From the NCBI GenBank assembly GCA_001725415.1, contig MEGH01000026.1:1-64000 (forward strand): 64,000 nucleotides of DNA. Direction: 5' to 3'. Under the pieces are notes generated by a model that ran no database searches, was not told where the DNA came from, and saw only the letters and a list, made by a program, of their open reading frames with translations. Below, piece by piece: positions 1 to 64,000 of the stretch. A program made the position numbers and the translations under genes. How positions within the stretch are numbered: the stretch's first letter is position 1; every line of letters begins with the position of its first letter. The DNA comes from Pseudonocardia sp. SCN 73-27. Lineage in GTDB: Bacteria; Actinomycetota; Actinomycetes; Mycobacteriales; Pseudonocardiaceae.

Positions 1-2
1 CG

Positions 3-557
3 CCGCCGATGACCCTGGCCGATGCGATCCCGGAGAAATACCGCCACCCGATCACCTACTTCAAGGCCGCCTTCGGCCTGGTGCTGCTGCGCGAGGAAAT
101 CATCGGCCCGGAACGCTTCGACCCCGCCTTCCGTCGCTACATCGCCACCTGGGCCGGCAGGCACCCCAGCCCGTCCGACTTCTTCCGCTTCATCGAAAGC
201 GACACCGGCGAAGACCTCGGCTGGTTCTGGCGTGGCTGGTTCGAGCACAACTGGCAATTCGACATGGCCGTACAGAAGGCCGCCTACACCGACGGCGACT
301 ACCGCAAGGGCGTCGACGTCACCGTGGCCAACCTCGACCAGTTGGTGCTGCCCGCCACCCTGCAACTCGTCTACGACGACGGCAGCAAGCAGGACGTGCG
401 CGTGCCATGGGAAACCTGGATGCAGCACCGCAGCTACGTGATCCACGTCGACGGCACGTCGTCCACCCCCGCCAGGACCTGTGGCGCCGCCGGGACGGCG
501 CAACCGGACTGCGGGTCGATGAGCAGGAACCCGCCGGTGGCCCGGATGTCGGCGTAG
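3..557 (+). CDS. C-terminal fragment of an M1-type metallopeptidase, foreign to the rest of the window
   Basis: The frame is open at the window edge, so the protein is partial at its N-terminus. Residues up to about position 459 resemble the C-terminal region of gluzincin (M1) peptidases from Xanthomonadales, with the pattern GEDLGWFWRGWF, then a beta-rich segment (VLPATLQLVYDDGS) and VPWETWMQHRSYVI. The zinc-binding HExxH part lies outside the window. After about VIHVDGT the frame runs into sequence that is the antisense of cysN, so the last ~30 residues are not native. Codons such as GAA, AAA and CAA are much commoner here than in the following 60 kb. I read it as a fragment joined artificially or recently to an actinobacterial chromosome. 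The family call is from remembered homologues and is moderate. Confidence 0.55.
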   Translation, partial: PPMTLADAIPEKYRHPITYFKAAFGLVLLREEIIGPERFDPAFRRYIATWAGRHPSPSDFFRFIESDTGEDLGWFWRGWFEHNWQFDMAVQKAAYTDGDYRKGVDVTVANLDQLVLPATLQLVYDDGSKQDVRVPWETWMQHRSYVIHVDGTSSTPARTCGAAGTAQPDCGSMSRNPPVARMSA

Positions 558-1735
558 TCGTCGACGGGCAGCGGGTCGGCGGTGCGCAGGGCGACCCGGC
601 CGATGTCGTTGATCGCCAACGTCTTCGGCACGCTCAGGGCGAGCGTGTCGGTGTCGAGGCGGTCGCGCAGCTCGCCGACGATCACCTGCGTGGTGCGGGT
701 GCCGTGCTTGAGCAGCAGCCGGGCGCCGGGGTGCAGCGGCTTCTCCGACAGCCAGCAGAGGGTGGCGTCGAAGTCGTCGGTCACCCGGGGCGGTGCGCCC
801 GCGGCGGCGATGACGTCGCCGCGGGAGAGGTCGATGTCGTCGGCGAGCAGCACGGTGACGCTGCGTCCGGCGGCCGCGGCCTCCAGTGGACCGTCGGCTG
901 TCTCGACCGACGCGACCGTGGTCCGGTGACCCCCGGGGAGCACGACGACCTCGTCGCCGGGGCGGACCGTGCCGGACGCGACCTGGCCGGCGTAGCCGCG
1001 GTAGTCGTGCAGCTCCTCGGTGCGCGGCCGGATCACGTACTGGACGGGCAGCCGGAACGGCGCGTCGACCTCGGGGCCGGTGACCGGCACCGACTCCAGG
1101 TGGCCGAGCAGCGTCGGGCCCTCGTACCAGGGGGTACGCGGGCTGCGCTCGACGACGTTGTCGCCGACCAACGCCGACACCGGGATCGTGACGACGGCGT
1201 CGTCCCCGGAATCGGTGCTGAAACCGAGCGACCGGGCCAGCCCCGCGAAGTCCTTGCCGATGGCCTCCAGGACGCCCTGGTCGTAGTCGACGAGGTCGAT
1301 CTTGTTGATGGCCAGCACGAGCCGGGGCACCCGCAGCAGCGCGAGCACCGCGGCGTGGCGGCGGGTCTGCTCGACGACGCCGTGCCGGGCGTCGACCAGC
1401 AGCACCGCGAGCTCCGCGGTCGACGCGCCGGTCACCGTGTTGCGGGTGTACTGCACGTGCCCGGGGGTGTCGGCGAGGACGAACTCGCGCGTCGGCGTGC
1501 CGAAGTAGCGGTAGGCGACGTCGATGGTGATGCCCTGCTCGCGCTCGGCGCGCAGGCCGTCGACGAGCAGCGACAGGTCCGGCGTGGCCAGGCCCTTGTC
1601 GACCGAGGCGCGCTGCACGGCCTCGATCTGGTCGGCCAGCACGGACTTGGTGTCGTAGAGCAGGCGGCCCACCAGGGTGGACTTTCCGTCGTCGACGGAG
1701 CCCGCCGTCGCGAACCGGAGAAGGTCCCTACCCAT
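434..1735 (-). CDS. cysN: Sulfate adenylyltransferase subunit 1 (GTPase), 3' end altered
   Basis: CysN is the GTPase that drives adenylation of sulfate by CysD (ATP sulfurylase), giving APS. The translation shows an EF-Tu-like G domain: P-loop GSVDDGKST at residues 12-20, DTPGH near 90 and NKIDL near 143, followed by beta-barrel domains. At 433 aa it is a stand-alone CysN without the fused CysC kinase seen in mycobacteria, and no cysC is visible. The last ~20 residues after DPQSG do not look like CysN and lie over the chimeric junction, so the natural C-terminus is lost or replaced. The start ATG overlaps the cysD stop by one base (TGATG). It is the last gene of the sulfate reduction operon. 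Confidence 0.9.
   Translation of the reverse strand: MGRDLLRFATAGSVDDGKSTLVGRLLYDTKSVLADQIEAVQRASVDKGLATPDLSLLVDGLRAEREQGITIDVAYRYFGTPTREFVLADTPGHVQYTRNTVTGASTAELAVLLVDARHGVVEQTRRHAAVLALLRVPRLVLAINKIDLVDYDQGVLEAIGKDFAGLARSLGFSTDSGDDAVVTIPVSALVGDNVVERSPRTPWYEGPTLLGHLESVPVTGPEVDAPFRLPVQYVIRPRTEELHDYRGYAGQVASGTVRPGDEVVVLPGGHRTTVASVETADGPLEAAAAGRSVTVLLADDIDLSRGDVIAAAGAPPRVTDDFDATLCWLSEKPLHPGARLLLKHGTRTTQVIVGELRDRLDTDTLALSVPKTLAINDIGRVALRTADPLPVDDYADIRATGGFLLIDPQSGCAVPAAPQVLAGVDDVPSTWIT
455..510. other. Chimeric junction between proteobacterial-like and actinobacterial sequence
   Basis: Peptidase-like coding on the plus strand stops making sense after about 459. CysN-like coding on the minus strand stops making sense after its GGFLLIDPQSG segment, near 503-520. 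The two families therefore meet within ~50 bp. No IS end, direct repeat or tRNA marks the spot. Assembly chimerism at a contig end is the simplest explanation; real recombination is possible. Confidence 0.6.
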
Positions 1736-2637
1736 CAGAAGTACCCCTCACGCTTGCGGTCCTCCATTGCTGCCTCGGACAGCCGGTCGTCGGCGCGGGT
1801 GGCGCCGCGCTCGGTCAGCCGCGATGCCGTGACCTCGGCGATCACCTCGTCGAGCGTTGTCGCCGTGGACTCGACGGCGCCGGTGCAGGAGCCGTCGCCG
1901 ACGGTCCGGTAGCGGACCGTCCGCAGCTCCAGCGACTCGTTGCCGCGCGGCCCGCCCCAGGGGCCCTCGGCCAGCCACATCCCGTCGCGCCGGAACACCT
2001 CGCGCTGGTGGGAGTAGTAGATCGACGGCAGCGCGATGCCCTCGCGCTGGATGTAGCGCCAGACGTCGAGCTCGGTCCAGTTGGAGATCGGGAAGACGCG
2101 GACGTGCTCGCCCGCGGCGTGCCGGCCGTTGTAGAGGTTCCACAGCTCGGGCCGCTGCTTGCGCGGGTCCCAGCGGCCGAACGCGTCGCGCAGGCTCATG
2201 ACGCGTTCCTTTGCGCGGGCCCGCTCCTCGTCGCGACGTCCGCCGCCGAACACCGCGTCGAAGCGCTTCTCGACGATCGAGTCCAGCAGCGGGACCGTCT
2301 GCAGCGGGTTGCGGGTGCCGTCGGCCCGCTCGGTGAGCCGGCCGTCGTCGATCCAGTCCTGGACGTGCGCGACCTCCAGGCGAAGACCCAGCCGCGCGAC
2401 GATCGCGTCGCGGAACTCGATGACCTCCGGGTAGTTGTGCCCGGTGTCGATGTGCAGCAACGGGAACGGCACCGGCGCCGGCGCGAACGCCTTGACGGCC
2501 AGGTGCACCAGCAGCGTCGAGTCCTTGCCGCCGGAGAAGAGGATCACCGGGCGGTCGAACTCGCCGGCGACCTCGCGGAACACGTGGATCGCCTCGGACT
2601 CCAGCGAGTCCAGGGCGTCCAGCACAGGCACACTCAC
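1735..2637 (-). CDS. cysD: Sulfate adenylyltransferase subunit 2
   Basis: CysD is the catalytic ATP sulfurylase subunit, a PP-loop (adenine nucleotide alpha hydrolase) protein that forms APS from ATP and sulfate with CysN. The 300-aa product has the SGGKDS PP-loop near residues 35-40, the HIDTGHNYPE segment, and the GGRRDEERARAKER and NLYNGR blocks typical of CysD. I place the start at the GTG that overlaps the cysH stop (GTGA); the frame is open further upstream only inside cysH. It ends one base into cysN. Cotranscription with cysH and cysN is nearly certain from the overlaps. Confidence 0.95.
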   Translation of the reverse strand: MSVPVLDALDSLESEAIHVFREVAGEFDRPVILFSGGKDSTLLVHLAVKAFAPAPVPFPLLHIDTGHNYPEVIEFRDAIVARLGLRLEVAHVQDWIDDGRLTERADGTRNPLQTVPLLDSIVEKRFDAVFGGGRRDEERARAKERVMSLRDAFGRWDPRKQRPELWNLYNGRHAAGEHVRVFPISNWTELDVWRYIQREGIALPSIYYSHQREVFRRDGMWLAEGPWGGPRGNESLELRTVRYRTVGDGSCTGAVESTATTLDEVIAEVTASRLTERGATRADDRLSEAAMEDRKREGYF

Positions 2638-3350
2638 GTCGCGACCTCCGCGGGGTGCAGCCCGCACTCGATCTTCGCCGTGCCCGCCCAGCGGCCGGAG
2701 CGCGGGTCGGCGCCCGGCAGCGGCTTGGCCGTGCACGGCGCGCAGCCGATCGACGGGTAGCCGGCGTCGACCAGCGGGTTCACGAGGATCCCGTGCTCGG
2801 CGATGTAGGCGTCCATGTCGTCGTCGCTCCACGCGGCGATCGGGTTGATCTTCACCAGCCCGAACTTGTCGTCGTAGGTGACGAGCGGGGTGGTGGCGCG
2901 GGTCGGGGCCTCGACGCGGCGCACCCCGGTGACCCAGGCGTCGTAGCCGGCCAGCGTCTTCTCCAGGGGCACGACCTTGCGCAGCGCGCAGCACTGGTTG
3001 GGGTCGCGGGCGAACAGGTCCTTGCCCCACTCCGCGTCCTGCTGCGCGACCGACTGCTCGGCCGAGGCATTGACGATCCGTACGTCGTAGGTGGCCTCGA
3101 CGGCGTCACGGGTGCCGATCGTCTCGGCGAAGTGGTAGCCGGTCTCGAGGAACAGGATCTCCACGCCCGGCCGGGCCTTCGCCGCGAGGTCCACGAGCAC
3201 CGCGTCCTGCATGTTGGACGCGACGATCAGCCTGTCGCCGAACGTGTCCGCCGCCCACCCGAGCACCTGCTCGGCGGTGGCGTCGGGGCCCAGCTGCTCG
3301 GCACCGCGCTCGGCCAGCCCGCGCAGATCGTTCTCCGTCGCGACACTCAT
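2634..3350 (-). CDS. cysH: Adenylylsulfate (APS) reductase, iron-sulfur type
   Basis: CysH reduces activated sulfate to sulfite with thioredoxin. The 238-aa protein has a PP-loop fold. The Cys-Cys pair at residues 120-121 and Cys203-x2-Cys206 are the [4Fe-4S] ligands that mark APS rather than PAPS reductases, and KIECGLH near the C-terminus carries the catalytic Cys229. APS specificity fits the absence of an APS kinase in this operon. The ATG start is followed by a plausible N-terminus. The gene overlaps cysD by 4 bases and sits 70 bp downstream of the small zinc-ribbon gene; that gap contains a hairpin (3358-3372). Confidence 0.95.
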   Translation of the reverse strand: MSVATENDLRGLAERGAEQLGPDATAEQVLGWAADTFGDRLIVASNMQDAVLVDLAAKARPGVEILFLETGYHFAETIGTRDAVEATYDVRIVNASAEQSVAQQDAEWGKDLFARDPNQCCALRKVVPLEKTLAGYDAWVTGVRRVEAPTRATTPLVTYDDKFGLVKINPIAAWSDDDMDAYIAEHGILVNPLVDAGYPSIGCAPCTAKPLPGADPRSGRWAGTAKIECGLHPAEVAT

Positions 3351-3357
3351 CGCAGTC

Positions 3358-3372
3358 GCTCCCTGCGGGAGC
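3358..3372 (-). other. Short hairpin between the zinc-ribbon gene and cysH
   Basis: The arms GCTCCC and GGGAGC pair perfectly around a TGC loop inside the 70-bp gap before cysH. There is no T-tract. It may stabilise or process the operon mRNA; the function is unknown. Confidence 0.4.
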
Positions 3373-3420
3373 CCAGCGCTTCGCGCACACGCTGTGCTGT
3401 CGGTTCGCTCGCAGGCTCGC

Positions 3421-3597
3421 TCACGACTTCGTCACTTCCGGAACCCCGATCCCGATCATCTTCACGGTGAAGGTGCGCAGGCAGTCGGCGCAGTACCACG
3501 CGCCGTGCGGCACCTTCTCGGTCTGTTCGGCGGGGCGCAGGTCCTCCTCGCCGCAGTACGGGCAGTAGAACGGCACCGCCCGAGACGGAGCAGTCAC
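3421..3597 (-). CDS. Small zinc-ribbon-like protein of the sulfite reduction operon
   Basis: A 58-aa protein with two CxxC pairs, YCPYCGEEDLRP and WYCADCLRTF, spaced as in a zinc ribbon or rubredoxin-like knuckle. It starts at a GTG overlapping the sir stop codon (GTGA), so it is translationally coupled to sir. Genes for similarly small CxxC proteins sit between sulfite reductase and cysH in other actinobacteria (family knowledge from memory). Electron transfer to Sir or an assembly role is possible but unproven. No signal peptide or membrane segment is seen. Confidence 0.8.
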   Translation of the reverse strand: MTAPSRAVPFYCPYCGEEDLRPAEQTEKVPHGAWYCADCLRTFTVKMIGIGVPEVTKS

Positions 3598-5273
3598 GTG
3601 AGCAGGTTCTCGTCGGCCCGCAGCACCCACTGCGCGAACCGCTCGCCCTCGGTGCGGTCGGCGACGTAGTGGCGCACGACGCGGTCGACGTAGTCGCCCA
3701 GCCCGGCGCTGGTGACCTTGAGCCCGCGCAGCTTGCGGCCGAACCCGGCGTCGAGACCCAGCCCGCCGCCCAGGTGCACCTGGAAGCCCTCGACCTGGTT
3801 GCCGTCGGCGTCCGTCACGACCTGGCCCTTGAGCCCGATGTCCGCGACCTGCGTACGGGCGCAGGAGTTGGGGCAGCCGTTGAGGTGGATCGAGATCGGG
3901 ACGTCGGGGTGGACATCGGCCAGGCGCTGCTCCAGCTCGTCGACGAGCCGGATCGCGCGCTCCTTGGTCTCGACGATCGCGAGCTTGCAGAACTCGATGC
4001 CCGTGCAGGCCATGGTCGCCCGCCGCCACGGCGACGGGTCGGCCTGCAGGCCCAGCCCGGTGAGCTCCGTCTTCAGGATCTCGACGCCCTCGTCCGGCAC
4101 GTCGAGCACGACGATCTTCTGCTGCGCGGTGAGCCGCACCCGGCGTGACCCGATGGACTCGACGGCCTTTGCCAGCGCGATCAGCGTCGTCCCGGACACG
4201 CGGCCCGACGCCGGCGCAACGCCCACGTAGTTCAGGCCGTCGGTCTGCTTGTGGACACCGATGTGGTCGATCGGGTGCTCGGGGGTGGCGGGGGCGGGAC
4301 CGTCGGCCAGCGTGCGGCCGAGGTACTCCTCCTCCAGGACCCGGCGGAACTCCTCGGCACCCCAGTCGGCGACGAGGAACTTGATGCGGGCGCGGTGGCG
4401 TAGCCGGCGGTAGCCGTAGTCACGGAACACCGAGATGATCCCGGCCCAGACCTCGGGGATCTCGTCGACCGACACCCAGGTGCCGAGCCGCTGCGCGATC
4501 TTCGGGTTGGTCGACAGACCGCCGCCGACCCACACGTCGAACCCGGGGCCGTGCTCCGGGTGGACCGAGCCGATGAACGAGACGTCGTTGATCTCGTGCG
4601 CGATGTCCTGCTGCCACGAGATCGCCGTCTTGAACTTGCGCGGCAGGTTGGAGAACTCCGGGCTGCCGATGTAGCGGTCGAGGATCTCGCGGATCGCGGG
4701 CGTCGGGTCGATCTCCTCGTCGGCCGAGATGCCGGCGACGGGGGAGCCCAGGATGACGCGCGGGGTGTCGCCGCAGGCCTCGGTGGTGAGCAGCCCGACC
4801 GACTCCAGCTGCTCCCAGATCGCGGGCATGTCCTCGATCGCGATCCAGTGGTACTGAATGTTCTGCCGGTCGGTGACGTCGGCGGTGTCGCGCCCGTACT
4901 GCTGCGACAGCTCACCGACGACGCGCAGCTGCTCGGTGGTCAGCGCCCCGCCGTCGATGCGCACCCGCAGCATGAAGTAGCGGTCGTCGAGCTCCTCGGG
5001 CTCCAGCGCCGCGGTGCGGCCGCCGTCGATCCCGGGCTTGCGCTGGGTGTAGAGCCCCCACCAGCGCATCCGTCCGCGCAGGTCCGACGGGTCGATCGAG
5101 TCGAACCCCTGCTTGGAGTAGACGTTCTCGATGCGCGCGCGCACGTTGAGCCCGTCGTCGTCGCGCTTGAAGCGCTCGTTCGGGTTCAGCGGCTCACGAT
5201 GGCCGAGCTTCCACTGGCCCTCACCGCGCTTGGGGCGGGCAGGGGACTTCGAGGGCGGGGTGGTGGGGGGCAA
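3594..5273 (-). CDS. sir: Ferredoxin-dependent sulfite reductase (NirA/SirA type)
   Basis: Reduces sulfite to sulfide in six electrons using siroheme coupled to a [4Fe-4S] cluster. The 559-aa product is close to mycobacterial NirA throughout. Cluster ligands are Cys423 and Cys429 (ACTGIEFC) and Cys467 and Cys471 (NGCPNSC). Tyr75 (WWGLYTQ) and Cys167 (TEACGD) occupy the positions of the covalent Tyr-Cys pair known in M. tuberculosis NirA, which favours sulfite as substrate. I chose the TTG at 5273 because GGAGG (5281-5285) lies 7 bases upstream and the protein then begins like family members. An upstream GTG at 5312 would add 13 residues and fall in the attenuator region. It is the first structural gene of the operon. 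Confidence 0.93.
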   Translation of the reverse strand: MPPTTPPSKSPARPKRGEGQWKLGHREPLNPNERFKRDDDGLNVRARIENVYSKQGFDSIDPSDLRGRMRWWGLYTQRKPGIDGGRTAALEPEELDDRYFMLRVRIDGGALTTEQLRVVGELSQQYGRDTADVTDRQNIQYHWIAIEDMPAIWEQLESVGLLTTEACGDTPRVILGSPVAGISADEEIDPTPAIREILDRYIGSPEFSNLPRKFKTAISWQQDIAHEINDVSFIGSVHPEHGPGFDVWVGGGLSTNPKIAQRLGTWVSVDEIPEVWAGIISVFRDYGYRRLRHRARIKFLVADWGAEEFRRVLEEEYLGRTLADGPAPATPEHPIDHIGVHKQTDGLNYVGVAPASGRVSGTTLIALAKAVESIGSRRVRLTAQQKIVVLDVPDEGVEILKTELTGLGLQADPSPWRRATMACTGIEFCKLAIVETKERAIRLVDELEQRLADVHPDVPISIHLNGCPNSCARTQVADIGLKGQVVTDADGNQVEGFQVHLGGGLGLDAGFGRKLRGLKVTSAGLGDYVDRVVRHYVADRTEGERFAQWVLRADENLLT

Positions 5274-5313
5274 TTCGGGGCCTCCGGATGACGGCACGGC
5301 TCGCCGTGGCACC

Positions 5314-5358
5314 GGAAACCGTTCCGATCATGACAGGACTGGATCATGAACGGATTCC
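5314..5358 (-). promoter_or_regulatory. Long stem-loop between leader peptide and sir (candidate attenuator)
   Basis: On the minus strand, GGAATCCGTTCATGATC (5358-5342) pairs with GATCGGAACGGTTTCC (5329-5314), with one mismatch and a small bulge, around a 12-base loop. A second short hairpin (CACGG/CCGTG) follows just before the sir Shine-Dalgarno. The element AGCCGTGCC occurs twice, upstream of the big stem and next to the ribosome site, so alternative folds are possible. Its place between a Cys-containing leader and sir suggests attenuation; this is inference. Confidence 0.55.
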
Positions 5359-5413
5359 GGGCACGGCTCACCCTGCGCCGGGAAATCGGTCCGTGGACGG
5401 GTTCGGCGCGGGA

Positions 5414-5500
5414 TCAGACCGCAAACCGACAAATGGCGCTGTTGACCCGCTGCAGGTCGACGTGGCGACGGGCCACGAGACGCAGGGTCAGCGCATTCAC
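5414..5500 (-). CDS. Leader peptide of the sulfate reduction operon
   Basis: A 28-codon reading frame on the minus strand, GTG start at 5500 and TGA at 5414-5416. It encodes a peptide with the core RRHVDLQRVNSAICR. Short actinobacterial leaders with an RHxDLxR core and a late Cys are known in front of cysteine and sulfur assimilation genes, and mycobacterial cysteine operons use Cys-containing short leaders as attenuators (family knowledge). The single Cys codon is TGT, five codons before the stop. No clean Shine-Dalgarno sits at normal spacing, so translation may be leaderless. The stop is about 140 bases from the sir start, with the large hairpin between. Slow decoding of Cys when cysteine is scarce could alter that fold. 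Confidence 0.8.
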   Translation of the reverse strand: MNALTLRLVARRHVDLQRVNSAICRFAV

Positions 5501-5819
5501 TCCATCAGGCTGCCATGTCCGGACCCGTTCGGCCAATGGCCGTCTACGTCATGAGAGCCACGGCCGCAATTGTCCGGACACTTCCGCGGGAACGGACCGA
5601 GGAGCGGGAGGTGTTCGGACACCCGCCCGCGTCAGGAGCGCGCGGCACCGATTCCCGCCCTGTTCCTGCCACCCTGTCCAGCACCGTCCTTTTCGGACGC
5701 ACCCCTCTCAGCGCACTGCCAGGAACGTCTGCTCCCGTTCTCAGGCAACGCGGCTAGCGTCCGCCCCGCCGGCCGCGGGGCACCGGCGTCGGCAGGTGTA
5801 CGAGCGGTGGGAGACAGCG
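5501..5819. other. Divergent intergenic region with palindromes
   Basis: No convincing gene. The region separates the sulfate operon (minus) from the exporter genes (plus). It contains an exact 10-bp palindrome TGTCCGGACA at 5571-5580 and a second dyad GTGT-TCGG-ACAC at 5611-5622, both sharing a CGGACA half-site. They could be operators for either operon; no regulator is identifiable nearby. Confidence 0.45.
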
Positions 5820-7165
5820 GTGGCCGAGACACCCGTGGAGACGACGGTCCAGGACGGTGGAGCACCCACCGCCGGCCCCCGGCACCGCGCACTGTCCCCA
5901 CGGTCCTGGTCGCGACGCGCCCGGTGGATCGCCGGGGCCGTCGCCGTCGTCGTGGTCGTCGCGATCGTGCTGGTGTGGCGGGCCGGGACGTCGTCGGGCG
6001 CCACGACGCCGGTGCTGGCGCGCGCGAGCACCGGCACCCTGCGCCAGACCGTCGGCGCCACCGGGACCATCGCCCCCGCCCAGCGCGCCGACCTCGACTT
6101 CGCCGTCTCCGGCCGGGTCACCGCCGTCCCCGTCACCGTCGGCCAGCAGGTCGCCGCGGGCGACACCCTCGCCACCGTCGACGCCGCGAGCCTGCCGCAG
6201 CAGGTCGCACAGGCCAACGCGAACGTCGCCGGTGCGCAGGCCCGGCTCGACGCCGACGCGGGCGCGAGCGCCGCCCAGCGCGACGCCGACTCCGCCGCCC
6301 TCACCGCCGCCCAGGCCCAGCTGGCCGTCGCCCAGCGCAACCTCGCTCAGGCGACGCTCACCGCGCCGTTCGCGGGGACCGTCGCCGCGGTCGACGTCAC
6401 CGTGGGTCAGCAGGTGTCCGCAGGTGGGTCGTCCTCCGGGTCGTCCTCCGCGTCGGGCTCGTCCGGGGTCGGCGGGTCGGGCGGCGCCGGCGGGCCGGGG
6501 GCGGAACCTCGACCGGCAGCTCAGCCGGTACGTCGTCCGCCGCGGGTGCCGACGTCGTCGTCATCAGTACCGGGTCGTTCGTCGTGAACGCGACCGTCGA
6601 CGACACCGAGGTCGCCAAGCTGAAGAACGGCCAGACCGCCGAGGTCACCCCGACCGGCGCCACGAAGCCCGTCGCCGCAACCGTCACCTCCGTCGGGCTG
6701 GTCGCGACGTCGAGCGCCGGCGTCGCCACCTACCCCGTCACCCTGTCCGTCTCCGGCGACACGTCGTCCCTGCACGCCGGCGCGTCGGCGCAGGTGACCA
6801 TCGTGACATCGCAGGTCGACGACGCGGTGCTCGTCCCCGCCTCGGCCGTCCACGGCACCGGCGCCGACGCCACCGTGCTCGTCGCCACCGGCGGGAAGCA
6901 GACCGCCACCCGCGTCACCGTCGGCGCCACCGACGGCACCCGCACCCAGATCCTCACCGGCATCACCGCCGGCACCCAGGTCGTCGTCCCCACCGGGACC
7001 CCCGGAGCGACGACCGGTCGCGGGGGCGGCGGCTTCGGCGGGTTCGGCGGCGGTGGCGGAGGCGGGGGCTTCCGCGGCGGCGGCGGCGCGGGTGGCGGTG
7101 GACCCGGCGCCGGCGGCAACGGCGGTGGCGGAGCACCACGCGGCGCCGGGACCGGTGGCTCGTGA
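5820..7165 (+). pseudogene. MacA/HlyD-type adaptor protein, frameshifted
   Basis: Periplasmic-adaptor-like (membrane fusion) subunit of an ABC exporter. Frame 1 carries a cytoplasmic N-terminus, one membrane segment (IAGAVAVVVVVAIVLVW), a biotinyl-lipoyl half and a coiled-coil segment. It breaks after a Gly/Ser-rich linker near 6500. The continuation (beta-barrel, second lipoyl half, Gly-rich tail) is in another frame. One extra G in the G-run at 6497-6501 would restore a single ~448-residue protein with a smooth Gly-Thr-Ser linker. So this is either a homopolymer sequencing error or a recent loss. The start GTG follows GGGAGA at 5 bases. The stop overlaps the ATPase start (GTGA). Confidence 0.8.
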
Positions 7166-7854
7166 GCCCCCTCATCCAGCTCGACGGCGTCGGCAAGACC
7201 TACCGCTCCGGCCCCCTCGAGGTCGACGCGCTGCGGGACGTGCGACTTCGCATCGACGAGGGCGAGTACGTCGCGATCATGGGGCCCTCCGGCTCCGGCA
7301 AGTCCACCCTGATGCACGTCCTCGGCTGCCTCGACGTCGCCACCACCGGCACCTACCGGCTCGCGGGCGCCGACGTCGGGCAGATGAGCGAGGAGGATCT
7401 GGCTGCCGTCCGCAACCGGCGGATCGGGTTCGTGTTCCAGCAGTTCAACCTGCTCGCGTCGATGCAGGCATGGCGCAACGTCGAGCTGCCGCTCTGCTAC
7501 GCCGGGGTCGCCCGGGCAGAGCGCAAGGACCGGGCGATGGCCGCGCTGGGGCGGGTCGGCCTCGCCGACCGCGCCGACCACCGACCCGGCGAGCTCTCCG
7601 GCGGCCAGCAGCAACGCGTCGCCATCGCCCGGGCGCTCGTCACCGAACCCGCACTCCTGCTCGCCGACGAACCCACCGGCAACCTCGACTCCGCCGCCAC
7701 CACCGACGTCCTCGCATTGCTCGCCGAGCTCCACTCCGCCGGCCGCACCATCGTCCTCATCACCCACGAGGAGGACGTCGCCGACGCCGCCGCCCGCGTC
7801 GTCCGCATCCTCGACGGCGAGATCCACTCCGACACCGGGGCGGTGACCGCGTGA
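7162..7854 (+). CDS. ABC transporter ATP-binding protein, MacB/LolD type
   Basis: The 230-aa ATPase of a MacAB-like exporter. It has Walker A GPSGSGKST, Q-loop FVFQQFNLL, signature LSGGQQQR, Walker B ALLLADEPTGNLD and the H-loop VLITHEE. The GNLD ending is typical of the LolD/MacB/FtsE group. It overlaps both neighbours by 4 bases (GTGA at each end), so it is coupled to the adaptor and the permease. The substrate is unknown. Confidence 0.93.
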   Translation: MSPLIQLDGVGKTYRSGPLEVDALRDVRLRIDEGEYVAIMGPSGSGKSTLMHVLGCLDVATTGTYRLAGADVGQMSEEDLAAVRNRRIGFVFQQFNLLASMQAWRNVELPLCYAGVARAERKDRAMAALGRVGLADRADHRPGELSGGQQQRVAIARALVTEPALLLADEPTGNLDSAATTDVLALLAELHSAGRTIVLITHEEDVADAAARVVRILDGEIHSDTGAVTA

Positions 7855-9079
7855 ACTGGCAGGAGACCGTCCGCACCGGCTGGGACGCCGTCCGCTCCCA
7901 CCGGCTCCGGTCCGGGCTCACGATGCTCGGCATCCTCATCGGCATCGCCGCCGTCATGCTCACCGTCGGCCTCGGCCAGGGCGCCCGGCAGACCGTGACG
8001 TCGCAGATCAACGCCCTCGGCAGCAACCTCCTCGTCGTCACCCCCGGCAGCACCACCGGCACCAACGGCGTCCGCGGCGGCGCCGGCAGCGCCTCCACCC
8101 TCACCCTCGCCGACGCCACCGCCCTCGCCTCCCACGACGTGGTGCCCGACGTCGCCGCCGTCGCCCCCACCGTGCAGCGCTCCGAGTCGCTCACCGCGGG
8201 CGACACCAACTGGACCACCACCGTCGTCGGCACCACCCCCGACTTCGCGACCGTCCGCGCCCGCACCATCGCCCAAGGCCGCTTCCTCACCGCCGACGAC
8301 GTCACCGCGCACGCACCCGTCGTCGTCCTCGGGCCGACGACCGCGTCCGAGCTCTTCGGCGGCGGCCAGGCCCTCGGGCGCACCGTGAACGTCGCCGGGG
8401 TGCCGACGACCGTCGTCGGCGTGCTCGCGTCGGCGGGATCGTCGGCCGCGACCAACCAGGACGACCAGGCGCTCCTGCCCTTCACCACCGCGGCCGACCG
8501 CGTCATCGGCGGCTCCGCCCGCACCGCGGTGCAGGCCATCTACATGCAGGCCGCCACGAACGACGCCCTCTCCGGCGCCTACCAGGAGGCGAACGCGGAG
8601 CTCCTGGCCCTGCACCGCATCGGCGACCCCGCCGACGCCGACTTCACCATCACCAGCCAGCAGTCGATCCTCGACACCGCCAACGCGATCACCGGCGCCC
8701 TCACCGCCGTCCTCGGCGGGATCGCCGCGATCTCGCTGCTCGTCGGCGGGATCGGCGTCATGAACATCATGCTGGTCTCGGTCACCGAACGGATCCGCGA
8801 GATCGGGCTCCGCAAGGCACTCGGCGCCACCCCCGCCGTGATCCGCCGCCAGTTCCTCGTCGAGGCCGGCGTCCTCGGGCTCGCAGGCGGCGTCGCCGGA
8901 GCGATCCTCGGCGGGCTCTCCGCGTTCCTGCTCTCCAAGGCCATCGGCCAGCCGATCCTCGTGTCCGCGCCCGTGACGATCGGCGCGATCGTCGTCGCCA
9001 TCGCGATCGGGCTCGTCTTCGGCGTGTACCCCGCGAGCCGCGCCGCCCGGCTCGCCCCCATCGACGCACTGCGGAGCGA

Positions 9080-9083
<4 letters not shown>
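7851..9083 (+). CDS. ABC transporter permease, MacB/FtsX type
   Basis: A 410-aa membrane protein with an N-terminal transmembrane helix after LRSGLTMLGILIGIA, a large extracytoplasmic MacB-PCD domain (residues ~50-285) and three C-terminal helices in the FtsX domain, including the conserved GGIGVMNIMLVSVTER and REIGLRKALGA blocks. With the upstream ATPase it forms a mechanotransmission-type exporter. It starts at a GTG within the ATPase stop and ends 4 bases into the next adaptor gene. The substrate cannot be told from the sequence. Confidence 0.93.
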
Positions 9084-11227
<2,144 letters not shown>

Positions 11228-11237
11228 CCTCGACGGA

Positions 11238-12413
11238 GTGCCCGTCCCCGAATCCTCGACGCCGTTCGGCGTGTACGTCCACGTGCCGTTCTGCGCGTCA
11301 CGCTGCGGGTACTGCGACTTCAACACCTACACCGCCGACGAGCTGTCCGGCTCCGGGTCGGGCACCTCGCCCGACGGCTGGCTCGAGGCCGTGCGTCGTG
11401 AGCTGGCCGGGGCGGCCGAGGTGGTGGGGGAGCGGGCCGTCGACACCGTGTTCGTCGGCGGCGGCACCCCGTCGTTGATCGGGGCGCAGCGTCTCGGCGC
11501 GGTGCTCGACACGATCCGTGCCGAGTTCGGCCTCGCCCCCGGCGCCGAGGTGACGACGGAGTCCAACCCGGAGTCGACGTCGCCGGAGTTCTTCGCGGGG
11601 CTGGTCGAGGCGGGGTTCACACGGGTGTCGCTGGGGATGCAGTCGGCGGCGCCGCACGTGCTGCAGATCCTCGACCGCCGGCACACCCCCGGCCGCGCGG
11701 TCGAGGCCGCGAAGGAGGCTCGCGCCGCGGGGATCGGGCACGTCAACCTCGACCTGATCTACTCCACGCCCGGCGAGACCGACGACGACCTGCGCGCCTC
11801 CCTCGACGCCGTCCTGTCCGCGGGGGTGGACCACGTGTCGGCGTACTCGCTGATCGTCGAGGACGGGACCGCGCTGGCGCGGCGGGTGCGGCGCGGGGAA
11901 CTGGCCGCCCCCGACGACGACGTCGCCGCCGCCCGCTACGAGATCATCGACGACACCCTTTCGGCGGCGGGTCTGCGCTGGTACGAGGTGTCCAACTGGG
12001 CTGCCGACGACGCCGCCGCGTGCCGGCACAACCTCGGCTACTGGCTCGACGGCGACTGGTGGGGCGCCGGGCCCGGCGCACATTCGCACCTGGGCGGACG
12101 TCGCTGGTGGAACGTGAAGCACCCGGCCCGGTACGCGGCGATGCTCGCTGCGGGCGAGGCCCCGGAGGCGGGCCACGAGCTCCTGGGTCCGGAGGAGCAG
12201 GCGACCGAGCGCGTCATGCTCCGGCTGCGCCTGGCGACAGGTCTCGACACCGACCTGCTCGACGCCCCCGGCCGCGAGGCCGCCCGCCGCGCCGCCGAGG
12301 AGGGCCTCCTCGACGAGCCGGCCCTGACCGCCGGCCGTGCGGTCCTGACCCGCCGCGGCCGCCTGCTGGCCGACCGCGTCGTCACCGACCTCCTGACCGC
12401 GGTCGCCGCATGA
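11238..12413 (+). CDS. hemW: Heme chaperone HemW (radical SAM, formerly HemN-like)
   Basis: A 391-aa radical SAM protein. The cluster motif CASRCGYC (CxxxCxYC) is near residue 20, followed by FVGGGTPS, ESNPE, and the HemN C-terminal domain (residues ~270-390). HemW-type proteins deliver heme to respiratory enzymes; they lack the extra N-terminal region of true oxygen-independent coproporphyrinogen oxidases, and this start gives that short form. I chose the GTG at 11238 because it is preceded by a -10-like TAACCT and gives the family N-terminus FGVYVHVPFC. The gene is a neighbour of hrcA/dnaJ in many actinobacteria. Confidence 0.92.
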   Translation: MPVPESSTPFGVYVHVPFCASRCGYCDFNTYTADELSGSGSGTSPDGWLEAVRRELAGAAEVVGERAVDTVFVGGGTPSLIGAQRLGAVLDTIRAEFGLAPGAEVTTESNPESTSPEFFAGLVEAGFTRVSLGMQSAAPHVLQILDRRHTPGRAVEAAKEARAAGIGHVNLDLIYSTPGETDDDLRASLDAVLSAGVDHVSAYSLIVEDGTALARRVRRGELAAPDDDVAAARYEIIDDTLSAAGLRWYEVSNWAADDAAACRHNLGYWLDGDWWGAGPGAHSHLGGRRWWNVKHPARYAAMLAAGEAPEAGHELLGPEEQATERVMLRLRLATGLDTDLLDAPGREAARRAAEEGLLDEPALTAGRAVLTRRGRLLADRVVTDLLTAVAA

Positions 12414-12446
12414 CGCTGCCCCCGGGCATCGGCCCCCACCCCGCGT

Positions 12447-12499
12447 TGCAGGAACGGCACCTGCCCGCACCCCGGTTGCAGGGAAGTGCCGTTCCTGCA
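12447..12499. terminator. 14-bp inverted repeat downstream of hemW
   Basis: TGCAGGAACGGCAC (12447-12460) and its exact complement GTGCCGTTCCTGCA (12486-12499) flank a 25-base loop, between the hemW stop and the lipase gene. No T-tract follows. Possible factor-assisted terminator or member of the intergenic palindrome set. Confidence 0.5.
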
Positions 12500-12513
12500 G
12501 AACGGCGAACTCC

Positions 12514-13311
12514 GTGAGTCCCCGGCGTCGGCTGCTGGTCGGCCTGCTGGTGCTGGTGGTCGTCGCGGTGGGGGTGGTCGTCGGGTTCCGGGTGTTGGAC
12601 GGGCCCGGCCGGCCGATACCCGGCACCCGCCCCGCTGACGACCGGCCCGGCCCCGTACTTCTGGTCCCGGGTTACGGAGGCAGCCGGACGTCGTTGCAGG
12701 CGCTGGCCCGCCGGATCGAGGCGACGGGCCGTCGGACGACGGTGCTGACACTGGTCGGCGACGGCACCGGAGACCTGTCGGCGCAGGTCACGGTGCTGGA
12801 CCGAGCGGTCGACGACGCTCTCGCGGCAGGTGCGCCGTCGGTCGACGTGGTCGGCTACTCCGCCGGGGGCGTCGTGACGGCGTTGTGGCTGGCGAGGGAG
12901 GACGGGGCGGCGAAGGCCCGCCGCGTGGTGACGCTGGGCGCACCGTTGCACGGCACGACGTTGGCGACGGCGGGCGCGAGCCTGGCCCCGGACGCGTGCC
13001 CGGTGGCGTGCCGGCAGTTGGTGCCGGGGTCGCCGGAGCTGCAGGAGATCGAGAAGGCCGGTGTCGGGTCGGAGCTGCCGTGGCTGTCGCTGTGGACGAC
13101 CGACGACGACACGGTCACCCCGCCGGACTCGGCGCGGCTTGCGGGGGCGCTGGACACGTCGGTGCAGGCGGTGTGCGTGGGCGCGCGGGTGACGCACTCG
13201 GGCCTGCCGACGGACCCGCTGGTCACGGGCGCGGTGCTGCGCGCCCTGGGCACGACCCCGCTGACGCTGCCGGGCCCGGCGGACTGCGCCACCCTGCGCG
13301 GAGCCGGCTAG
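12514..13311 (+). CDS. Membrane-anchored or secreted alpha/beta hydrolase (lipase-like)
   Basis: 265 aa with an N-terminal hydrophobic segment (LLVGLLVLVVVAVGVVVGF, residues 6-24) that can act as anchor or signal. The LLVPGYGGS oxyanion region near residue 50 and the nucleophile motif GYSAGG near 112 match the secreted triacylglycerol lipase/alpha-beta hydrolase fold. A candidate acid is in TTDDDTV and a candidate His in THSGLPTD. The GTG start is the only one giving the signal-like N-terminus. The stop TAG directly abuts a 50-bp palindrome. The substrate is unknown. Confidence 0.8.
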   Translation: MSPRRRLLVGLLVLVVVAVGVVVGFRVLDGPGRPIPGTRPADDRPGPVLLVPGYGGSRTSLQALARRIEATGRRTTVLTLVGDGTGDLSAQVTVLDRAVDDALAAGAPSVDVVGYSAGGVVTALWLAREDGAAKARRVVTLGAPLHGTTLATAGASLAPDACPVACRQLVPGSPELQEIEKAGVGSELPWLSLWTTDDDTVTPPDSARLAGALDTSVQAVCVGARVTHSGLPTDPLVTGAVLRALGTTPLTLPGPADCATLRGAG

Positions 13312-13361
13312 GACCCGTGAGTGGCGTTATTGGCCATGGCCAATAACGCCACTCACGGGTC
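13312..13361. repeat. 50-bp perfect palindrome between convergent genes
   Basis: Perfect inverted repeat from GACCCGTGAGTGG to CCACTCACGGGTC, centred on GGCCATGGCC. It begins right after the lipase stop and includes the last codons of the convergent ABC permease gene. It could terminate both genes. It belongs to the palindrome family also seen at 20237, 32488 and 63075. Confidence 0.85.
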
Positions 13362-14181
13362 TGACGTCCTTCGTCGTGAAGTTCGCCCAGGCCGCGCCGA
13401 AGGCGACGACGATCCAGCCGAGCTGGACCTCGACCCCGGTGCGGACGGCGTCGAGCAGCGGGGGGTCGCGGAAGAGGTCGATCCAGGCGAGCCAGTGTTG
13501 CGTCGGCAGGAAGGTGCGGACGGCCTCGGCGGCGTCGAGGGGTTGCAGGGCCGCGCTGGTGACGACGACGGCGAGCACCCCGAGGGCGGCGGCGAGGGGG
13601 GAGTCGGTGAGCGTCGAGAAGAAGATGCCGACGGCACCCAGGGTGAGCATGCACAGCGCCAGGTAGCCGACGGTGCCTGCGGTGCGCCCGGCGAGCTCCA
13701 GCGGGGTGAGGGTGGCCCCGGACAGCGAGGTGATGCCGCCCCCGCCGAGCTCGGCGTCCGGCCCGAAGCCGAACGCCGCCACGCCGACGATGTAGGACGT
13801 GACGGTCACCAGCAGGACCGCGAGCAGCGTGAACGCGGCGACGGAAACGAGCTTGGCCACCAACAGTTTCAGCCTGCCGACGGGCCGCACCAGCAGGTAG
13901 CGCAGCGTGCCGGCGGAGGCCTCGCCCGCGACGGCGTCGCCGGAGACGATGGCGACGGTGATCGGCAGGAAGACGGGCAGGACGAGGGCCAGCGCGGCGG
14001 CGGGGAAGAGCTGCCCGTCGGACAGCACCGCGGAGAGGAAGGCGCCGCCCCTGCCGGGCGGGGGCGCGAGCCGGGTGGTGGCGAGCAGGACGGCGACGAC
14101 GGTGGGCAGCAGGCACAGCAGCGCCCAGCACAGCCAGACGCGCCGTTTGCGCAGCATGAGGACGAGCTCGGTGCTGATCAT
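13327..14181 (-). CDS. ABC-2 type permease
   Basis: 284-aa integral membrane protein with about six hydrophobic segments and the ABC-2 pattern: a cytoplasmic start (MISTELVLMLRKRRVW), SGDAVAGEASAGTLRYLLVRPVGR before a central helix pair, and a C-terminal helix. Its ATG overlaps the stop of the ATPase gene (ATGA). The last nine residues (VSGVIGHGQ) are written by the intergenic palindrome, so the original stop was probably lost or moved when the palindrome arrived. The substrate is not evident. Confidence 0.85.
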   Translation of the reverse strand: MISTELVLMLRKRRVWLCWALLCLLPTVVAVLLATTRLAPPPGRGGAFLSAVLSDGQLFPAAALALVLPVFLPITVAIVSGDAVAGEASAGTLRYLLVRPVGRLKLLVAKLVSVAAFTLLAVLLVTVTSYIVGVAAFGFGPDAELGGGGITSLSGATLTPLELAGRTAGTVGYLALCMLTLGAVGIFFSTLTDSPLAAALGVLAVVVTSAALQPLDAAEAVRTFLPTQHWLAWIDLFRDPPLLDAVRTGVEVQLGWIVVAFGAAWANFTTKDVRPVSGVIGHGQ

Positions 14182-15101
14182 CGGTGCCCTTCGAACCGGT
14201 CGTTGCCGCTGCCGGTCACGTCCAGGACGACCTCCTCCAGGGACCGCCGCTCGCGGTCGATCGCGGTGACGGGCACCCCGGCGCCGACGAGGAGCGCGTT
14301 GAGCTCGGCGGGGTCGTCGCCGCGGACGGTCAGCAGGTCGGCCTCGCGGGCTTCGACGCGGCCGTCGAGCAGGGCCAGCGCGGCGTCGGGCGAGGGGGTG
14401 CGCAGCCGGATGCGGCCGGTGGGTGCGCGGAGCGAGGCGAGGTCGTCGGCCAGGACGAGCCGTCCGGCGTCCATGATCCCGACCCGCGTGCACAGCGCCT
14501 CGACCTCGGTGAGCAGGTGGCTCGAGAGCACGACGGTGGTGCCGGTCGCGTTGAGGGCGACGAGCAGGTCGCGCATCTCATGGATGCCGCGGGGGTCGAG
14601 GCCGTTGGTGGGTTCGTCGAGCAGCAGCAGCCGGGGCGCGCGCAGCAGGGCGGCGGCGATCCCGAGCCGTTGGCGCATGCCGAGGGAGTAGGCCTTGACG
14701 GGCCGGCGGTCGATCCCGGCGAGCCCGACGCGTTCGAGGGCCTCGTCGACGCGGCGACGGCGGTCGCGGCGCCGGCCTCCGGGTCCGGCGGCGTCGAGGA
14801 GTCGGAGGTTGGCCCGTCCGGACAGGTGCCCCCACGCGGCCGGGCCCTCGACGAGCGCGCCGACCTGCGGCAGCACGGCCGCGGCGCGGCGGGGCATGGG
14901 TTCGCCGAGGACGGTCGCGGAGCCGGACGTCGCGTGGACGAGGCCGAGCAGCATGCGGACGAGCGTCGTCTTCCCGGATCCGTTGGGCCCCAGCAGCCCG
15001 AACCGCACGCCGGCGGGGACGTCGAGGTCGACGTGGTCGACGGCGACGACCCGGCCGAACCGCTTGGTCAGCCCGGTGGTGGTGATGACGGACTCGCTCA
15101 C
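14178..15101 (-). CDS. ABC transporter ATP-binding protein
   Basis: 307-aa ATPase with Walker A GPNGSGKT, a signature-like SLGMRQRLGIA in place of the usual LSGG, Walker B LLLLDEPTNGLDP and H-loop LSSHLL. This is the CcmA/DrrA pattern that partners ABC-2 permeases. The ~75-residue C-terminal extension (RIRLRTPSPDAALALLDG) is typical of that group. The GTG start overlaps the stop of the upstream LolA-like gene (GTGA), and the stop overlaps the permease start. Confidence 0.9.
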   Translation of the reverse strand: MSESVITTTGLTKRFGRVVAVDHVDLDVPAGVRFGLLGPNGSGKTTLVRMLLGLVHATSGSATVLGEPMPRRAAAVLPQVGALVEGPAAWGHLSGRANLRLLDAAGPGGRRRDRRRRVDEALERVGLAGIDRRPVKAYSLGMRQRLGIAAALLRAPRLLLLDEPTNGLDPRGIHEMRDLLVALNATGTTVVLSSHLLTEVEALCTRVGIMDAGRLVLADDLASLRAPTGRIRLRTPSPDAALALLDGRVEAREADLLTVRGDDPAELNALLVGAGVPVTAIDRERRSLEEVVLDVTGSGNDRFEGHR

Positions 15102-16210
15102 CGGGCCGCCTCCGACAGTTCGGTCACGGCCTGGGTGAGCACCGCGGCGGACACGGTGCCGACGAGCAGCGCCCCGCGCCGGCCCCCGGCCCGGATGACG
15201 ACCGACAGCAGCGGCGTCGACACCGCGACGGCCCGGCCCGTCGGCACGGTGACGGCCACCCCGCCGGCGGCGGTGGCGCCGTCGACGGCCTGCGCGGCGA
15301 TCCGGCCCGTGACCGGAACGAGCACGAACCCGCCCAGCCCGGTTCCGTAGACGCCGATGCCGGGGAGGTCGGGGTACCGCGGCAGCCGCCCGCGCCCGGC
15401 GAGCGTGCCGGGGGGCGCAGAGGGACCGAGGACGCGCAGGGCGCCGGTGAGGTCGGTGGCGGGCACCTCGGCGGCGGTCGCGCCGGGCGGCACGGTGGGG
15501 ACGAGGACGCCGTCGGCCGGGGCGGTCAGGTCGACCGAGGTCAGCTCGCTGGTCAGGACGGGTCTCCCGGGGTCGGCGCGGCCGGAGATCTCGACGCGCA
15601 ACGGCAGCCCGCTGGGCGCGTCGGCCCAGACGTCGACGTGCGCGACGGTGGTGTCGGGGTCGGCGGGGGTGACGCGGATGCCCGCGGCGGTCCGCCCGGC
15701 GACGCGGCGGTCGGGCAGGGCGTCGACGGGGTCGTCGGGCGCGGCGGCGAGGATGCGGCGGGCGAGGTCGGGCGGCAGTAGGTCGGCGGCCCGGGGGAGC
15801 CGCAGCGACGTCGTCCCCACGATCCTCGTGAGCCGTTGGGACCCGAAGTCCCACAACGACTCCGCCCCGTCGACGTGGTAGACGTCGCGTTCACCGGCGG
15901 CGGTCAGCTCGTCGACGCGCCAACGATCGGGGCCGGCGTGGAACGCCCGGATCCGGGTGGTGCCGGTGAACAGGGCGGTGGCCTGTTCGAGCTGGGGCAG
16001 GTCGGGCAACCCGAGCCGTCCCGACGCCTCGGCGAGCCCGGTGTAGGGCTGCGCGGCCGAGTCCCGGATGCGGGCGCGCAGCGTGGCGGGGTCGGACGCA
16101 CCGGTCGCGCCGGCGGGCCACGACACCGTTCCGGCCGCGACGAGGGCCGCGGCACCGGCGCCGACGAGCAACGCACGTCGGCTCAGCGAACGACGTTCCC
16201 CGGCGACCAC
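15098..16210 (-). CDS. Exported LolA/RseB-like protein
   Basis: 370 aa. The N-terminus ([23 protein letters not shown]) looks like a Tat- or Sec-type signal with twin Arg. The mature part has the half-barrel pattern of LolA/RseB-like lipid-handling proteins: [46 protein letters not shown]. As first gene of an operon with an ABC-2 exporter it may sense or carry a lipophilic ligand on the outer membrane face. The GTG start is the first in frame with the signal. The fold assignment is by pattern; the function is inferred. Confidence 0.7.
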
Positions 16211-16253
16211 CGGACCGACGCTGCCACAGCTCGCGTCGGATGTGGGTGAACAG

Positions 16254-16826
16254 TCAGGTGCACAGGTACGCCCGGCCCCGCGGCGACAGCCGGTAGCCGA
16301 CGGGCAGGCTCTCGGTCAGCCCCAGTTCCTTGAGCTTGCGGACGTCGCGCTTGAACGGCAGCGTCTCCCGTCCCATGCGCTCCGCCAGGTCGGGAGCGCG
16401 GACCTCGGGGTTCTGCGCGATCAACGCCAGCGTCGCGGCCGTCCACGGCCCGTACGACGACGTCGCGTCCATCCGGGCCAGGCGGGCGTCGAGGGCGGCG
16501 CGGGCGTCGTCGTCGAGGGTGTCGTCGGCGCGCAGCGCGATGCGCGGGTCCTCCCCGGCGGGCCGCAGGTCGACGCGGAAGACCTCGCCGGTCGGTCGCT
16601 TCGCCAGCTCACGGCGCAGCGTGGCGGCGTCGGCGACCCCGGCCGCGGCGGCGTCGGCGTCGGTCAACGACGCCGAGGCGACGGTGTCGACGGCCGTCAC
16701 CTCCAGCACTCCGACGGCTGTGCGCAGCCGGGTGCCGACCTTCACCCGGGCCCGGTCCCACCGGCGGTAGGCCCGCGTGACACGGCCCGCGGCGATCGCG
16801 TCGAGGACGGGGCGGCGCAGCAGCAC
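16254..16826 (-). CDS. ASCH-like N-terminal domain with C-terminal winged helix
   Basis: 190 aa. The first ~100 residues ([38 protein letters not shown]) resemble ASCH domains, which are PUA-like RNA-binding folds. The last ~60 residues ([39 protein letters not shown]) look like a winged-helix DNA-binding module. The GTG at 16826 gives a start immediately before the conserved [10 protein letters not shown]. It is divergent from hrcA. No precise role is known to me. Confidence 0.65.
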
Positions 16827-16883
16827 GTCACCAGTGTGCCGCGCTCCTGTGGGTCGGGTCACCGCACGGGATCCGGGGCGGTC

Positions 16884-16918
16884 GGTGGTCCTCCGAAAGT
16901 CGGGGGACCACCTAGACT
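16884..16918 (+). promoter_or_regulatory. hrcA promoter region with inverted repeat
   Basis: GGTGGTCC (16884-16891) and GGACCACC (16905-16912) form a perfect 8-bp dyad. It directly precedes a -10-like TAGACT (16913-16918), about 38 bases before the hrcA start. The dyad overlaps the -35 area and could be an operator. It is not a CIRCE element. Confidence 0.45.
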
Positions 16919-16955
16919 GGAAACGACGGACGAGTGGGACCAGGGGGAGGTGGCG

Positions 16956-17975
16956 GTGAACGCCGATGAACGCCGGTTCGCGGTGTTGCAGGCCATCGTC
17001 GCCGACTACGTCTCGACGCAGGAGCCGGTCGCCTCCCGCACGATCGTCGAGCGGCACAACCTGGGTGTGTCCAGCGCGACCGTCCGCAACGACATGGCGG
17101 TCCTCGAGGAGGACGGGCTGATCGCCCAGCCGCACACCAGTGCGGGCCGCATCCCCACAGACAAGGGCTACCGCCTGTTCGTCGACAAGATCGCCGAGGT
17201 CAAGCCGCTGTCGAGCGCAGAGCGCCGCGCGGTGCAGACGTTCCTCGACGGCGCGGTCGACCTCGACGACGTGCTGCGGCGCAGTGTGCGGCTCCTCGCG
17301 CAGCTCACGCGGCAGGTCGCCGTCGTCCAGTACCCGACGCTGACCCGCTCCACGGTCCGCCATCTCGAGGTCGTGGCGCTCACGCCCGCCCGGCTGATGC
17401 TGGTGCTCATCACCGACTCCGGTCGCGTCGACCAGCGCGTCGTCGACCTGGGCGACGTGCTCGAGGACGAGGACGTCGCGGCGGTGCGTGCCCACCTCAA
17501 CGCCGCGCTCGTCGGGCACCCCCTGGCCGCGGCGTCGGCCGCCGTCGCCGAGCTGCCCGACAAGGTGCCGGGCGACCTGCGTGACGTCGTCGTCACCCTC
17601 TCGACCGTCCTGATCGAGACGCTCGTCGAGCATCCCGAGGAGCGGCTCGTCCTGGGCGGCACCGCCAACCTCACCCGTAGCGTCGCCGACTTCCCGGGCT
17701 CGCTGCGTCAGGTCCTGGAGGCGCTGGAGGAGCAGGTCGTCGTCCTGAAGCTGCTGGCCGCGGCGCAGGATCCCGGTCTGGTCACGGTGCGCATCGGCGA
17801 GGAGAACGAGGTCGAGGACCTGCGGGCCGCGTCCGTCGTCTCCATCGGCTACGGCGCGGGCACCGTCCTCGGTGGGATGGGCGTGCTCGGGCCGACGCGG
17901 ATGGACTACCCGGGCACCATCGCGGCGGTCCACGCCGTTGCCCGCTACGTGGGTGACATCCTGTCCGGGCGGTGA
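16956..17975 (+). CDS. hrcA: Heat-inducible transcription repressor HrcA
   Basis: 339 aa. The N-terminal winged helix ([51 protein letters not shown]) and the GAF-like dimerisation domain with inserted segment are those of HrcA, which represses groE/dnaK-type genes at CIRCE sites. The GTG start at 16956 has a strong GGGGGAGG five bases upstream. Two bases inside the ribosome-site region separate it from the TAGACT promoter context. It sits directly before dnaJ, as in most actinobacteria. Confidence 0.96.
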
Positions 17976-18094
17976 CGCGGCGCGGCGCCGGGCACGGCCG
18001 ACCGGGTTGAGCCGACCCGGCTCGATTTCCGTGACACGTACTCTGTAACTCTCAACTGCGATTCGTCGAGCGAAGGACCATGGGGAACGCAAGG

Positions 18095-19246
18095 GTGGCA
18101 CGCGACTACTACGGGATGCTGGGCGTCGAGCGAGGCGCGGGCCCCGACGAGATCAAGCGGGCTTACCGCAAGCTCGCCCGGGAGCTCCATCCCGACGTCA
18201 ACCCCGACGCGGCGGCGCAGGAGCGCTTCCGCGAGGTCAGCACTGCCTACGAGGTGCTCAACGACCCCGAGAAGCGGCGCATCGTCGACCTCGGCGGCGA
18301 CCCGCTCGACAACGGCCGCGGCGGTGGCGGCGGCGACCCCTTCGGCGCCGGGTTCGGTTTCGGCGACATCATGGACGCCTTCTTCGGCTCCGCGACCGGC
18401 GGCCGCGGCCGCGGGCCCCGCAGCCGCGTCCAGCCGGGCGCCGACGCGCTGATCCGCATGCAGCTGTCCCTCGAGGAGTGCGCTGCCGGTGTCCAGCGCG
18501 AGCTGACCGTGGACACCGCGGTGCTGTGCTCGGACTGCTCCGGCTCCGGCTGCGCGCCCGGCAGCTCGCCCACCCGCTGCGACATCTGCGGCGGCTCCGG
18601 CGAGGTGCAGTCGGTGCAGCGTTCGTTCCTCGGCCAGGTCGTCACGTCGCGCCCCTGCCCGACGTGCCGCGGCTTCGGCGAGGTCATCCCCGAGCCGTGC
18701 CGCCAGTGCGCGGGCGACGGCCGGGTCCGGTCCCGGCGCAGCGTCGGCGTCCGCATCCCCGCCGGTGTGGCCGACGGGATGCGCGTGCGGCTGGCCGGCC
18801 AGGGCGAGGTCGGCGCGGGCGGCGGCCCGGCGGGCGATCTGTACGTCGAGGTCGAGGAGACCCCGCACGACATCTTCACCCGCGACGGCGCCGACCTGCA
18901 CTGCACCGTCAGCCTGCCGATGACCGCGGCCGCGTTGGGCACCACCGTCGCGCTGCCGACGATCGAGGGTTCCGAGGACCTCGACATCGACGCCGGCACC
19001 CAGACCGGCACCATTCGCACCCTGCGCGGCAAGGGCATGCCGCGGCTGCGTTCCAACGGGCGCGTCGACGGCCACGGCGACCTGATGGTCCACATCGAGG
19101 TCGCCGTCCCCACCAAGCTCGACAAGGAGCAGACCGAGCTGCTGCGCAAGCTCGCCGCCTTGCGCGGCGAGGAACAGCCCGACCTGGCCATGGGCAGCCG
19201 CAACGGGCACGGGCTGTTCTCCCGGCTGCGCTTCGGCGGCCGCTGA
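18095..19246 (+). CDS. dnaJ: Chaperone protein DnaJ (DnaJ2)
   Basis: Hsp40 co-chaperone of DnaK. It has a J domain with HPD at about residue 33, a Gly/Phe-rich linker (residues ~75-110), then four CxxCxGxG zinc repeats: [24 protein letters not shown] and a last CRQCAGDG. The C-terminal substrate domains follow. I prefer the GTG at 18095 because homologues begin ARDYYG; an ATG at 18080 would add five residues and has its own AAGGA. A dyad GAGCCG-ACC-CGGCTC at 18009-18023 lies upstream. The hrcA-dnaJ2-rsmE order is conserved. Confidence 0.95.
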
Positions 19247-19259
19247 CCGAGGAGAGGCA

Positions 19260-20006
19260 GTGGGCACTGCGCCGCTCTTCCTCGTCGACGAGCTGCCCGC
19301 CGGGACGACGGCCGTCCTCGACGGTCCGGAGGGCAGGCACGCCGCCACCGTGCGGCGGCTGCGCGCCGGCGAGGAGATCACGCTCGCCGACGGTCGTGGC
19401 GGCCTCGCGCACACCGTCGTCGACACCGTGGGGCACGACCGGCTCGACCTGCGCGTCGTGTCCCGCGCGGCGCTCGACCCGCCCGTGCCGCGGGTGGTGC
19501 TCGCCCAGGCGCTGGTGAAGGGCGACCGCGGGGAGCTGGCCGTCGAGCTCGCCACCGAGGCGGGTGTCGACGAGATCCTGCCGTGGCGGGCGTCGCGCTG
19601 CGTCGCGAAGTGGGAGGACGGCCCGCGCGGCGACAAGGCCCTCGCCCGCTGGCGCGCCACCGTCCGCTCCGCCGCGAAACAGGCCCGCCGCCCGTGGGTG
19701 CCGCCGGTCGGCACCCCCGTGTCGACGCGGCAGCTCGCCGCCCTGTGTGGGGACTTCGAGCAGGTGCTGGTCCTGCACGAGTCCGCCACCGAGCCCGTCG
19801 CCGCGTTCATGGACCCGCCCCCCGCCGCGGTCCTGCTCGTCGTCGGCCCCGAGGGTGGCGTCTCCGACGAGGAGGTCTCCACGCTCACCGACGCGGGCGC
19901 CCACGCCGTCCGTCTGGGCCCCGAGGTGCTGCGTGCCTCGACCGCCGCCGCCGTCGCACTGGGCGCCATCGGTGCCCTGACCAGCCGGTGGAGCATGCGC
20001 GGCTGA
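19260..20006 (+). CDS. rsmE: 16S rRNA (uracil-1498-N3)-methyltransferase
   Basis: A 248-aa SPOUT methyltransferase that modifies U1498 of 16S rRNA. It has an N-terminal PUA-like domain (GPEGRHAATVRRLRAGEEI), then the trefoil-knot SAM site: LVLHESA, LLVVGPEGGVSDEEV and VRLGPEVLRASTAAA near the C-terminus. The GTG start follows GAGGAG. It lies 13 bp after dnaJ and is probably cotranscribed with it. Confidence 0.95.
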   Translation: MGTAPLFLVDELPAGTTAVLDGPEGRHAATVRRLRAGEEITLADGRGGLAHTVVDTVGHDRLDLRVVSRAALDPPVPRVVLAQALVKGDRGELAVELATEAGVDEILPWRASRCVAKWEDGPRGDKALARWRATVRSAAKQARRPWVPPVGTPVSTRQLAALCGDFEQVLVLHESATEPVAAFMDPPPAAVLLVVGPEGGVSDEEVSTLTDAGAHAVRLGPEVLRASTAAAVALGAIGALTSRWSMRG

Positions 20007-20108
20007 CCGTGGGACAGCGCACGGCATCCGGGTGACGAAACCCCCGTTCCAGCAGGCAGGCGGCTATATTTCGCGCACCATCCGGTCGCTGCGACGACCC
20101 TCTCGAAC

Positions 20109-20204
20109 ACGGGTGATGGGCACCCGTCGGGCCCGCCGGAGAGTCCCCTCGTCCGGCGGCGCCACGCCGCGGTGGGTGTCCCCCCACATCCATCGCGGCG
20201 TGGC
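20109..20204. other. Three consecutive hairpins in the rsmE-hydrolase intergenic region
   Basis: The 286-bp gap after rsmE holds no gene. It has three strong stems: ACGGGTG/CACCCGT (20109-20127), CCGCCGGA/TCCGGCGG (20133-20159) and GCCACGCCGCG/CGCGGCGTGGC (20161-20204). A palindromic repeat follows at 20237. The order could be a terminator cluster or a structured RNA. I recognise no riboswitch class in it. Confidence 0.5.
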
Positions 20205-20236
20205 ATCCCCGGTACGCCGCCGCGCCTCCGCCGCCT

Positions 20237-20276
20237 GTGAGCGGTAATGGTCGCGCTGGTGACCAGTACCGCTCAC
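20237..20276. repeat. Intergenic palindrome (GTGAGCGGTA family)
   Basis: GTGAGCGGTAATGGTC (20237-20252) pairs with GACCAGTACCGCTCAC (20261-20276) with one mismatch. The arms are the same as those of the 32488 copy. Confidence 0.8.
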
Positions 20277-20292
20277 GACCCCCGCGTCCGCG

Positions 20293-21066
20293 ATGATCGG
20301 GGATGTGAGCACACCGACGCGGCTGGACTACGGCACCGACCCCGCACAGTTCGGGGAACTGACCCTGCCCTCCGGGGCGGAGCCGCGGGGGACGGTCGTC
20401 GTCATCCACGGCGGCTTCTGGCGCTCCCGCCACGACCTCGCACTCGGCCGCCCGCTCGCCGCCACCCTGGCCGCGGCCGGGTTCGCGGCGTGGAACATCG
20501 AGTACCGCCGCGTCGGCACCGGAGGGGGCTGGCCCTCGACGTTCGACGACGTCGCCGCCGCCGTCGACCTGCTCGCCGACCAGGAATGGCTCGACCCCGC
20601 CCGGGTGGTCGCCCTCGGGCACTCCGCAGGCGGGCACCTCGCGGCGTGGCTCGCCGCCCGCCCCGGCCTGCCCTCCGGGGTGCCCGGCGCCGACCCCCGG
20701 GTGCGGCTGCGCGGTGCGGTCAGCCAGGCCGGGGTGCTCGACCTCGTCGACGCCGCCCGCCGCGAGGTCGGCCGCGGTGCCGTCGACGACCTGCTCGGCG
20801 GCACCCCCGACGACGCCCCCGACCGGTACGCGCTCGCCTCCCCGGCCGAGCGGCTGCCCGTCGGCGTGCCCGTGATCTGCGTGCACGGCGACGCCGACGT
20901 CAACGTGCCGCTGCGGCAGAGCGAGCGCTACGTCGCCGCCGCTCAGGCCGCCGGCGACCCCGCCGAGCTCGTCGTCCTGCCGGGGGTCGAACACTTCGCG
21001 GTCATCGACCCGGTGACCGAGGCGTGGAGCGCCTGCGAGTCCGCGGTCGCACGGCTGCTCGGCTGA
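20293..21066 (+). CDS. Alpha/beta hydrolase, kynurenine formamidase/esterase-like
   Basis: 257 aa. It has the VIHGGFW oxyanion motif near residue 35, the nucleophile motif GHSAGGH near 113, the acid in HGDADVNVP and the His in GVEHFAV: a complete serine-hydrolase triad of the kynurenine formamidase (HGGXW)/esterase group. A GTG at 20305 inside the frame is an alternative start. Immediately downstream are a cyclase-family hydrolase and a ThDP enzyme, suggesting a small catabolic or tailoring set acting on an amide, ester or imide ring. The exact substrate is unknown. Confidence 0.8.
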   Translation: MIGDVSTPTRLDYGTDPAQFGELTLPSGAEPRGTVVVIHGGFWRSRHDLALGRPLAATLAAAGFAAWNIEYRRVGTGGGWPSTFDDVAAAVDLLADQEWLDPARVVALGHSAGGHLAAWLAARPGLPSGVPGADPRVRLRGAVSQAGVLDLVDAARREVGRGAVDDLLGGTPDDAPDRYALASPAERLPVGVPVICVHGDADVNVPLRQSERYVAAAQAAGDPAELVVLPGVEHFAVIDPVTEAWSACESAVARLLG

Positions 21067-21068
21067 TC

Positions 21069-21074
21069 TAGCGT
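21069..21074 (+). promoter_or_regulatory. TAGCGT -10 box before the cyclase gene
   Basis: TAGCGT just after the alpha/beta hydrolase stop, about 48 bases before the cyclase ATG, suggests that the cyclase-ThDP pair may also have its own promoter. Confidence 0.3.
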
Positions 21075-21122
21075 GGACCCCGCCACGGCGGCGCCCGACC
21101 GCGCGCGGCAGACGGGACACTC

Positions 21123-21896
21123 ATGGCCGTGCTGCAGGACCTGCTCGCCGCGCTCCGCGACCGGCGCATCGAGGTCGTCGACCTGACCGCACCGCTGCAC
21201 GCGGGCACGCCCGTGCTGCAGCTGCCGCCGCCGTTCGCCAACACGATCTCGTTCTCGCTGTCGGAGATCAGCCGTTACGACGACCGCGGCCCCGCCTGGT
21301 ACTGGAACGACATCCACACGGGCGAGCACACCGGCACGCACTTCGACGCGCCCGTCCACTGGGTCACGGGACGCGAGGGCGAGGACATCTCGCAGGTCCC
21401 GGCGCAGAAGCTCGTCGCGCCCGCGGTGGTGCTCGACTTCTCCGCCGAGTCGGCCGCCGATCCCGACTTCCTGCTCGAGGTCGAGCACGTGCAGGCGTGG
21501 ACGGCCGAGCACGGCCCGCTGCCCGACGGCGGCTGGCTGCTCTACCGCACCGGCTGGGACGCCCGCGCGGAGGACGCCGCCGCGTTCCTCAACGCCGACG
21601 AGACCGGCCCGCACACCCCTGGCATGTCGGTGGCCTGCGCGCGCTGGCTCGCCGAGGAGACCGCGCTGCTGGGGGTCGGCGTCGAGACCGTCGGTACCGA
21701 CGCGGGTGCCGCGCACAGCTTCGACCCGCCGTTCCCGTGCCACTCGTTCCTGCTGGGTGCGGGCAAGTACGGGCTCACCCAGCTGCAGAACGTGGCGACG
21801 CTGCCCCCGACGGGCGCGGTGCTGGTCACGGGGCCGCTGCCGATCGTCTCCGGCTCGGGCAGCCCGGCCCGGGTGCTGGCCCTTGTCGAACGATGA
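21123..21896 (+). CDS. Cyclase-family metal-dependent hydrolase (KynB/isatin hydrolase fold)
   Basis: 257 aa of the PF04199 'cyclase' family, whose known members hydrolyse N-formylkynurenine or isatin with a metal. The metal motif HTGTHFDAPVHW lies near residues 67-78 and a further His is in FPCHSFLLG. The GWLLYRTGWD block is also typical. The ATG has a weak GGGA upstream. It is 13 bp from the ThDP gene, so the two are probably one operon. A cyclase hydrolase making an alpha-keto acid followed by a ThDP decarboxylase would be chemically coherent, but this is inference. Confidence 0.8.
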   Translation: MAVLQDLLAALRDRRIEVVDLTAPLHAGTPVLQLPPPFANTISFSLSEISRYDDRGPAWYWNDIHTGEHTGTHFDAPVHWVTGREGEDISQVPAQKLVAPAVVLDFSAESAADPDFLLEVEHVQAWTAEHGPLPDGGWLLYRTGWDARAEDAAAFLNADETGPHTPGMSVACARWLAEETALLGVGVETVGTDAGAAHSFDPPFPCHSFLLGAGKYGLTQLQNVATLPPTGAVLVTGPLPIVSGSGSPARVLALVER

Positions 21897-21909
21897 ACGG
21901 GGTCGAGAG

Positions 21910-23574
21910 GTGACCGTCTCCGTCGCGGAGCTCGTCGGCACGGTCCTCGGGCGGCTCGGGATCGGGCACGCGTTCGGGGTCGTGGGCAGCGGGAACTTCC
22001 ACGTCACCAACTCGCTGCGGGCCGCGGGCGTGCCGTTCACCGCAACCCGGCACGAGGCGGGCGCCGCCACGGCCGCCGACGCGCACGCCCGCACCACGGG
22101 CGTCCCCGCCGTACTGTCGGTGCACCAGGGCTGCGGGCTCACCAACGCGCTGACCGGCATCACCGAGGCCGCGAAGAGCCGCACCCCGCTGCTGGTCCTG
22201 GCCGCCGACACCGGCGGCGCCGCCGTCCGCTCCAACTTCCGCATCGACCAGGACGCCCTGGTCACGGCGGTCGGGGCGGTCGCGGAGCGGGTGCACTCGC
22301 CGGGCAGCGCGCTCGCCGACACCGTCCGCGCGTACCGGACGGCGGTCGAACAGCGGCGGACCGTCGTGCTCAACCTGCCGCTCGACGTGCAGGCCGCCGA
22401 GGTGCCGGGGCTCGGCTCACTCGACGATCTCGACGTCCCCGACCTCGCCCCGCTCGCCCCACCGCGCCCGGCCGCGTCGTCGGTCGCCGCGCTCGCCGCC
22501 GTGCTCGCCGGGGCCCGCCGGCCCGTGTTCGTCGCCGGCCGTGGCGCCCGCGCCGCCGGACCCGAGCTGGCCGGGCTCGCCCAGCGCTGCGGCGCCCTGC
22601 TCGCCACCTCCGCCGTCGCCAACGGGCTGTTCACCGGGAACTCCTGGTCGCTGGGCATCTCGGGCGGCTTCGCCACCCCGCTCGCCGCCGAGCTGATCAC
22701 CGACGCGGACGTCGTCGTCGGCTGGGGCTGCGCGCTCAACATGTGGACGATGCGCCACGGTGCCCTCATCGGTGCCGGCGCCACCGTCGTCCAGGTCGAC
22801 CTCGACGCCGACGCCCTCGGCGCCAACCGAACCGTCGACCTGGGGATCCTCGGCGACGTCGCCGCCACCGCAGCCGACGTCGCCGTCGCACTCGACGGCG
22901 ACGACCGCCCCGGCTACCGCACCGACGACGTCCGCGCCCGCGTCGCCGCCCACGGACGTTGGCGCGACGTCCCCTTCGACCCGCCCGACCTCACCGGACC
23001 CGAGGGCATCGACCCTCGCGTGCTGTCGGTCGGCCTCGACGACGCGCTGCCCGCCGAGCGCAGCGTCACCGTCGACTCCGGCAATTTCATGGGCTACCCC
23101 GCCGCCTACCTGGCCGTCCCCGACGAGGCGGCCTTCTGTTTCACGCAAGGCTTCCAGTCGATCGGGCTCGGTCTGTTCACCGCGATCGGCGTCGCGCTGG
23201 CCCGGCCGGACCGGCTCACCGTCGCCGCCCTGGGCGACGGCGGCGCCCTCATGGCCGCCGCCGAGCTGGAGACCGTCGCGCGGCTCGGGCTCGCGATGGT
23301 CGTCGTGGTCTACGACGACCGCGGCTACGGCGCCGAGGTCCACCACTTCGGCCCCGACGGCGACGACCTCACCACCGTCGAGTTCCCGGAGACCGACATC
23401 GCCGCCGTCGGCCGGGGCTACGGCTTCGACACCGTCACCGTCCGGGCCGCCGCCGACCTCGCCGGCGTCCACGAATGGGTCGCGGGCCCCCGGCCCCGGC
23501 CACTGCTCGTCGACGCCAAGATCGCCTCCGACGGCGGTTCCTGGTGGCTCGCAGAGGCCTTCCGCGGCCACTGA
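21910..23574 (+). CDS. Thiamine diphosphate-dependent enzyme (decarboxylase/synthase superfamily)
   Basis: 554 aa with the three-domain POX/ALS architecture. The N-terminal PYR domain has the catalytic-Glu region (ATRHEAGAATAADAHAR), the middle domain runs ~190-330, and the C-terminal PP domain has GDGGALMAAAELETVARLG (GDG...N-type ThDP motif) near 450. It resembles acetolactate synthase, benzoylformate decarboxylase and similar enzymes but I cannot assign one reaction. The GTG start at 21910 follows GAGAGG. It is the last gene of the putative cluster and is followed 7 bp later by a perfect 15-bp inverted repeat. Confidence 0.8.
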   Translation: MTVSVAELVGTVLGRLGIGHAFGVVGSGNFHVTNSLRAAGVPFTATRHEAGAATAADAHARTTGVPAVLSVHQGCGLTNALTGITEAAKSRTPLLVLAADTGGAAVRSNFRIDQDALVTAVGAVAERVHSPGSALADTVRAYRTAVEQRRTVVLNLPLDVQAAEVPGLGSLDDLDVPDLAPLAPPRPAASSVAALAAVLAGARRPVFVAGRGARAAGPELAGLAQRCGALLATSAVANGLFTGNSWSLGISGGFATPLAAELITDADVVVGWGCALNMWTMRHGALIGAGATVVQVDLDADALGANRTVDLGILGDVAATAADVAVALDGDDRPGYRTDDVRARVAAHGRWRDVPFDPPDLTGPEGIDPRVLSVGLDDALPAERSVTVDSGNFMGYPAAYLAVPDEAAFCFTQGFQSIGLGLFTAIGVALARPDRLTVAALGDGGALMAAAELETVARLGLAMVVVVYDDRGYGAEVHHFGPDGDDLTTVEFPETDIAAVGRGYGFDTVTVRAAADLAGVHEWVAGPRPRPLLVDAKIASDGGSWWLAEAFRGH

Positions 23575-23581
23575 CACCCCC

Positions 23582-23631
23582 GCGCGCAACCTCACGGTCG
23601 TCCGGACGCCGGATCAGAACCGTGAGGTTGC
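23582..23631. terminator. 15-bp perfect inverted repeat after the ThDP gene
   Basis: GCGCAACCTCACGGT (23582-23596) and its exact complement (23617-23631) with a 20-base loop, starting 8 bases past the stop codon. No T-tract. Likely transcription stop or mRNA-end stabiliser. Confidence 0.6.
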
Positions 23632-23659
23632 GCCCGGTTCCTGGATCCGCGCGGGCCGT

Positions 23660-23665
23660 TAGGGT
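23660..23665 (+). promoter_or_regulatory. TAGGGT -10 box for the isochorismatase-fold gene
   Basis: TAGGGT ends 6 bases before the GTG at 23672. That places transcription start at the start codon (leaderless). Confidence 0.4.
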
Positions 23666-23671
23666 GGCGGC

Positions 23672-24205
23672 GTGCTGCTCACCGCGTCCCGGTCGGTCCT
23701 GCTGATGGTCGACCTGCAGGAACGTCTCATGCCCGCGATCCACGACGGCGACGCCGTGGTGGCCCGGACGGCGCTGCTGGGCGAGGCGGCGGGCGCGCTG
23801 GAGGTGCCCGTGGCCGCCACCGAGCAGTACCCGCAGGGACTCGGGGCGACGGTCCCGGCCCTGAGCGCGTTCCCGCAGCTCGTGATGCCCAAGACCTCGT
23901 TCTCGGCGGTCGACGAGCCGGGCTTCGACATGCTGCTGCCCCCGGGACGCGACGAGGTCGTCGTCACCGGGGCGGAGGCGCACGTCTGCGTACTGCAGAC
24001 CGTCCTGGGCATGCGCGAGCGCGACATCCGGGTGGTGGTCGTCGCCGACGCCGTCGGGTCGCGACGGGAGTCCGACAAGGCCGCGGCGCTGCAGCGGGCG
24101 CGGGATCAAGGCGCGGAGGTCGTCACCAGCGAGATGGTGATGTTCGAGTGGATGCGCGACTCCCGGCACCCGCGGTTCCGCGACGTCTCGAAGATGCTCC
24201 GCTGA
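23672..24205 (+). CDS. Isochorismatase-family (cysteine) hydrolase
   Basis: 177-aa hydrolase of the isochorismatase/nicotinamidase fold, YcaC-like subgroup. The catalytic triad is visible: Asp in LMVDLQER (residue ~13), Lys in MPKTSFSA and Cys in GAEAHVCVLQT. No Shine-Dalgarno precedes the GTG, but a -10 box lies at leaderless spacing. It is separated from the ThDP gene by an inverted repeat, so it is probably its own unit. The substrate is unknown. Confidence 0.85.
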   Translation: MLLTASRSVLLMVDLQERLMPAIHDGDAVVARTALLGEAAGALEVPVAATEQYPQGLGATVPALSAFPQLVMPKTSFSAVDEPGFDMLLPPGRDEVVVTGAEAHVCVLQTVLGMRERDIRVVVVADAVGSRRESDKAAALQRARDQGAEVVTSEMVMFEWMRDSRHPRFRDVSKMLR

Positions 24206-24240
24206 CCGTAATCGCGCGGCGGACTGTCGGTCCCCGGCGG

Positions 24241-24246
24241 TAGCAT
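24241..24246 (+). promoter_or_regulatory. TAGCAT -10 box upstream of phoH
   Basis: TAGCAT lies ~78 bases before the chosen phoH start in a 118-bp gap. It is the best -10 match there, giving a leader of about 70 bases. Confidence 0.3.
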
Positions 24247-24323
24247 CGCGTCGTCGTCGGGCAGCGGCGGCGTCGCAGGGGCGGCGCCGGGGAGCGCTGC
24301 CGGACGGCCTGAGTGACGGTCCC

Positions 24324-25418
24324 GTGGGAGCGGGCGAGCAGAGAGAGCAGGCGGCACGAAACTTGACCGGAACCGAGCCGAACACAGTCCAGTCCAGGAT
24401 GGCTCTGCCGGACACCGCGCTGCTGGCCCTGCTGGGCTCGCGCGACGAGAGCCTGCGAACGGCCGAGGAGCTCCTCGAGGCCGATGTGCACGTCCGGGGC
24501 AACGAGCTCACGTTGTCGGGCGAGCCGGCCGATGTGGCGTTCGCCGAGCGTGTCTTCACCGAGCTGGTCACGCTGGCGCAGCGGGGTCAGCAGGTCGGCA
24601 AGGACACGGTCCGCCGCACGGTCGAGATGCTGTCCGACGAGAACGCGGCCGACCGTGAGCGCATGGGGGAGTCGCCCGCCGAGGTGCTGAGCCTCGACAT
24701 CCTGTCGCGGCGCGGCAAGACGATCCGCCCGAAGACGCTGAACCAGAAGCGCTACGTCGATGCGATCGACACGCACACCATCGTCTTCGGCATCGGCCCG
24801 GCAGGTACGGGCAAGACGTACCTGGCCATGGCCAAGGCCGTGCAGGCGTTGCAGGGCAAGCTGGTCAACCGGATCATCCTCACCCGCCCGGCCGTCGAGG
24901 CGGGGGAGCGGCTGGGCTATCTGCCGGGCACGCTGTACGAGAAGATCGACCCGTACCTGCGCCCGCTGTACGACGCGCTGCACGACATGATCGACCCGGA
25001 GTCGATTCCGAAGCTGATGGCCGCCGGAACGATCGAAGTGGCACCGCTCGCATATATGCGGGGCCGTACGCTCAATGATGCGTTCATCATTCTCGACGAG
25101 GCGCAGAACACCACGCCCGAGCAGATGAAGATGTTCCTCACGCGGCTCGGGTTCGGCTCGAAGATCGTGGTGACGGGCGACGTCACGCAGGTCGACCTGC
25201 CGGGCAACACCCGGTCAGGGCTGCAGGTCGTGCGCGAGATCCTCGACGGCGTCGACGACGTGCACTTCTCGCAGCTGACCAGCACCGACGTGGTGCGCCA
25301 CCGACTTGTCAGCGACATCGTCGACGCCTACGCCCGGTTCGACGCCGTCAACGAGCGGCGCGGCCTGGCGAGCGCGCCGCGCACGGGCCCGGAGCAGCGC
25401 CGCCGCGGCAGGCGCTGA
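24324..25418 (+). CDS. phoH: PhoH-family ATPase
   Basis: 364 aa. A short KH-like N-terminal part is followed by the PhoH P-loop domain: Walker [15 protein letters not shown] (~residue 153), [29 protein letters not shown] and Walker [11 protein letters not shown]. PhoH proteins are linked to RNA metabolism and sit next to ybeY in most bacteria. The GTG at 24324 gives an N-terminus of mycobacterial PhoH1 length; a TTG at 24363 is possible. First gene of the phoH-ybeY-corC-like-era run. Confidence 0.92.
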
Positions 25419-25452
25419 ACCGACCGGTCCGCCGGTGGCCGAGGGGGCCCGA

Positions 25453-25458
25453 CTACCC
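25453..25458 (+). promoter_or_regulatory. TACCCT -10 box before ybeY
   Basis: TACCCT lies in the phoH-ybeY gap, ~51 bases before the ybeY GTG. A secondary promoter inside the operon is possible. Confidence 0.3.
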
Positions 25459-25509
25459 TCGGACCACCGGCGACCGCCCGTCGGAGCACATCACGCGCAG
25501 AGGAACCCT

Positions 25510-26046
25510 GTGAGCATCGAGGTCGCGAACGAGTCCGGCATCGCCGTCGACGAGTCGCTGATCGTGTCCGTCGCCCGCTACGCGCTCGACGCGATGGGCG
25601 TGAGCCCCGCCGTCGAGCTGGCCATCACCGCCGTCACCACGGAGGCGATGAGCGAGTTGCACGAACGGTGGATGGACGAGCCCGGCCCGACCGACGTCAT
25701 GGCCTTCCCCATGGACGAGCTGGCCGAGGACGCCCGCCGTCCCGACGCGCCCGATCTGGGGCCCGCACTGCTGGGCGACATCGTGCTGTGCCCCGCGTTC
25801 GCGCAGGACCAGGCCCGCAAGGCCGGTCACGGCCTGCCCGACGAGCTGCACCTGCTCACCGTGCACGGCGTGCTGCACCTGCTGGGCTACGACCACGGCG
25901 AGCCCGACCAGGAGCGCGAGATGTTCGCGTTGCAGGACAAGCTGCTCGGGGAGTGGCGGGCGGCGCGGGAACGGGTGGCCCGCGAGGAGGCCCAGCGCCG
26001 CACCGACGCCCGGGTCCTGGGCGCCGCCGGTCTCGAGGACGGCTGA
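25510..26046 (+). CDS. ybeY: Endoribonuclease YbeY (rRNA maturation factor)
   Basis: 178-aa zinc RNase involved in 16S rRNA 3' maturation and ribosome quality control. The zinc motif is [11 protein letters not shown] (HxxxHxxGxDH) near residue 118. [11 protein letters not shown] is also conserved. The GTG start follows AGAGGA with good spacing. The C-terminal ~35 residues are charged and of variable type. It ends 4 bp before the CorC-like gene. Confidence 0.95.
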
Positions 26047-26050
26047 GACC

Positions 26051-27556
26051 GTGAGCGGCACCGTCGTGATGATCGTCGTCGTCGTGCTGCTCGTGCCGCT
26101 GGCCGGTGTGTTCGCCGCCGCCGATGCCGCGCTCGGGTCGGTGTCCCGTGCCCGGGTCGACGCGCTGGTGCGGGCGGGCCGGCCGGGTGCGAAGGCGTTG
26201 TCGCGGGTGGTGGCCGACCGGCCGCGCCACGTCAACCTGCTGCTGTTGCTGCGGCTGATCTGCGAGACCGCGGCGACGGTGCTGCTGGCGGTGGCGCTGG
26301 CGCGGGTGTTCGGCACGCCGTGGGTGGGTGTGCTGGTGGCAGCGGTGATCATGGTCGTGGTCAGCTACGTGTTGATCGGTGTCGGGCCACGCACATTGGG
26401 CCGCCAGCACCCGTACCGCGTCGGGATGATCGTGGCCGTCCCGATCCGGGTCCTGGCCACGTTGCTCTCGCCGCTGGCGAAGCTGCTGATCCTGGTGGGC
26501 AACGCGATCACCCCGGGCCCCGGTTTCCGTGAGGGCCCGTTCTCGTCGGAGGTGGAGCTGCGCGAGCTGGTCGACATGGCCAGCACCCGCGGCGTCGTCG
26601 ACGAGGACGAGCGCCAGATGATCCACTCGGTGTTCGAGCTGGGCGACACCATGGTTCGCGACGTCATGGTCCCGCGCCCCGACGTGGTGTGGGCCGACCG
26701 GGACACCCCGATCGACAAGGTCGTCCGGTTGGCGCTGAAGAGCGGCTACTCGCGGGTGCCGGTGCTGGGCGACGGGATCGACGACGTCGTCGGCGTCGCC
26801 TATCTGAAGGACCTGGTCGCGGCCCAGCACGCGGGCGCCGACGCGCCCGCGGAGCTCGTCGGGGTCATGCGCCCCGCGGTGTACGTGCCCGACTCGAAGC
26901 GGGTCGACGAGCTGCTCAAGGAGATGCAGCGCAGCCGCAACCACATGGCGATCGTCGTCGACGAGTACGGCGGCACGGCGGGCGTCGTGACCATCGAGGA
27001 CATCCTCGAGGAGATCGTCGGGGAGATCACCGACGAGTACGACGCCGACGAGGTGCCGCCGGTGCAGGAGCTCGACCCACGCCGGGTGCGGGTGGCGGCG
27101 CGGCTGCCCGTCGAGGACTTCGGTGAGCTGTTCGCCTTCACCCCCGACGACGACGGCAACTCCCCGCTCGACGTGGCGCTGGAGGCGGCCGACGTCGACA
27201 CCGTCGGCGGGTTGCTCGCGCAGCGCCTCGGGAAGGTGCCGCTGCCGGGCGCGCAGACCGAGGTCGCGGGCCTGCACCTGCTGGCCGAGGGCGGCAAGGA
27301 CGCCCGGGGCCGCATCCGGATCACGACGGTGCTGGTCAGCCCCGTCGACGACGACGCCGACCTGCCGCTGGTGCTGCACACCCCGCGCGAGGACCGCGGC
27401 GTCGACGGCGCCCCGCTCGACCTGCACGACGCCGCGGCGGCCAACGGCCGTGCCGGCGATCCCGCGGCCGTCGCCGCGGCAGTCCACGACACAGGCAACG
27501 GGACGGGCGGGCTCGCCGACCGTCGGGAAGGAACCGATGTCCGACCTCGATCCTGA
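26051..27556 (+). CDS. Hemolysin-C/CNNM family membrane protein with CBS pair and CorC domain
   Basis: 501 aa. The DUF21/CNNM membrane domain (residues ~1-180, four helices) is followed by a CBS pair (~190-320, with MVPRPDVVWADRDTP and VDEYGGTAGVVTIEDILEEIVGEI) and a CorC_HlyC transporter-associated domain (~330-420). A hydrophilic tail of ~80 residues is peculiar to this protein. Family members handle Mg2+/Co2+ export. The same gene lies between ybeY and era in mycobacteria. Its end overlaps the next gene by 20 bases. Confidence 0.9.
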   Translation: MSGTVVMIVVVVLLVPLAGVFAAADAALGSVSRARVDALVRAGRPGAKALSRVVADRPRHVNLLLLLRLICETAATVLLAVALARVFGTPWVGVLVAAVIMVVVSYVLIGVGPRTLGRQHPYRVGMIVAVPIRVLATLLSPLAKLLILVGNAITPGPGFREGPFSSEVELRELVDMASTRGVVDEDERQMIHSVFELGDTMVRDVMVPRPDVVWADRDTPIDKVVRLALKSGYSRVPVLGDGIDDVVGVAYLKDLVAAQHAGADAPAELVGVMRPAVYVPDSKRVDELLKEMQRSRNHMAIVVDEYGGTAGVVTIEDILEEIVGEITDEYDADEVPPVQELDPRRVRVAARLPVEDFGELFAFTPDDDGNSPLDVALEAADVDTVGGLLAQRLGKVPLPGAQTEVAGLHLLAEGGKDARGRIRITTVLVSPVDDDADLPLVLHTPREDRGVDGAPLDLHDAAAANGRAGDPAAVAAAVHDTGNGTGGLADRREGTDVRPRS

Positions 27557-27881
27557 GGACGCCAAGATCGTCACGCTGGCCCGCTCCTCGCGGGCGCGCA
27601 CGGGAGCCGCCGAGGGCGCCGCCGTCCGTGACACCGACGGCCGCACCTACGCCGCGGCGAGCGTCGCGTTGCCGTCGTTGCAGCTCACGGCCCTGCAGGC
27701 CGCGGTCGCCGCGGCCGTGTCCAGCGGGGCGCCCGGCCTGGAGGCCGCGGCCGTCGTCAGCACCGAGGGCACCGTCGACGAGGCGTCCGTCGCCGCGGTG
27801 CGCGACCTCGCCCCGGCCGCGCCGGTGATCCTGGCCGACGCGTCCGGCACCGTGGTGGCTGTGCACGAGGGGTCGGCGTGA
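27537..27881 (+). CDS. Cytidine-deaminase-fold protein lacking catalytic residues
   Basis: 114 aa. The position and pattern (RTGAAEGAAVRDTDGRTYAA, LPSLQLTALQAAVAAAVSSG, VSTEGTVDEASVAAVRDLAP) correspond to the small cytidine-deaminase-like gene found between the CorC-like gene and era in mycobacteria. The zinc signature H/CxE...PCxxC of active deaminases is absent: there is no Cys or suitably placed His in the protein. It is therefore probably not an active deaminase and may bind a nucleoside or act structurally. ATG start, with its beginning inside the upstream gene. Confidence 0.7.
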   Translation: MSDLDPEDAKIVTLARSSRARTGAAEGAAVRDTDGRTYAAASVALPSLQLTALQAAVAAAVSSGAPGLEAAAVVSTEGTVDEASVAAVRDLAPAAPVILADASGTVVAVHEGSA

Positions 27882-29122
27882 CCGCTCCCGCGGCGCTGCC
27901 GCCGACGCCGCGCGCCGACGTCGTGGTCGTCGGTGGCGGCATCGTCGGGCTGGCCACGGCGCACGCCGTGGCCCGGACCGGCCGCTCGGTCGTGGTGCTG
28001 GAGCGCGAGCACCGGCTCGCCGCCCACCAGACCGGCAACAACTCCAACGTGATCCACTCCGGGCTGTACTACGCGCCCGGCGGGGCGAAGGCCCGGCTCG
28101 CGGTCGCGGGCTGCGCGGAGACGGTCGCGTTCTGCCGTGCGCACGACCTTCCGCACAAGGTCACCGGCAAGCTCGTCGTCGCCACCGAGCCGGCGGAGCT
28201 GCCGCGGATGGCGGAGCTGGCGCGGCGCGGGAAGGCCAACGGCGTCGAGGCCCAGGAGTTGGACCAGGACGGGATGCGCGCCCACGAGCCGCACGTGCGC
28301 GGCATCGCGGCGCTGTACGTGCCGTCGACGGGCATCTGCGACTACGGCCGCATCGCCGAGACGTTGGGCGCGCTCGTGGTCAAGGAGGGTGGCGAGGTGC
28401 ACACCGCCCGCGCCGTCACCGGGATCGCCCGGCGTCGTGCCGACGTCGTCGTCCGCACCGACAGCGGCGACGTCCTCGGCCGGCAGGTCGTGGTGTGCGG
28501 CGGGCTGCGGTCCGACGAGTTGGCCCGCGCCGCCGGTGCCGACCCCGGCGTGCGCATCGTGCCGTTCCGCGGTGAGTACGCCGGCTTCTCCGAGTCGGCC
28601 GCCGAGCTGGTCAAGGGCCTGATCTACCCGGTGCCCGACCCGGCGTTCCCGTTCCTCGGCGTGCACGCCACCCGCGGCATCGACGGCCACGTCCACGCCG
28701 GGCCCAACGCCGTGCTGGCGCTGGCCCGCGAGGGCTACTCGTGGGGCACGGTCAAGCCCACGGAGCTGCTCGGCTCGCTCGCCTACACCGGGACGATCGC
28801 GTTGGCGCGCAAGCACTGGCGCTACGGCCTCGGCGAGGTGCACCGGTCGCTGTCGCCCAGGGCGATGGTCCGCCGGATCCAGCGGATGCTGCCCGAGGTG
28901 CGCGCCGAGGACCTGTCCCCGGCCGGCGCCGGCGTCCGCGCCCAGGCCGTCCGCCCCGACGGCTCGCTCGTCGACGACTTCCTGTTCGTCGAGCAGGGAA
29001 GCGGTGACGGCGCGATCCTGCACGTCCTCAACGCACCATCCCCGGCCGCGACGGCGGCGCTGCCGATCGGCCGCGAGATCCTGCAGCGGCTCACCGGCGA
29101 CGAGCTGGGACCGCTGTCGTGA
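27878..29122 (+). CDS. lhgO: L-2-hydroxyglutarate oxidase / FAD-dependent oxidoreductase
   Basis: A 414-aa DAO-type flavoprotein. The FAD Rossmann motif GGGIVGLATAHAVA is at residues ~20-33, followed by the LEREHRLAAHQTGNNSNVIHSGLYY block that marks L-2-hydroxyglutarate oxidases, and RGEYAGFSE and HVHAGPNAVLALAREGY further on. It would oxidise L-2-hydroxyglutarate to 2-oxoglutarate, passing electrons to the membrane. It is inserted between the deaminase-fold gene and era with 4-base overlaps at both ends, so it is cotranscribed with housekeeping genes although functionally unrelated. Confidence 0.85.
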   Translation: MTAPAALPPTPRADVVVVGGGIVGLATAHAVARTGRSVVVLEREHRLAAHQTGNNSNVIHSGLYYAPGGAKARLAVAGCAETVAFCRAHDLPHKVTGKLVVATEPAELPRMAELARRGKANGVEAQELDQDGMRAHEPHVRGIAALYVPSTGICDYGRIAETLGALVVKEGGEVHTARAVTGIARRRADVVVRTDSGDVLGRQVVVCGGLRSDELARAAGADPGVRIVPFRGEYAGFSESAAELVKGLIYPVPDPAFPFLGVHATRGIDGHVHAGPNAVLALAREGYSWGTVKPTELLGSLAYTGTIALARKHWRYGLGEVHRSLSPRAMVRRIQRMLPEVRAEDLSPAGAGVRAQAVRPDGSLVDDFLFVEQGSGDGAILHVLNAPSPAATAALPIGREILQRLTGDELGPLS

Positions 29123-30048
29123 CGGGCTTCGGTGACTGGCCCGACGACCACCGCTCCGGGTTCGCCTGCTTCGTCGGGCGGCCCAACGCGGGCAAGTCGA
29201 CGCTGACCAACGCCCTCCTCGGGCAGAAGATCGCCATCACGTCGAGCAAGCCGCAGACCACCCGGCACGCCATCCGCGGCATCGTGCACCGGCCCGACGC
29301 GCAGCTCGTCGTCGTCGACACCCCCGGCCTGCACAAGCCCCGCACCCTGCTGGGCTCGCGGCTCAACGACCTCGTCCGCGAGACCTGGGCCGAGGTCGAC
29401 GTCATCGGCTTCTGCGTGCCCGCCGACGTGCCCGTCGGGCGTGGCGACGAGTTCATCGCCGGGGAGATGAAGGCCGTCGCCGGGCGCACCCCGGTGATCG
29501 GGATCGTCACCAAGACCGACCGGGCGCAGCCCGAGCAGATCGCGGCCCGGCTCACCGAGCTGACCGCGCTGGAGATCGGCTTCGCCGAGCTCGTACCCGT
29601 GTCGGCGACCAGGGGCTTCCAGGTCGACCTGCTGTCCGACCTGCTCGTCGCCCGGCTCCCGGAGGGCCCGCCGCTCTACCCCGACGGCGAGCTCACCGAC
29701 GAGCCCGAGGAGATCCTCGTCGCCGAGCTGGTCCGCGAGGCCGCCCTCGAAGGGGTGCGCGACGAGCTGCCGCACTCCATCGCCGTGGTCGTACAGGAGA
29801 TGATCGACCGCGAGGACCGCCCGAAGAACAACCCGATGCTCGACGTGCACGCCACGATCTACGTCGAACGGCAGAGTCAGAAGGGCATCGTCATCGGGCG
29901 CGGGGGAGAGCGGCTGCGCCAGGTCGGCACCGCGGCCCGCCGGCAGATCGAGGCGCTGCTCGGGGTGAAGGTCTTCCTCGACCTGCACGTCACCGTCGCG
30001 AAGGACTGGCAGCGCGACCCGCGCCAGCTGCGCAAACTGGGCTTCTGA
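29119..30048 (+). CDS. era: GTPase Era
   Basis: 309-aa ribosome-assembly GTPase. G1 GRPNAGKST, switch SSKPQTTRHAIRG, G3 DTPGLHKP, G4 TKTD (instead of NKxD), then the KH domain with KGIVIGRGGERLRQVG. It acts on 16S rRNA and the 30S subunit. The GTG start overlaps the lhgO stop. It is the last gene of the phoH-era operon and is followed by a strong hairpin. Confidence 0.97.
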   Translation: MTGFGDWPDDHRSGFACFVGRPNAGKSTLTNALLGQKIAITSSKPQTTRHAIRGIVHRPDAQLVVVDTPGLHKPRTLLGSRLNDLVRETWAEVDVIGFCVPADVPVGRGDEFIAGEMKAVAGRTPVIGIVTKTDRAQPEQIAARLTELTALEIGFAELVPVSATRGFQVDLLSDLLVARLPEGPPLYPDGELTDEPEEILVAELVREAALEGVRDELPHSIAVVVQEMIDREDRPKNNPMLDVHATIYVERQSQKGIVIGRGGERLRQVGTAARRQIEALLGVKVFLDLHVTVAKDWQRDPRQLRKLGF

Positions 30049-30058
30049 GGCCCGGCTC

Positions 30059-30105
30059 CACACGCGGACAGCGCTCCCGGGTACTTCGGGAGCGCCGTCC
30101 GTGTG
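30059..30105. terminator. Bidirectional hairpin terminator between era and the DUF4190-type gene
   Basis: CACACG-GGAC-GCGCTCCCG pairs with CGGGAGCGC-GTCC-GTGTG around a 7-base loop, with two small bulges. It ends directly at the stop codon of the convergent gene, so it can serve both strands. No T-tract. Confidence 0.7.
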
Positions 30106-30771
30106 TCAGCGGTACGGGTACGTCGACGCCGCGCCGGCCAGCGCGAAGATGAAGATGAAGAACAGCACGAACAGTGCCACGAAGACGCCGCTGATGATGA
30201 TCCCGGCCAGCGCCAGGCCGTCGCCCGACTCGCCGCTCGTCTTGATCTGGCTGCGCGCCACGAACCCGAACACCAGGCCCAGCGGGGCGAACACGAACGC
30301 GAAGATCAGCGACAGGATCGCCATCGTGTTGGTCGGCGCCGCGACCGGGTAGGCGGGCGGCGGGTGGTACGCGCCGTAGGCACCGTAGGGCTGGGGCTGC
30401 GACGGGTCGGGGTGGCCCGGGGCGCCGTAGCCGCCCGGCGGCGGGTACGCGTTGGGGTCCCAGCCGCCCGACTGTGGGGCGCCGTACCCGGGCTGCTGGG
30501 CGCCGTAGCCCGGCTGGGCGCCGTAGCCGCCGTACGGGTCGCCGCCGTAGGGCTGCTGCGCCTGCGACGGGTCCCACTGCGGCGGCTGCTGCTCGGCCGC
30601 CTGGGCCTGCCCGGAGTCGCCTGTGTTCTTCTGGAAGTTGACCGTCCCCCCGTCGCCGCCCGACGAGCCTGCCGAACCCCAGGGGCTCGACGTCGGGTCC
30701 GACGACGAACCCGACCCGCCGTACGACGAGGAGGTGGGGTCGTTACCGGACTGGTTCGGGTCCTGCGACAT
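30106..30771 (-). CDS. DUF4190-type membrane protein with Pro/Gly/Tyr/Gln-rich N-terminus
   Basis: 221 aa. Residues 1-140 are a low-complexity, hydrophilic Gly/Tyr/Pro/Gln tract with repeated GYGAQ and YGG units. Two transmembrane segments follow (MAILSLIFAFVFAPLGLVFG and a second near GIIISGVFVALFVLFFIF), joined by ARSQIKTSGESGDGLALAG, the usual DUF4190 pattern. It is probably a cell-envelope protein of unknown function; the disordered tail faces the cytoplasm in the likely topology. ATG start. Confidence 0.8.
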   Translation of the reverse strand: MSQDPNQSGNDPTSSSYGGSGSSSDPTSSPWGSAGSSGGDGGTVNFQKNTGDSGQAQAAEQQPPQWDPSQAQQPYGGDPYGGYGAQPGYGAQQPGYGAPQSGGWDPNAYPPPGGYGAPGHPDPSQPQPYGAYGAYHPPPAYPVAAPTNTMAILSLIFAFVFAPLGLVFGFVARSQIKTSGESGDGLALAGIIISGVFVALFVLFFIFIFALAGAASTYPYR

Positions 30772-30813
30772 CGCTCTCCTCGGGTGGGCCTGGGTCCTGC
30801 GAGGGTAGCGGGG

Positions 30814-31641
30814 TCAGCCCCGGATGCGGCGCACCAGTTCCACCATCGCCGTCCGCACCGCGAGCGGGGTGTCGGTGGGCTCGTCGAACACGAACCGGAT
30901 CGCTTTCTCCCCGGACTCCGGCCCGTCCGAGGCCAGCACCGAGAAGCCGTAGCGGTCGACGTCGACCATTCGCGCCGACACGGTGTCCGGCCGGTCGCCC
31001 AGCTTGCGGCAGAACGCGAGCAGCGAGTCGGCGTGGTCGTCGTTCATGTGGTCGACGATCCCCGCGCGGTGCGGTCGCAGCGGGTCCGGCTCGGCCCGGG
31101 CGTACCCGGAGGCGTCGACCCAGCTCATCCGCCCGAACCCGCCGACGTAGCGCACCGCCGACACCTCCAGGCGGTGGATGCGGAAGTCGGCGAAGTCGGC
31201 GTAGAACGCGCCCGGGTGGGCCTCGCGGTAGCGCTCCAGCGCAGCCGCCCGCTCGTCGCCCTCCAGGACCACCATCTCGCCCATCACCGTCGCCCGGCCC
31301 AGCGCCAGCGGATCGCCCTCACCGGTCTCGACGACCATCACCGACGCCCGCCGGTCCGCCGCCAGGTTGCGGGTGTGCTCGGCCAGGTCCGACAGGCACA
31401 GGATCGGCCGGCCCGCGTCGTCGACCGCGTGCGCGACCAGCGACCCGAACGGCACCCCCGCCGGGTCGACACCGATCGTCGACAGCGTCGCGGTGTGCGT
31501 CTCCGCGAAGAGGGTGCGCGACCGTTCCGCGTCGCTGGGCTCCCCGACGAGCCCGATGGTCGCGTCCAACGTGCGCTTGGTGGCGTCGCGCGCCTCCAGC
31601 GGGACCGCGTGGTCACGGAACCCGGACGGCTGCTCCGACAC
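30814..31641 (-). CDS. HugZ-like heme-utilisation / split-barrel flavin-type protein with DUF2470
   Basis: 275 aa. It has an N-terminal pyridoxamine-phosphate-oxidase-like split barrel (HTATLSTIGVDPAGVPFGSLVAHAVD, residues ~50-170) and a C-terminal DUF2470 domain (residues ~190-270, HRAGIVDHMNDDHADSLLAF). This arrangement is that of the HugZ/HutZ heme-degrading family. I chose the GTG at 31641 because AAGGGGGA precedes it at good spacing. A DtxR/IdeR-type iron box lies 17-35 bases upstream, which supports a role in iron or heme use. The actual enzyme activity is not shown by the sequence. Confidence 0.78.
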   Translation of the reverse strand: MSEQPSGFRDHAVPLEARDATKRTLDATIGLVGEPSDAERSRTLFAETHTATLSTIGVDPAGVPFGSLVAHAVDDAGRPILCLSDLAEHTRNLAADRRASVMVVETGEGDPLALGRATVMGEMVVLEGDERAAALERYREAHPGAFYADFADFRIHRLEVSAVRYVGGFGRMSWVDASGYARAEPDPLRPHRAGIVDHMNDDHADSLLAFCRKLGDRPDTVSARMVDVDRYGFSVLASDGPESGEKAIRFVFDEPTDTPLAVRTAMVELVRRIRG

Positions 31642-31657
31642 TGCCCGTCCCCCTTCG

Positions 31658-31676
31658 GTTGGTGAGCCTGACCTCA
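31658..31676 (-). promoter_or_regulatory. Iron box (DtxR/IdeR-type) upstream of the HugZ-like gene
   Basis: The minus-strand 19-mer TGAGGTCAGGCTCACCAAC matches the IdeR/DmdR consensus TTAGGTTAGGCTAACCTAA at 14 of 19 positions. It also contains the dyad GGTGAG-N6-CTCACC. It sits between the HugZ-like start and the divergent recO promoter, so iron-dependent repression of the former is likely. Confidence 0.6.
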
Positions 31677-31739
31677 CCGTCTCCGCGGCAGGGGTGTCAA
31701 GTGGCCGCGCGCCGCGTCACCACACGGCCGGCGGCGTCG

Positions 31740-31745
31740 TAGTCT
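31740..31745 (+). promoter_or_regulatory. TAGTCT -10 box for recO
   Basis: TAGTCT ends 6 bases before the recO GTG, the spacing of a leaderless transcript. Confidence 0.45.
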
Positions 31746-31751
31746 CGTCCG

Positions 31752-32492
31752 GTGAGCCTGTACCGCGACACCGCTGTGGTGCTGCGCGTCCAGAAGCTCG
31801 GCGAGGCCGACCGCATCGTCACCCTGCTGACGCGCAAGCACGGGAAGGTGCGCGCCGTCGCCAAGGGGGTGCGGCGCACCCGCTCGCGGTGGGGTGCCCG
31901 GCTCGAACCCTTCAACCATGTCGACGTGCAGTGCTACACCGGCCGCAGCCTCGACGTCATCACCCAGGCGCAGACCGTCGACGCGTTCGGCGCCGGCATC
32001 GTCGGCGACTACCCGCGCTACACGGCGGGCTGCGCGATCCTCGAGACGGCCGACCGGCTCGTCGCCGAGGAGGGCGAGCCGACGATGCGCGTCTACCTCC
32101 TGCTCGTCGGCGCCATCCGGGCCATGGCCGGACGCGAACGCGACCCGTCACTCGTGCTCGATGCGTTCCTGCTCCGCGCCATGAGCCACGCCGGGTGGGC
32201 GCCCGCGATCACCGAGTGCGCCAAGTGCGCCGAGCCCGGCCCGCACCGCGCGTTCAGCGTCGCCGGTGGAGGAGCGGTGTGCGAGGTGTGCCGCCCGCCG
32301 GGGTCGGCGCTGCCCTCGCCCGAGACGTTCTCGCTGCTCGACGCCCTGCTCCACGGCGACTGGGACCTCGCCGACGCCGCCGTCCCCGCCGTCCGTCGCG
32401 ACACCTCCGGCCTCGTCGCCGCCCACCTGCAGTGGCACCTCGAACGCCAGCTGCGCTCCCTGCCCCTCGTGGAGCGCCGCGCCCCTCCGTGA
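31752..32492 (+). CDS. recO: DNA repair protein RecO
   Basis: 246-aa recombination mediator that loads RecA with RecR on SSB-coated DNA. The N-terminal OB domain (YRDTAVVLRVQKLGEADRIV, TRKHGKVRAVAKGVRR) is followed by the helical domain with a four-Cys zinc finger (CAKCAEPG ... CEVCRPPG). The GTG start has no Shine-Dalgarno but a leaderless-type promoter. The stop codon lies inside a 42-bp palindrome. The gene keeps the mycobacterial order with uppS nearby, although uppS is on the other strand here. Confidence 0.95.
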   Translation: MSLYRDTAVVLRVQKLGEADRIVTLLTRKHGKVRAVAKGVRRTRSRWGARLEPFNHVDVQCYTGRSLDVITQAQTVDAFGAGIVGDYPRYTAGCAILETADRLVAEEGEPTMRVYLLLVGAIRAMAGRERDPSLVLDAFLLRAMSHAGWAPAITECAKCAEPGPHRAFSVAGGGAVCEVCRPPGSALPSPETFSLLDALLHGDWDLADAAVPAVRRDTSGLVAAHLQWHLERQLRSLPLVERRAPP

Positions 32493-32529
32493 GCGGTAAT
32501 GGTCGCCATGGCGACCGTTACCGCTCACG
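32488..32529. repeat. Intergenic palindrome (GTGAGCGGTA family) at the recO stop
   Basis: CGTGAGCGGTAATGGTCGCC and GGCGACCGTTACCGCTCACG pair with one mismatch around ATG/CAT at the centre (CCATGG). The arms include the recO TGA codon. Confidence 0.85.
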
Positions 32530-32593
32530 ACCCCGGCCAGTGCGTCCGTGACCGCCGTCTCATATCGAGATCGGCGGCGGCCCGATCCGGGGT

Positions 32594-32599
32594 TAGCCT
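32594..32599 (+). promoter_or_regulatory. TAGCCT -10 box before the 200-aa hypothetical gene
   Basis: TAGCCT lies ~41 bases before the GTG at 32641, leaving a short leader that contains an AGGGGG ribosome site. Confidence 0.4.
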
Positions 32600-32640
32600 G
32601 CGGCCTCACGCAGTACCGCGCACGATCAGCAGGGGGCGAC

Positions 32641-33243
32641 GTGGCCGACACGAACGGGACGACCGAGACCGAAGAGGCTCCGGCGTCCGTCCGGCGCATG
32701 GACAGCCCGGAGTCGGCCGAACTGACCCGGCTCGCCGCCGTGTTCGAGGACCTCCAGTACGTGCTGCAGTGCTGCGAGCACCTCGTGTCGAACCTCGCGA
32801 AGGGGCCCGACCCCGTCGTCGTCGAGGCCCTGTGGACCGGCGCGCTCGTCGCCTACGTCCGCTGCTTCTCCGGCCGCACCGAGGTGCTCACCGACGCCGA
32901 CATCGACGAGCTCAAGATGGAGGGCCAGGTCCGCGAGTTCCACGGGCTGGTCAAGAAGCTGCGCGACCACTACGCGTCGCGGCACACCAACCCGCGCGAG
33001 ACGTTCACCGTAGGCGTCGCGCAGAACAACTCCGGCGCCCCCACCGGCGTCGCCGTCGTGTCCGCGACCCAGCCCAGTGTCGACGACACCGCTGTCCGCC
33101 AGCTCGGCCGGATCGCCTACGGCCTGTCCGGGCTCGTCGACGCCCGTATGCAGGAGGCGCAGCAGAAGGTGCTCACCGCCGCGTCGGCGATGAACCCCGC
33201 GCAGCTGAGCTCGCTGCCGCTGGTGCACATCGACAACGGCTGA
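32641..33243 (+). CDS. Conserved hypothetical protein, likely cytoplasmic helical
   Basis: 200 aa, not recognised. It is soluble with no membrane segments. Its middle is helix-rich with two adjacent Cys (VLQCCEHLV), then LWTGALVAYVRCFSGRTEVL and VREFHGLVKKLRDHYASRHTNP, and a beta-like segment (FTVGVAQ, GVAVVSATQP). The C-terminus (GLVDARMQEAQQKVL) looks like coiled coil. The GTG start has AGGGGG at good spacing. It stands alone between recO and a convergent acetyltransferase gene. The stop region carries a short direct repeat (ACGGCTGAGA). Confidence 0.75.
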   Translation: MADTNGTTETEEAPASVRRMDSPESAELTRLAAVFEDLQYVLQCCEHLVSNLAKGPDPVVVEALWTGALVAYVRCFSGRTEVLTDADIDELKMEGQVREFHGLVKKLRDHYASRHTNPRETFTVGVAQNNSGAPTGVAVVSATQPSVDDTAVRQLGRIAYGLSGLVDARMQEAQQKVLTAASAMNPAQLSSLPLVHIDNG

Positions 33244-33317
33244 GAACGGCTGAGAACGGCTGATCCCCCAGACCGGGCCCGGGGCGGCTCCCTGCGCCGT
33301 CCCGGGCCCGACCATGC

Positions 33318-33905
33318 TCAGCGGTCGCTGCGGAGCATCCCGAACACGTCGACGTCGTGGCGCGTCCCGCCGTCCCCGCCGGCCGTCGGAGGGTCGTCGG
33401 CGCGGACGTAGCCGCGCAACGTCCCCTCGCGCACGAACCCCAGCCGCTCGGCCATCCGGACCGACCTGACGTTGGCCGACTCCGTCCAGATCTCGATGCG
33501 CTGCAACGCCATCCGGTCGAACCCGAAGTCCAGCACCGCTGTCATCGCCTCCGCGGCGAGCCCTCGGCCCCACAGCCGGCGCGACAGGTCGTAGCCGACG
33601 TCGGCCCGGCCGTGGTGGACGTCCCACGAGTTGAACCCCAGCAGCCCGACGACGACGTCCTCGCCGGCCAGCGTCAGCCCCCAGCGCAGCGCCGAGCGCT
33701 CCCGGTGGTCGCGCGCGAGCCGGTCGACCAGGTCGACGGCCTGCCCCGCCTCGGTCAGCGGGGAGTCGTTGTGGCGCTGCTCCTCCGGGTCGCTGCGGAA
33801 CGCGAACAACGCCGACGCGTCGGCCCGGGTGATCTCGCGGAGCACCGTGCGCGCGGTGCGCAGCACAGGGAAGCCGTCGGCAGGTGACCACACCGCCGCG
33901 GCCAC
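33318..33905 (-). CDS. GNAT acetyltransferase, RimJ/RimL type
   Basis: 195 aa with the N-terminal RTARTVLREITRADASALF of RimJ/L-type GNAT enzymes, the acetyl-CoA loop region RRLWGRGLAAEAMTAVLDFGF, and the C-terminal NVRSVRMAERLGFVREG. It may acetylate a protein N-terminus or a small amine; the target cannot be told. The GTG start is 4 bases from the stop of the YbjN-like gene upstream, so it is in the uppS operon. Confidence 0.85.
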   Translation of the reverse strand: MAAAVWSPADGFPVLRTARTVLREITRADASALFAFRSDPEEQRHNDSPLTEAGQAVDLVDRLARDHRERSALRWGLTLAGEDVVVGLLGFNSWDVHHGRADVGYDLSRRLWGRGLAAEAMTAVLDFGFDRMALQRIEIWTESANVRSVRMAERLGFVREGTLRGYVRADDPPTAGGDGGTRHDVDVFGMLRSDR

Positions 33906-33909
33906 GACG

Positions 33910-34305
33910 TCAGTCCACCAGCTCCGCGCGCAGCGCCGACGCGTTGCCCGCCACCAGCATCAGCAAGGTGCCCAACGGCTTCTCCGCCAGCCCCGCCACC
34001 GGGAACGCGTAGCGCAACGTCACGTCCCAGCCGTTGTCGCCCCGCACGACGCGCGGCGTGCCGAACAGCCCCTCACCCGCGCCCATCGCCACCCGCGTCG
34101 GGACATCGACCTCCAGCGGCAGGTCCCACGCCACCACGCACGTGACGTTGAGAACCGGGAGGCCCTCCTCGAGCTCCAGACCCTGCACCACGCACGGCAC
34201 CGCCCCGTGCACGAAGGTGACGGCGCCGTCGTCGTCGACCTGGACGTCGTGGAACCGTTCCAGCGCCTGCCGCGCCAGGTCGAGCATCCCGGCGACGTCG
34301 CTCAT
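33910..34305 (-). CDS. YbjN-like (T3SS chaperone-fold) protein
   Basis: 131 aa. The pattern [46 protein letters not shown] and [16 protein letters not shown] fits the small YbjN/CesT-fold proteins common in actinobacteria, which bind peptides or act as chaperones. The ATG overlaps the uppS stop (ATGA). Function unknown; assignment by pattern only. Confidence 0.65.
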
Positions 34306-35105
34306 GCTCCGGTCCCTTCGGCACTGTCGGACTTGTCGATCGCCCCGCCGAACCGGCGGTCGCGCCGCGCGTATATCTCGATCGCCTCCCAGATGTGGCG
34401 ACGGTCGAAGTCGGGGAACAGCGTGTCGAGGAAGACCATCTCCGCGTACGCCGACTGCCACAACAGGAAGTTCGACGTCCGCTGCTCGCCCGAGCTGCGC
34501 ACGAACAGGTCCACGTCGGGCATGTCGGGCTCGTCGAGGTACCGCGCGATCGTGCGCTCGTCGATCTTGTCCGGCTTCAGCTTCCCCGCCGCGACCAGCC
34601 GCCCGATCTCCCGCACCGCGTCCGCGATCTCCGCGCGCCCCCCGTAGTTGACGCACATCGTCAACGTCAGCACGTCGTTGTCGCGGGTCTTCTCCTCCGC
34701 GACCTCCAGCTCACGGATCACGCTGCGCCACAACCGCGGCCGTCGCCCCGCCCAGCGCACCCGCACACCCATGGAGTGCATCTCGTCGACCCGGCGGCGG
34801 ATCACGTCACGGTTGAAGCCCATCAGGAACCGCACCTCGTCGGGGGAGCGCTTCCAGTTCTCCGTCGAGAACGCGTACGCCGACAACCACTTCACGCCGA
34901 TGTCGATGCAACCGCGCGCCACGTCCATCAACGACGCCTCGCCCCGGCGGTGCCCCTCGATCCGCGGCAGCCCGCGCGCGTTCGCCCAGCGCCCGTTGCC
35001 GTCCATCACCAGGGCGACGTGGTTGGGCACCAGCTCGCGCGGGATCGCGGGCGGCCGGGCCCCCGACGGGTGCGGGGCAGGAGGCTGGAAGGGCACGACG
35101 TGCAC
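34302..35105 (-). CDS. uppS: Isoprenyl (polyprenyl) diphosphate synthase, cis-type
   Basis: 267-aa cis-prenyltransferase that makes the decaprenyl/undecaprenyl lipid carrier for wall synthesis. Conserved blocks are VMDGNGRWA (catalytic Asp), [28 protein letters not shown]-type sequence, and [24 protein letters not shown] near the C-terminus. GTG start. The order uppS-zur-smtB next to recO mirrors the mycobacterial chromosome. Confidence 0.95.
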
Positions 35106-35121
35106 CCTACGGACCGCCTGC

Positions 35122-35544
35122 TCAGCCGCGGGCGGGCGTCTCCGAGCACGACCGGCACACCCCGAAGATCTCGACGGTGTGGCTCACCTCGGTGAACCCG
35201 TGCTCCGCCGCCAGCTTCTCCGCCCAGCGCTCCACGTCCGGCCCGTCGATCTCCACGGCCGTCCCGCACACCCGGCACACCAGGTGATGGTGGTGCTCGC
35301 CCGTGTCGCAACGCCGGTACACGGCCTCGCCCGCGCCCATGCGCAGCACGTCGACCTCGCCGTTGTCGGCCAGCGTCTGCAACGTGCGGTACACCGTCGT
35401 CAACCCGATGCCCTCGCCCGAACGCCGCAGCGCCTCGTGGATCTCCTGGGCCGACCGGAAGTCGTCGAGCTCGTCGAGCAACGCCGACACCGCGGCACGC
35501 TGCCGGGTGGCCCGCGGCCGCACCGCGGGACGAGGGTCGGTCAC
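35122..35544 (-). CDS. zur: Fur-family zinc uptake regulator Zur
   Basis: 140 aa. It has an N-terminal winged helix ([44 protein letters not shown]) and a C-terminal metal domain with [11 protein letters not shown] and CRSCS, giving the two CxxC pairs of the structural zinc site. It is coupled to the ArsR/SmtB gene by a GTGA overlap, the same zinc-regulator pair as mycobacterial smtB-furB (zur). Likely zinc-responsive repressor of uptake genes. Confidence 0.92.
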
Positions 35545-35918
35545 GCGTGCGCCTCTTCCTCGACGTGCGCCACGGCGTCGACGACGATGTGCGCCAGATG
35601 GTCGTCGACCAGCGAGTACACGACCTCCCGGCCCTGCCGGTGCCCGTGCACCACCCCGGCCGCCTTCAGCACCCGCAGGTGCTGGCTGATCAACGGCTGC
35701 GTCACGGCCAACGCGTCCACCAGGTCGTGCACGCAGCGCGGCGACTCCAGCAGCTGCAACACGATCGCGATCCGCACCGGCGCCGCCAGCGCGCGCAGCA
35801 GGTCGCCCGCGGCCGCCAGCGTGTCCGGGGTGCGGACCGGCGCCGGCGCGATGCACGTCCGCTCGTCGTGGTCGACGCGCTCCGTGGCGCCTTCCGCCGA
35901 GCCGGTGGTGATCGACAT
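35541..35918 (-). CDS. smtB: ArsR/SmtB-family zinc-sensing repressor
   Basis: 125 aa. The winged helix-turn-helix (LAVTQPLISQHLRVLKAAGVV) is followed by a C-terminal helix [21 protein letters not shown]-like, whose Asp/His/His/Glu/His residues match an alpha-5 zinc site. It precedes zur with a 4-base overlap. By analogy with mycobacteria, SmtB releases DNA when zinc is high, allowing zur expression. I chose the ATG at 35918 because ACGGGGAA precedes it; an in-frame start at 35936 would add six residues. Gene symbol by synteny and pattern. Confidence 0.88.
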   Translation of the reverse strand: MSITTGSAEGATERVDHDERTCIAPAPVRTPDTLAAAGDLLRALAAPVRIAIVLQLLESPRCVHDLVDALAVTQPLISQHLRVLKAAGVVHGHRQGREVVYSLVDDHLAHIVVDAVAHVEEEAHA

Positions 35919-35967
35919 GGTTCCCCGTCCTGTCACGTGCCGCCCATGTTAGGCGCCCGCGCAGGAC

Positions 35968-35973
35968 TAGATT
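35968..35973 (+). promoter_or_regulatory. TAGATT -10 box for the ABM-domain gene
   Basis: TAGATT ends 8 bases before the GTG at 35982, consistent with a leaderless transcript divergent from smtB. Confidence 0.4.
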
Positions 35974-35981
35974 CGCACCTC

Positions 35982-36341
35982 GTGCTGCTCGTGTGCCGTT
36001 TCGACGTCCCCACCCCCGACGCCGACGCCTTCCTCGTCCGTGGCCGACGCGCCATGGAGCTGCTCACCGCCGCCCCCGGCTGCCTCGGCGGCGAGCTCGG
36101 TCGCGCCATCGAGGAACCCGGACGCTGGGTGCTCCAGGTGCGGTTCGCCTCCGTCGACGCCTACCGCCGCGCCCTATCGCCCTTCCCGGTGCGCGAGCAC
36201 GTCGTCCCCCTGCTGGCCGAGGCCCTCGCCGACGAACCCGCCACCTTCGAGACGCTCGCCTCCGGCGCTGGGGGAGCGGTCACCGCGCACGAGAGCCTGC
36301 TCGCTCCTCAGGACTCGGCCGGCGGCTCGGCGCCCGTGTAG
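35982..36341 (+). CDS. Small antibiotic-biosynthesis-monooxygenase-like (ferredoxin-fold) protein
   Basis: 119 aa with the dimeric alpha/beta-barrel pattern LLVCRFDVPTPDADAFLVRGRRAMELLTAAPGCLGGELGR and WVLQVRFASVDAYRRAL. ABM-fold proteins include heme-degrading and quinone-forming oxygenases, but most small stand-alone ones are uncharacterised. No key heme ligand can be assigned. The 3' end overlaps the end of the convergent SRPBCC gene by 34 bases. Divergent from smtB. Confidence 0.7.
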   Translation: MLLVCRFDVPTPDADAFLVRGRRAMELLTAAPGCLGGELGRAIEEPGRWVLQVRFASVDAYRRALSPFPVREHVVPLLAEALADEPATFETLASGAGGAVTAHESLLAPQDSAGGSAPV

Positions 36342-36961
36342 AACGCCGTCGTCCGGTCCGCTGCCGGGCGTGCCTCCGCCTCCGGCGTGCCCGCCGCCAC
36401 CGATGCGCGGAACCAGTCGTCGCTCGCCGCCGTCAGGAACGCGACCCCGTCCCGCGACGTCGACCACGCCTCCGCCTGCTGCGGGTCGACGCTCGCGCCC
36501 GACGCCAGGTGCAGGGCCAACCCGTACAACCCCAGGTCCCAGCCCAGCCCCACCGCGCCCGGCCCGAACATCGCCCAGCGCTCGTCGTCGACGTGCGCGA
36601 TGTGGTCGATCGTGAGCCGCGCGTGCTCACCCTCCGCGTCGACCGCGACCTCGATCCAGCTCACCTCGCCGCCGTACTCCCACGTCGCGGCGAACGAACG
36701 CGGCGCGTCGCACCGCTCGATCGTGCCGTTCGCGTTGCCCTCCAGCCGGTAGCTGCCGCCGACCTCCAGCTCCCCGCTGACCGGCAGGAACCACCGCGGA
36801 ATCCGCTCGATGCTGGTGCAGGCATCCCACAGGTCCCCGGCCGACGTCGCGTAGACCCGGCTGATCGTCACCACCCGTGCCTCACCCGCCTCCAACCTCC
36901 GCCCGCCGACCTCACGCCGCACCGCGCTCACCGCGTGCCGCACGTCCGTCGCGTCGCTCAC
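36308..36961 (-). CDS. SRPBCC (AHSA1-like) protein, ArsR-linked
   Basis: 217 aa. Typical AHSA1/CalC-type START-like fold: TISRVYATSAGDLWDACTSIERIPRWF, GGSYRLEGNANGTIERCDAPRSFAATWEYGG and LTIDHIAHVDDERW. Such proteins bind hydrophobic small molecules and are very often paired with an ArsR regulator, as here with a 4-base overlap. The GTG start lies in the ArsR stop. The extra C-terminal ~50 residues are less typical. Ligand unknown. Confidence 0.82.
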   Translation of the reverse strand: MSDATDVRHAVSAVRREVGGRRLEAGEARVVTISRVYATSAGDLWDACTSIERIPRWFLPVSGELEVGGSYRLEGNANGTIERCDAPRSFAATWEYGGEVSWIEVAVDAEGEHARLTIDHIAHVDDERWAMFGPGAVGLGWDLGLYGLALHLASGASVDPQQAEAWSTSRDGVAFLTAASDDWFRASVAAGTPEAEARPAADRTTAFYTGAEPPAES

Positions 36962-37290
36962 CGCTGTCTCCGTTCACGTTTGCCGCGGGCGATCTCCGTC
37001 GCCAGCGCGTCGAGATGGGGGGTCCAGAACCGGCGGAACCGGTCGAGCCACACGTCGACCTCCTGCAGCGCCTCGGGTCGGACGGCGTACAACCGCCGGG
37101 TACCGACGGCCCGCACCGTCGCGAACCCGTTTTCCCGCAACACCTTCAGATGCTGCGACACCGCGGGCTGCGAGATGCCGAACTCCTCCCGGACCGTCGC
37201 CGTCACCTCCCCGGCGCTCAGCTCGCCGTCGGCGATGAGCTCGAGGATGCGCCGCCGGACCGGGTCGCCGAGGACGTCGAACGCATGCAC
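36958..37290 (-). CDS. ArsR-family repressor paired with the SRPBCC gene
   Basis: 110 aa. The winged helix-turn-helix is complete (DVLGDPVRRRILELIADGELSAGEV, FGISQPAVSQHLKVLRENGFA, VRAVGTRRLYAVRPEAL). It has no Cys, so it is probably not a metal sensor. It belongs to the ArsR group that co-occurs with SRPBCC ligand-binding proteins. The GTG start lies ~23 bases from the palindrome CTTATATAAG, a likely autoregulatory site. Confidence 0.88.
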   Translation of the reverse strand: MHAFDVLGDPVRRRILELIADGELSAGEVTATVREEFGISQPAVSQHLKVLRENGFATVRAVGTRRLYAVRPEALQEVDVWLDRFRRFWTPHLDALATEIARGKRERRQR

Positions 37291-37312
37291 GCCGCGACTC
37301 TAACAGTGCGCA

Positions 37313-37322
37313 CTTATATAAG
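37313..37322. promoter_or_regulatory. CTTATATAAG palindrome, candidate ArsR operator and promoter
   Basis: An exact 10-bp AT-rich palindrome stands out in a GC-rich surround, 23 bases upstream of the ArsR start. It contains TATATA/TATAAG that can act as a -10 region on the minus strand, so repressor binding would block the promoter. Confidence 0.55.
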
Positions 37323-37610
37323 CGAGAGACGATCGATTGCTCAGCGCGAGAGGGTTCGAGCGCTCGACGCGAAGGGTGGCGGAGCGCGGCCTGCGGCGTG
37401 CCGCAGCTCTGTGAGTGCTCCACGCACTTTCTTCGACCACCACGCAGTCTCCGAGGGCCTCGCCCACGCTGCAGGGCGCGCGTCGACGAGGAACCCGCGC
37501 GGTGACGGGACAACCGGCGCGGCGGGAGCGGATGTGCACATGGCCCCGATCTGTCCACAGCGAGCGGGATCGGGCTGTCCGGCGGGTCGCGGAGTGGCCA
37601 TCGTCGCGGG
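37323..37610. other. Gene-free stretch between ArsR and the AbiEi-like gene
   Basis: 288 bases without a supported gene. Short frames exist on both strands but have no ribosome sites or recognisable protein. Apart from the ArsR promoter at its left edge I see no clear repeat or hairpin. Confidence 0.4.
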
Positions 37611-38507
37611 GTGGACGTGTACGGACTGACCAGTAGAACCACCCTGCGGGCCGCGGGGATCTCCGACGACGAGTTGGCCCGGTGGTGCGCCCGGGGCGAT
37701 CTCGTGCGGATCGCGCGCGGCTCCTACCTCCCGGCGGCCGCAGCCGACGGGCTCGACCCTGCTGCGCGGCACGCACTCGAGGTCCGGGCGGCCCTGGAGC
37801 GGCTGCGGGTCCCGGTCGCGGCGAGCCACGTCTCGGCCGCGGCGCTGCACTGTCTGCCCGTCTGGGACCTGCCCCTGGACCGGGCGCATCTGATCCGGCT
37901 GGCTCCCGGCTCGGCCCGCCGCTCGGCACGACTGCACGTGCACGGGGCATCCCTCGCCGACGACGAGGTCGACCTGCTCGACGGCTGCCGGGTCACCTCC
38001 GTCGCCCGGACCCTCGTCGACATCGCCCGGACGGTGCCGTTCGAACAGGCGATGGCCGTCACCGACGCTGCGCTGCGCGCCGGTCTCGTCGCGCCCGTCT
38101 CACTCGCCCACGCGCGGGAGAGGGCCCGGCATCGGGCCGGCGCGACGGCCGCGGGTCGTGTGATTGCGTTCGCCGACGGTCGTGCCGAGAGCGTGGGGGA
38201 GTCGCGCAGCCGAGTGGCGCTCCGACGGCACGGGCTGCCTGTGCCGGAACTTCAGTGGGACGTGCGCCGTGGCGGCCGGCGGATAGGGCGCGTCGACTTC
38301 GGCTGGCCGGCCCTGCGGACCGTCGGCGAGTTCGACGGTCGCACGAAGTACTCGGGTGCCGACGCCGCCGAGGTGGTGTGGGCGGAGAAGCGCCGCGAAG
38401 ATGCGCTGCGTGCCGAGGGGCTTCGCGTCGTGCGCTGGACCTGGGCCGACCTCGCCGACTTCGACGCCATCGCCGCTCGCCTGCGCTCCGCGTTCGCGGC
38501 GTCCTGA
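37611..38507 (+). CDS. AbiEi-antitoxin-like N-terminus with DUF559/Vsr-like nuclease-fold C-terminus
   Basis: 298 aa. Residues ~5-60 (GLTSRTTLRAAGISDDELARW, LVRIARGSYLPAAA) look like the winged-helix domain of type IV AbiEi antitoxins. The C-terminal third (GRRIGRVDFGWPALRTVGEFDGRTKYSG, AEKRREDALRAEGLRVVRWTWADL) resembles the DUF559/Vsr restriction-endonuclease-like fold, with Asp, Glu and Lys in the expected order. No AbiEii nucleotidyltransferase toxin gene is adjacent. Such proteins occur in many copies in actinobacteria; function unknown. The GTG start has GGGG upstream. Confidence 0.7.
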   Translation: MDVYGLTSRTTLRAAGISDDELARWCARGDLVRIARGSYLPAAAADGLDPAARHALEVRAALERLRVPVAASHVSAAALHCLPVWDLPLDRAHLIRLAPGSARRSARLHVHGASLADDEVDLLDGCRVTSVARTLVDIARTVPFEQAMAVTDAALRAGLVAPVSLAHARERARHRAGATAAGRVIAFADGRAESVGESRSRVALRRHGLPVPELQWDVRRGGRRIGRVDFGWPALRTVGEFDGRTKYSGADAAEVVWAEKRREDALRAEGLRVVRWTWADLADFDAIAARLRSAFAAS

Positions 38508-39209
38508 CCGCGTGGGTTTCCCGGTCGCGGCCCAGGTTCCTCGGTCGCGGCCCAGGTTCCTCGGTCGCGGCCCAGGTTCCTCGGTCGCCGCGCAGGGCTA
38601 CCCGTCGCCGCGCGAGTTCGGCCGTCCGAGTCATGGCTGCAGGCCGTCGTTCGGCCGTGAAAGGTGCGCGGCGACGGCAGAAGCTGTGCACCGCCCGATC
38701 TCGGAGCCGGTCCGCGTCGGCTGTGCGGGCTCGTCGGTCGCCGCGCGGGTTTCCCGATCATCGTGCCATACGGAACGGCAGCGGCATCGCTGCAGACGGC
38801 CGTCCGGCCGGGGAATCTGCGCGGCGATGGGAGAAGCTGCGCGCTGCCCGGTAGGCGGTTCGTTGCGTCCGGCTCCGCATCGTCCGCGCGGGAGCGGTCG
38901 CGGGGGAGCCTTGGTCGCGCGGGGGCCTTGGTCGCTGCGCATGTTTCCTGGTCGCGCGCAGGTGTCCCGGCCGCCGCGCGAGTTCGGTAGTCGGCAGCGC
39001 GGCGACAGGCTGCTGTCCGACCGTGAAAGGCGCGCGGCGTGGGCTCGCCGGCCGCCGCGCAGGTTGAGGCTCAGCACCCCGGGCGGCGCCCGCGGGTCGG
39101 CGCAGGACAGGCACGGGTCCGGGCCGGGGAAGGGGTGCGGGCGGGCGTGAACGAACGGTCGATACGCTGATGGCTTCCTTATTCGGGACTCTTCCTGGAG
39201 ATATCTGCC
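38508..39209. repeat. Non-coding repeat block upstream of glyS
   Basis: 700 bases with no credible gene. It opens with a 20-bp tandem repeat, CGGTCGCGGCCCAGGTTCCT, in three perfect units (38522-38581) and one decayed unit to 38601. Degenerate copies of a longer unit follow near 38590, 38745 and 38967; each starts TCGCCGCGCGRGTT-like and ends in GCGCGGCGAYGG-AGAAGCTG-like sequence or a relative. The units read like decayed duplications. The glyS promoter must lie at the right end, with GATACGCT at about 39155-39162 as a weak -10 candidate. Confidence 0.65.
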
Positions 39210-40607
39210 GTGGCCAGCAAGCCGACTTCCGCCAAGATCGAGACCATCGTCGCGCTCGCGAAGCGCCGCGGATTCGTCTTCGCCTCCGGTGAGATCTACG
39301 GCGGTACCCGCTCGGCGTGGGACTACGGGCCCCTGGGCGTGGAGCTGAAGGAGAACATCAAGCGGCAGTGGTGGCGGTCGATGGTCACCGGCCGTGAGGA
39401 CGTGGTGGGTCTCGACAGCTCGGTGATCCTGCCGCGTCAGGTGTGGGTGGCGTCGGGTCACGTGGGTGTGTTCAACGACCCGCTGGTGGAGTGCCTGAGC
39501 TGCCACAAGCGGTTCCGGGCCGACCAGCTGGCCGAGGAGTACGTCGAGCGCACGGGCAAGAACGCGACGGAGGACGACCTGTCCGACGTCCCGTGCCCCA
39601 ACTGCGGCACCCGCGGCCAGTACACCCCGCCGCAGGATTTCAACATGATGCTGGAGACGCACCTCGGTCCGGTGAAGACCGAGGAGGGCCTGGCGTACCT
39701 GCGCCCGGAGACGGCTCAGGGCATCTTCGTGAACTTCCTGAACGTGCAGACGACGTCGCGGAAGAAGCCGCCGTTCGGCATCGGCCAGATGGGCAAGAGC
39801 TTCCGCAACGAGATCACGCCGGGCAACTTCATCTTCCGGACGCGTGAGTTCGAGCAGATGGAGATGGAGTACTTCGTCGAGCCGGGCACCGACGAGGAGC
39901 TGCACCAGTACTGGATCGACGAGCGCACGCGCTGGTACACGGACCTGGGTATCGACCGGGAGAACCTGCGGCACTACGAGCACCCGAAGGAGAAGCTGTC
40001 GCACTACTCGAAGCGGACGGTCGACATCGAGTACCGCTTCGAGTTCTCCGGCCAGGAGTGGGGCGAGCTCGAGGGCATCGCGAACCGGACGGACTTCGAC
40101 CTGACGACGCACTCGAACCACTCGGGTGTCGACCTGTCGTTCTACGACCAGGCGTCGGGCACCCGGTACCGGCCGTACGTGATCGAGCCGGCGGCGGGTG
40201 TGGGCCGGTCGATGATGGCGTTCCTCATCGAGGCCTACACCGAGGACGAGGCGCCGAACGCGAAGGGTGGCGTCGACAAGCGGGTCGTGCTGCGGCTCGA
40301 CCGTCGGTTGGCGCCGATCAAGGCGGCGGTGCTCCCGTTGTCGCGGAACGCGGATCTGTCGCCGAAGGCGCGTGACCTGGCGGCGGCGCTGCGCAAGAAC
40401 TGGAACGTGGAGTTCGACGACGCGGGCGCGATCGGGCGCCGTTACCGCCGGCAGGACGAGATCGGCACGCCGTTCTGCATCACGGTCGACTTCGACACGC
40501 TGACCGACCAGGCGGTGACGATCCGCGAGCGGGACACGATGTCGCAGGAGCGGATCGCGCTGGACCAGGTCGAGGCCTACCTGGCGGCGCGCCTCCTCGG
40601 CTGCTGA
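39210..40607 (+). CDS. glyS: Glycine--tRNA ligase (alpha2 type)
   Basis: 465-aa class II synthetase. Motif 2 and 3 regions are intact: [25 protein letters not shown] and the C-terminal [19 protein letters not shown] zinc-type pair of CxxC clusters (CLSCHKRF ... CPNCGTRG) lies at residues ~95-135. The C-terminal anticodon-binding domain starts near residue 360. The length fits the actinobacterial dimeric enzyme. The GTG start follows CTGGAG. No T-box leader is visible upstream. It is followed by a 13-bp GC-rich hairpin. Confidence 0.96.
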
Positions 40608-40612
40608 CGGTT

Positions 40613-40641
40613 CTGGGGGGCCCGCCGAGCGGGCCCCCCAG
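40613..40641 (+). terminator. GC-rich hairpin terminator of glyS
   Basis: CTGGGGGGCCCGC and GCGGGCCCCCCAG pair perfectly (13 bp) around CGA, six bases after the glyS stop. No T-run follows, as is common for actinobacterial terminators. Confidence 0.75.
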
Positions 40642-40653
40642 GCCGAGGAGCGC

Positions 40654-40802
40654 GCTGAACAACTCGGACCTACTGGCGCAACGCCCAGGCGGCACCCTCG
40701 CGGCGTTGGGCAGGTGCGCCGATGCAACAGCGGTATCGGCGCACCTGCCCGCCTTGCGATCGCACCATCTGGAGCCGCTCGCTACGGCCGGAGTTGTTCA
40801 GC
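40654..40802. repeat. 149-bp nested inverted-repeat element between convergent genes
   Basis: The terminal inverted repeats GCTGAACAACTC (40654-40665) and GAGTTGTTCAGC (40791-40802) are perfect over 12 bp. Inside lies a perfect 16-bp hairpin, GGGCAGGTGCGCCGAT / ATCGGCGCACCTGCCC, around an 11-base loop. The element fills almost the whole space between the glyS terminator and the next stop codon. It could be a miniature mobile element or a large two-sided terminator. No clear target-site duplication is seen. Confidence 0.6.
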
Positions 40803-40808
40803 ACCCTC

Positions 40809-41810
40809 CTAGACGGCAGCCGGGAACAGCCGGTCGACGATGTCGCGCATCGTCACCAGCCCGACGGTCCCGTCGACGGACACGAGCGCGAGGTGCGCCC
40901 GCTTCTCCCGCATGGTGCCGAGCGCGGCGTGTGCGGTCTCGTCACCGGAGATCGTCAGCACCGGACGCATGAGCGTCCGGGCGGTGGAGCCCGCGGGCGC
41001 GGCGAGCGCGTCGCGGACGTGCACGACCCCGACGGCCGCCCCGTCGTCGAGCCCGCCGTCGCGGACGACGAGCCGTAGGTGCCCGCTCTCCCGGGAGACG
41101 GCGCGGATGCGGGCGGCGTCGTCGCCGGCGTCGACACCAGAGAGGCCGGTGCGCATGAGCTCGCGCAACGGCGTCCGGTAGATGTCGAGCGCGGTGACGA
41201 TCTGGGCGCGGCGGTCCTCGTCGAGCGCCCCGGCGCGGGCGGAGTGGGTGACGAGCTCGCGCAGGTCGGCGGGGTCTCGGCCGGCCCCGACCTCGTCGAC
41301 GGGGTCGACGCCGACGGCGCGCAGGCAGCGGTTGGCCAGCCCGTTGAGCACGATCAGGACGGGCCGGGTCACCCACATGAATGCGCGCATCGGAAGCGCG
41401 AGCAGCGTCGCGGAGCGTTCGGGGTGGGCGATGGCCCAGGACTTGGGCGCCATCTCGCCGACGACGAGGTGCAGGAACGTCACGATGATCAGTGACAGCA
41501 CGAACGCGAGGACGCCCGCGGTGGCCGAGGGCAGGCCCCAGCCGGCGAGGACGGGTTCGAGCGCCTCGTCGACGGCCGGTTTGGCGACGGCACCGAGCCC
41601 CAGCGTGCACAGGGTGATACCGAGCTGGGAGCCGGCGAGCAGCAGGGAGAGGTCCCGCGCGCTGCGCAGGGCGGCGCGGGCGGACGCGGACCGTTCCGCG
41701 GCCTCCTCGAGCCGGTAGCGGCGGGCCGCGACGAGCGCGAACTCGATCGCGACGAAGAACGCGGACAGGGCGATGAGTCCGATGGAGACGACGATCGTCC
41801 AGGTACTCAT
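40809..41810 (-). CDS. CNNM/HlyC-type membrane protein with CBS domains, no CorC domain
   Basis: 333 aa. DUF21 membrane domain (~1-190: four helices, SQLGITLCTLGLGAVAKPAV, VVGEMAPKSWAIAHPER) followed by a CBS pair (~205-330). The terminal CorC domain of related proteins is missing. It is the second gene of a pair with the longer paralogue at 41884. Tandem CNNM-like pairs of this kind are common in actinobacteria and may form a heteromeric Mg2+/Co2+ transporter. ATG start. Confidence 0.85.
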   Translation of the reverse strand: MSTWTIVVSIGLIALSAFFVAIEFALVAARRYRLEEAAERSASARAALRSARDLSLLLAGSQLGITLCTLGLGAVAKPAVDEALEPVLAGWGLPSATAGVLAFVLSLIIVTFLHLVVGEMAPKSWAIAHPERSATLLALPMRAFMWVTRPVLIVLNGLANRCLRAVGVDPVDEVGAGRDPADLRELVTHSARAGALDEDRRAQIVTALDIYRTPLRELMRTGLSGVDAGDDAARIRAVSRESGHLRLVVRDGGLDDGAAVGVVHVRDALAAPAGSTARTLMRPVLTISGDETAHAALGTMREKRAHLALVSVDGTVGLVTMRDIVDRLFPAAV

Positions 41811-41883
41811 CGCCCGCCCTCGCTGACGCTCGGTCGGCGCTTCGCGCGGACGTTGTGCCGATGACCCGCGCGCTGACGCTCGC

Positions 41884-43281
41884 TCATCGCAGGCCCTCCT
41901 CGGCAGCGGAGGACACGGTGTGGTCGACGACGGACGAGCTCGACAGCCGGAGCCGGACCGAGGCCGGCACCCGCCGCTCCACCCGCTCGACGACGGCGTG
42001 CAACGTCACGACGGGTTCGTCCTCCTCGGCGCCGGGCTCGTGCGGCAGGACGATCGCCACCTCGTCGCCGGTTTCGGGGAGCCGTTGCAACGCAGAGACG
42101 ACGAGCCCGCCGACGGTCTGGTGGTCGCCCTCGGGCAGGGGGTGGTCGAGGAGGCGTTCGACCTCGTCGACGTGGAGCGCGCCGGGCACGGTCCAGACGC
42201 CCTCTCCCACGGTGGGGACGTCGATGCCGGCGGGGTCGTGCTCGTCGGTGATCTCCCCGACGAGCTCCTCGGCGACGTCCTCGACGGTGACGACGCCGGC
42301 GAGGCCGCCGTACTCGTCGAGGACGCAGGCGAACTCCTCCCCGGCCGAGCGCAGCTCGGCGAGCACCGCGGGCAGCGGCAGCGAGTCGGGGACGAGCAGT
42401 GCGGGCCGCATGATCTCGGAGACGCGGACGGTGGTGGGGTCGCGGTCGGTGTCCTCGAGGGCGAGGACGTCGCGCAGGCAGACGACGCCGGCGACGTCGT
42501 CGGGGTCGTCGCGCAGCACGGGCAGCCGGGAGTGGCCGGACGCCATGGTGGTGACGAGGTCGGCGACGGTGGCGTCGGCCTGCACGGTGGTGACCCGCGG
42601 GCGCGGGATCATGGCGGCGAGGACGTGCCGGTCGGTGAAGTCGAGGACACGGTCGAGCATCGTCGAGAGGTCGACGGGCAGTGCTCCGCTGTCGCGGGAC
42701 TCGTCGATGATCGCCTCGAGGTCGCGCGGGGTGGCCGCGTGCTCGACGTCGTGGACGGGTTCGATGCGCAGCAGCCGCAGGAGCAGCTCGGCGGCCTTGT
42801 CGAACAGGTGCACGAGCCAGCCGAAGACGGCGAGGTAGATCGACGTCGACAGGGCGAGGGCGCGGGCGACGGGTTCGGGCCGGGCGATGGCGAGGTTCTT
42901 GGGAAAGAGCTCGCCGAACACCATCTGCACGACGGTCGCGAAGAGCAGCGCGAACACGGTGCCGATGACGATGCCGACGCCGGTGGGGACGCCGACGCCG
43001 CCGAGGAGCTCGCCGATGCCCTCACCGATGAGGGGTTCGGCGACGTAACCGACGAGCAGGCCGGTGACGGTGATGCCCAGCTGGGCGCCGGAGAGCATGA
43101 AGGAGGTGCGGCGGGTGATGCCGAGGGCGCGTTCGGCGCCGGTGTCGCCGGTGGCGGCGCGGGAGCGCAGCCGGGCCCGGTCGACGGCCATGTAGCCGAA
43201 CTCCTGGGCGACGAACCAGCCGGTCGCGGCCGTGATGACCACGACGACGACGATGCCGAGGAGGATGGTGAGAACGGTCAT
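41884..43281 (-). CDS. CNNM/HlyC-type membrane protein with CBS pair and CorC domain
   Basis: 465 aa. DUF21 domain (~1-190, SGAQLGITVTGLLVGYVAEPLI, VFGELFPKNLAIARPEP), CBS pair (~205-335, MIPRPRVTTVQADATV, VLDEYGGLAGVVTVEDVAEELVGEI) and a CorC_HlyC domain to the end. Probable divalent-cation (Mg2+/Co2+) efflux protein. I used the ATG at 43281; another ATG six codons upstream (43299) is possible. The gap to the next gene (41811-41883) has a repeated GAGCGTCAGCG motif but no terminator, so the two are probably cotranscribed. Confidence 0.87.
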   Translation of the reverse strand: MTVLTILLGIVVVVVITAATGWFVAQEFGYMAVDRARLRSRAATGDTGAERALGITRRTSFMLSGAQLGITVTGLLVGYVAEPLIGEGIGELLGGVGVPTGVGIVIGTVFALLFATVVQMVFGELFPKNLAIARPEPVARALALSTSIYLAVFGWLVHLFDKAAELLLRLLRIEPVHDVEHAATPRDLEAIIDESRDSGALPVDLSTMLDRVLDFTDRHVLAAMIPRPRVTTVQADATVADLVTTMASGHSRLPVLRDDPDDVAGVVCLRDVLALEDTDRDPTTVRVSEIMRPALLVPDSLPLPAVLAELRSAGEEFACVLDEYGGLAGVVTVEDVAEELVGEITDEHDPAGIDVPTVGEGVWTVPGALHVDEVERLLDHPLPEGDHQTVGGLVVSALQRLPETGDEVAIVLPHEPGAEEDEPVVTLHAVVERVERRVPASVRLRLSSSSVVDHTVSSAAEEGLR

Positions 43282-43450
43282 CGGGGACCGTCCGGGCATG
43301 CGGGGGAGCGTGAGGGCAGACGCCTGCGGGCGCCGCCGGTACTTCGGGGAAGGTCCATGGTCCTGTCTGTCGGAAGCCGGGATCGGATGGGTCCGGCGAG
43401 GGCCGTCACAACGAGGACGAACTGGACAGCCCGCGAGTTCCCGAAGCGAT

Positions 43451-43466
43451 GATGACATCCGTCATC
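43451..43466. promoter_or_regulatory. GATGAC-N4-GTCATC dyad upstream of the ABC/two-component operon
   Basis: A perfect 6+6 bp dyad, 58 bases before the ATPase ATG in the 242-bp divergent gap. NarL-family regulators of the DesR type bind such short dyads, and the operon ends with a gene for one. Candidate site for autoregulation. Confidence 0.45.
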
Positions 43467-43523
43467 GGTGGGGCGTGACGTCCGCTCCGGGAATGCGCGG
43501 GGTTCACCCGCGAGAGTCGGGTC

Positions 43524-44447
43524 ATGACGACGACATTCGACGGGGCGGCGGTGCGGATCGCGGGCCTGGCGAAGAGCCACGGCCAGGTCCGCGCCGTCGA
43601 CGGCCTCGACCTGACGATCGCGCCGGGCGAGGTCGTGGCGTTGCTGGGTCCGAACGGGGCCGGGAAGTCCACGACGATCGACGCCCTGCTGGGCCTGACC
43701 CGGCCGGATGCCGGTGAGGTGGCGTTGTTCGGCCGGTCGCCGCGGGAGGCGATGACCCGCGGGCTGGTGGGGGCGATGCTGCAGTCGGGCGGGTTCCCCG
43801 AGGACATCACGCCGGGTGAGCTGGTGCGGCTGTCGGTTGCGCTGTTCCCGGACCCGTTGTCGTCGGCGGAGGTGCTGCGCCGCACCGGGATCGCCGACGT
43901 CGCGAGGCAGCGGTTCGGGCGGTTGTCGGGTGGGCAGAAGCAGCGGGTGCGGTTCGCGGTCGCGTTGGCGTGCAACCCGGATCTGCTGGTGCTCGACGAG
44001 CCGACGGTCGCGATGGACGTGGCGGCGCGCCGGGAGTTCTGGGCGTCGATGCGCGAGTTCACCGCGGACGGCCGCACGGTGCTGTTCGCGACGCACCACC
44101 TGGCGGAGGCGGAGGAGTTCGCCGACCGGGTCGTGCTGCTGCGGGCGGGCCGGGTGGTGGCCGACGGGTCGGTGGCGCAGGTGCGGGCGCTGGCATCGGG
44201 GCGGGTGGTGTCGGCCGTCGTCCCGGGCGCCGACGCGGCCGATCTGGCCGCGCTGCCGGGCGTCACCGGCGTGGCCACGATCGGCCCGCGAACCCGGCTG
44301 ACCTGCGACGACTCCGACGCCGCGCTGCGGGCGCTGCTCGCCTCCCACGCGGGCGCGCACGACGTCGAGGTCACCGCCCACGGCCTGGAGGACGCGTTCG
44401 TTGCCCTGACGGCCGAGAACGCCGACACCGTCCCCGAAGGAGTCTGA
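43524..44447 (+). CDS. ABC transporter ATP-binding protein of a regulator-linked exporter
   Basis: 307 aa with Walker A GPNGAGKST, signature LSGGQKQRVRFAVAL, Walker B LLVLDEP and H-loop ATHH. A ~80-residue C-terminal extension is typical of ABC-2 partner ATPases. It is the first gene of an operon with an ABC-2 permease, a DesK-type kinase and a NarL-type regulator, an arrangement often found for export of membrane-active compounds or lipid stress response. The ATG start lies close to GAGAG. Confidence 0.92.
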   Translation: MTTTFDGAAVRIAGLAKSHGQVRAVDGLDLTIAPGEVVALLGPNGAGKSTTIDALLGLTRPDAGEVALFGRSPREAMTRGLVGAMLQSGGFPEDITPGELVRLSVALFPDPLSSAEVLRRTGIADVARQRFGRLSGGQKQRVRFAVALACNPDLLVLDEPTVAMDVAARREFWASMREFTADGRTVLFATHHLAEAEEFADRVVLLRAGRVVADGSVAQVRALASGRVVSAVVPGADAADLAALPGVTGVATIGPRTRLTCDDSDAALRALLASHAGAHDVEVTAHGLEDAFVALTAENADTVPEGV

Positions 44448-44452
44448 ACCGC

Positions 44453-45178
44453 ATGGGTGTCCTGCTCGCGTCCGAGGTGCGCCGGATCGTCCGCTCGCCG
44501 CGGTTCCTGATCTTCACGGTCGGCTTCCCGGTCGTGTACTTCCTGATCTTCTCCGGCCTCTACGCCACGGGCCCCGATGCCGCCGTGGTGACGGTCGTGC
44601 TCATGCTGAACATGGCCGCGTTCGGCGCGATCTCGGCGTCGATCAGCACGGGTGGGCGGGTCGCGGTGGAGCGGGCGGTCGGCTGGAACCGGCAGCTGCG
44701 GCTGACCCCGCTGCCCGGCTGGGCCTACCTCGTGGTGAAGGCCGGGGTGGCGATGCTCGTCGCGCTACCCGCGCTGGTCCTGACGTTCGCCGTCGCGGCA
44801 GCGTTCAAGCACGTCGATCTGTCGCTGGTGCAGTGGCTGCGGGTCTTCCTGGCCGCGTGGCTCGGGGTGCTGCCGTTCGCCGCGATCGGGCTGCTCGTCG
44901 GCACGATGGCGACGCAGGACTCGGCGCAGAGCATGTCGACGGTGACGATGCTGGTGTTCAGCCTGCTGGGCGGTGTGCTGATCCCGGCCCAGGTCCTGCC
45001 GGCCGCGATGGCGACCGTCGCGCACCTGCTGCCCAGCTATTGGCTCGCCGAGGCCGCGCGCGACCAGCTGTCCGGCGGCGGCGTCCCGTTGCAGGGGGTC
45101 GCGGTGATGCTGGTCTGGCTGCTCGTCACCGGTGGGTTGGTGGCCGTGCGGTACCGACGCGACGCGCTGCGGGTCTAG
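44453..45178 (+). CDS. ABC-2 type permease of the regulator-linked exporter
   Basis: 241-aa membrane protein with six hydrophobic segments and the usual ABC-2 features: an amphipathic start SEVRRIVRSPRFL, SISTGGRVAVERAVGWNRQLRLTP between helices 2 and 3, and LIPAQVLPAAMATVAHLLPSYWLAE near the C-terminus. It starts 5 bp after the ATPase stop, with GAAGGAG upstream. Its TAG stop forms part of a -10-like box for the kinase gene. Confidence 0.9.
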   Translation: MGVLLASEVRRIVRSPRFLIFTVGFPVVYFLIFSGLYATGPDAAVVTVVLMLNMAAFGAISASISTGGRVAVERAVGWNRQLRLTPLPGWAYLVVKAGVAMLVALPALVLTFAVAAAFKHVDLSLVQWLRVFLAAWLGVLPFAAIGLLVGTMATQDSAQSMSTVTMLVFSLLGGVLIPAQVLPAAMATVAHLLPSYWLAEAARDQLSGGGVPLQGVAVMLVWLLVTGGLVAVRYRRDALRV

Positions 45179-45181
45179 CGT
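45176..45181 (+). promoter_or_regulatory. TAGCGT -10 box before the kinase gene
   Basis: TAGCGT includes the permease stop codon and ends 7 bases before the ATG at 45189, which supports that ATG over the GTG at 45180. An internal, leaderless promoter for the two-component genes is possible. Confidence 0.35.
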
Positions 45182-45188
45182 GGACGAC

Positions 45189-46391
45189 ATGGCGGGGGAC
45201 CGCAGCCGTTGGCCGAGCCTGCGGCGCTACGTCGGCGGGACCGACATCGCCGACCCGACCCGGTTGACCCTGCGGAAGTGGCTGCTGATGGCGGGCGGCT
45301 GGTCGTTGCTGTTGTTGCCGTGGGTCTACGCGGCCGCGGTGTCGGAGCACCCACCGGTCGTCCGGGTCCTGCTGACACTGAACGTGCTGGCCTACGTCGC
45401 GGCCTACTGCGGCGCGCTGTACTACGCGATGTGGGCCGAGCGCAGGCTCGTGTCCCTCGGGACGGTCGCGCTGATGGCCGGGCTGTGGGTCGGCATGGTG
45501 GTGGGGCTCGGCGCCGGCGGTACCGACGGCGGCGTCCTCTACACGATCAGCTTCCTCATCGTGACGGTGATCGCGCTGCTCCCGCGACGGGTCTCGGGGA
45601 TCGTCGCGCTGGCGGTCGTCGCGGGCGGCATCCTGCTGTACCGCTGGCAGTTCGGCCCGGTCGACCTGGGCTCGCTCATCGGCATCGTCGCGATGACGTT
45701 CGCGATGATCGGCATGTTCGGACTGATCAGGGCCAACTCCGAGCTGCGCAACGCCCGCGAGGAGCTGGCCAGGATGGCCGTCACCGAGGAGCGCGACCGG
45801 ATGGCGCGCGACCTGCACGACGTCCTCGGGCACAGCCTGACGACGATCACCGTCAAGGCCGGGCTGGCGCGGCGGTTGCTGGAACGTGGCGACGACGCGC
45901 GCGCCGCCGACGAGGTCGCCGACGTCGAGAGGCTCGGCCGGCAGGCGCTGGCCGACGTCCGCGCGACGATCTCGGCGAACCGGGTGGCGTCGCTGGCTGC
46001 GGAGCTGGCGGGCGCGCGGGAGGCGTTGCGGGCGGCGGACATCGAGGCCGACCTGCCCCGCGCCGTCGACGACGTGCCCGCCGACCGCCGGCAGGTCTTC
46101 GCCTACGTGCTGCGCGAGGGTGTCACCAACGCGATCCGCCACAGCGGCGCCGGCCGGGTCACGGTACGGCTCGCACCCGACTCGATCGAGGTCGCCGACG
46201 ACGGTGTCGGCGCGCCGAGCGGCACCCCGGCGGGCAACGGGCTCACGGGGCTGGCCGAGCGGCTCGCCGCGATCGGGGGCTGGATCGACTCCGGCCCGGG
46301 GGAGCGCGGCGGCCGGCGTCTGGTGGCGACGTGCCCGCCCGCGCGGACGGGATCGGCGCCGACCCGCACGGACGACAGGGCGCCGCGATGA
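45189..46391 (+). CDS. DesK-type sensor histidine kinase
   Basis: 400 aa. About five to six transmembrane helices (residues ~30-175) with hardly any extracytoplasmic loop precede HisKA_3: ERDRMARDLHDVLGHSLTTI, with the phospho-His in DLHD. The HATPase region has REGVTNAIRHSGAG (N box) and VADDGVG (G1). Intramembrane sensing of membrane state or of a drug is typical for the DesK group next to ABC exporters. A GTG at 45180 would add three residues. It overlaps the regulator start by 4 bases. Confidence 0.9.
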   Translation: MAGDRSRWPSLRRYVGGTDIADPTRLTLRKWLLMAGGWSLLLLPWVYAAAVSEHPPVVRVLLTLNVLAYVAAYCGALYYAMWAERRLVSLGTVALMAGLWVGMVVGLGAGGTDGGVLYTISFLIVTVIALLPRRVSGIVALAVVAGGILLYRWQFGPVDLGSLIGIVAMTFAMIGMFGLIRANSELRNAREELARMAVTEERDRMARDLHDVLGHSLTTITVKAGLARRLLERGDDARAADEVADVERLGRQALADVRATISANRVASLAAELAGAREALRAADIEADLPRAVDDVPADRRQVFAYVLREGVTNAIRHSGAGRVTVRLAPDSIEVADDGVGAPSGTPAGNGLTGLAERLAAIGGWIDSGPGERGGRRLVATCPPARTGSAPTRTDDRAPR

Positions 46392-47005
46392 ACGACACCA
46401 CGATCAAGGTCCTGCTCGCCGACGACCAGGCGATGGTCCGCGGCGCGCTGGCCGCGATGCTGGGCCTGGAACCCGACATCGAGGTCGTCGCGCAGGTCGG
46501 GACGGGCGACGACGTCGGCCCCGCCGCCGAGGCCACGATGCCCGACGTGGCGTTGCTCGACGTCCAGATGCCGGGCATCGACGGGCTCGCCGCCGCGGCG
46601 GCGCTGCGGGACTCGCTGCCGTCGTGCCGGGTCGTCGTGTTGACGACGTTCGGTCGTCCCGGCTACCTCGCGCGGGCGGTGCGGGCGGGGGCGGCGGGGT
46701 TCGTCGTCAAGGACAGCCCGCCGGAGCAGCTGGTCGAGGCGGTGCGGCGGGTCCACGCCGGGCTGCGGGTGGTCGACCCGGCGTTGGCGGCGGAGTCGTT
46801 GAGCACCGGTGCGAGCCCGCTCACCGAACGGGAGCGTGACGTGCTGGTCGCGGCCGCCGACGGCGCGACCGTCGCCGATATCGCGAAGCGGCTGCACCTG
46901 TCGGAGGGCACGGTGCGCAACCACCTGTCGTCGGCGATCGGGAAGACGGACTCCCGTACACGCGCCGAAGCCGTCCGCATCGCGGACGGCTTCGGCTGGT
47001 TGTAG
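46388..47005 (+). CDS. NarL/DesR-type response regulator
   Basis: 205 aa. The receiver domain has ADDQ at the N-terminus, phospho-acceptor Asp in LLDVQMPGIDG, Thr in VVLTTF and Lys in VVKDSP. The LuxR-type helix-turn-helix follows (SPLTERERDVLVAAADG, TVADIAKRLHLSEGTVRNHLSSAIGK). ATG start within the kinase stop. The likely target is the upstream ABC operon through the GATGAC dyad. Confidence 0.93.
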   Translation: MNDTTIKVLLADDQAMVRGALAAMLGLEPDIEVVAQVGTGDDVGPAAEATMPDVALLDVQMPGIDGLAAAAALRDSLPSCRVVVLTTFGRPGYLARAVRAGAAGFVVKDSPPEQLVEAVRRVHAGLRVVDPALAAESLSTGASPLTERERDVLVAAADGATVADIAKRLHLSEGTVRNHLSSAIGKTDSRTRAEAVRIADGFGWL

Positions 47006-47021
47006 CGCTCGCTGCTGGAGG

Positions 47022-47372
47022 TCAGCCCACGCGGTCGGCGCAGGCGTCGCGGTCCTCGGCGTACTCGGGGTTCAACGCCGCGGCCAGCCGCAGGTGGGGC
47101 AGGGCGTCGGCGTGGCGGCTCTGCCGCTGCAGCGCGCGGCCCAGCAAATAGCGGGCGTACGAGTCGGCGGGAGCGAGCTCGACAGCCCGTCCCAGCTCCT
47201 TTTCGGCCTTGCGCAGCTGGGCGGAACGGTAGTAGGCGCGACCGAGCAGCAGGGTGCCCGCGAAGCTCTCGCGCAGCTCGTCGGCGCGGGGCTCCAGCAT
47301 CTCGAGAGCCTCCAGGGGTCGGCCCCCGTCGACCCAGGTCTCGGCCATTCGGTAGGTCAACGTGTCCATCAT
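47022..47372 (-). CDS. Small tetratricopeptide-repeat protein
   Basis: 116 aa composed of about three TPR-like helix pairs (GRPLEALEMLEPRADELRE, GRAYYRSAQLRKAEKELGRAVEL, YLLGRALQRQSRHADALPHL). TPR proteins mediate protein contacts; the partner is unknown. Two adjacent ATG codons (47372, 47369) can start it. It is convergent with the response regulator gene, 16 bp away. Confidence 0.8.
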   Translation of the reverse strand: MMDTLTYRMAETWVDGGRPLEALEMLEPRADELRESFAGTLLLGRAYYRSAQLRKAEKELGRAVELAPADSYARYLLGRALQRQSRHADALPHLRLAAALNPEYAEDRDACADRVG

Positions 47373-47435
47373 GATCCGTCCAACCACATACCCCAGCGGG
47401 GTATTCCGCCGGACGGGTGAGGGGAGACTGGCCGG

Positions 47436-47828
47436 GTGAACCGGCTGCGCTCGATCACCGCCCCGCAGTTCCTGCTCGTGCTGCTCGTGGCGTCGGCGGT
47501 CGTCCACGCGGTGCACGGCGTCCGGCTCTGGGACACCTCGCGCCTGGCGATCGTCGACGCCGTCCTCGTGGTCGCCGCGCTGGTCGTCGCGGGCATGCTG
47601 GCGCGCACGCTGAAGACCCCGGCCGCCCAGCCGGTGCCGCTGCTGTCGGCCGCCGTCGTCGGTGCCGTCGGGGTGGCGACGTTCCTGCTGCCCAGCGTCC
47701 TCGCCCTCACCCAGGGCCGGCCGCTCGCCGGGCTGTTCGACGGCTGGGCGTTCGCCGCGCTGATCGTCGACGCGATCGTCGTCCGGATCGCGATCTTCGC
47801 CCTCAAGCGCACCTTGCCCACCGGCTGA
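47436..47828 (+). CDS. Small integral membrane protein, four helices
   Basis: 130 aa with four hydrophobic stretches (FLLVLLVASAVVHAVHGV, DAVLVVAALVVAGML, LSAAVVGAVGVATFLLPSVL, AFAALIVDAIVVRIAIFAL). No recognised family. GTG start. It is divergent from the TPR gene and 80 bp upstream of the XdhC-like gene. Function unknown. Confidence 0.7.
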   Translation: MNRLRSITAPQFLLVLLVASAVVHAVHGVRLWDTSRLAIVDAVLVVAALVVAGMLARTLKTPAAQPVPLLSAAVVGAVGVATFLLPSVLALTQGRPLAGLFDGWAFAALIVDAIVVRIAIFALKRTLPTG

Positions 47829-47895
47829 GCGCTCGGTCGGCGCTCTGTCATGACGCGCCCGGCTCTCGGTCGCCGCCGTCGTCGGTCCCGGTCGC

Positions 47896-47901
47896 TACCC
47901 T
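47896..47901 (+). promoter_or_regulatory. TACCCT -10 box for the XdhC-like gene
   Basis: TACCCT ends 7 bases before the GTG at 47909: leaderless spacing. Confidence 0.4.
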
Positions 47902-47908
47902 GGCCGAC

Positions 47909-48964
47909 GTGACCGCTGCGACCGTGCCGCCGTCCGGCTCGACCGACGCCACCGCCGATCCGCGCCGTGCCCTGGGCGCCGCGCTGCGGGCGTGGGCGGC
48001 GGGCGGGTCGGCCGAGATCGGCGTCGTCCGGGTGCTCGACCGGCACGGGTTCGGCACCGTCGAGTCGGGACAGCTCGTCGCGTCGACGGCGGCGGGGGAG
48101 TCGGCGGGCGTGCTCTACCTCGGAGCGCTCGACGACACGGCGCTCCCGCTCGCGGCGTCCGCGTCGGCGGGCCCGCGCACCGGTCGGGCTCACGTCTCGG
48201 AGGAGGCGGGCATCGCGGCCGGGCTGGCCTGCGCCGGCGGCGCCACGCTGCTCGGACACCCCCTGCCCGCCGCGCTCGCGGCGGCGCTGGGCGACGCGCT
48301 CGAAGGCGGCGTCCCCGCCGCACTGCTCACGCCGGCCGACGGGTCGGCCGTCCTGGTCCTCACCGGGCCTGCGCTGGAGCAGGTCCACGGCTCGCTCGGA
48401 TCCGCCGAGGTCGACGAGGCCGCCGCCGACACCGCCCGCAACCGGCTGCGTCGCGGCGGCACCACCACCGAACGCCTCGACGCCGCGGGCACCGACGTGC
48501 TGCTCGACCTGTGGGTCCCCGTGCCCACGGTCGTCGTCGTCGGCGCCGGCGCGATCGGCGAGGCCCTGCTCGCGCAGGCCGCGTTGCTCGGCTGGGGCGG
48601 CCGCACGGTCGCCGAGCTCGACGAGGCCCGCGCGGTCGTCGCCGGGTTCTCCGACGCCGACGTCGTGGTCCTGCTCGACCACGCCCCACGCTTCGACGCG
48701 CTGCTCGTCGACGGGGTCCGCGGCGGCCGCGGGTTCATCGGCGCCCTCGGGTCGCGGCGCACCCAGGCCGCCCGCCGCGGCCGGCTGCAGGCCAAGGGCC
48801 TCACCGACGCCGAGATCGACTCCATCCACGGCCCCGTCGGGCTCGACCTCGGGGCGCGCACCCCGGCCGAGACGGCCGTGTCGATCGTCGCCCAGGTCAT
48901 CGCCGCCCGCAGCGGGCGCGCCGCCACTGCACTCGCCGCCTCCGACAGCCGGATCGGCGGGTGA
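47909..48964 (+). CDS. XdhC/CoxI-family protein (molybdoenzyme maturation type)
   Basis: 351 aa. The N-terminal XdhC/CoxI domain (LGAALRAWAAGGSAEIGVVRVLDRHG) is followed by a second part with a Rossmann motif VVVVGAGAIGEALLAQAALLGW and the XdhC C-terminal signature GFIGALGSRRTQAARRGRL and IHGPVGLDLGARTPAETAVSIVAQ. XdhC proteins load or sulfurate the molybdenum cofactor of xanthine-dehydrogenase-type enzymes. No molybdenum hydroxylase genes are in this window, so the client is elsewhere. The GTG start has a leaderless-type promoter. Confidence 0.85.
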   Translation: MTAATVPPSGSTDATADPRRALGAALRAWAAGGSAEIGVVRVLDRHGFGTVESGQLVASTAAGESAGVLYLGALDDTALPLAASASAGPRTGRAHVSEEAGIAAGLACAGGATLLGHPLPAALAAALGDALEGGVPAALLTPADGSAVLVLTGPALEQVHGSLGSAEVDEAAADTARNRLRRGGTTTERLDAAGTDVLLDLWVPVPTVVVVGAGAIGEALLAQAALLGWGGRTVAELDEARAVVAGFSDADVVVLLDHAPRFDALLVDGVRGGRGFIGALGSRRTQAARRGRLQAKGLTDAEIDSIHGPVGLDLGARTPAETAVSIVAQVIAARSGRAATALAASDSRIGG

Positions 48965-48976
48965 CCGGCCGACCCG

Positions 48977-49678
48977 GTGGCCGACGCACCCACGCGCAGG
49001 CTCGGTAACGGGCGGCGTCCGCGCGAGTCGGGTCCGCGCGTGCAGTACCCGCGGTCCGGGCTGCGCTGGCCCGCCCGGTTCCTCATCGGCGGGCTGCTGA
49101 TCGGCGTGATCATCGTGTGCGGCACCGCGTTCCGGGTGTGGCAGACCGCGCGCACCGACACCGAGACCCCCGCCGACGCGGTGATCGTCCTGGGCGCGGC
49201 GCAGTACGACGGCAACCCCAGCCCGATCTTCGCGTCCCGGCTCGACCATGCAGCCGCCCTGTTCCGGGAGGGTGTGGCGCCGCGGATCGTGACCGTCGGC
49301 GGCAACCGGGCAGGCGACGAGTACACCGAGGCGTCCGCCGGGCGGCGCTACCTGCTGGCCAAGGGCGTCCCGGCGTCGGCGGTCGTCGCCGTCGGCGAAG
49401 GGTCCGACACCCTGGCCAGCCTGCAGGCCGTCGCCGCCGTCGCCCGCCGCGACGGCTGGAACAGCGCCATCCTCGTCAGCGACCCCTGGCACTCGCTGCG
49501 GGCACGCACCATGGCCGAGGACGCCGGGCTCGACGCCTGGACGTCGCCGACACGCAGCGGGCCCGTCGTGCAGAGCCGCGAGACCCAGGCCAAGTACATC
49601 GTGAGGGAGACGGCCGCGCTGTTGTACTACCGGATCACGAAGGCACCGGCCGAGACCGAGGACACCGGACTGGGATGA
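48977..49678 (+). CDS. YdcF/SanA-like DUF218 membrane-anchored protein
   Basis: 233 aa. A single transmembrane helix ([18 protein letters not shown], residues ~35-52) is followed by the DUF218 domain: [64 protein letters not shown] and [11 protein letters not shown]. Related ElyC/SanA proteins affect envelope and peptidoglycan precursor metabolism. GTG start 12 bp after the XdhC-like stop; its stop overlaps dgt (ATGA). Confidence 0.88.
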
Positions 49679-50985
49679 GCGGCCCGACCCCCCTGACCGT
49701 CGCGCACCACGACGACCAGGGTTACGACGACCACGCCCGCGCCCGGCTCCTCGCCGAGGACCCGAAGGCGGCCGGCGGCGGGCGGCCCGAGCGGCGCAGC
49801 CCGTTCGCGCGTGACCGCGCCCGGGTGCTGCACTCGGCCGCGCTGCGCCGGCTCGCGGGGAAGACGCAGGTCGTGGGCCCGGGGGAGGGCGCGGAGGTCA
49901 CCGGTATCCCGCGCACGCGGCTGACGCACTCGCTGGAGGTCGCGCAGATCGGTCGCGGCATCGCCGAGGAGCTGGGCGCCGACCCCGACGTCGTCGACAC
50001 CGCCGGGCTCGCCCACGACATCGGGCACCCGCCCTTCGGGCACAACGGCGAACGCGCCCTCGACGAGATCGCGCAGGCGTGCGGCGGGTTCGAGGGCAAC
50101 GCCCAGACGTTGCGCATCCTCACCAGGCTCGAACCGAAGGTCGGCCACGGCGACCACGCGGGCGGGCTCAACCTCACCCGCGCGACGCTCGATGCGTCGG
50201 CCAAGTACCCGTGGGTCGTCGGGCCCGGGGTGCGCAAGTACGGCGCCTACGAGGCCGACGCCCCCGTCCTGGCCTGGGTCCGCGACGGCGCACCGGAACG
50301 CCGACGCTGCATCGAGGCGCAGATCATGGACTGGTCCGACGACGTCGCCTACTCGGTGCACGACGTCGAGGACGGCATCCTCGCCGGCCGCATCGACCTG
50401 GCGTCGCTGGGCCACCCGGAGGAGCGGGCCGCCCTGGCGGCGCTGGCCGTCGCCAACTTCGGGGCCGACGCCGACGCCGACGCCCTCGCCCACGCCGCCG
50501 ACCAGCTGCTGGCCCTGCCCGCGGTCGCGGGCGTCGCCGGGTTCCACGGGCCCACCGCGACGGGCGGCGAGCACGTCGCGCTCAAGGTGCTCACGAGCGA
50601 GCTGGTGGGCCGGTTCGTCCGCGCCGCCACCGACGCGACCCTCGACGCCCTTCCCGACCCCGACGCGCCGGTCACCCGCTACGCGGCCGACCTCGTCGTC
50701 CCACCCGGCGCCGCCGCCGAGGTGGCGCTGCTCAAGGCGGTCGCCGTCCGGTACGTGATGGCCGACCCGGCGCGGCTCGCGATGCAGGCGCGGCAGCGGG
50801 AGCTGCTGGCCGAGCTGGCGGCGTCGCTGCTCGCGGGTGCGCCCGGCGGCCTCGACCCGGTCCGGGCCGAGGACTGGGCCGTCGCCGCCGACGACGCCGC
50901 CCGGTTGCGCGTCGTCGTCGACCAGATCGCGATGCTCACCGACCAGCAGGCGCTGACCTGGCACGCGCGTCTGCGCCGCGTCTGA
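49675..50985 (+). CDS. dgt: Deoxyguanosinetriphosphate triphosphohydrolase-like protein
   Basis: 436-aa HD-domain dNTP triphosphohydrolase. Metal-binding residues are in [16 protein letters not shown] and [15 protein letters not shown] (HD motif), and [16 protein letters not shown] supplies the second Asp. It converts dNTPs to deoxynucleosides plus triphosphate. The ATG overlaps the upstream stop. In mycobacteria it lies directly before dnaG; here ~4.5 kb containing the ECF41 unit separate them, which suggests that block is an insertion relative to M. tuberculosis. Confidence 0.94.
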
Positions 50986-50992
50986 ACGTCCC

Positions 50993-51019
50993 TGTCACGA
51001 ACGCGGGCGCTGTCCCGTC
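50993..51019 (+). promoter_or_regulatory. ECF41-type promoter for the carboxymuconolactone decarboxylase gene
   Basis: TGTCACG at 50993-50999, a spacer of exactly 16 bases, and CGTC at 51016-51019 reproduce the published ECF41 consensus (TGTCACA-n16-CGTC) with one mismatch. It is 35 bases before the ATG of a gene type known to be controlled by ECF41 sigma factors. Confidence 0.75.
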
Positions 51020-51054
51020 CCACCTCCGACGGACGAGACGACGGAGGTCGACAG

Positions 51055-51612
51055 ATGGCACGGATTCCCGCGGTGGCCGAGCGTGACGCGGGCCTGGTGG
51101 GGCGGCTGGTGTATCGGATGGCGCGGCGCCGCTTCGGCGACGTGCCCGAGCCGTTCGCGGTCGCCCGTCACCACCGGAAGCTGTTCTGGGCGGGGCTGGT
51201 GTCGGAGGCGGCCTACCTGAAGGCGTCGACGCTGCTGCCCGGCGCGGTCCGCGAGATCGCGGTGTACCGGACGGCGACGCAGGTCGGCTGCTCGTGGTGC
51301 GTCGACTTCGGCACGATGCTGCAGCGCCTCGAGGGTCTCGACGTGGACCGCCTGCGCCACATCGACTCCTACGCCACCGACCCCCTTTACAGCCACCACG
51401 AGCGGCTCGCGATCGCCTACGCCGACGCGATGACCTCGACCCCGACGACGGTCACCGACGAGCAGGTCGCGGAGTTGCAGCGCGAGTTCGGCCACGCCGG
51501 CCTGGTGGAGCTCACCCATGCGGTCGCGCTGGAGAACATGCGCGCCCGCAGCAACCACGCCCTCGGCATCACCGCCCAGGGTTTCGACGCGGCCTGCAAG
51601 GTCCGTCTGTGA
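51055..51612 (+). CDS. Carboxymuconolactone decarboxylase / AhpD-like protein (ECF41 target)
   Basis: 185 aa, all-helical CMD-fold. The redox-type CxxC is CSWC near residue 80 within VYRTATQVGCSWCVDFG, followed by HERLAIAYADAMTSTP and LENMRARSNHALGI. AhpD-like proteins reduce peroxiredoxins or quench peroxides; ECF41-linked members are uncharacterised. The upstream promoter matches the ECF41 box and the cognate-type sigma gene is 0.8 kb away. ATG start with GGAGG-like GACGGAGG upstream. Confidence 0.9.
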   Translation: MARIPAVAERDAGLVGRLVYRMARRRFGDVPEPFAVARHHRKLFWAGLVSEAAYLKASTLLPGAVREIAVYRTATQVGCSWCVDFGTMLQRLEGLDVDRLRHIDSYATDPLYSHHERLAIAYADAMTSTPTTVTDEQVAELQREFGHAGLVELTHAVALENMRARSNHALGITAQGFDAACKVRL

Positions 51613-51634
51613 CCGGAGCCTGTGAGCGCTGGGT

Positions 51635-52375
51635 TCAGCGTGTGATCGTGCTGTCCGCCGGCAGCGCCTGGCCGGGGCACTCGGCCAGGATGCGCGAGAT
51701 CGCGTCGCGCTCGGCGGCGGTGACCCACAGCGTGTACTTCGTCTTCACCGCGACCTGGCGGGCGACGTAGTCGCAGCGGTAGGCCTTCGACGGCGGCAGC
51801 CACGTCGCGGCGTCGCCGTCGCCCTTGGACTGGTTCGTCGGCCCGTCGACGGCCAGCAGGTTGAGGGGGTCGTTGCCGAGCAGCTTGCGGGTCGGCGCGT
51901 CGAGCTGCTGGGCGCCCTTCTGCCAGGCGTCCGACAGCGCCACGACGTGGTCGATCTGGACCTTCTCGCTGGTGCCCTGGCCGCGCTGGAAGGCGATCGT
52001 CCTCCCGGTGTACGGGTCGGCCAGGGTGCCGGTGAGGACGACGCAGTCCTTGGTGCCGGGCTTGAACGTCTCGCCGGTCATGTCCCGGGCGAGGACGTCG
52101 TTGCGCTGGTCGCAGCCGTTGCGATCGACGTCGGACCACGCCGGCCCGAACTGTTCGCGCTCGTAACCGGTCTTGGGGGCGCGGCCCTTCACGGGCAGCG
52201 CCGCGAGGGCGGTGGCGGCGTCACCGGTGGTGGTCGTACCTGCCGCGGGCACGTCGGCGGGCCCCACCTGGAACCCGGTGGTCTGCAGGGCGGCACATCC
52301 CGACGCCCCCACGCTCAGGGCGGCCACCGCCGCCAGTACCGGAACCACCCGTCGCCACGCCCGTACCGTTCGCAC
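51635..52375 (-). CDS. Secreted lipoprotein HNH nuclease (DUF1524/GmrSD-C-like)
   Basis: 246 aa. The N-terminus is a lipoprotein signal with lipobox-like VGASGC, so Cys27 would be lipidated. The HNH domain has the catalytic pattern VQIDHVVALSDAWQKGAQ, LGNDPLNLLAVDG and NQSKGDGDAATWLPP. Similar secreted HNH proteins are widespread in actinobacteria and probably degrade extracellular DNA for nutrients or competition. GTG start. It is convergent with the CMD gene and just downstream of the sigma factor gene. Confidence 0.87.
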   Translation of the reverse strand: MRTVRAWRRVVPVLAAVAALSVGASGCAALQTTGFQVGPADVPAAGTTTTGDAATALAALPVKGRAPKTGYEREQFGPAWSDVDRNGCDQRNDVLARDMTGETFKPGTKDCVVLTGTLADPYTGRTIAFQRGQGTSEKVQIDHVVALSDAWQKGAQQLDAPTRKLLGNDPLNLLAVDGPTNQSKGDGDAATWLPPSKAYRCDYVARQVAVKTKYTLWVTAAERDAISRILAECPGQALPADSTITR

Positions 52376-52449
52376 CCGGGAATCCTCGCCTGACGCTCAC
52401 CCTGGGTGCCGGAGCGACACGGGGGAGTAGCCAGGAGATCCCGACCGGG

Positions 52450-53313
52450 TCATAGCTTGTCCGGGTTGACCACCTGGAACACACTTCGGATCCGCCCGTT
52501 CGTGATCGAGAGCACGGCGACCGACGCGGGCGCCTTGCCCACCGCCTCGGTCCGCACACCCAGCTCCCCGTTGACGACGACCGGCGTCCAGCCCGTCGCG
52601 AGCCCGTTGCCGTACTTGCGCAGCAGCCCGAGCAGCAGCCGGCTGACGTCCGCGGGGCCGACGATCGGGCGCCGCGCGGCGGAGGCCTTGCCGCCGCTGT
52701 CGGTGAGCATGACGACGTCGGGGTGCAGCAACGCGACGATCCGGTCGGTGTCGGCGCCGGCGAGAGCCTCGGCGAACGCGGCGAGGACGGTCTGCTGCTC
52801 GGCGTCGGTCGCGCGCGGCGGCACGTCGGCCTGGGCGACGATGCGGCGGGCCCGGCTGGCGTGCTGACGGGCCGTGGCCTCGGAGCAGTCGAGCACCTCG
52901 GCGATGCGGCCGAACGGCAGGTCGAGGGCGTCGTGCAGCACGAACGAGACCCGCTGCGGCGGGCTCAGCCGCTCCAGCACGAGCATCGCGGCCATTCGCA
53001 CGCCCTCGTCGCGGACGACGACGGCGAGCGGGTCGTCGTCGCCGGGGGTGGTGACGAGGGGCTCGGGCAGCCAGGGGCCGACATAGCGTTCGCGCCGCAC
53101 CGCCGCGGAGCGCAACCGGTCCAGGCACAGCCGTCCGACGACGGTGGTCAGCCATGCCCGGGGCTCGTCGATCACGTCGACGTCCTGTGCGGCGAACCGC
53201 AGCCACGCCTCCTGGACGGCGTCCTCGGCGTCGGCCAGGCTGCCGGTGATCCGGTAGCCGACGCCCAGCAGGTGCGCGCGGTAGGTCTCGAAGGCCACGG
53301 CGTCGGCGGTCAC
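52450..53313 (-). CDS. ECF41-group sigma factor with fused SnoaL-like domain (SigJ-like)
   Basis: 287 aa. Sigma region 2 (LLGVGYRITGSLADAEDAVQ, DEPRAWLTTVVGRLCLDRL) and region 4 (LSPPQRVSFVLHDALDLPFGRIAEVLDCSEATARQ) are joined by the ECF41 marker WLPEP. The C-terminal SnoaL_2-like extension carries the group's DSGGK (usual DGGGK) and ends in NPDKL. In ECF41 proteins this extension replaces an anti-sigma factor and tunes activity. I start it at the GTG at 53313. It is divergent from the epimerase-type gene whose promoter fits ECF41. Confidence 0.93.
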   Translation of the reverse strand: MTADAVAFETYRAHLLGVGYRITGSLADAEDAVQEAWLRFAAQDVDVIDEPRAWLTTVVGRLCLDRLRSAAVRRERYVGPWLPEPLVTTPGDDDPLAVVVRDEGVRMAAMLVLERLSPPQRVSFVLHDALDLPFGRIAEVLDCSEATARQHASRARRIVAQADVPPRATDAEQQTVLAAFAEALAGADTDRIVALLHPDVVMLTDSGGKASAARRPIVGPADVSRLLLGLLRKYGNGLATGWTPVVVNGELGVRTEAVGKAPASVAVLSITNGRIRSVFQVVNPDKL

Positions 53314-53356
53314 GGCGCGGACGCTACCCGGCGCGACGCGCGTCACGTCCGCACAC

Positions 53357-53383
53357 CGTCACGATCCGGGCCCCGGCCCCGTC
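53357..53383 (+). promoter_or_regulatory. ECF41-type promoter for the epimerase-type gene
   Basis: CGTCACG (53357-53363), 16 bases, then CGTC (53380-53383): the same architecture as at 50993, with an ECF41-like -35 (GTCAC core) and exact -10 CGTC. It lies in the 100-bp gap between the sigma gene and the divergent target. Confidence 0.75.
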
Positions 53384-53413
53384 CCACGGGAAACCACCGA
53401 AGGAGGAGGACCG

Positions 53414-54145
53414 ATGGACATCCTCGTCACCGGGGGCACGGGCAAGCTGGGCCGTGCCCTCGTCGAGCGGCTCCGTGGCGACGGGCGCGCTCCGCGCGTG
53501 CTCAGCCGCACCGCGGGACAGGGCCGAGTCGTCGGCGACCTGCGCACCGGCGCCGGCATCGACGACGCCGTCCGCGGTGCCGACGTGATCGTGCACTGCG
53601 CGACCGCGCCGCGCGGCGACGCCGACACCACCCGCACGCTCGTCGACGCGGCGGCCCGCGCAGGGAGCCCGCACCTGGTGTACGTGTCGATCGTCGGCAT
53701 CGAGACGGTGCCGATGCCCTACTACCGCGCCAAGCTCGCCGCCGAGAAGATCGTGACCGGCAGCGGTCTGCCGTGGACGATCCTGCGCGCCACCCAGTTC
53801 CACGACCTGCTGGCGACGATGTTCTCGGCGGGCTCGCGCACCGGTGTGCTGCCGGTCCTGAAAGCCACTCCGTTCCAGCCCGTCGACGTCACCGACGTCG
53901 CCGCCCGGCTGGCGAAGCTCGCACTGGAACCCGCGGCAGGCCGGGCCGACGACTTCGGCGGTCCCCAGGTGCGCGACATGGCCGACCTCGGCCGTGCCTG
54001 GCTCGCCGCGACCGGCACACGCCGCCGCGTCGTCGCGCTGCGGCTGCCCGGCGCGATCGCCCGCGGCTACCGGACGGGCGCGCACACCGCGCCCGAGCAC
54101 ACCGACGGCACGGTGACCTTCGAACAGTTCCTGGGGACGTCGTGA
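53414..54145 (+). CDS. NAD(P)-binding atypical SDR, epimerase/NmrA-like (ECF41 target)
   Basis: 243 aa. Rossmann motif VTGGTGKLGRALVERL at the N-terminus, then VIVHCATAPRGDADTTRTLVDAAARAG and a YYRAKLAAEKIV segment. This is the 'epimerase' type of the ECF41-linked COE genes. The catalytic YxxxK is partly kept in YYRAK. It may act on a quinone or sense NADPH; activity is not determined. ATG with GAAGGAGGAGG upstream. Its stop overlaps the membrane-protein gene. Confidence 0.9.
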   Translation: MDILVTGGTGKLGRALVERLRGDGRAPRVLSRTAGQGRVVGDLRTGAGIDDAVRGADVIVHCATAPRGDADTTRTLVDAAARAGSPHLVYVSIVGIETVPMPYYRAKLAAEKIVTGSGLPWTILRATQFHDLLATMFSAGSRTGVLPVLKATPFQPVDVTDVAARLAKLALEPAAGRADDFGGPQVRDMADLGRAWLAATGTRRRVVALRLPGAIARGYRTGAHTAPEHTDGTVTFEQFLGTS

Positions 54146-54627
54146 ACACGCGCATCGTGCTCCGTGCCGGCCTGCTCGTGCTGGCCGCGACCCAGGCATT
54201 CGTCGGGCTCTGGGCGCTGCCCGCGCCGCGCTCGTTCTACGACGACTTCCCCACGCCCGGCCGCAGCTGGGTCTCGGCGCTGCCGCCCTACAACGAGCAC
54301 CTCGTCCGCGACGTCGGCGCGCTCAGCCTGGCGTTGACGGTCCTGCTCGTCGCCGCGGCGATCTGGCTCGACCGCAGGCTCGTCGCGATCACGCTCGTGG
54401 TGTTCGGCGTCTGGACGGTCCCGCACGTCGTCTTCCACAGCTTCCACCTGCACGGATTCAGTGCGTTGGACGCCACCCTGCAGACCATCGGCTTCGCGAT
54501 CGAGGTCGTCGTCGCGCTCGCCCTCGCGGTGGTCCTCGCGAGATCGGGCGACGTCCTGAGCGCGCGCCCGTTCACTCGTCCGAATGACGTAGCAGCGACA
54601 CGCCGGACACGCCGCCGAATGAGGTAA
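54142..54627 (+). CDS. Four-helix membrane protein cotranscribed with the epimerase-type gene
   Basis: 161 aa with four transmembrane segments (GLLVLAATQAFVGLWALPA, DVGALSLALTVLLVAAAIWL, VAITLVVFGVWTVPHVVFH, IGFAIEVVVALALAVVLA). The PRSFYDDFPTPGRSWVSALPPYNEHLVRD loop between helices 1 and 2 is characteristic of small DoxX-like/DUF4345-like proteins. The GTG overlaps the preceding stop (GTGA), so it belongs to the ECF41 unit. Function unknown. Confidence 0.8.
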   Translation: MNTRIVLRAGLLVLAATQAFVGLWALPAPRSFYDDFPTPGRSWVSALPPYNEHLVRDVGALSLALTVLLVAAAIWLDRRLVAITLVVFGVWTVPHVVFHSFHLHGFSALDATLQTIGFAIEVVVALALAVVLARSGDVLSARPFTRPNDVAATRRTRRRMR

Positions 54628-54658
54628 CACACGGGCGCCGCGAAGAGATGTCGGGGGT

Positions 54659-54850
54659 ATGAACATGCTGTCCGACGTCCTGACCGTCCTCGCCGGCGGC
54701 GCCGGCATCGTCCTGCTGCTGGCCATGGCGGCCCTGCCGCTCTACGCCGACGCCGTCGGCCGCGTCGAGTCCGACGCCCCCCTCATCCCGCAGCCGCGTC
54801 GCGCGCCCGAGTCCCTCGACGCCGTCGTCCCCCGGTCCGTCGCCGCCTGA
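54659..54850 (+). CDS. Tiny single-helix membrane protein (63 aa)
   Basis: 63 aa: one transmembrane helix (LTVLAGGAGIVLLLAMAALPL) then a hydrophilic tail. The ATG follows CGGGGGT. Its start MNMLSDVLTVL resembles that of the 43-aa protein just downstream, suggesting a tandem duplication. No known family. Real coding is supported by the ribosome site and the paralogue. Confidence 0.55.
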   Translation: MNMLSDVLTVLAGGAGIVLLLAMAALPLYADAVGRVESDAPLIPQPRRAPESLDAVVPRSVAA

Positions 54851-54919
54851 CCTGCTTCTCTCAGCGGGCTCCCAGCCCGCTCGCAGCCGCGGCACGGCCT
54901 GCGGGGCCACCGTGGAGCC

Positions 54920-55051
54920 ATGGTCCTTCACGATGTCCTGACCTGGTCCGCCCTCGTCGCCGCCGTCCTGCTCTTCGCCGTGATGACCGCGGTCCCGCTG
55001 CTGATCGACCACAGCGGACGCGCACCCGGGCGGCTACCGTCGCGACGATGA
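54920..55051 (+). CDS. Tiny single-helix membrane protein (43 aa), paralogue of the previous
   Basis: 43 codons, ATG at 54920, TGA at 55049-55051 overlapping the next ATG (ATGA). One helix (SALVAAVLLFAVMTAVPLLI) follows MVLHDVLTW, which parallels the SDVLTVL...ALPLYAD pattern of the 63-aa neighbour. GTGGAG lies upstream at proper spacing. It is translationally coupled to the glyoxalase-fold gene. Function unknown. Confidence 0.6.
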   Translation: MVLHDVLTWSALVAAVLLFAVMTAVPLLIDHSGRAPGRLPSRR

Positions 55052-55422
55052 CCCGCCCCACCCCGCGGCTGTCCGTCGTCGCGCTCGACTGCCCCGACCC
55101 CGACGCGCTGATCCGCTTCTACTCGGCGCTCACCGGTTGGCCCCTCGCCGAGGGCGACACCGACGACGACTGGCGTGAGCTCGTCGCCGACGGCCCCGTC
55201 ACGATCGCCTGCCAACAGGTGAGCGACTACCGCCCGCCGCAGTGGCCGCTGCAGGAGCACCCGCAGCAGGCGCACCTCGATTTCGACGTCCCCGACCTCG
55301 ACGCCGGCGAGGGGTTCGTCCTCGGCATCGGCGCCACGAAGGCCGACGTCCAGCCCGGTGGGACGTTCCGCGTCTACATCGACCCCGTCGGTCATCCGTT
55401 CTGCCTGGTCCTCGCGACCTGA
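55048..55422 (+). CDS. Glyoxalase/VOC-fold protein
   Basis: 124 aa with the VOC pattern: VVALDCPDPDALIRFYSALTGW at the N-terminus, HLDFDVPDLDAGEGFVLGIGA in the middle and RVYIDPVGHPFCLVL at the end. Metal-ligand candidates are His at HLDFDV and a further residue near the C-terminus. Such small VOC proteins include dioxygenases, lyases and resistance proteins; the substrate is not predictable. ATG inside the upstream stop. Confidence 0.88.
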   Translation: MTRPTPRLSVVALDCPDPDALIRFYSALTGWPLAEGDTDDDWRELVADGPVTIACQQVSDYRPPQWPLQEHPQQAHLDFDVPDLDAGEGFVLGIGATKADVQPGGTFRVYIDPVGHPFCLVLAT

Positions 55423-55437
55423 CACCCGGCCTCCGCC

Positions 55438-55443
55438 TAGACT
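55438..55443 (+). promoter_or_regulatory. TAGACT -10 box for dnaG
   Basis: TAGACT ends 7 bases before the dnaG GTG; leaderless transcription likely. Confidence 0.45.
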
Positions 55444-55450
55444 CGGCGAC

Positions 55451-57349
55451 GTGGCAGGGCGTATCCGGGACAGCGACATCATGGAGGTCCGCGACCGCGC
55501 CCGGATCGACGAGGTCATCGGCGAGTACGTCGCCCTGCGCCGCGCCGGTGCCGGCTCGCTGAAGGGCCTGTGCCCCTTCCACGACGAGAAGACGCCGTCG
55601 TTCAACGTCCGGCCCACGCACGGCACGTTCCACTGCTTCGGCTGCGGCGAGGGCGGCAGCGTCATCGACTTCGTCATGAAGATCGAAGTCGTCGGGTTCG
55701 TCGAGGCCGTCGAGCGGCTCGCGGAGAAGGTCGGCGTCCGGCTGACCTACGAGGGCGGCGGCAGCTCCGTCCAGCGCGACCGCGGGACCCGCTCGCGGCT
55801 GCTGGAGGCCAACCGCAAGGCCGCGGGGTTCTACACGGAGAAGCTGCGCGGCCCCGAGGCCGCCGCGGCCGTCGAATTCCTCGCCGCGCGCGGGTTCGAC
55901 GCCGCCGCGGCCGCCCACTTCGGCTGCGGCTACGCCCCCGCCGGCTGGGACCTGCTCACCAAACACCTGCTGGCCAACGGGTTCACCCTCGACGAGCTCA
56001 TGAAGGCCGGACTGTCCAAGGAGGGCAGGCGCGGCCCGATCGACCGGTTCCACCGCCGCCTGCTCTGGCCGATCCGCGACCTCGGCGGCGACGTCGTCGG
56101 CTTCGGCGCCCGCCGGCTCCACGACGACGACGGCATCGAGGCCAAGTACCTCAACACCACCGAGACGCCCGTCTACCGCAAGACCCACGTGCTGTTCGGG
56201 CTCGACCTCGCCAAGCGCGAGATCGCCAGGCGCCGGCAGGTCGTCGTCGTCGAGGGTTACACCGACGTCATGGCCATGCACCTCGCCGGCGTCCCCACCG
56301 CCGTCGCCTCCTGTGGGACGGCCTTCGGCGCCGAGCACGTGTCCGTGATCCGCCGGCTCATCGGCGACGACAGCTTCGACCTCGGCGAGGTCATCTACAC
56401 CTTCGACGGCGACGCCGCCGGCCAGGCCGCCGCGCTGAAGGCGTTCGAGGGCGACCAGAGCTTCGCCGCGCAGACGTTCGTCTCCATCGCCCCCGACGGC
56501 CAGGACCCCTGCGAGCTGCGCCAGTCCGGCGGCGACACCGCCGTGCGCGACCTCGTCGCCCGCCGCGAGCCGCTGTTCGAGTTCGCGATCCGCTCCATGC
56601 TGCGCGAGCACGACCTCGACACCGCCGAGGGCCGCGTCGCCGCCCTGCAACGCTGCGTCCCGCTGGTCGCGCGGATCCGCCGCGAGGATCTTCGCGACGA
56701 GTACGCCCGCCGCCTCGCCGGCTGGACCAGCTGGGACGACATCGCAATGGTCGTCCGCCGGGTCCGCGAGTCCGCGGGCGCACCCGCCGAGCCGTCCCGC
56801 GGCCGCCGGCCCGCGCCGCCCGTCGGCGCCCCGGCCAAGGACGACCCGCGCCTGCACCTGCAGCGCGAGGCCGTGAAGGCGGCGCTGCAGGAGCCCGCCG
56901 TCGCCGGCCCCGCCTACGACGAGCTGCCCGAGGCCGCGTTCACCCACCCCGCGTTCGCCGGGGTGCACCGGGCCGTCGCCGCGGCCGGCGGCGTGTGCGG
57001 CGGGGTGTCGGGCCAGGCGTGGATCGAGGCCGTCGGCGCCGAGTGCGTCCCCGAGTTCCGGGGGCTCGTCCACGAGCTCGCCGTCGAGCCGATGCAGCTG
57101 CCACGTCGGACCGCCCGCGGCGGCAACAACGGCAACGGCCTCACCGACGAGGCCCGCTACGTCAGCAGCGTCGTCGCCGGGGTGCGGCTCGCGCTCGTCG
57201 AGTCGCAGATCGCCGAGCTCAAGGCGCGGCTGCAGCGCACCAACCCCGTCGAGGAGGCCGACGCCTACCACCAGCTCTTCGGTGACCTCGTGCCGCTCGA
57301 GCAGTACCGGATCGCGTTGCGCGACAAGGCGATGGGAGCCGTCGTCTGA
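55451..57349 (+). CDS. dnaG: DNA primase
   Basis: 632 aa. N-terminal zinc-binding domain (LCPFHDEKTPSFNV, HCFGCGEGG), RNA-polymerase core with the Toprim motifs VVVVEGYTDVMAMHLAG and YTFDGDAAGQAAALKAF, and a C-terminal helicase-binding domain. Synthesises RNA primers at the fork. I chose the GTG at 55451 for the family N-terminus AGRIRDSDIMEVR and its -10 box. The stop overlaps the next ATG by one base (TGATG). The dnaG-Rv2342-like order matches mycobacteria. Confidence 0.97.
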   Translation: MAGRIRDSDIMEVRDRARIDEVIGEYVALRRAGAGSLKGLCPFHDEKTPSFNVRPTHGTFHCFGCGEGGSVIDFVMKIEVVGFVEAVERLAEKVGVRLTYEGGGSSVQRDRGTRSRLLEANRKAAGFYTEKLRGPEAAAAVEFLAARGFDAAAAAHFGCGYAPAGWDLLTKHLLANGFTLDELMKAGLSKEGRRGPIDRFHRRLLWPIRDLGGDVVGFGARRLHDDDGIEAKYLNTTETPVYRKTHVLFGLDLAKREIARRRQVVVVEGYTDVMAMHLAGVPTAVASCGTAFGAEHVSVIRRLIGDDSFDLGEVIYTFDGDAAGQAAALKAFEGDQSFAAQTFVSIAPDGQDPCELRQSGGDTAVRDLVARREPLFEFAIRSMLREHDLDTAEGRVAALQRCVPLVARIRREDLRDEYARRLAGWTSWDDIAMVVRRVRESAGAPAEPSRGRRPAPPVGAPAKDDPRLHLQREAVKAALQEPAVAGPAYDELPEAAFTHPAFAGVHRAVAAAGGVCGGVSGQAWIEAVGAECVPEFRGLVHELAVEPMQLPRRTARGGNNGNGLTDEARYVSSVVAGVRLALVESQIAELKARLQRTNPVEEADAYHQLFGDLVPLEQYRIALRDKAMGAVV

Positions 57350-57873
57350 TGGGTCTGATGAACCGCCTCACCCAGATCGTGACGGGCCGCGGTGAGCTGC
57401 CGGCGGGTTTCGACGCCTCCCTCGATCCCGACGAGCGGGTCCTCGCCGCTGCCCCGATCGTCGGCGGCAGCCATGTCGTCGCGACGTCGTGGGGCATCTG
57501 GCTGCCCGGCGACGCCCCGCGCCGCATCGGCTGGCACCTCGTCAGCAAGGCCGTCTGGGGTGAGGGCGCGCTCGTCGTCACGGAGGCCACCGCATCGGTG
57601 GAGGACGGCGTCGTGCTGCTCACCGACCTCCCGCCGCGGCGCCTGCGCCTCGACGACCCGGGCAAGGTGCCGCAGATCGTGCACGAGCGTGTCACCGGCT
57701 CGATCCGGTCGCGCCACCATCGCGACCTGCCCGGCGGCGGCGCGTGGTTCCTGCAGCGCAAGGTCGCGGGCTCCGACGGGTCGGTCCTGCAGGTCCGCCC
57801 CGACCCGGGAACCGACCCCGAGCTCGTGCGTCGCCTCGCCGTCGAGGTGGCGAGGAAGGCCCGGCAGGCATGA
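57349..57873 (+). CDS. Conserved actinobacterial protein downstream of dnaG
   Basis: 174 aa, soluble, mostly beta-strand: DPDERVLAAAPIVGGSHVVATSWGIWLPGD, RIGWHLVSKAVWGEGALVVTEA and AWFLQRKVAGSDGSVLQVRPDPG. The position directly after dnaG corresponds to a small conserved gene of mycobacteria (Rv2342-like), but this protein is longer. The fold looks PH-like. Function unknown. Coupled to dnaG by TGATG and to the methyltransferase by ATGA. Confidence 0.75.
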   Translation: MGLMNRLTQIVTGRGELPAGFDASLDPDERVLAAAPIVGGSHVVATSWGIWLPGDAPRRIGWHLVSKAVWGEGALVVTEATASVEDGVVLLTDLPPRRLRLDDPGKVPQIVHERVTGSIRSRHHRDLPGGGAWFLQRKVAGSDGSVLQVRPDPGTDPELVRRLAVEVARKARQA

Positions 57874-58628
57874 CCGGCACCACCTGGGACCCCGCGCTCT
57901 ACCTCCAGTTCGACGACGCCCGCTCCCGCCCGTTCCTCGACCTCGTCGCCCGCATCGGCGCCGACGCCCCGCGCCGTGTCGTCGACCTCGGCTGCGGGCC
58001 CGGCCACCTCACCGAGGTCCTCACCCGGCGCTGGCCCGACGCCGCCGTCGAGGCCCTGGACTCCTCGCCCGACATGGTCGAGGCCGCCCGGTCGCGCGGG
58101 ATCGACGCGACGCTCGCGCCGGTCGAGACCTGGACGCCCGGCCCGGACGTCGACGTCGTCGTCACCAACGCCGTGCTGCAGTGGGTGCCCACGCACCCGG
58201 AGCTGCTCGCCCGCTGGGTCGACGCGCTGCCGGCCGGCGGCTGGTTCGCGATGCAGGTGCCCGGCAACTTCGGCGCCCCCTCGCACGCGCTGTCCCGCGA
58301 GCTCGCGGCCCGCCGCGGCCTCACCCTGCGCGACGAGCTCGCGGTGCAGGAACCCGCCGACTACGCCTCGATCCTGGGCCGACCCGGCGTCGCCGTCGAC
58401 GTCTGGGAGACGACCTACCTGCAGCGGCTCACCGGCGACGACCCCGTCCTCACCTGGATCAGCGCCACTGCGCTGCGCCCGGTCCGCGACGCGCTCGATC
58501 CTGCGGAGTACGACGACTTCCGCGCCGAGCTCGCCCCGCTGCTGCGCGAGGCCTACCCGATGCGCGCCGACGGCACGACCTGGCTCCCGTTCCGGCGCAT
58601 CTTCGCGGTGGCGCACAAGCTCTCTTAG
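57870..58628 (+). CDS. tam: Trans-aconitate 2-methyltransferase-like enzyme
   Basis: 252-aa class I SAM methyltransferase with motif I VVDLGCGPGHLTEVL near residue 38, acidic EALDSSPDMVEAAR, and VVTNAVLQWVPTHPELLARW. The N-terminal WDPALYLQFDDARSRPFLDLVARI and the late segment SILGRPGVAVDVWETTYLQRL are the Tam signature, an enzyme that detoxifies trans-aconitate by esterification. The ATG overlaps the preceding stop; the stop overlaps the end of a convergent AAA pseudogene. Confidence 0.9.
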   Translation: MTGTTWDPALYLQFDDARSRPFLDLVARIGADAPRRVVDLGCGPGHLTEVLTRRWPDAAVEALDSSPDMVEAARSRGIDATLAPVETWTPGPDVDVVVTNAVLQWVPTHPELLARWVDALPAGGWFAMQVPGNFGAPSHALSRELAARRGLTLRDELAVQEPADYASILGRPGVAVDVWETTYLQRLTGDDPVLTWISATALRPVRDALDPAEYDDFRAELAPLLREAYPMRADGTTWLPFRRIFAVAHKLS

Positions 58629-59204
58629 GGCTTCAGCAGCTCTCGCACGTGTCGGGCGGGATCGGCGAGGAACGCGCGCGTCGTCACGACCGGCAGCGCG
58701 TCGTCGTGCTCGACGGTGCGCAGCCGTCCGTCGTCACCGATCTCCAGGATCCGCGCCCGCGGGACCGCCGCCAGGATCGGCGAGTGCGTCGCGACGATGA
58801 ATTGCGACCCCTGTCGCGCCGGCTCGTGGATACGCGCCAGTGCCGCCATGCAGCCCGTCACCGGCAGCGCCGCCTCCGGCTCGTCGAGCAGGTAGAGCCT
58901 GCCGGGCCGGAACCGGTGGTCGAGCAGGTCGAGGAACGACCACCCGCAGAGCCCCGCCCGACGCGGACTCGCTCGAGCGCGTCGTGAACCGGAACGACCG
59001 CGACCCGCCCTCCGCGTTGAACCCCGCCGCGACCGCGATCGCCTCGACGAGCGTCGACTTCCCGGACCCGTTCTCGCCCACCAGGAACGTCACACCCGGC
59101 CCGAGCTCCAACCGCCGGCCGCGCAGGGCGGCGACGACGGCGAGATCGAACGGGTAGCCGGGTTCCTCGGGGACCGCTGCCGCGTCGATCTCGAGGTGCC
59201 GCAG
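58625..59204 (-). pseudogene. Decayed AAA (RecF/SMC-like) ATPase gene
   Basis: Two frames together read like a small AAA_21-type ATPase. The upstream frame has [29 protein letters not shown] (Walker A) and [10 protein letters not shown]; the downstream frame has [25 protein letters not shown] (Walker B) and [13 protein letters not shown]. They join near 58945-58985 with a frame change. About 60-70 residues expected between the first block and the SGG-like/Walker B part are missing. The frame also begins with CTG directly after an in-frame TAA, so the start codon is lost. A decaying gene rather than a sequencing slip. Confidence 0.75.
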
Positions 59205-59242
59205 TTAGACCGCCGGACCACCCGGCGCCCGCCGCCGAGAGG

Positions 59243-59452
59243 TCAGTGACCGCGCCCGTTCGACGACGAGTCCCCGTGCGGGTTGCCGGTGACGACCTCC
59301 TCGACCCGTGCCCGCACCACCCCCGCCGCGCCCTGCACCGCAGGGTGGTCGGTGACGCGCTGGTAGGTCCGCACCAGCTGCTCGTAGCGCTCGTGCCCGG
59401 CCCGCGCCCCCAACACGTACCCGACGGCCGCACCCAACAAGAACTTCAGCAT
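59243..59452 (-). CDS. Small YtxH-like protein
   Basis: 69 aa. The N-terminal glycine-rich hydrophobic segment (MLKFLLGAAVGYVLGARAG) is followed by a helical region (ERYEQLVRTYQRVTDHPAVQG) and a polar tail. This is the pattern of small actinobacterial YtxH-type proteins. ATG start with GGAGGCGAC upstream. Function unknown; possibly membrane-associated stress protein. Confidence 0.75.
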   Translation of the reverse strand: MLKFLLGAAVGYVLGARAGHERYEQLVRTYQRVTDHPAVQGAAGVVRARVEEVVTGNPHGDSSSNGRGH

Positions 59453-59605
59453 GTCGCCTCCGCAGGTCGTCCGTGTACGCGCCCCATCCTGCCCCAGCCG
59501 TCGGTCCGCCGGGTGCCCTGGAGGACAGGGCCCCCCGGACGATGCGGCCGAACGGGTGCGCTAAGGTTTGCGAGTCGGAAGGGCGGCGCCCGACCGGCAC
59601 AGCGG

Positions 59606-59678
59606 TCCTCCGTAGCTCAATTGGCAGAGCATGCGACTGTTAATCGCAGGGTTACTGGTTCGAGTCCAGTCGGAGGAG
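59606..59678 (+). tRNA. tRNA-Asn (anticodon GTT)
   Basis: A 73-nt cloverleaf. The acceptor TCCTCCG pairs with CGGAGGA, with discriminator G at 59678. D arm GCTC-AATTGGCA-GAGC; anticodon stem TGCGA/TCGCA with loop CTGTTAA giving anticodon GTT; variable GGGTT; T arm ACTGG-TTCGAGT-CCAGT. CCA is not encoded. Mycobacteria also have tRNA-Asn near this locus. Confidence 0.96.
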
Positions 59679-60117
59679 CTTTCTCCCAGCTCAGAGGCCT
59701 AACCCGAGCTGATTTCAAGATCACGCCGCTCTTTCACCCCCATCTTTGGTGGGGCGGCGACGGTCTTGCGGTGGACGTGGGACGTCACCCACTCGAAGCC
59801 GGCGGCCGCGACGATCACGCGCAGCTCTGCCTGCGTGTTCGACGGGTCGGTGGCCCCTCAGGTGCGATCGGGCTGTGGCACAAGGCAAACGATCGCCGAC
59901 CACGGTGCAGCATCGTCTTCACCGGCGCCAACGCCCCGACCACCGTCGAGCGGTTCCCACGCGGGGAGGCCGTTCAGTACCGCGAGCACGCGCGACGAAC
60001 GCCGTGTGATCTCGATGCCCGTCGGCGACACCCAACGCATCGAGGGGTTCGCCCACCGAGGCTGCGCAGCCCCTCGAACTGGGGGCGGAGCCCAGCCTGG
60101 CGCCGGTTACTCTCAGC
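59679..60117. other. Gene-poor stretch downstream of tRNA-Asn
   Basis: 439 bases with no convincing gene. A minus-strand frame at 59858-60040 begins MRWVSPTGIEITRRSS and continues open upstream; it could be a remnant of a larger gene. Base composition is slightly less GC-rich next to the tRNA. There is no integrase and no repeat of the tRNA 3' end within the window, so an integration scar is only a possibility. Confidence 0.4.
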
Positions 60118-60300
60118 TCAGCCACGCAACAGGTTCTGATCGACCCAGGCACTGACGTCGATGTCGTGCCGGTCGGCTATCTCGATGAGGTCCTCGAGAC
60201 GCGCGCGGTGCCGGGCAGCCTGGTTCGGCTCATCGGCTTCGACAGCGGCGACGATGCGCTCCTGGGCCGCCATGATCTGTGTCCGCAGCTCCTCGATCAC
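60118..60300 (-). CDS. Small helical hypothetical protein (60 aa)
   Basis: 60 aa: IEELRTQIMAAQERIVAAV, NQAARHRARLEDLIEIADRH and DIDVSAWVDQNLLRG, predicted as two amphipathic helices. The GTG at 60300 has an excellent AAGGAGA ribosome site 9-10 bases upstream, which supports real coding. No family recognised. It stands alone between the gene-poor stretch and the dimeric-barrel gene. Confidence 0.7.
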   Translation of the reverse strand: MIEELRTQIMAAQERIVAAVEADEPNQAARHRARLEDLIEIADRHDIDVSAWVDQNLLRG

Positions 60301-60362
60301 GAGGTTCGTCTCCTTCGCGCGTATTGTGCCGCAGTTGTCGGGCTGCGGCGGCGCCCCGCGAG

Positions 60363-60968
60363 TCAGTCGGAGCGCGCGGACTGCCGGACCAGCACGTACG
60401 CCTCGGACCGGGGAAAGATTGTCCCGGCTTGCCTCGTGGCGGCGGCGGGCAGTTCCTCGAGGAGGGCGTCTGCGCGGCCTGCCGCATCCTGGTCCGTCCA
60501 GGTGGTCACGAGCAGCAGGCTGCCGTTCTTCTGATCGACGAGGACCTCGGAGCTGCACAGACCGGTGGCGGCGGACATGCGGTGCAGAAGCTCGTCGCGG
60601 ACGAAGGCCAGCCCGGCGTCGATCCTCGATGGCTCGAGCTGCACCCGGGTCATCCGCACCGCCGCACCGGGATCGGGAACCGCGGGTCGTTCGGCGACGA
60701 CGACCTCGAAGCTCTCGGCGACCAGCTCACCACCTGCGGCCACCGCGGCGTCCTCACGCGCGCGGGTCAGGACGGCCCCGGAGGAATGCTGCGGATCGTC
60801 CCAGTAGGACATCGCGACGATGACGCCGGCCTCCGGATCGACGAGCGTGGTCAGGCCCCTGTTGCCGTCCGCCGACTCGACCGCATCTCGATCGCATTCC
60901 TCGATGTGGGCGACGCCGGAATCGACCTTGGCTCGCAGCCCGAATATGGTGTTGACCCGCGCGTACAT
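60363..60968 (-). CDS. Duplicated dimeric alpha/beta-barrel-like hypothetical protein
   Basis: 201 aa. Two similar halves, each with a strand, helix and VxxSYWDD/VTTWTDQ segment (GVIVAMSYWDDPQHSSG; GSLLLVTTWTDQDAAGR), look like a tandem repeat of an ABM-like half-barrel. ATG start with GAGGAGG upstream. It has no clear catalytic residues. Function unknown. Followed by the small gene at 60118 on the same strand. Confidence 0.65.
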   Translation of the reverse strand: MYARVNTIFGLRAKVDSGVAHIEECDRDAVESADGNRGLTTLVDPEAGVIVAMSYWDDPQHSSGAVLTRAREDAAVAAGGELVAESFEVVVAERPAVPDPGAAVRMTRVQLEPSRIDAGLAFVRDELLHRMSAATGLCSSEVLVDQKNGSLLLVTTWTDQDAAGRADALLEELPAAATRQAGTIFPRSEAYVLVRQSARSD

Positions 60969-61117
60969 CGGGAGCCTCCTCAGTGCCCCACGGCGATGTG
61001 GGGCCCGCCCACTGTCGCGCGACGTGGGCGCCATCGACAGAAGGCGCTGGACCCTTGACGATGTGTCCTCCACCACAGGGAACGCAGCCCCGCGTCTCGA
61101 ACTCGGCGGGGTCGTTC

Positions 61118-61720
61118 TCACGGGGCGCCGTCGCGCAGTGCTGTTCGCAGGATCGCGAGTCCGTTCCAATGCATCGTCGCCAGGGCGTCGTCGGGGGAGT
61201 AGCGGGCGACGTCGACCAGCCACACGAAGGCCTCGATGCCGGTCGCGGCGCGGATCGCGACGGCGAGCCGGTCCCGGTCGACCGCCGGGTGCGTCGTCGC
61301 GAGGGGTTCGAGCGCGTCGGCCAGCCAGCCGATCACCCGGCCCCGCCGCATCACCGGCTCCGTCGGGTCGGACCCGGGTTCCAACGACAGCCGTAGCGCC
61401 GCCCGCAGCTGCATCTCCCAGTCGCGGACGATCCGGTTGGTGGCGTGGAGCAGCAGGTCGAGGCGCTGCTCGGGGTCGTCGGGAGGGTTCTCCGGAAGCA
61501 GTGACGACTGGTCGACCTCGGGGTAGGCGGCCGCGACGAGGGCGCGCTGGTTCGGGAAGTAGCGGTAGGCCGTGGTGCGGGAGACCGCGGCGGCCTCGGC
61601 GGCGTCCTCGACCGTCGGCGTCGTCCCGCGGGACAGCAGCTCGCGGGCCGCGTCGACGAGCGCGGTGCGAGTGCGGGCCTTCTGGTTGCGCCGGCCGGTC
61701 AGTTCGTACGGGATGGCCAT
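61118..61720 (-). CDS. TetR-family transcriptional regulator
   Basis: 200 aa. The N-terminal helix-turn-helix is complete (KARTRTALVDAARELLSRGTTPTVEDAAEAAAVSRTTAYRYFPNQRALVAAAY, split over three helices). The C-terminal ligand domain is of variable type. It is divergent from a small cupin gene, 72 bp away, with an imperfect GGTACC dyad between them. It probably represses itself and the cupin gene. ATG start, no strong ribosome site, so possibly leaderless. Confidence 0.9.
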   Translation of the reverse strand: MAIPYELTGRRNQKARTRTALVDAARELLSRGTTPTVEDAAEAAAVSRTTAYRYFPNQRALVAAAYPEVDQSSLLPENPPDDPEQRLDLLLHATNRIVRDWEMQLRAALRLSLEPGSDPTEPVMRRGRVIGWLADALEPLATTHPAVDRDRLAVAIRAATGIEAFVWLVDVARYSPDDALATMHWNGLAILRTALRDGAP

Positions 61721-61729
61721 TGACGGCGA

Positions 61730-61756
61730 CGGTACCGTAGTGCCTTCATGGTACTG
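61730..61756. promoter_or_regulatory. Imperfect GGTACC dyad between TetR and cupin genes
   Basis: CGGTACCGTAG and TCATGGTACTG are partly complementary (about 7 of 11) around TGCCT. It is a candidate TetR operator, placed where it would cover both promoters. Confidence 0.35.
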
Positions 61757-61792
61757 AAGTCCCACGAACGTCCCACGACGTGGAGGTGTCGC

Positions 61793-62113
61793 ATGAGCAC
61801 GGACACGACGAGCGCGGCGGCGAGCACGGACCCGGTCGTCACCGACCCGGGCCTGTACTCGGTGGTGTTCGAGAACGAGCGGGTGCGGGTGCTGGAGTAC
61901 CGCGACGAGCCGGGCGACCGGACCTGCGAGCACGACCATCCCGACATGGTGATCATCCCGCTGGCCACGTTCCGGCGGCGGCTGACCGTCGGCGGGCGAG
62001 AGGTCGAGGTGGAGCAGACGCAGCACCAGGCCCGCTGGGTCGACGCGCAGACCCACATCGGCGAGAACATCGGCGACGTCCCGACGCACGCGCTGTTCGT
62101 CGAGCTCAAGTGA
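61793..62113 (+). CDS. Small cupin-fold protein
   Basis: 106 aa. The cupin-like core is GLYSVVFENERVRVLEYRDEPGDRTCEHDHPDMVIIPLATFRRRLTVGG (read in segments), with metal-ligand candidates His in EHDHPD. The second cupin motif is less clear. I chose the ATG at 61793 because GGAGG lies 6 bases upstream; an in-frame ATG at 61748 is too early. Likely controlled by the divergent TetR protein. Function unknown. Confidence 0.75.
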   Translation: MSTDTTSAAASTDPVVTDPGLYSVVFENERVRVLEYRDEPGDRTCEHDHPDMVIIPLATFRRRLTVGGREVEVEQTQHQARWVDAQTHIGENIGDVPTHALFVELK

Positions 62114-62127
62114 CACCCACGCACCCC

Positions 62128-63051
62128 TCAGGGTGCGAAGGCGTCGAGCACCTGCTCCGCCAGCGCGACCGACGATCCGGCATCCGCGGAGGGAGAGCCC
62201 ACCCGCGGTAGGAGGTTGAGGTCGAGGAACACCTCGGTCGCGCCCTGGGTCCGGAGCGCGCGAAGGTCGTCGAGGATCTGCTCGCGGGTGCCCTGCAACG
62301 GACGTCGGCGACCTGAAGGCGGCGACGGTAGGAGATCGGCGACGCCCCGCACGACGATCCGCACCGCCGACGGATCGCGCCCGGACGCGGCCGCGCCCTC
62401 GCGCACCAGGTCCGCGCAGGTCCGGATGACGGAGAGGTCCTGGTGACTGCTCCCGATCCAGCCCTGCGCGAGCCGCCCGGCCCGGCGCAGCGCCGGCGGA
62501 GCAGTACCGCCGAGCAGCAGCGGCGGGTGCGGGCGTTGCACCGGTTCCGGGGCGACGTGGGAGCGCGGGACCGTGTAGAACTCGCCGTCGAACTCGACGG
62601 GGTCTCGCGTCCAGAGTGCCTGCAGGCAGCGCAGGTACTCCTCCATCCGGGCCCCGCGCCGGACGAACGGGATCCCGGCGGCGGTGTACTCCTGCGGCAT
62701 CCAGCCGATCCCGAGCCCGACGGACAGCCGACCGCCGGACAGCACGTCGAGCGACGCCATCGTCTTGGCGAGCAGCGCAGGCGGGGTGAAGGGGGCGCAG
62801 AGGGTCGCGGTCCCGAGGCCGATCCGGGAGGTGCACCCGGCGACGTGCGCGAGCGCGACGACCGAGTCGAACACCGACCGGTGTGACTCGCCGAGGTCGG
62901 CGTCGACGGGGTCGAGGACACGCTGGAACGTCCACAGTGACGCGTAGCCGAGCTCCTCGGCGCGGCATGCGATGTGGCGCATCGTGTCCGGCGTGGCCCA
63001 GCTTCCCGACACGGGTAGGCCGAACCCGATCAGCGGGAGCGCGACGTCCAT
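62128..63051 (-). CDS. LLM-class flavin/F420-dependent oxidoreductase
   Basis: 307 aa, luciferase-like TIM barrel. Typical segments: IGFGLPVSGSWATPDTMRHIACRAEELGYASLW, GCTSRIGLGTATLCAPFTPPALLAKTMASLDVLSGGRLSVGLGIGWMPQEY (read in parts) and HPPLLLGGTAPPALRRAGRLAQGWIG. Actinobacterial members mostly use F420. ATG start. A 40-bp palindrome lies 23 bp upstream. The substrate is unknown. Confidence 0.88.
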   Translation of the reverse strand: MDVALPLIGFGLPVSGSWATPDTMRHIACRAEELGYASLWTFQRVLDPVDADLGESHRSVFDSVVALAHVAGCTSRIGLGTATLCAPFTPPALLAKTMASLDVLSGGRLSVGLGIGWMPQEYTAAGIPFVRRGARMEEYLRCLQALWTRDPVEFDGEFYTVPRSHVAPEPVQRPHPPLLLGGTAPPALRRAGRLAQGWIGSSHQDLSVIRTCADLVREGAAASGRDPSAVRIVVRGVADLLPSPPSGRRRPLQGTREQILDDLRALRTQGATEVFLDLNLLPRVGSPSADAGSSVALAEQVLDAFAP

Positions 63052-63074
63052 ACGGCGGACCCTGCCAGACGGTC

Positions 63075-63114
63075 GTGAGTGGCGACAGTCGCCATGGCGA
63101 CTATCGCCACTCAC
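63075..63114. repeat. Intergenic palindrome (GTGAGTGGCG family)
   Basis: GTGAGTGGCGACAGTCGCC and GGCGACTATCGCCACTCAC pair with one mismatch, centre CCATGG. It lies between two divergent LLM genes and shares outer arms with the 13312 copy. Confidence 0.85.
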
Positions 63115-63151
63115 AGGGAATAGCGGCGTCGGGGCACCCGTTGGTGCGCCC

Positions 63152-64000
63152 GTGAAGAGGATCGGGTTCCTGTCCTTCGGGCACTGGGCGGACACGCAGC
63201 ATTCGAGGGTGCACTCGGCCGCCGACGCGCTGCTGCAGTCGATCGAGCTCGCGGTGGCCGCGGAGGAGCTGGGCGCCGACGGCGCCTACTTCCGCGTCCA
63301 CCACTTCGCGCGGCAGCTCGGGTCGCCGTTCCCACTGCTCGCGGCGGCGGGCGCGCGCACGTCACGCATCGAGCTCGGCACCGGCATCATCGACATGCGC
63401 TACGAGAACCCGCTGTACATGGCCGAGGACGCCGGCGCCGCCGACCTCATCTCCGGCGGCCGTCTCCAGTTGGGCATCAGCCGCGGATCGCCCGAGCAGG
63501 TCGTCGACGGATACCGGTACTTCGGGCACATCCCGGCGGACGGCACGACCGACGCCGACATGGCCCGCGAGCACGCGCTGCGCTTCCTCGAGGTCATCGA
63601 GGGTGAGGGCTTCGCCGAGCCCGACCCGCGACCGATGTTCCCCAACCCGCCCGGGCTGCTGCGCGTCGAGCCGTACGCGCCGGGTCTGCGCAACCGGATC
63701 TGGTGGGGCGCGGGGTCGCGCGCCACCGCCGAGTGGGCCGCCGAGCGGGGCATGAACCTGATGAGCTCGACGCTGCTCACCGAGGACACCGGCGTGCCGT
63801 TCCACCAGCTGCAGGCCGAGCAGATCCAGCGCTACCGCGACGCCTGGCACGTCGCCGGGCACGAGCGGGAGTCGCGGGTATCGGTGAGCCGCAGCATCTT
63901 CCCGATCGTGTCCGACCTCGACAAGGCGCTGTTCTGGCAGCAGCGCGACAGCACCGACCAGGTCGGCTGGATCGATGGCGGCAACGCCCGCTTCGGCAGG
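63152..64000 (+). CDS. LLM-class flavin-dependent monooxygenase, cut by window end
   Basis: 283 codons are present and the frame is open at the right edge. Luciferase-like fold: IGFLSFGHWADTQHSRV, IELAVAAEELGADGAYFRVHHFA, RIELGTGIIDMRYENPLYMAEDAGAADLISGGRLQLGISRGSPE (in parts). The FGHW start and the RVHHFA block resemble the alkanal-monooxygenase-like group that uses FMN rather than F420. The GTG at 63152 gives the conserved N-terminus KRIGFLSFG. Divergent from the other LLM gene. Confidence 0.85.
   Translation, partial: MKRIGFLSFGHWADTQHSRVHSAADALLQSIELAVAAEELGADGAYFRVHHFARQLGSPFPLLAAAGARTSRIELGTGIIDMRYENPLYMAEDAGAADLISGGRLQLGISRGSPEQVVDGYRYFGHIPADGTTDADMAREHALRFLEVIEGEGFAEPDPRPMFPNPPGLLRVEPYAPGLRNRIWWGAGSRATAEWAAERGMNLMSSTLLTEDTGVPFHQLQAEQIQRYRDAWHVAGHERESRVSVSRSIFPIVSDLDKALFWQQRDSTDQVGWIDGGNARFGR

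Follow-up and report, generated by a model that had tools for sequence, protein, structure and literature searches.

The interval between dgt and the presumed dnaG gene of Pseudonocardia sp. SCN 73-27 probably holds a local ECF41 regulon, in which one sigma factor, predicted to be read from a leaderless housekeeping promoter and to be controlled through its own tail, would serve two promoters, one for a CMD-like gene and one for an SDR gene followed by a membrane protein gene (Table 1). The locus lies in the window, i.e. the whole stretch of 64,000 nucleotides that was analysed. The downstream flank is an ORF which we take to be dnaG from its sequence. An HNH gene between the CMD-like gene and the sigma gene was missing from the initial annotation; its place in the interval differs between species. 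PADLOC called a dGTPase for dgt and made no call on the HNH protein.

Table 1 Features of the ECF41 locus and its flanks (positions in the window)
Feature	Position	Strand	Basis
dgt, flank	49675..50985	+	NF002829, 577.9 bits
ECF41-type promoter of the CMD-like gene (box 1)	50993..51019	+	-35 TGTCACG 50993-50999, spacer 16, -10 CGTC 51016-51019
CMD/AhpD-like gene, 185 aa, CSWC motif	51055..51612	+	ORF; weak profile and PDB matches
HNH/GmrSD_C-domain bystander, signal-like N-terminus (by eye)	51635..52375	-	PF07510, 80.8 bits; no ECF41 box
ECF41/SigJ-type sigma gene	52450..53313	-	GTG start at 53313; sigma2, WLPEP linker, sigma4, SnoaL-like tail
TAGCGT, likely housekeeping -10 of the sigma gene	53321..53326	-	7 bases before GTG (leaderless)
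ECF41-type promoter of the SDR gene (box 2)	53357..53383	+	-35 CGTCACG 53357-53363, spacer 16, -10 CGTC 53380-53383
NmrA/NAD_binding_10 atypical SDR	53414..54145	+	PF13460, PF05368
Small membrane protein (by eye), weakly DUF4345-like	54142..54627	+	PF14248, E=0.012, below cut-off
dnaG (presumed), flank	55451..57349	+	ORF aligned with homologues

The sigma factor gene and its start

The sigma protein carries GPWLPEP in its linker, a motif also common to 34 aligned orthologues from the genus, TDSGGK in its tail and NPDKL at its C-terminus. DSGGK-like and NPDKL are presumably motifs of the ECF41 family; the searched text of the ECF41 paper names WLPEP alone. PF04542 and PF08281 scored above cut-off and a C-terminal extension is present, in agreement with the domain composition of ECF41 members (only sigma2 and sigma4, plus an extension of about 100 aa). 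The protein matched the NCBIfam SigJ model PRK09636.1 with 339 bits (cut-off 271) and the SigJ structure 5xe7 at 8.1e-76, and SnoaL_2 (PF12680) reached 22.4 bits on the tail, below its cut-off of 27. The ECF41 identity that the initial annotation had read from sequence marks holds: all marks were found, and the SigJ profile and structure matches agree with them. The neighbours encode the CMD-like, HNH and SDR proteins and the membrane protein, the latter without a firm family; a COE gene is adjacent to the sigma gene, and no anti-sigma gene is.

A TANNNT element located 5-9 bases ahead of an in-frame start was found for 28 of 35 sigma genes, the window included. The same test gave 1.6% with shuffled upstream regions and 0/34 for CMD genes. 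The conserved element, seven bases before the GTG in the window, suggests that a housekeeping promoter drives the sigma gene and gives a leaderless transcript. No ECF41 box was seen ahead of the sigma gene here or elsewhere in its clade, and autoregulation through such a box was set aside for that reason. One genome (L193) has TGTCACA-N16-CGTC ahead of its sigma gene.

Two partner genes with ECF41-type boxes

Both partner genes had been credited with a GTCAC-type -35, a spacer of 16 bases and a CGTC -10, and both boxes were confirmed for a seven-base -35, the convention of Wecke 2012 (PMC3426412); with a six-base TGTCAC the spacer becomes 17. Box 1 (TGTCACG-N16-CGTC) lies 35 bases upstream of the CMD ATG and box 2 (CGTCACG-N16-CGTC) 30 bases upstream of the SDR ATG. 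Measured against the ECF41 promoter, both have G for A at position 7 of the -35, and box 2 also has C for T at position 1.

The naming of the first partner as a carboxymuconolactone decarboxylase stood in part: the protein has a CxxC motif (CSWC) and weak related matches, but scored 13.5 bits against PF02627, below the gathering cut-off of 23. TIGR01926 (peroxidase-related) and YciW-like models also match below cut-off, and the best PDB match is at 6.6e-07. The protein is far from the core of the Pfam family, and we call it CMD-like because of the CxxC motif and the weak TIGR01926 and PDB matches. Its promoter is widely kept. The strict box occurs on the sense strand of 26/34 CMD upstream regions from other members of the genus (7 of 41 loci, L163, L166, L168, L176, L178, L180 and L186, were dropped as having no alignable CMD start) and on the opposite strand of none, and base-shuffled regions gave 0.0004 boxes per region. 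In a footprint of three species, the window included, 11/11 box positions and 8/16 spacer positions are invariant (p=0.006).

The SDR protein exceeds the cut-offs of PF13460 (74.1 bits), PF05368 (45.1 bits) and PF01370 (30.5 bits) and is an NmrA/epimerase-type SDR by these profiles. Its footprint in four species, the window included, has 11/11 invariant box positions and 4/16 in the spacer (p=1e-4), and in each of them the box starts 57-60 bases upstream of the SDR start. The membrane gene begins inside the end of the SDR gene, with a 4-base overlap at the stop, and homologues lie 3' of the SDR gene in 3/4 genomes of this clade and in 4/4 of the P. autotrophica group, which favours the earlier proposal of a third member. 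However, none was found at the P. dioxanivorans locus, and the membrane gene is therefore the weakest member of the block.

Genome-wide boxes and further ECF41 factors

The scan for TGTCAC-n16-CGTC proposed by the initial annotation misses box 2, which begins with CGTCAC, and if read as a six-base -35 also box 1. Scanned as YGTCACG-N16-CGTC, the genome contains 56 sites, against 12 for the reversed pattern. Such a number might speak for chance matches in 73%-GC DNA, but 46 of them fall within coding frames, called or open (10 are outside called genes), and the position, spacing and strand of the CMD box are kept across the genus; because the boxes are conserved, this reading was set aside as having next to no probability. 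Boxes 1 and 2 are the only intergenic sites with a gene start within 100 bases, so that few equally good boxes stand at unrelated genes, an abundance of which had been named as grounds for giving up the proposal. The next nearest intergenic box lies 120 bases upstream of a VOC gene; this gene was rejected as an extra target, as its homologues in G010 and G037 lack a box within 200 bases upstream; G058 and G003 gave no match to the gene. For another SDR gene, whose box lies 156 bases upstream, a TTGACA/TAGGTT promoter (by eye) stands in between, and a third candidate has its box 283 bases away; both were rejected.

The genome encodes two more ECF41-type sigma factors (three in all), one of them 11.5 kb away. 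The box of the second, just beyond the window end, is TGTCACA-N16-CGTC, and that of the third, found in both directions, is GGTCACA-N16-CGTC. Since these differ from the present boxes at the -35 edges only, the three factors might share promoters and the block might be one part of a wider ECF41 network. We regard such sharing as somewhat unlikely: the second and third factors each have a CMD gene of their own adjacent, and at position 7 of the -35, 25/27 genus CMD boxes of the present type have G, whereas the other two factors have A in theirs. The initial annotation called the block self-contained and left these two sigma factors, with their similar -35 elements, out of account; the description is likely, rather than certain, to hold.

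History of the SDR unit

The SDR gene of the P. autotrophica group lies directly behind an ECF41 sigma gene of its own, and its box, inside the 3' end of that sigma gene, starts 53 bases before the SDR start. It could be argued from this arrangement that the sigma factor studied here has the CMD gene as its sole target, and that box 2 either is left over or serves another ECF41 factor (e.g. G000:C26:64802, or an unlinked one). The closest relative, G058, which retains the SDR gene and its box without an intact sigma gene, and the C in place of T at the first base of box 2 point the same way. Yet genus CMD boxes have C at that base as often as T (C in 14/27), no second-sigma gene was found in this interval, and box 2 has stayed invariant at a nearly constant distance from the SDR start while its spacer drifted. 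Its -10 is CGTC in 4/4 of this clade, as in the CMD boxes, unlike the GGTC of second-sigma promoters; SDR promoters beside other ECF41-type sigma genes have GGTC (4), GGTT (1) or TGTC (4). A sigma factor restricted to the CMD gene is thus improbable, and we retain the regulon with two promoters.

How the SDR unit may have come under this sigma factor can be proposed tentatively. P. autotrophica relatives carry the unit with a GGTC -10 at the same chromosomal site. Possibly, the SDR unit in the ancestor of the present clade lost its own ECF41 sigma factor and passed under the control of the resident CMD sigma factor, the -10 changing from GGTC to CGTC, with a spacer still of 16 bases and the box in nearly the same place (53 vs 57-60 bases). 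An explanation of CGTC versus GGTC by a single residue (D/T in region 2.4) was dropped, since the genome's own second factor combines T with a CGTC box. In the SDR tree, this clade, the P. autotrophica group and three others come together (support 90/93), which fits one arrival of the unit as well as two. The dnaG tree places this clade and the P. autotrophica group apart, and L192 groups with P. autotrophica yet is without the SDR gene, which would fit either repeated loss or two arrivals.

Distribution among relatives

In 25/25 genus loci with both flanks seen, dgt and dnaG flank the sigma gene, as they do in Lentzea, Saccharothrix, Thermocrispum and Saccharopolyspora, other genera of the Pseudonocardiaceae. 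Judged by this shared site, the sigma-CMD unit is old and the block is no recent insertion; the SDR unit alone is patchy. Among 62 genomes, the present one included, 29 have sigma and CMD genes, 6 sigma only, 6 CMD only and 21 neither (p=2e-6, the p-values being too small as the genus rows are related to each other). The pair is not obligatory, because six genomes have the sigma gene without a CMD match. In 26 of the 29 sigma-bearing genomes with CMD a box ending in CGTC precedes the CMD gene (24 strict), and in three (L182, L189 and L190, the last two identical there) the box is lacking. Five genomes have CMD with no intact sigma gene found nearby; the strict box persists in two of them, and a third has one that ends in TGTC. 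In G058 no CMD match was found and the sigma gene has lost its sigma4 part, yet the SDR gene and box are kept; a different factor may read the SDR promoter, unless the loss is recent.

That usually one partner type is adjacent, and both only rarely, agrees with a comparison of 80 named ECF41 loci: two boxed partner classes occur together in one, the corresponding locus of P. dioxanivorans. A literature search for two-target ECF41 loci, leaderless ECF41 genes and Pseudonocardia ECF41 factors gave none among the matches listed.

Comparison with known systems and proposed working

In Wecke 2012 (PMC3426412), the ECF41 factors of Bacillus licheniformis and Rhodobacter sphaeroides each have one target gene or operon. 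The present factor shares with them the WLPEP linker, the C-terminal extension, the adjacent CMD gene and the type of promoter (theirs TGTCACA/CGTC, spacer 16±1), but has two promoters and two partner classes, and no box was found before its gene. According to Table 4 of the same paper, the convergent arrangement of CMD (>ECF> <COE<) occurs in 9/373 loci and the divergent one of SDR (<ECF< >COE>) in 55/373. In Sinorhizobium meliloti RpoE9-SMb20029, an ECF41 factor likewise has a CxxC CMD as its target, behind the same bipartite box (TGTCACA-N16-CGTC; PMC6180224); the CMD gene is the sole target found there and likely co-transcribed with the sigma gene, unlike here. SigJ of Mycobacterium tuberculosis (structure 5xe7; regulation reviewed in PMC8999054) belongs to the same NCBIfam subfamily and has a SnoaL-like tail. 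The second-sigma modules of P. autotrophica (L061, L189) and G021 (L253) resemble the SDR unit in SDR gene, membrane protein and N16 ECF41-type box, but have their own ECF41 sigma gene directly upstream (40-42% identical to this one) and a GGTC or GGTT -10.

By analogy with other ECF41 members, the sigma factor, once made from its presumed leaderless housekeeping transcript, would be held in check by the SnoaL-like tail acting on the linker, until a small molecule or a redox change releases it. It would then take RNA polymerase to GTCACG-N16-CGTC before the CMD gene and, independently, before the SDR-membrane operon. These genes probably encode a redox enzyme of CxxC type, an SDR that binds NAD(P) and a membrane partner, which may handle a reactive compound. 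The SDR unit, elsewhere beside a second ECF41 sigma gene with a GGTC -10, seems here to have passed to the CMD sigma factor.

As a rule, one gene or operon is the reported target of an ECF41 factor. A member that serves two promoters of different partner classes would offer a paired read-out, and two enzymes from which to triangulate the substrate. The two clades might form a natural before-and-after pair for an ECF target that changes its owner via the -10, and G058, G051, G003 and G006, which have no intact sigma gene, would show target, box and regulator decayed to different degrees.

Gene order and identity of the sigma factor

In the 6.95 Mb Pseudonocardia assembly (99 contigs, 73.3% G+C; the window is C26:1-64000), the dgt-dnaG interval encodes an ECF41/SigJ-type sigma factor, a CxxC carboxymuconolactone decarboxylase-like protein (CMD) and an NmrA-type SDR. 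We infer all transcription and enzyme function at this locus. In the sigma factor, a GPWLPEP linker joins sigma2 to sigma4, and the protein closes with a SnoaL-like tail that has NPDKL at its end; linker and tail motif are among the ECF41 marks named in the initial annotation. At 339 bits it exceeds the NCBIfam SigJ cut-off (271), and it matches SigJ structure 5xe7; the tail scores 22.4 with the SnoaL_2 profile (cut-off 27). Its nearest named relative among the matches listed is from P. dioxanivorans CB1190 (82%). The HNH/GmrSD_C protein has a signal-like N-terminus, and its position within the interval differs among species.

TANNNT, often TAGCGT, lies 5-9 bases ahead of an in-frame start, nearly always GTG, in 28/35 sigma genes (window included), and in 1.6% of shuffled upstream regions and 0/34 CMD genes; it was not found before the start in the other seven of the 35, which include the P. 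autotrophica group (G015, G016, G020, G059). This points to leaderless, housekeeping transcription of the sigma gene, whose control would then rest on the SnoaL tail. For Ecf41Bli, the available text of Wecke 2012 (PMC3426412) gives an activity increase of about 20-fold upon partial removal of the tail and abolished activity upon full removal.

Features of the dgt-dnaG interval and further ECF41 factors of the genome
Feature	Position	Strand	Remark
dgt	49675-50985		left flank
CMD-like gene	51055-51612	+	
HNH/GmrSD_C protein	51635-52375	-	between CMD and sigma
Sigma factor	52450-53313	-	
TANNNT of sigma gene	53321-53326		also in 27/34 other orthologues
SDR	53414-54145	+	
Small membrane protein	54142-54627	+	4-base overlap with SDR
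Short ORF, then glyoxalase-like gene			between membrane gene and dnaG
dnaG	55451-57349		right flank
TGTCACA-N16-CGTC	64747-64773		before second sigma; loci L325, L199
Second ECF41 sigma	G000:C26:64802-65638		just past window end; 11.5 kb away; 43% to window sigma
Third ECF41-like sigma	C76:672-1502		41% to window sigma

Promoter boxes and their conservation

The proposed GTCAC-type -35, 16-base spacing and CGTC -10 were found before both CMD (TGTCACG-N16-CGTC, 35 bases from ATG) and SDR (CGTCACG-N16-CGTC, 30 bases); the group promoter in Wecke 2012 (available text, PMC3426412) is TGTCACA-N16±1-CGTC. Among 34 readable CMD upstream regions outside the window genome (7/41 loci dropped), 26 had a strict box, three a looser one and five none; the opposite strand had 0/34, and base-shuffled regions gave 0.0004 strict and 0.0059 loose boxes per region. 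The box ended 27-43 bases from the CMD start codon in 26/29, and 8, 14 and about 20 bases in the remaining three. It is carried by 26 of the 29 sigma-bearing genomes having CMD, with a CGTC end in 26/26 and two loose forms (one AGTCACG start, one spacer of 15). In the close clade, 11/11 box positions are invariant against 8/16 spacer positions for CMD (three species) and 4/16 for SDR (four species), the window included. L189 and L190, of the P. autotrophica group, lack the CMD box and have tandem CTCCCTCGTACCCCGAG-like repeats upstream of CMD instead.

Across 62 genomes (own included), 29 had sigma and CMD, six sigma only, six CMD only and 21 neither (p=2e-6, kinship uncorrected). The CMD-only genomes show a sigma gene piece at a contig edge (G049), a CMD split over two frames (G003), sigma and CMD both broken with the box absent (G051), an absent box (G006), a kept box (G008) and a box ending in TGTC (G026). 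In G058, the nearest relative by DnaG, an in-frame deletion within the sigma gene (L287, 7124-7546) removed sigma4 together with the first part of the tail, and CMD gave no match. Since SDR and its box are intact there, this is evidence that SDR is not simply dependent on the window-type sigma, or that the loss is recent.

Size of the proposed regulon

YGTCACG-N16-CGTC occurs at 56 genome sites (reversed pattern, 12), which were placed with a home-made codon-usage gene caller; the last sits in a 619-codon open frame. Ten of the 56 fall outside called genes, and just two of these, the CMD and SDR boxes, are followed by a gene start within 100 bases (for CMD the called start is 18 bases too late, which leaves it inside that limit); placement covered this pattern, with GGTCAC, other -35 and other -10 forms outside it. 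A VOC gene was rejected as a further member, as its box fails conservation. Because only the CMD and SDR boxes are start-proximal and the VOC candidate fails, the scan supports a regulon that would be small.

The genome has 15 sigma-like matches, three of them aligning over near-full length, the window sigma included. The second and third factors each have a divergent CMD gene (PF02627, 80.5 and 65.9 bits), that beside the second being of canonical type. YGTCACA-N16-CGTC has five genome sites, and the placed one precedes the second ECF41 gene; a full box was looked for ahead of the CMD gene of this factor and none was seen. The third locus (C76:73-1538, L200) carries GGTCACA-N16-CGTC in both directions, and its factor has HVPDP in place of WLPEP. 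As these two ECF41-type sigmas have similar boxes, cross-talk is possible; the regulon, initially described as self-contained, has few start-proximal boxes but may not be isolated.

History of the locus

The complete set dgt, CMD, sigma and dnaG was seen at 23/34 genus loci, each time in that order (23/23; the L166 CMD is a 28-residue match only). The block had been proposed to split dgt from dnaG; this holds for sigma, which lies between them in 25/25 genus loci with both flanks seen, whereas SDR was seen in the interval only in this clade (window, G037, G010, G058) and the P. autotrophica group. Equivalent neighbourhoods occur in Lentzea, Saccharothrix, Thermocrispum and Saccharopolyspora, all Pseudonocardiaceae; CMD and sigma are co-directional in Thermocrispum and convergent in the other three, an arrangement listed for 9/373 in Table 4 of Wecke 2012 (PMC3426412).

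The membrane gene, suggested as a third member, follows SDR in all SDR-bearing genomes of both groups except G010, the P. dioxanivorans member, where it was not found in the 7738-8290 stretch past SDR (L162, oriented) and the following short ORF is kept. In the P. autotrophica group, a further ECF41 sigma (41-42% identical to the window sigma) precedes SDR, and the SDR box is TGTCACG-N16-GGTC, starting 53 bases from the SDR start against 57-60 in this clade. G021 has the same sigma-SDR-membrane order at another genomic site (L253). SDR promoters next to other ECF41-type factors have GGTC (4), GGTT (1) or TGTC (4, from factors without WLPEP) as their last bases, and none has CGTC, L237 and L238 being duplicates in this tally. 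This clade has CGTC in 4/4. On our reading the SDR unit may have changed owner; two separate arrivals of the unit would likewise be compatible with the trees. SDR homologues in L240, L242, L244 and L248 have GTCACR-N16-GGTC boxes, with no ECF41 gene found nearby within the stretch read, and are possible trans-acting targets.

The comparison of partners took in 80 named ECF41 loci, the best of at least 583; in 52 of the 80 a box lay ≤140 bases from an ORF whose start was ribosome-site-like. Separate boxes for two non-sigma genes, flagged initially as unusual, occurred only in P. dioxanivorans, the same locus as in the window; partners were classed by BLAST against window proteins only, with GGTC-type boxes uncounted. 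The ECF41 targets described in the available texts for B. licheniformis and R. sphaeroides (PMC3426412) and S. meliloti (PMC6180224) are single genes or operons, and a literature search, with subscription papers beyond its reach, found no two-target locus. The proposed two-target ECF41 locus would therefore be a variant on a known system, in which a possible transfer of a target can be tested.
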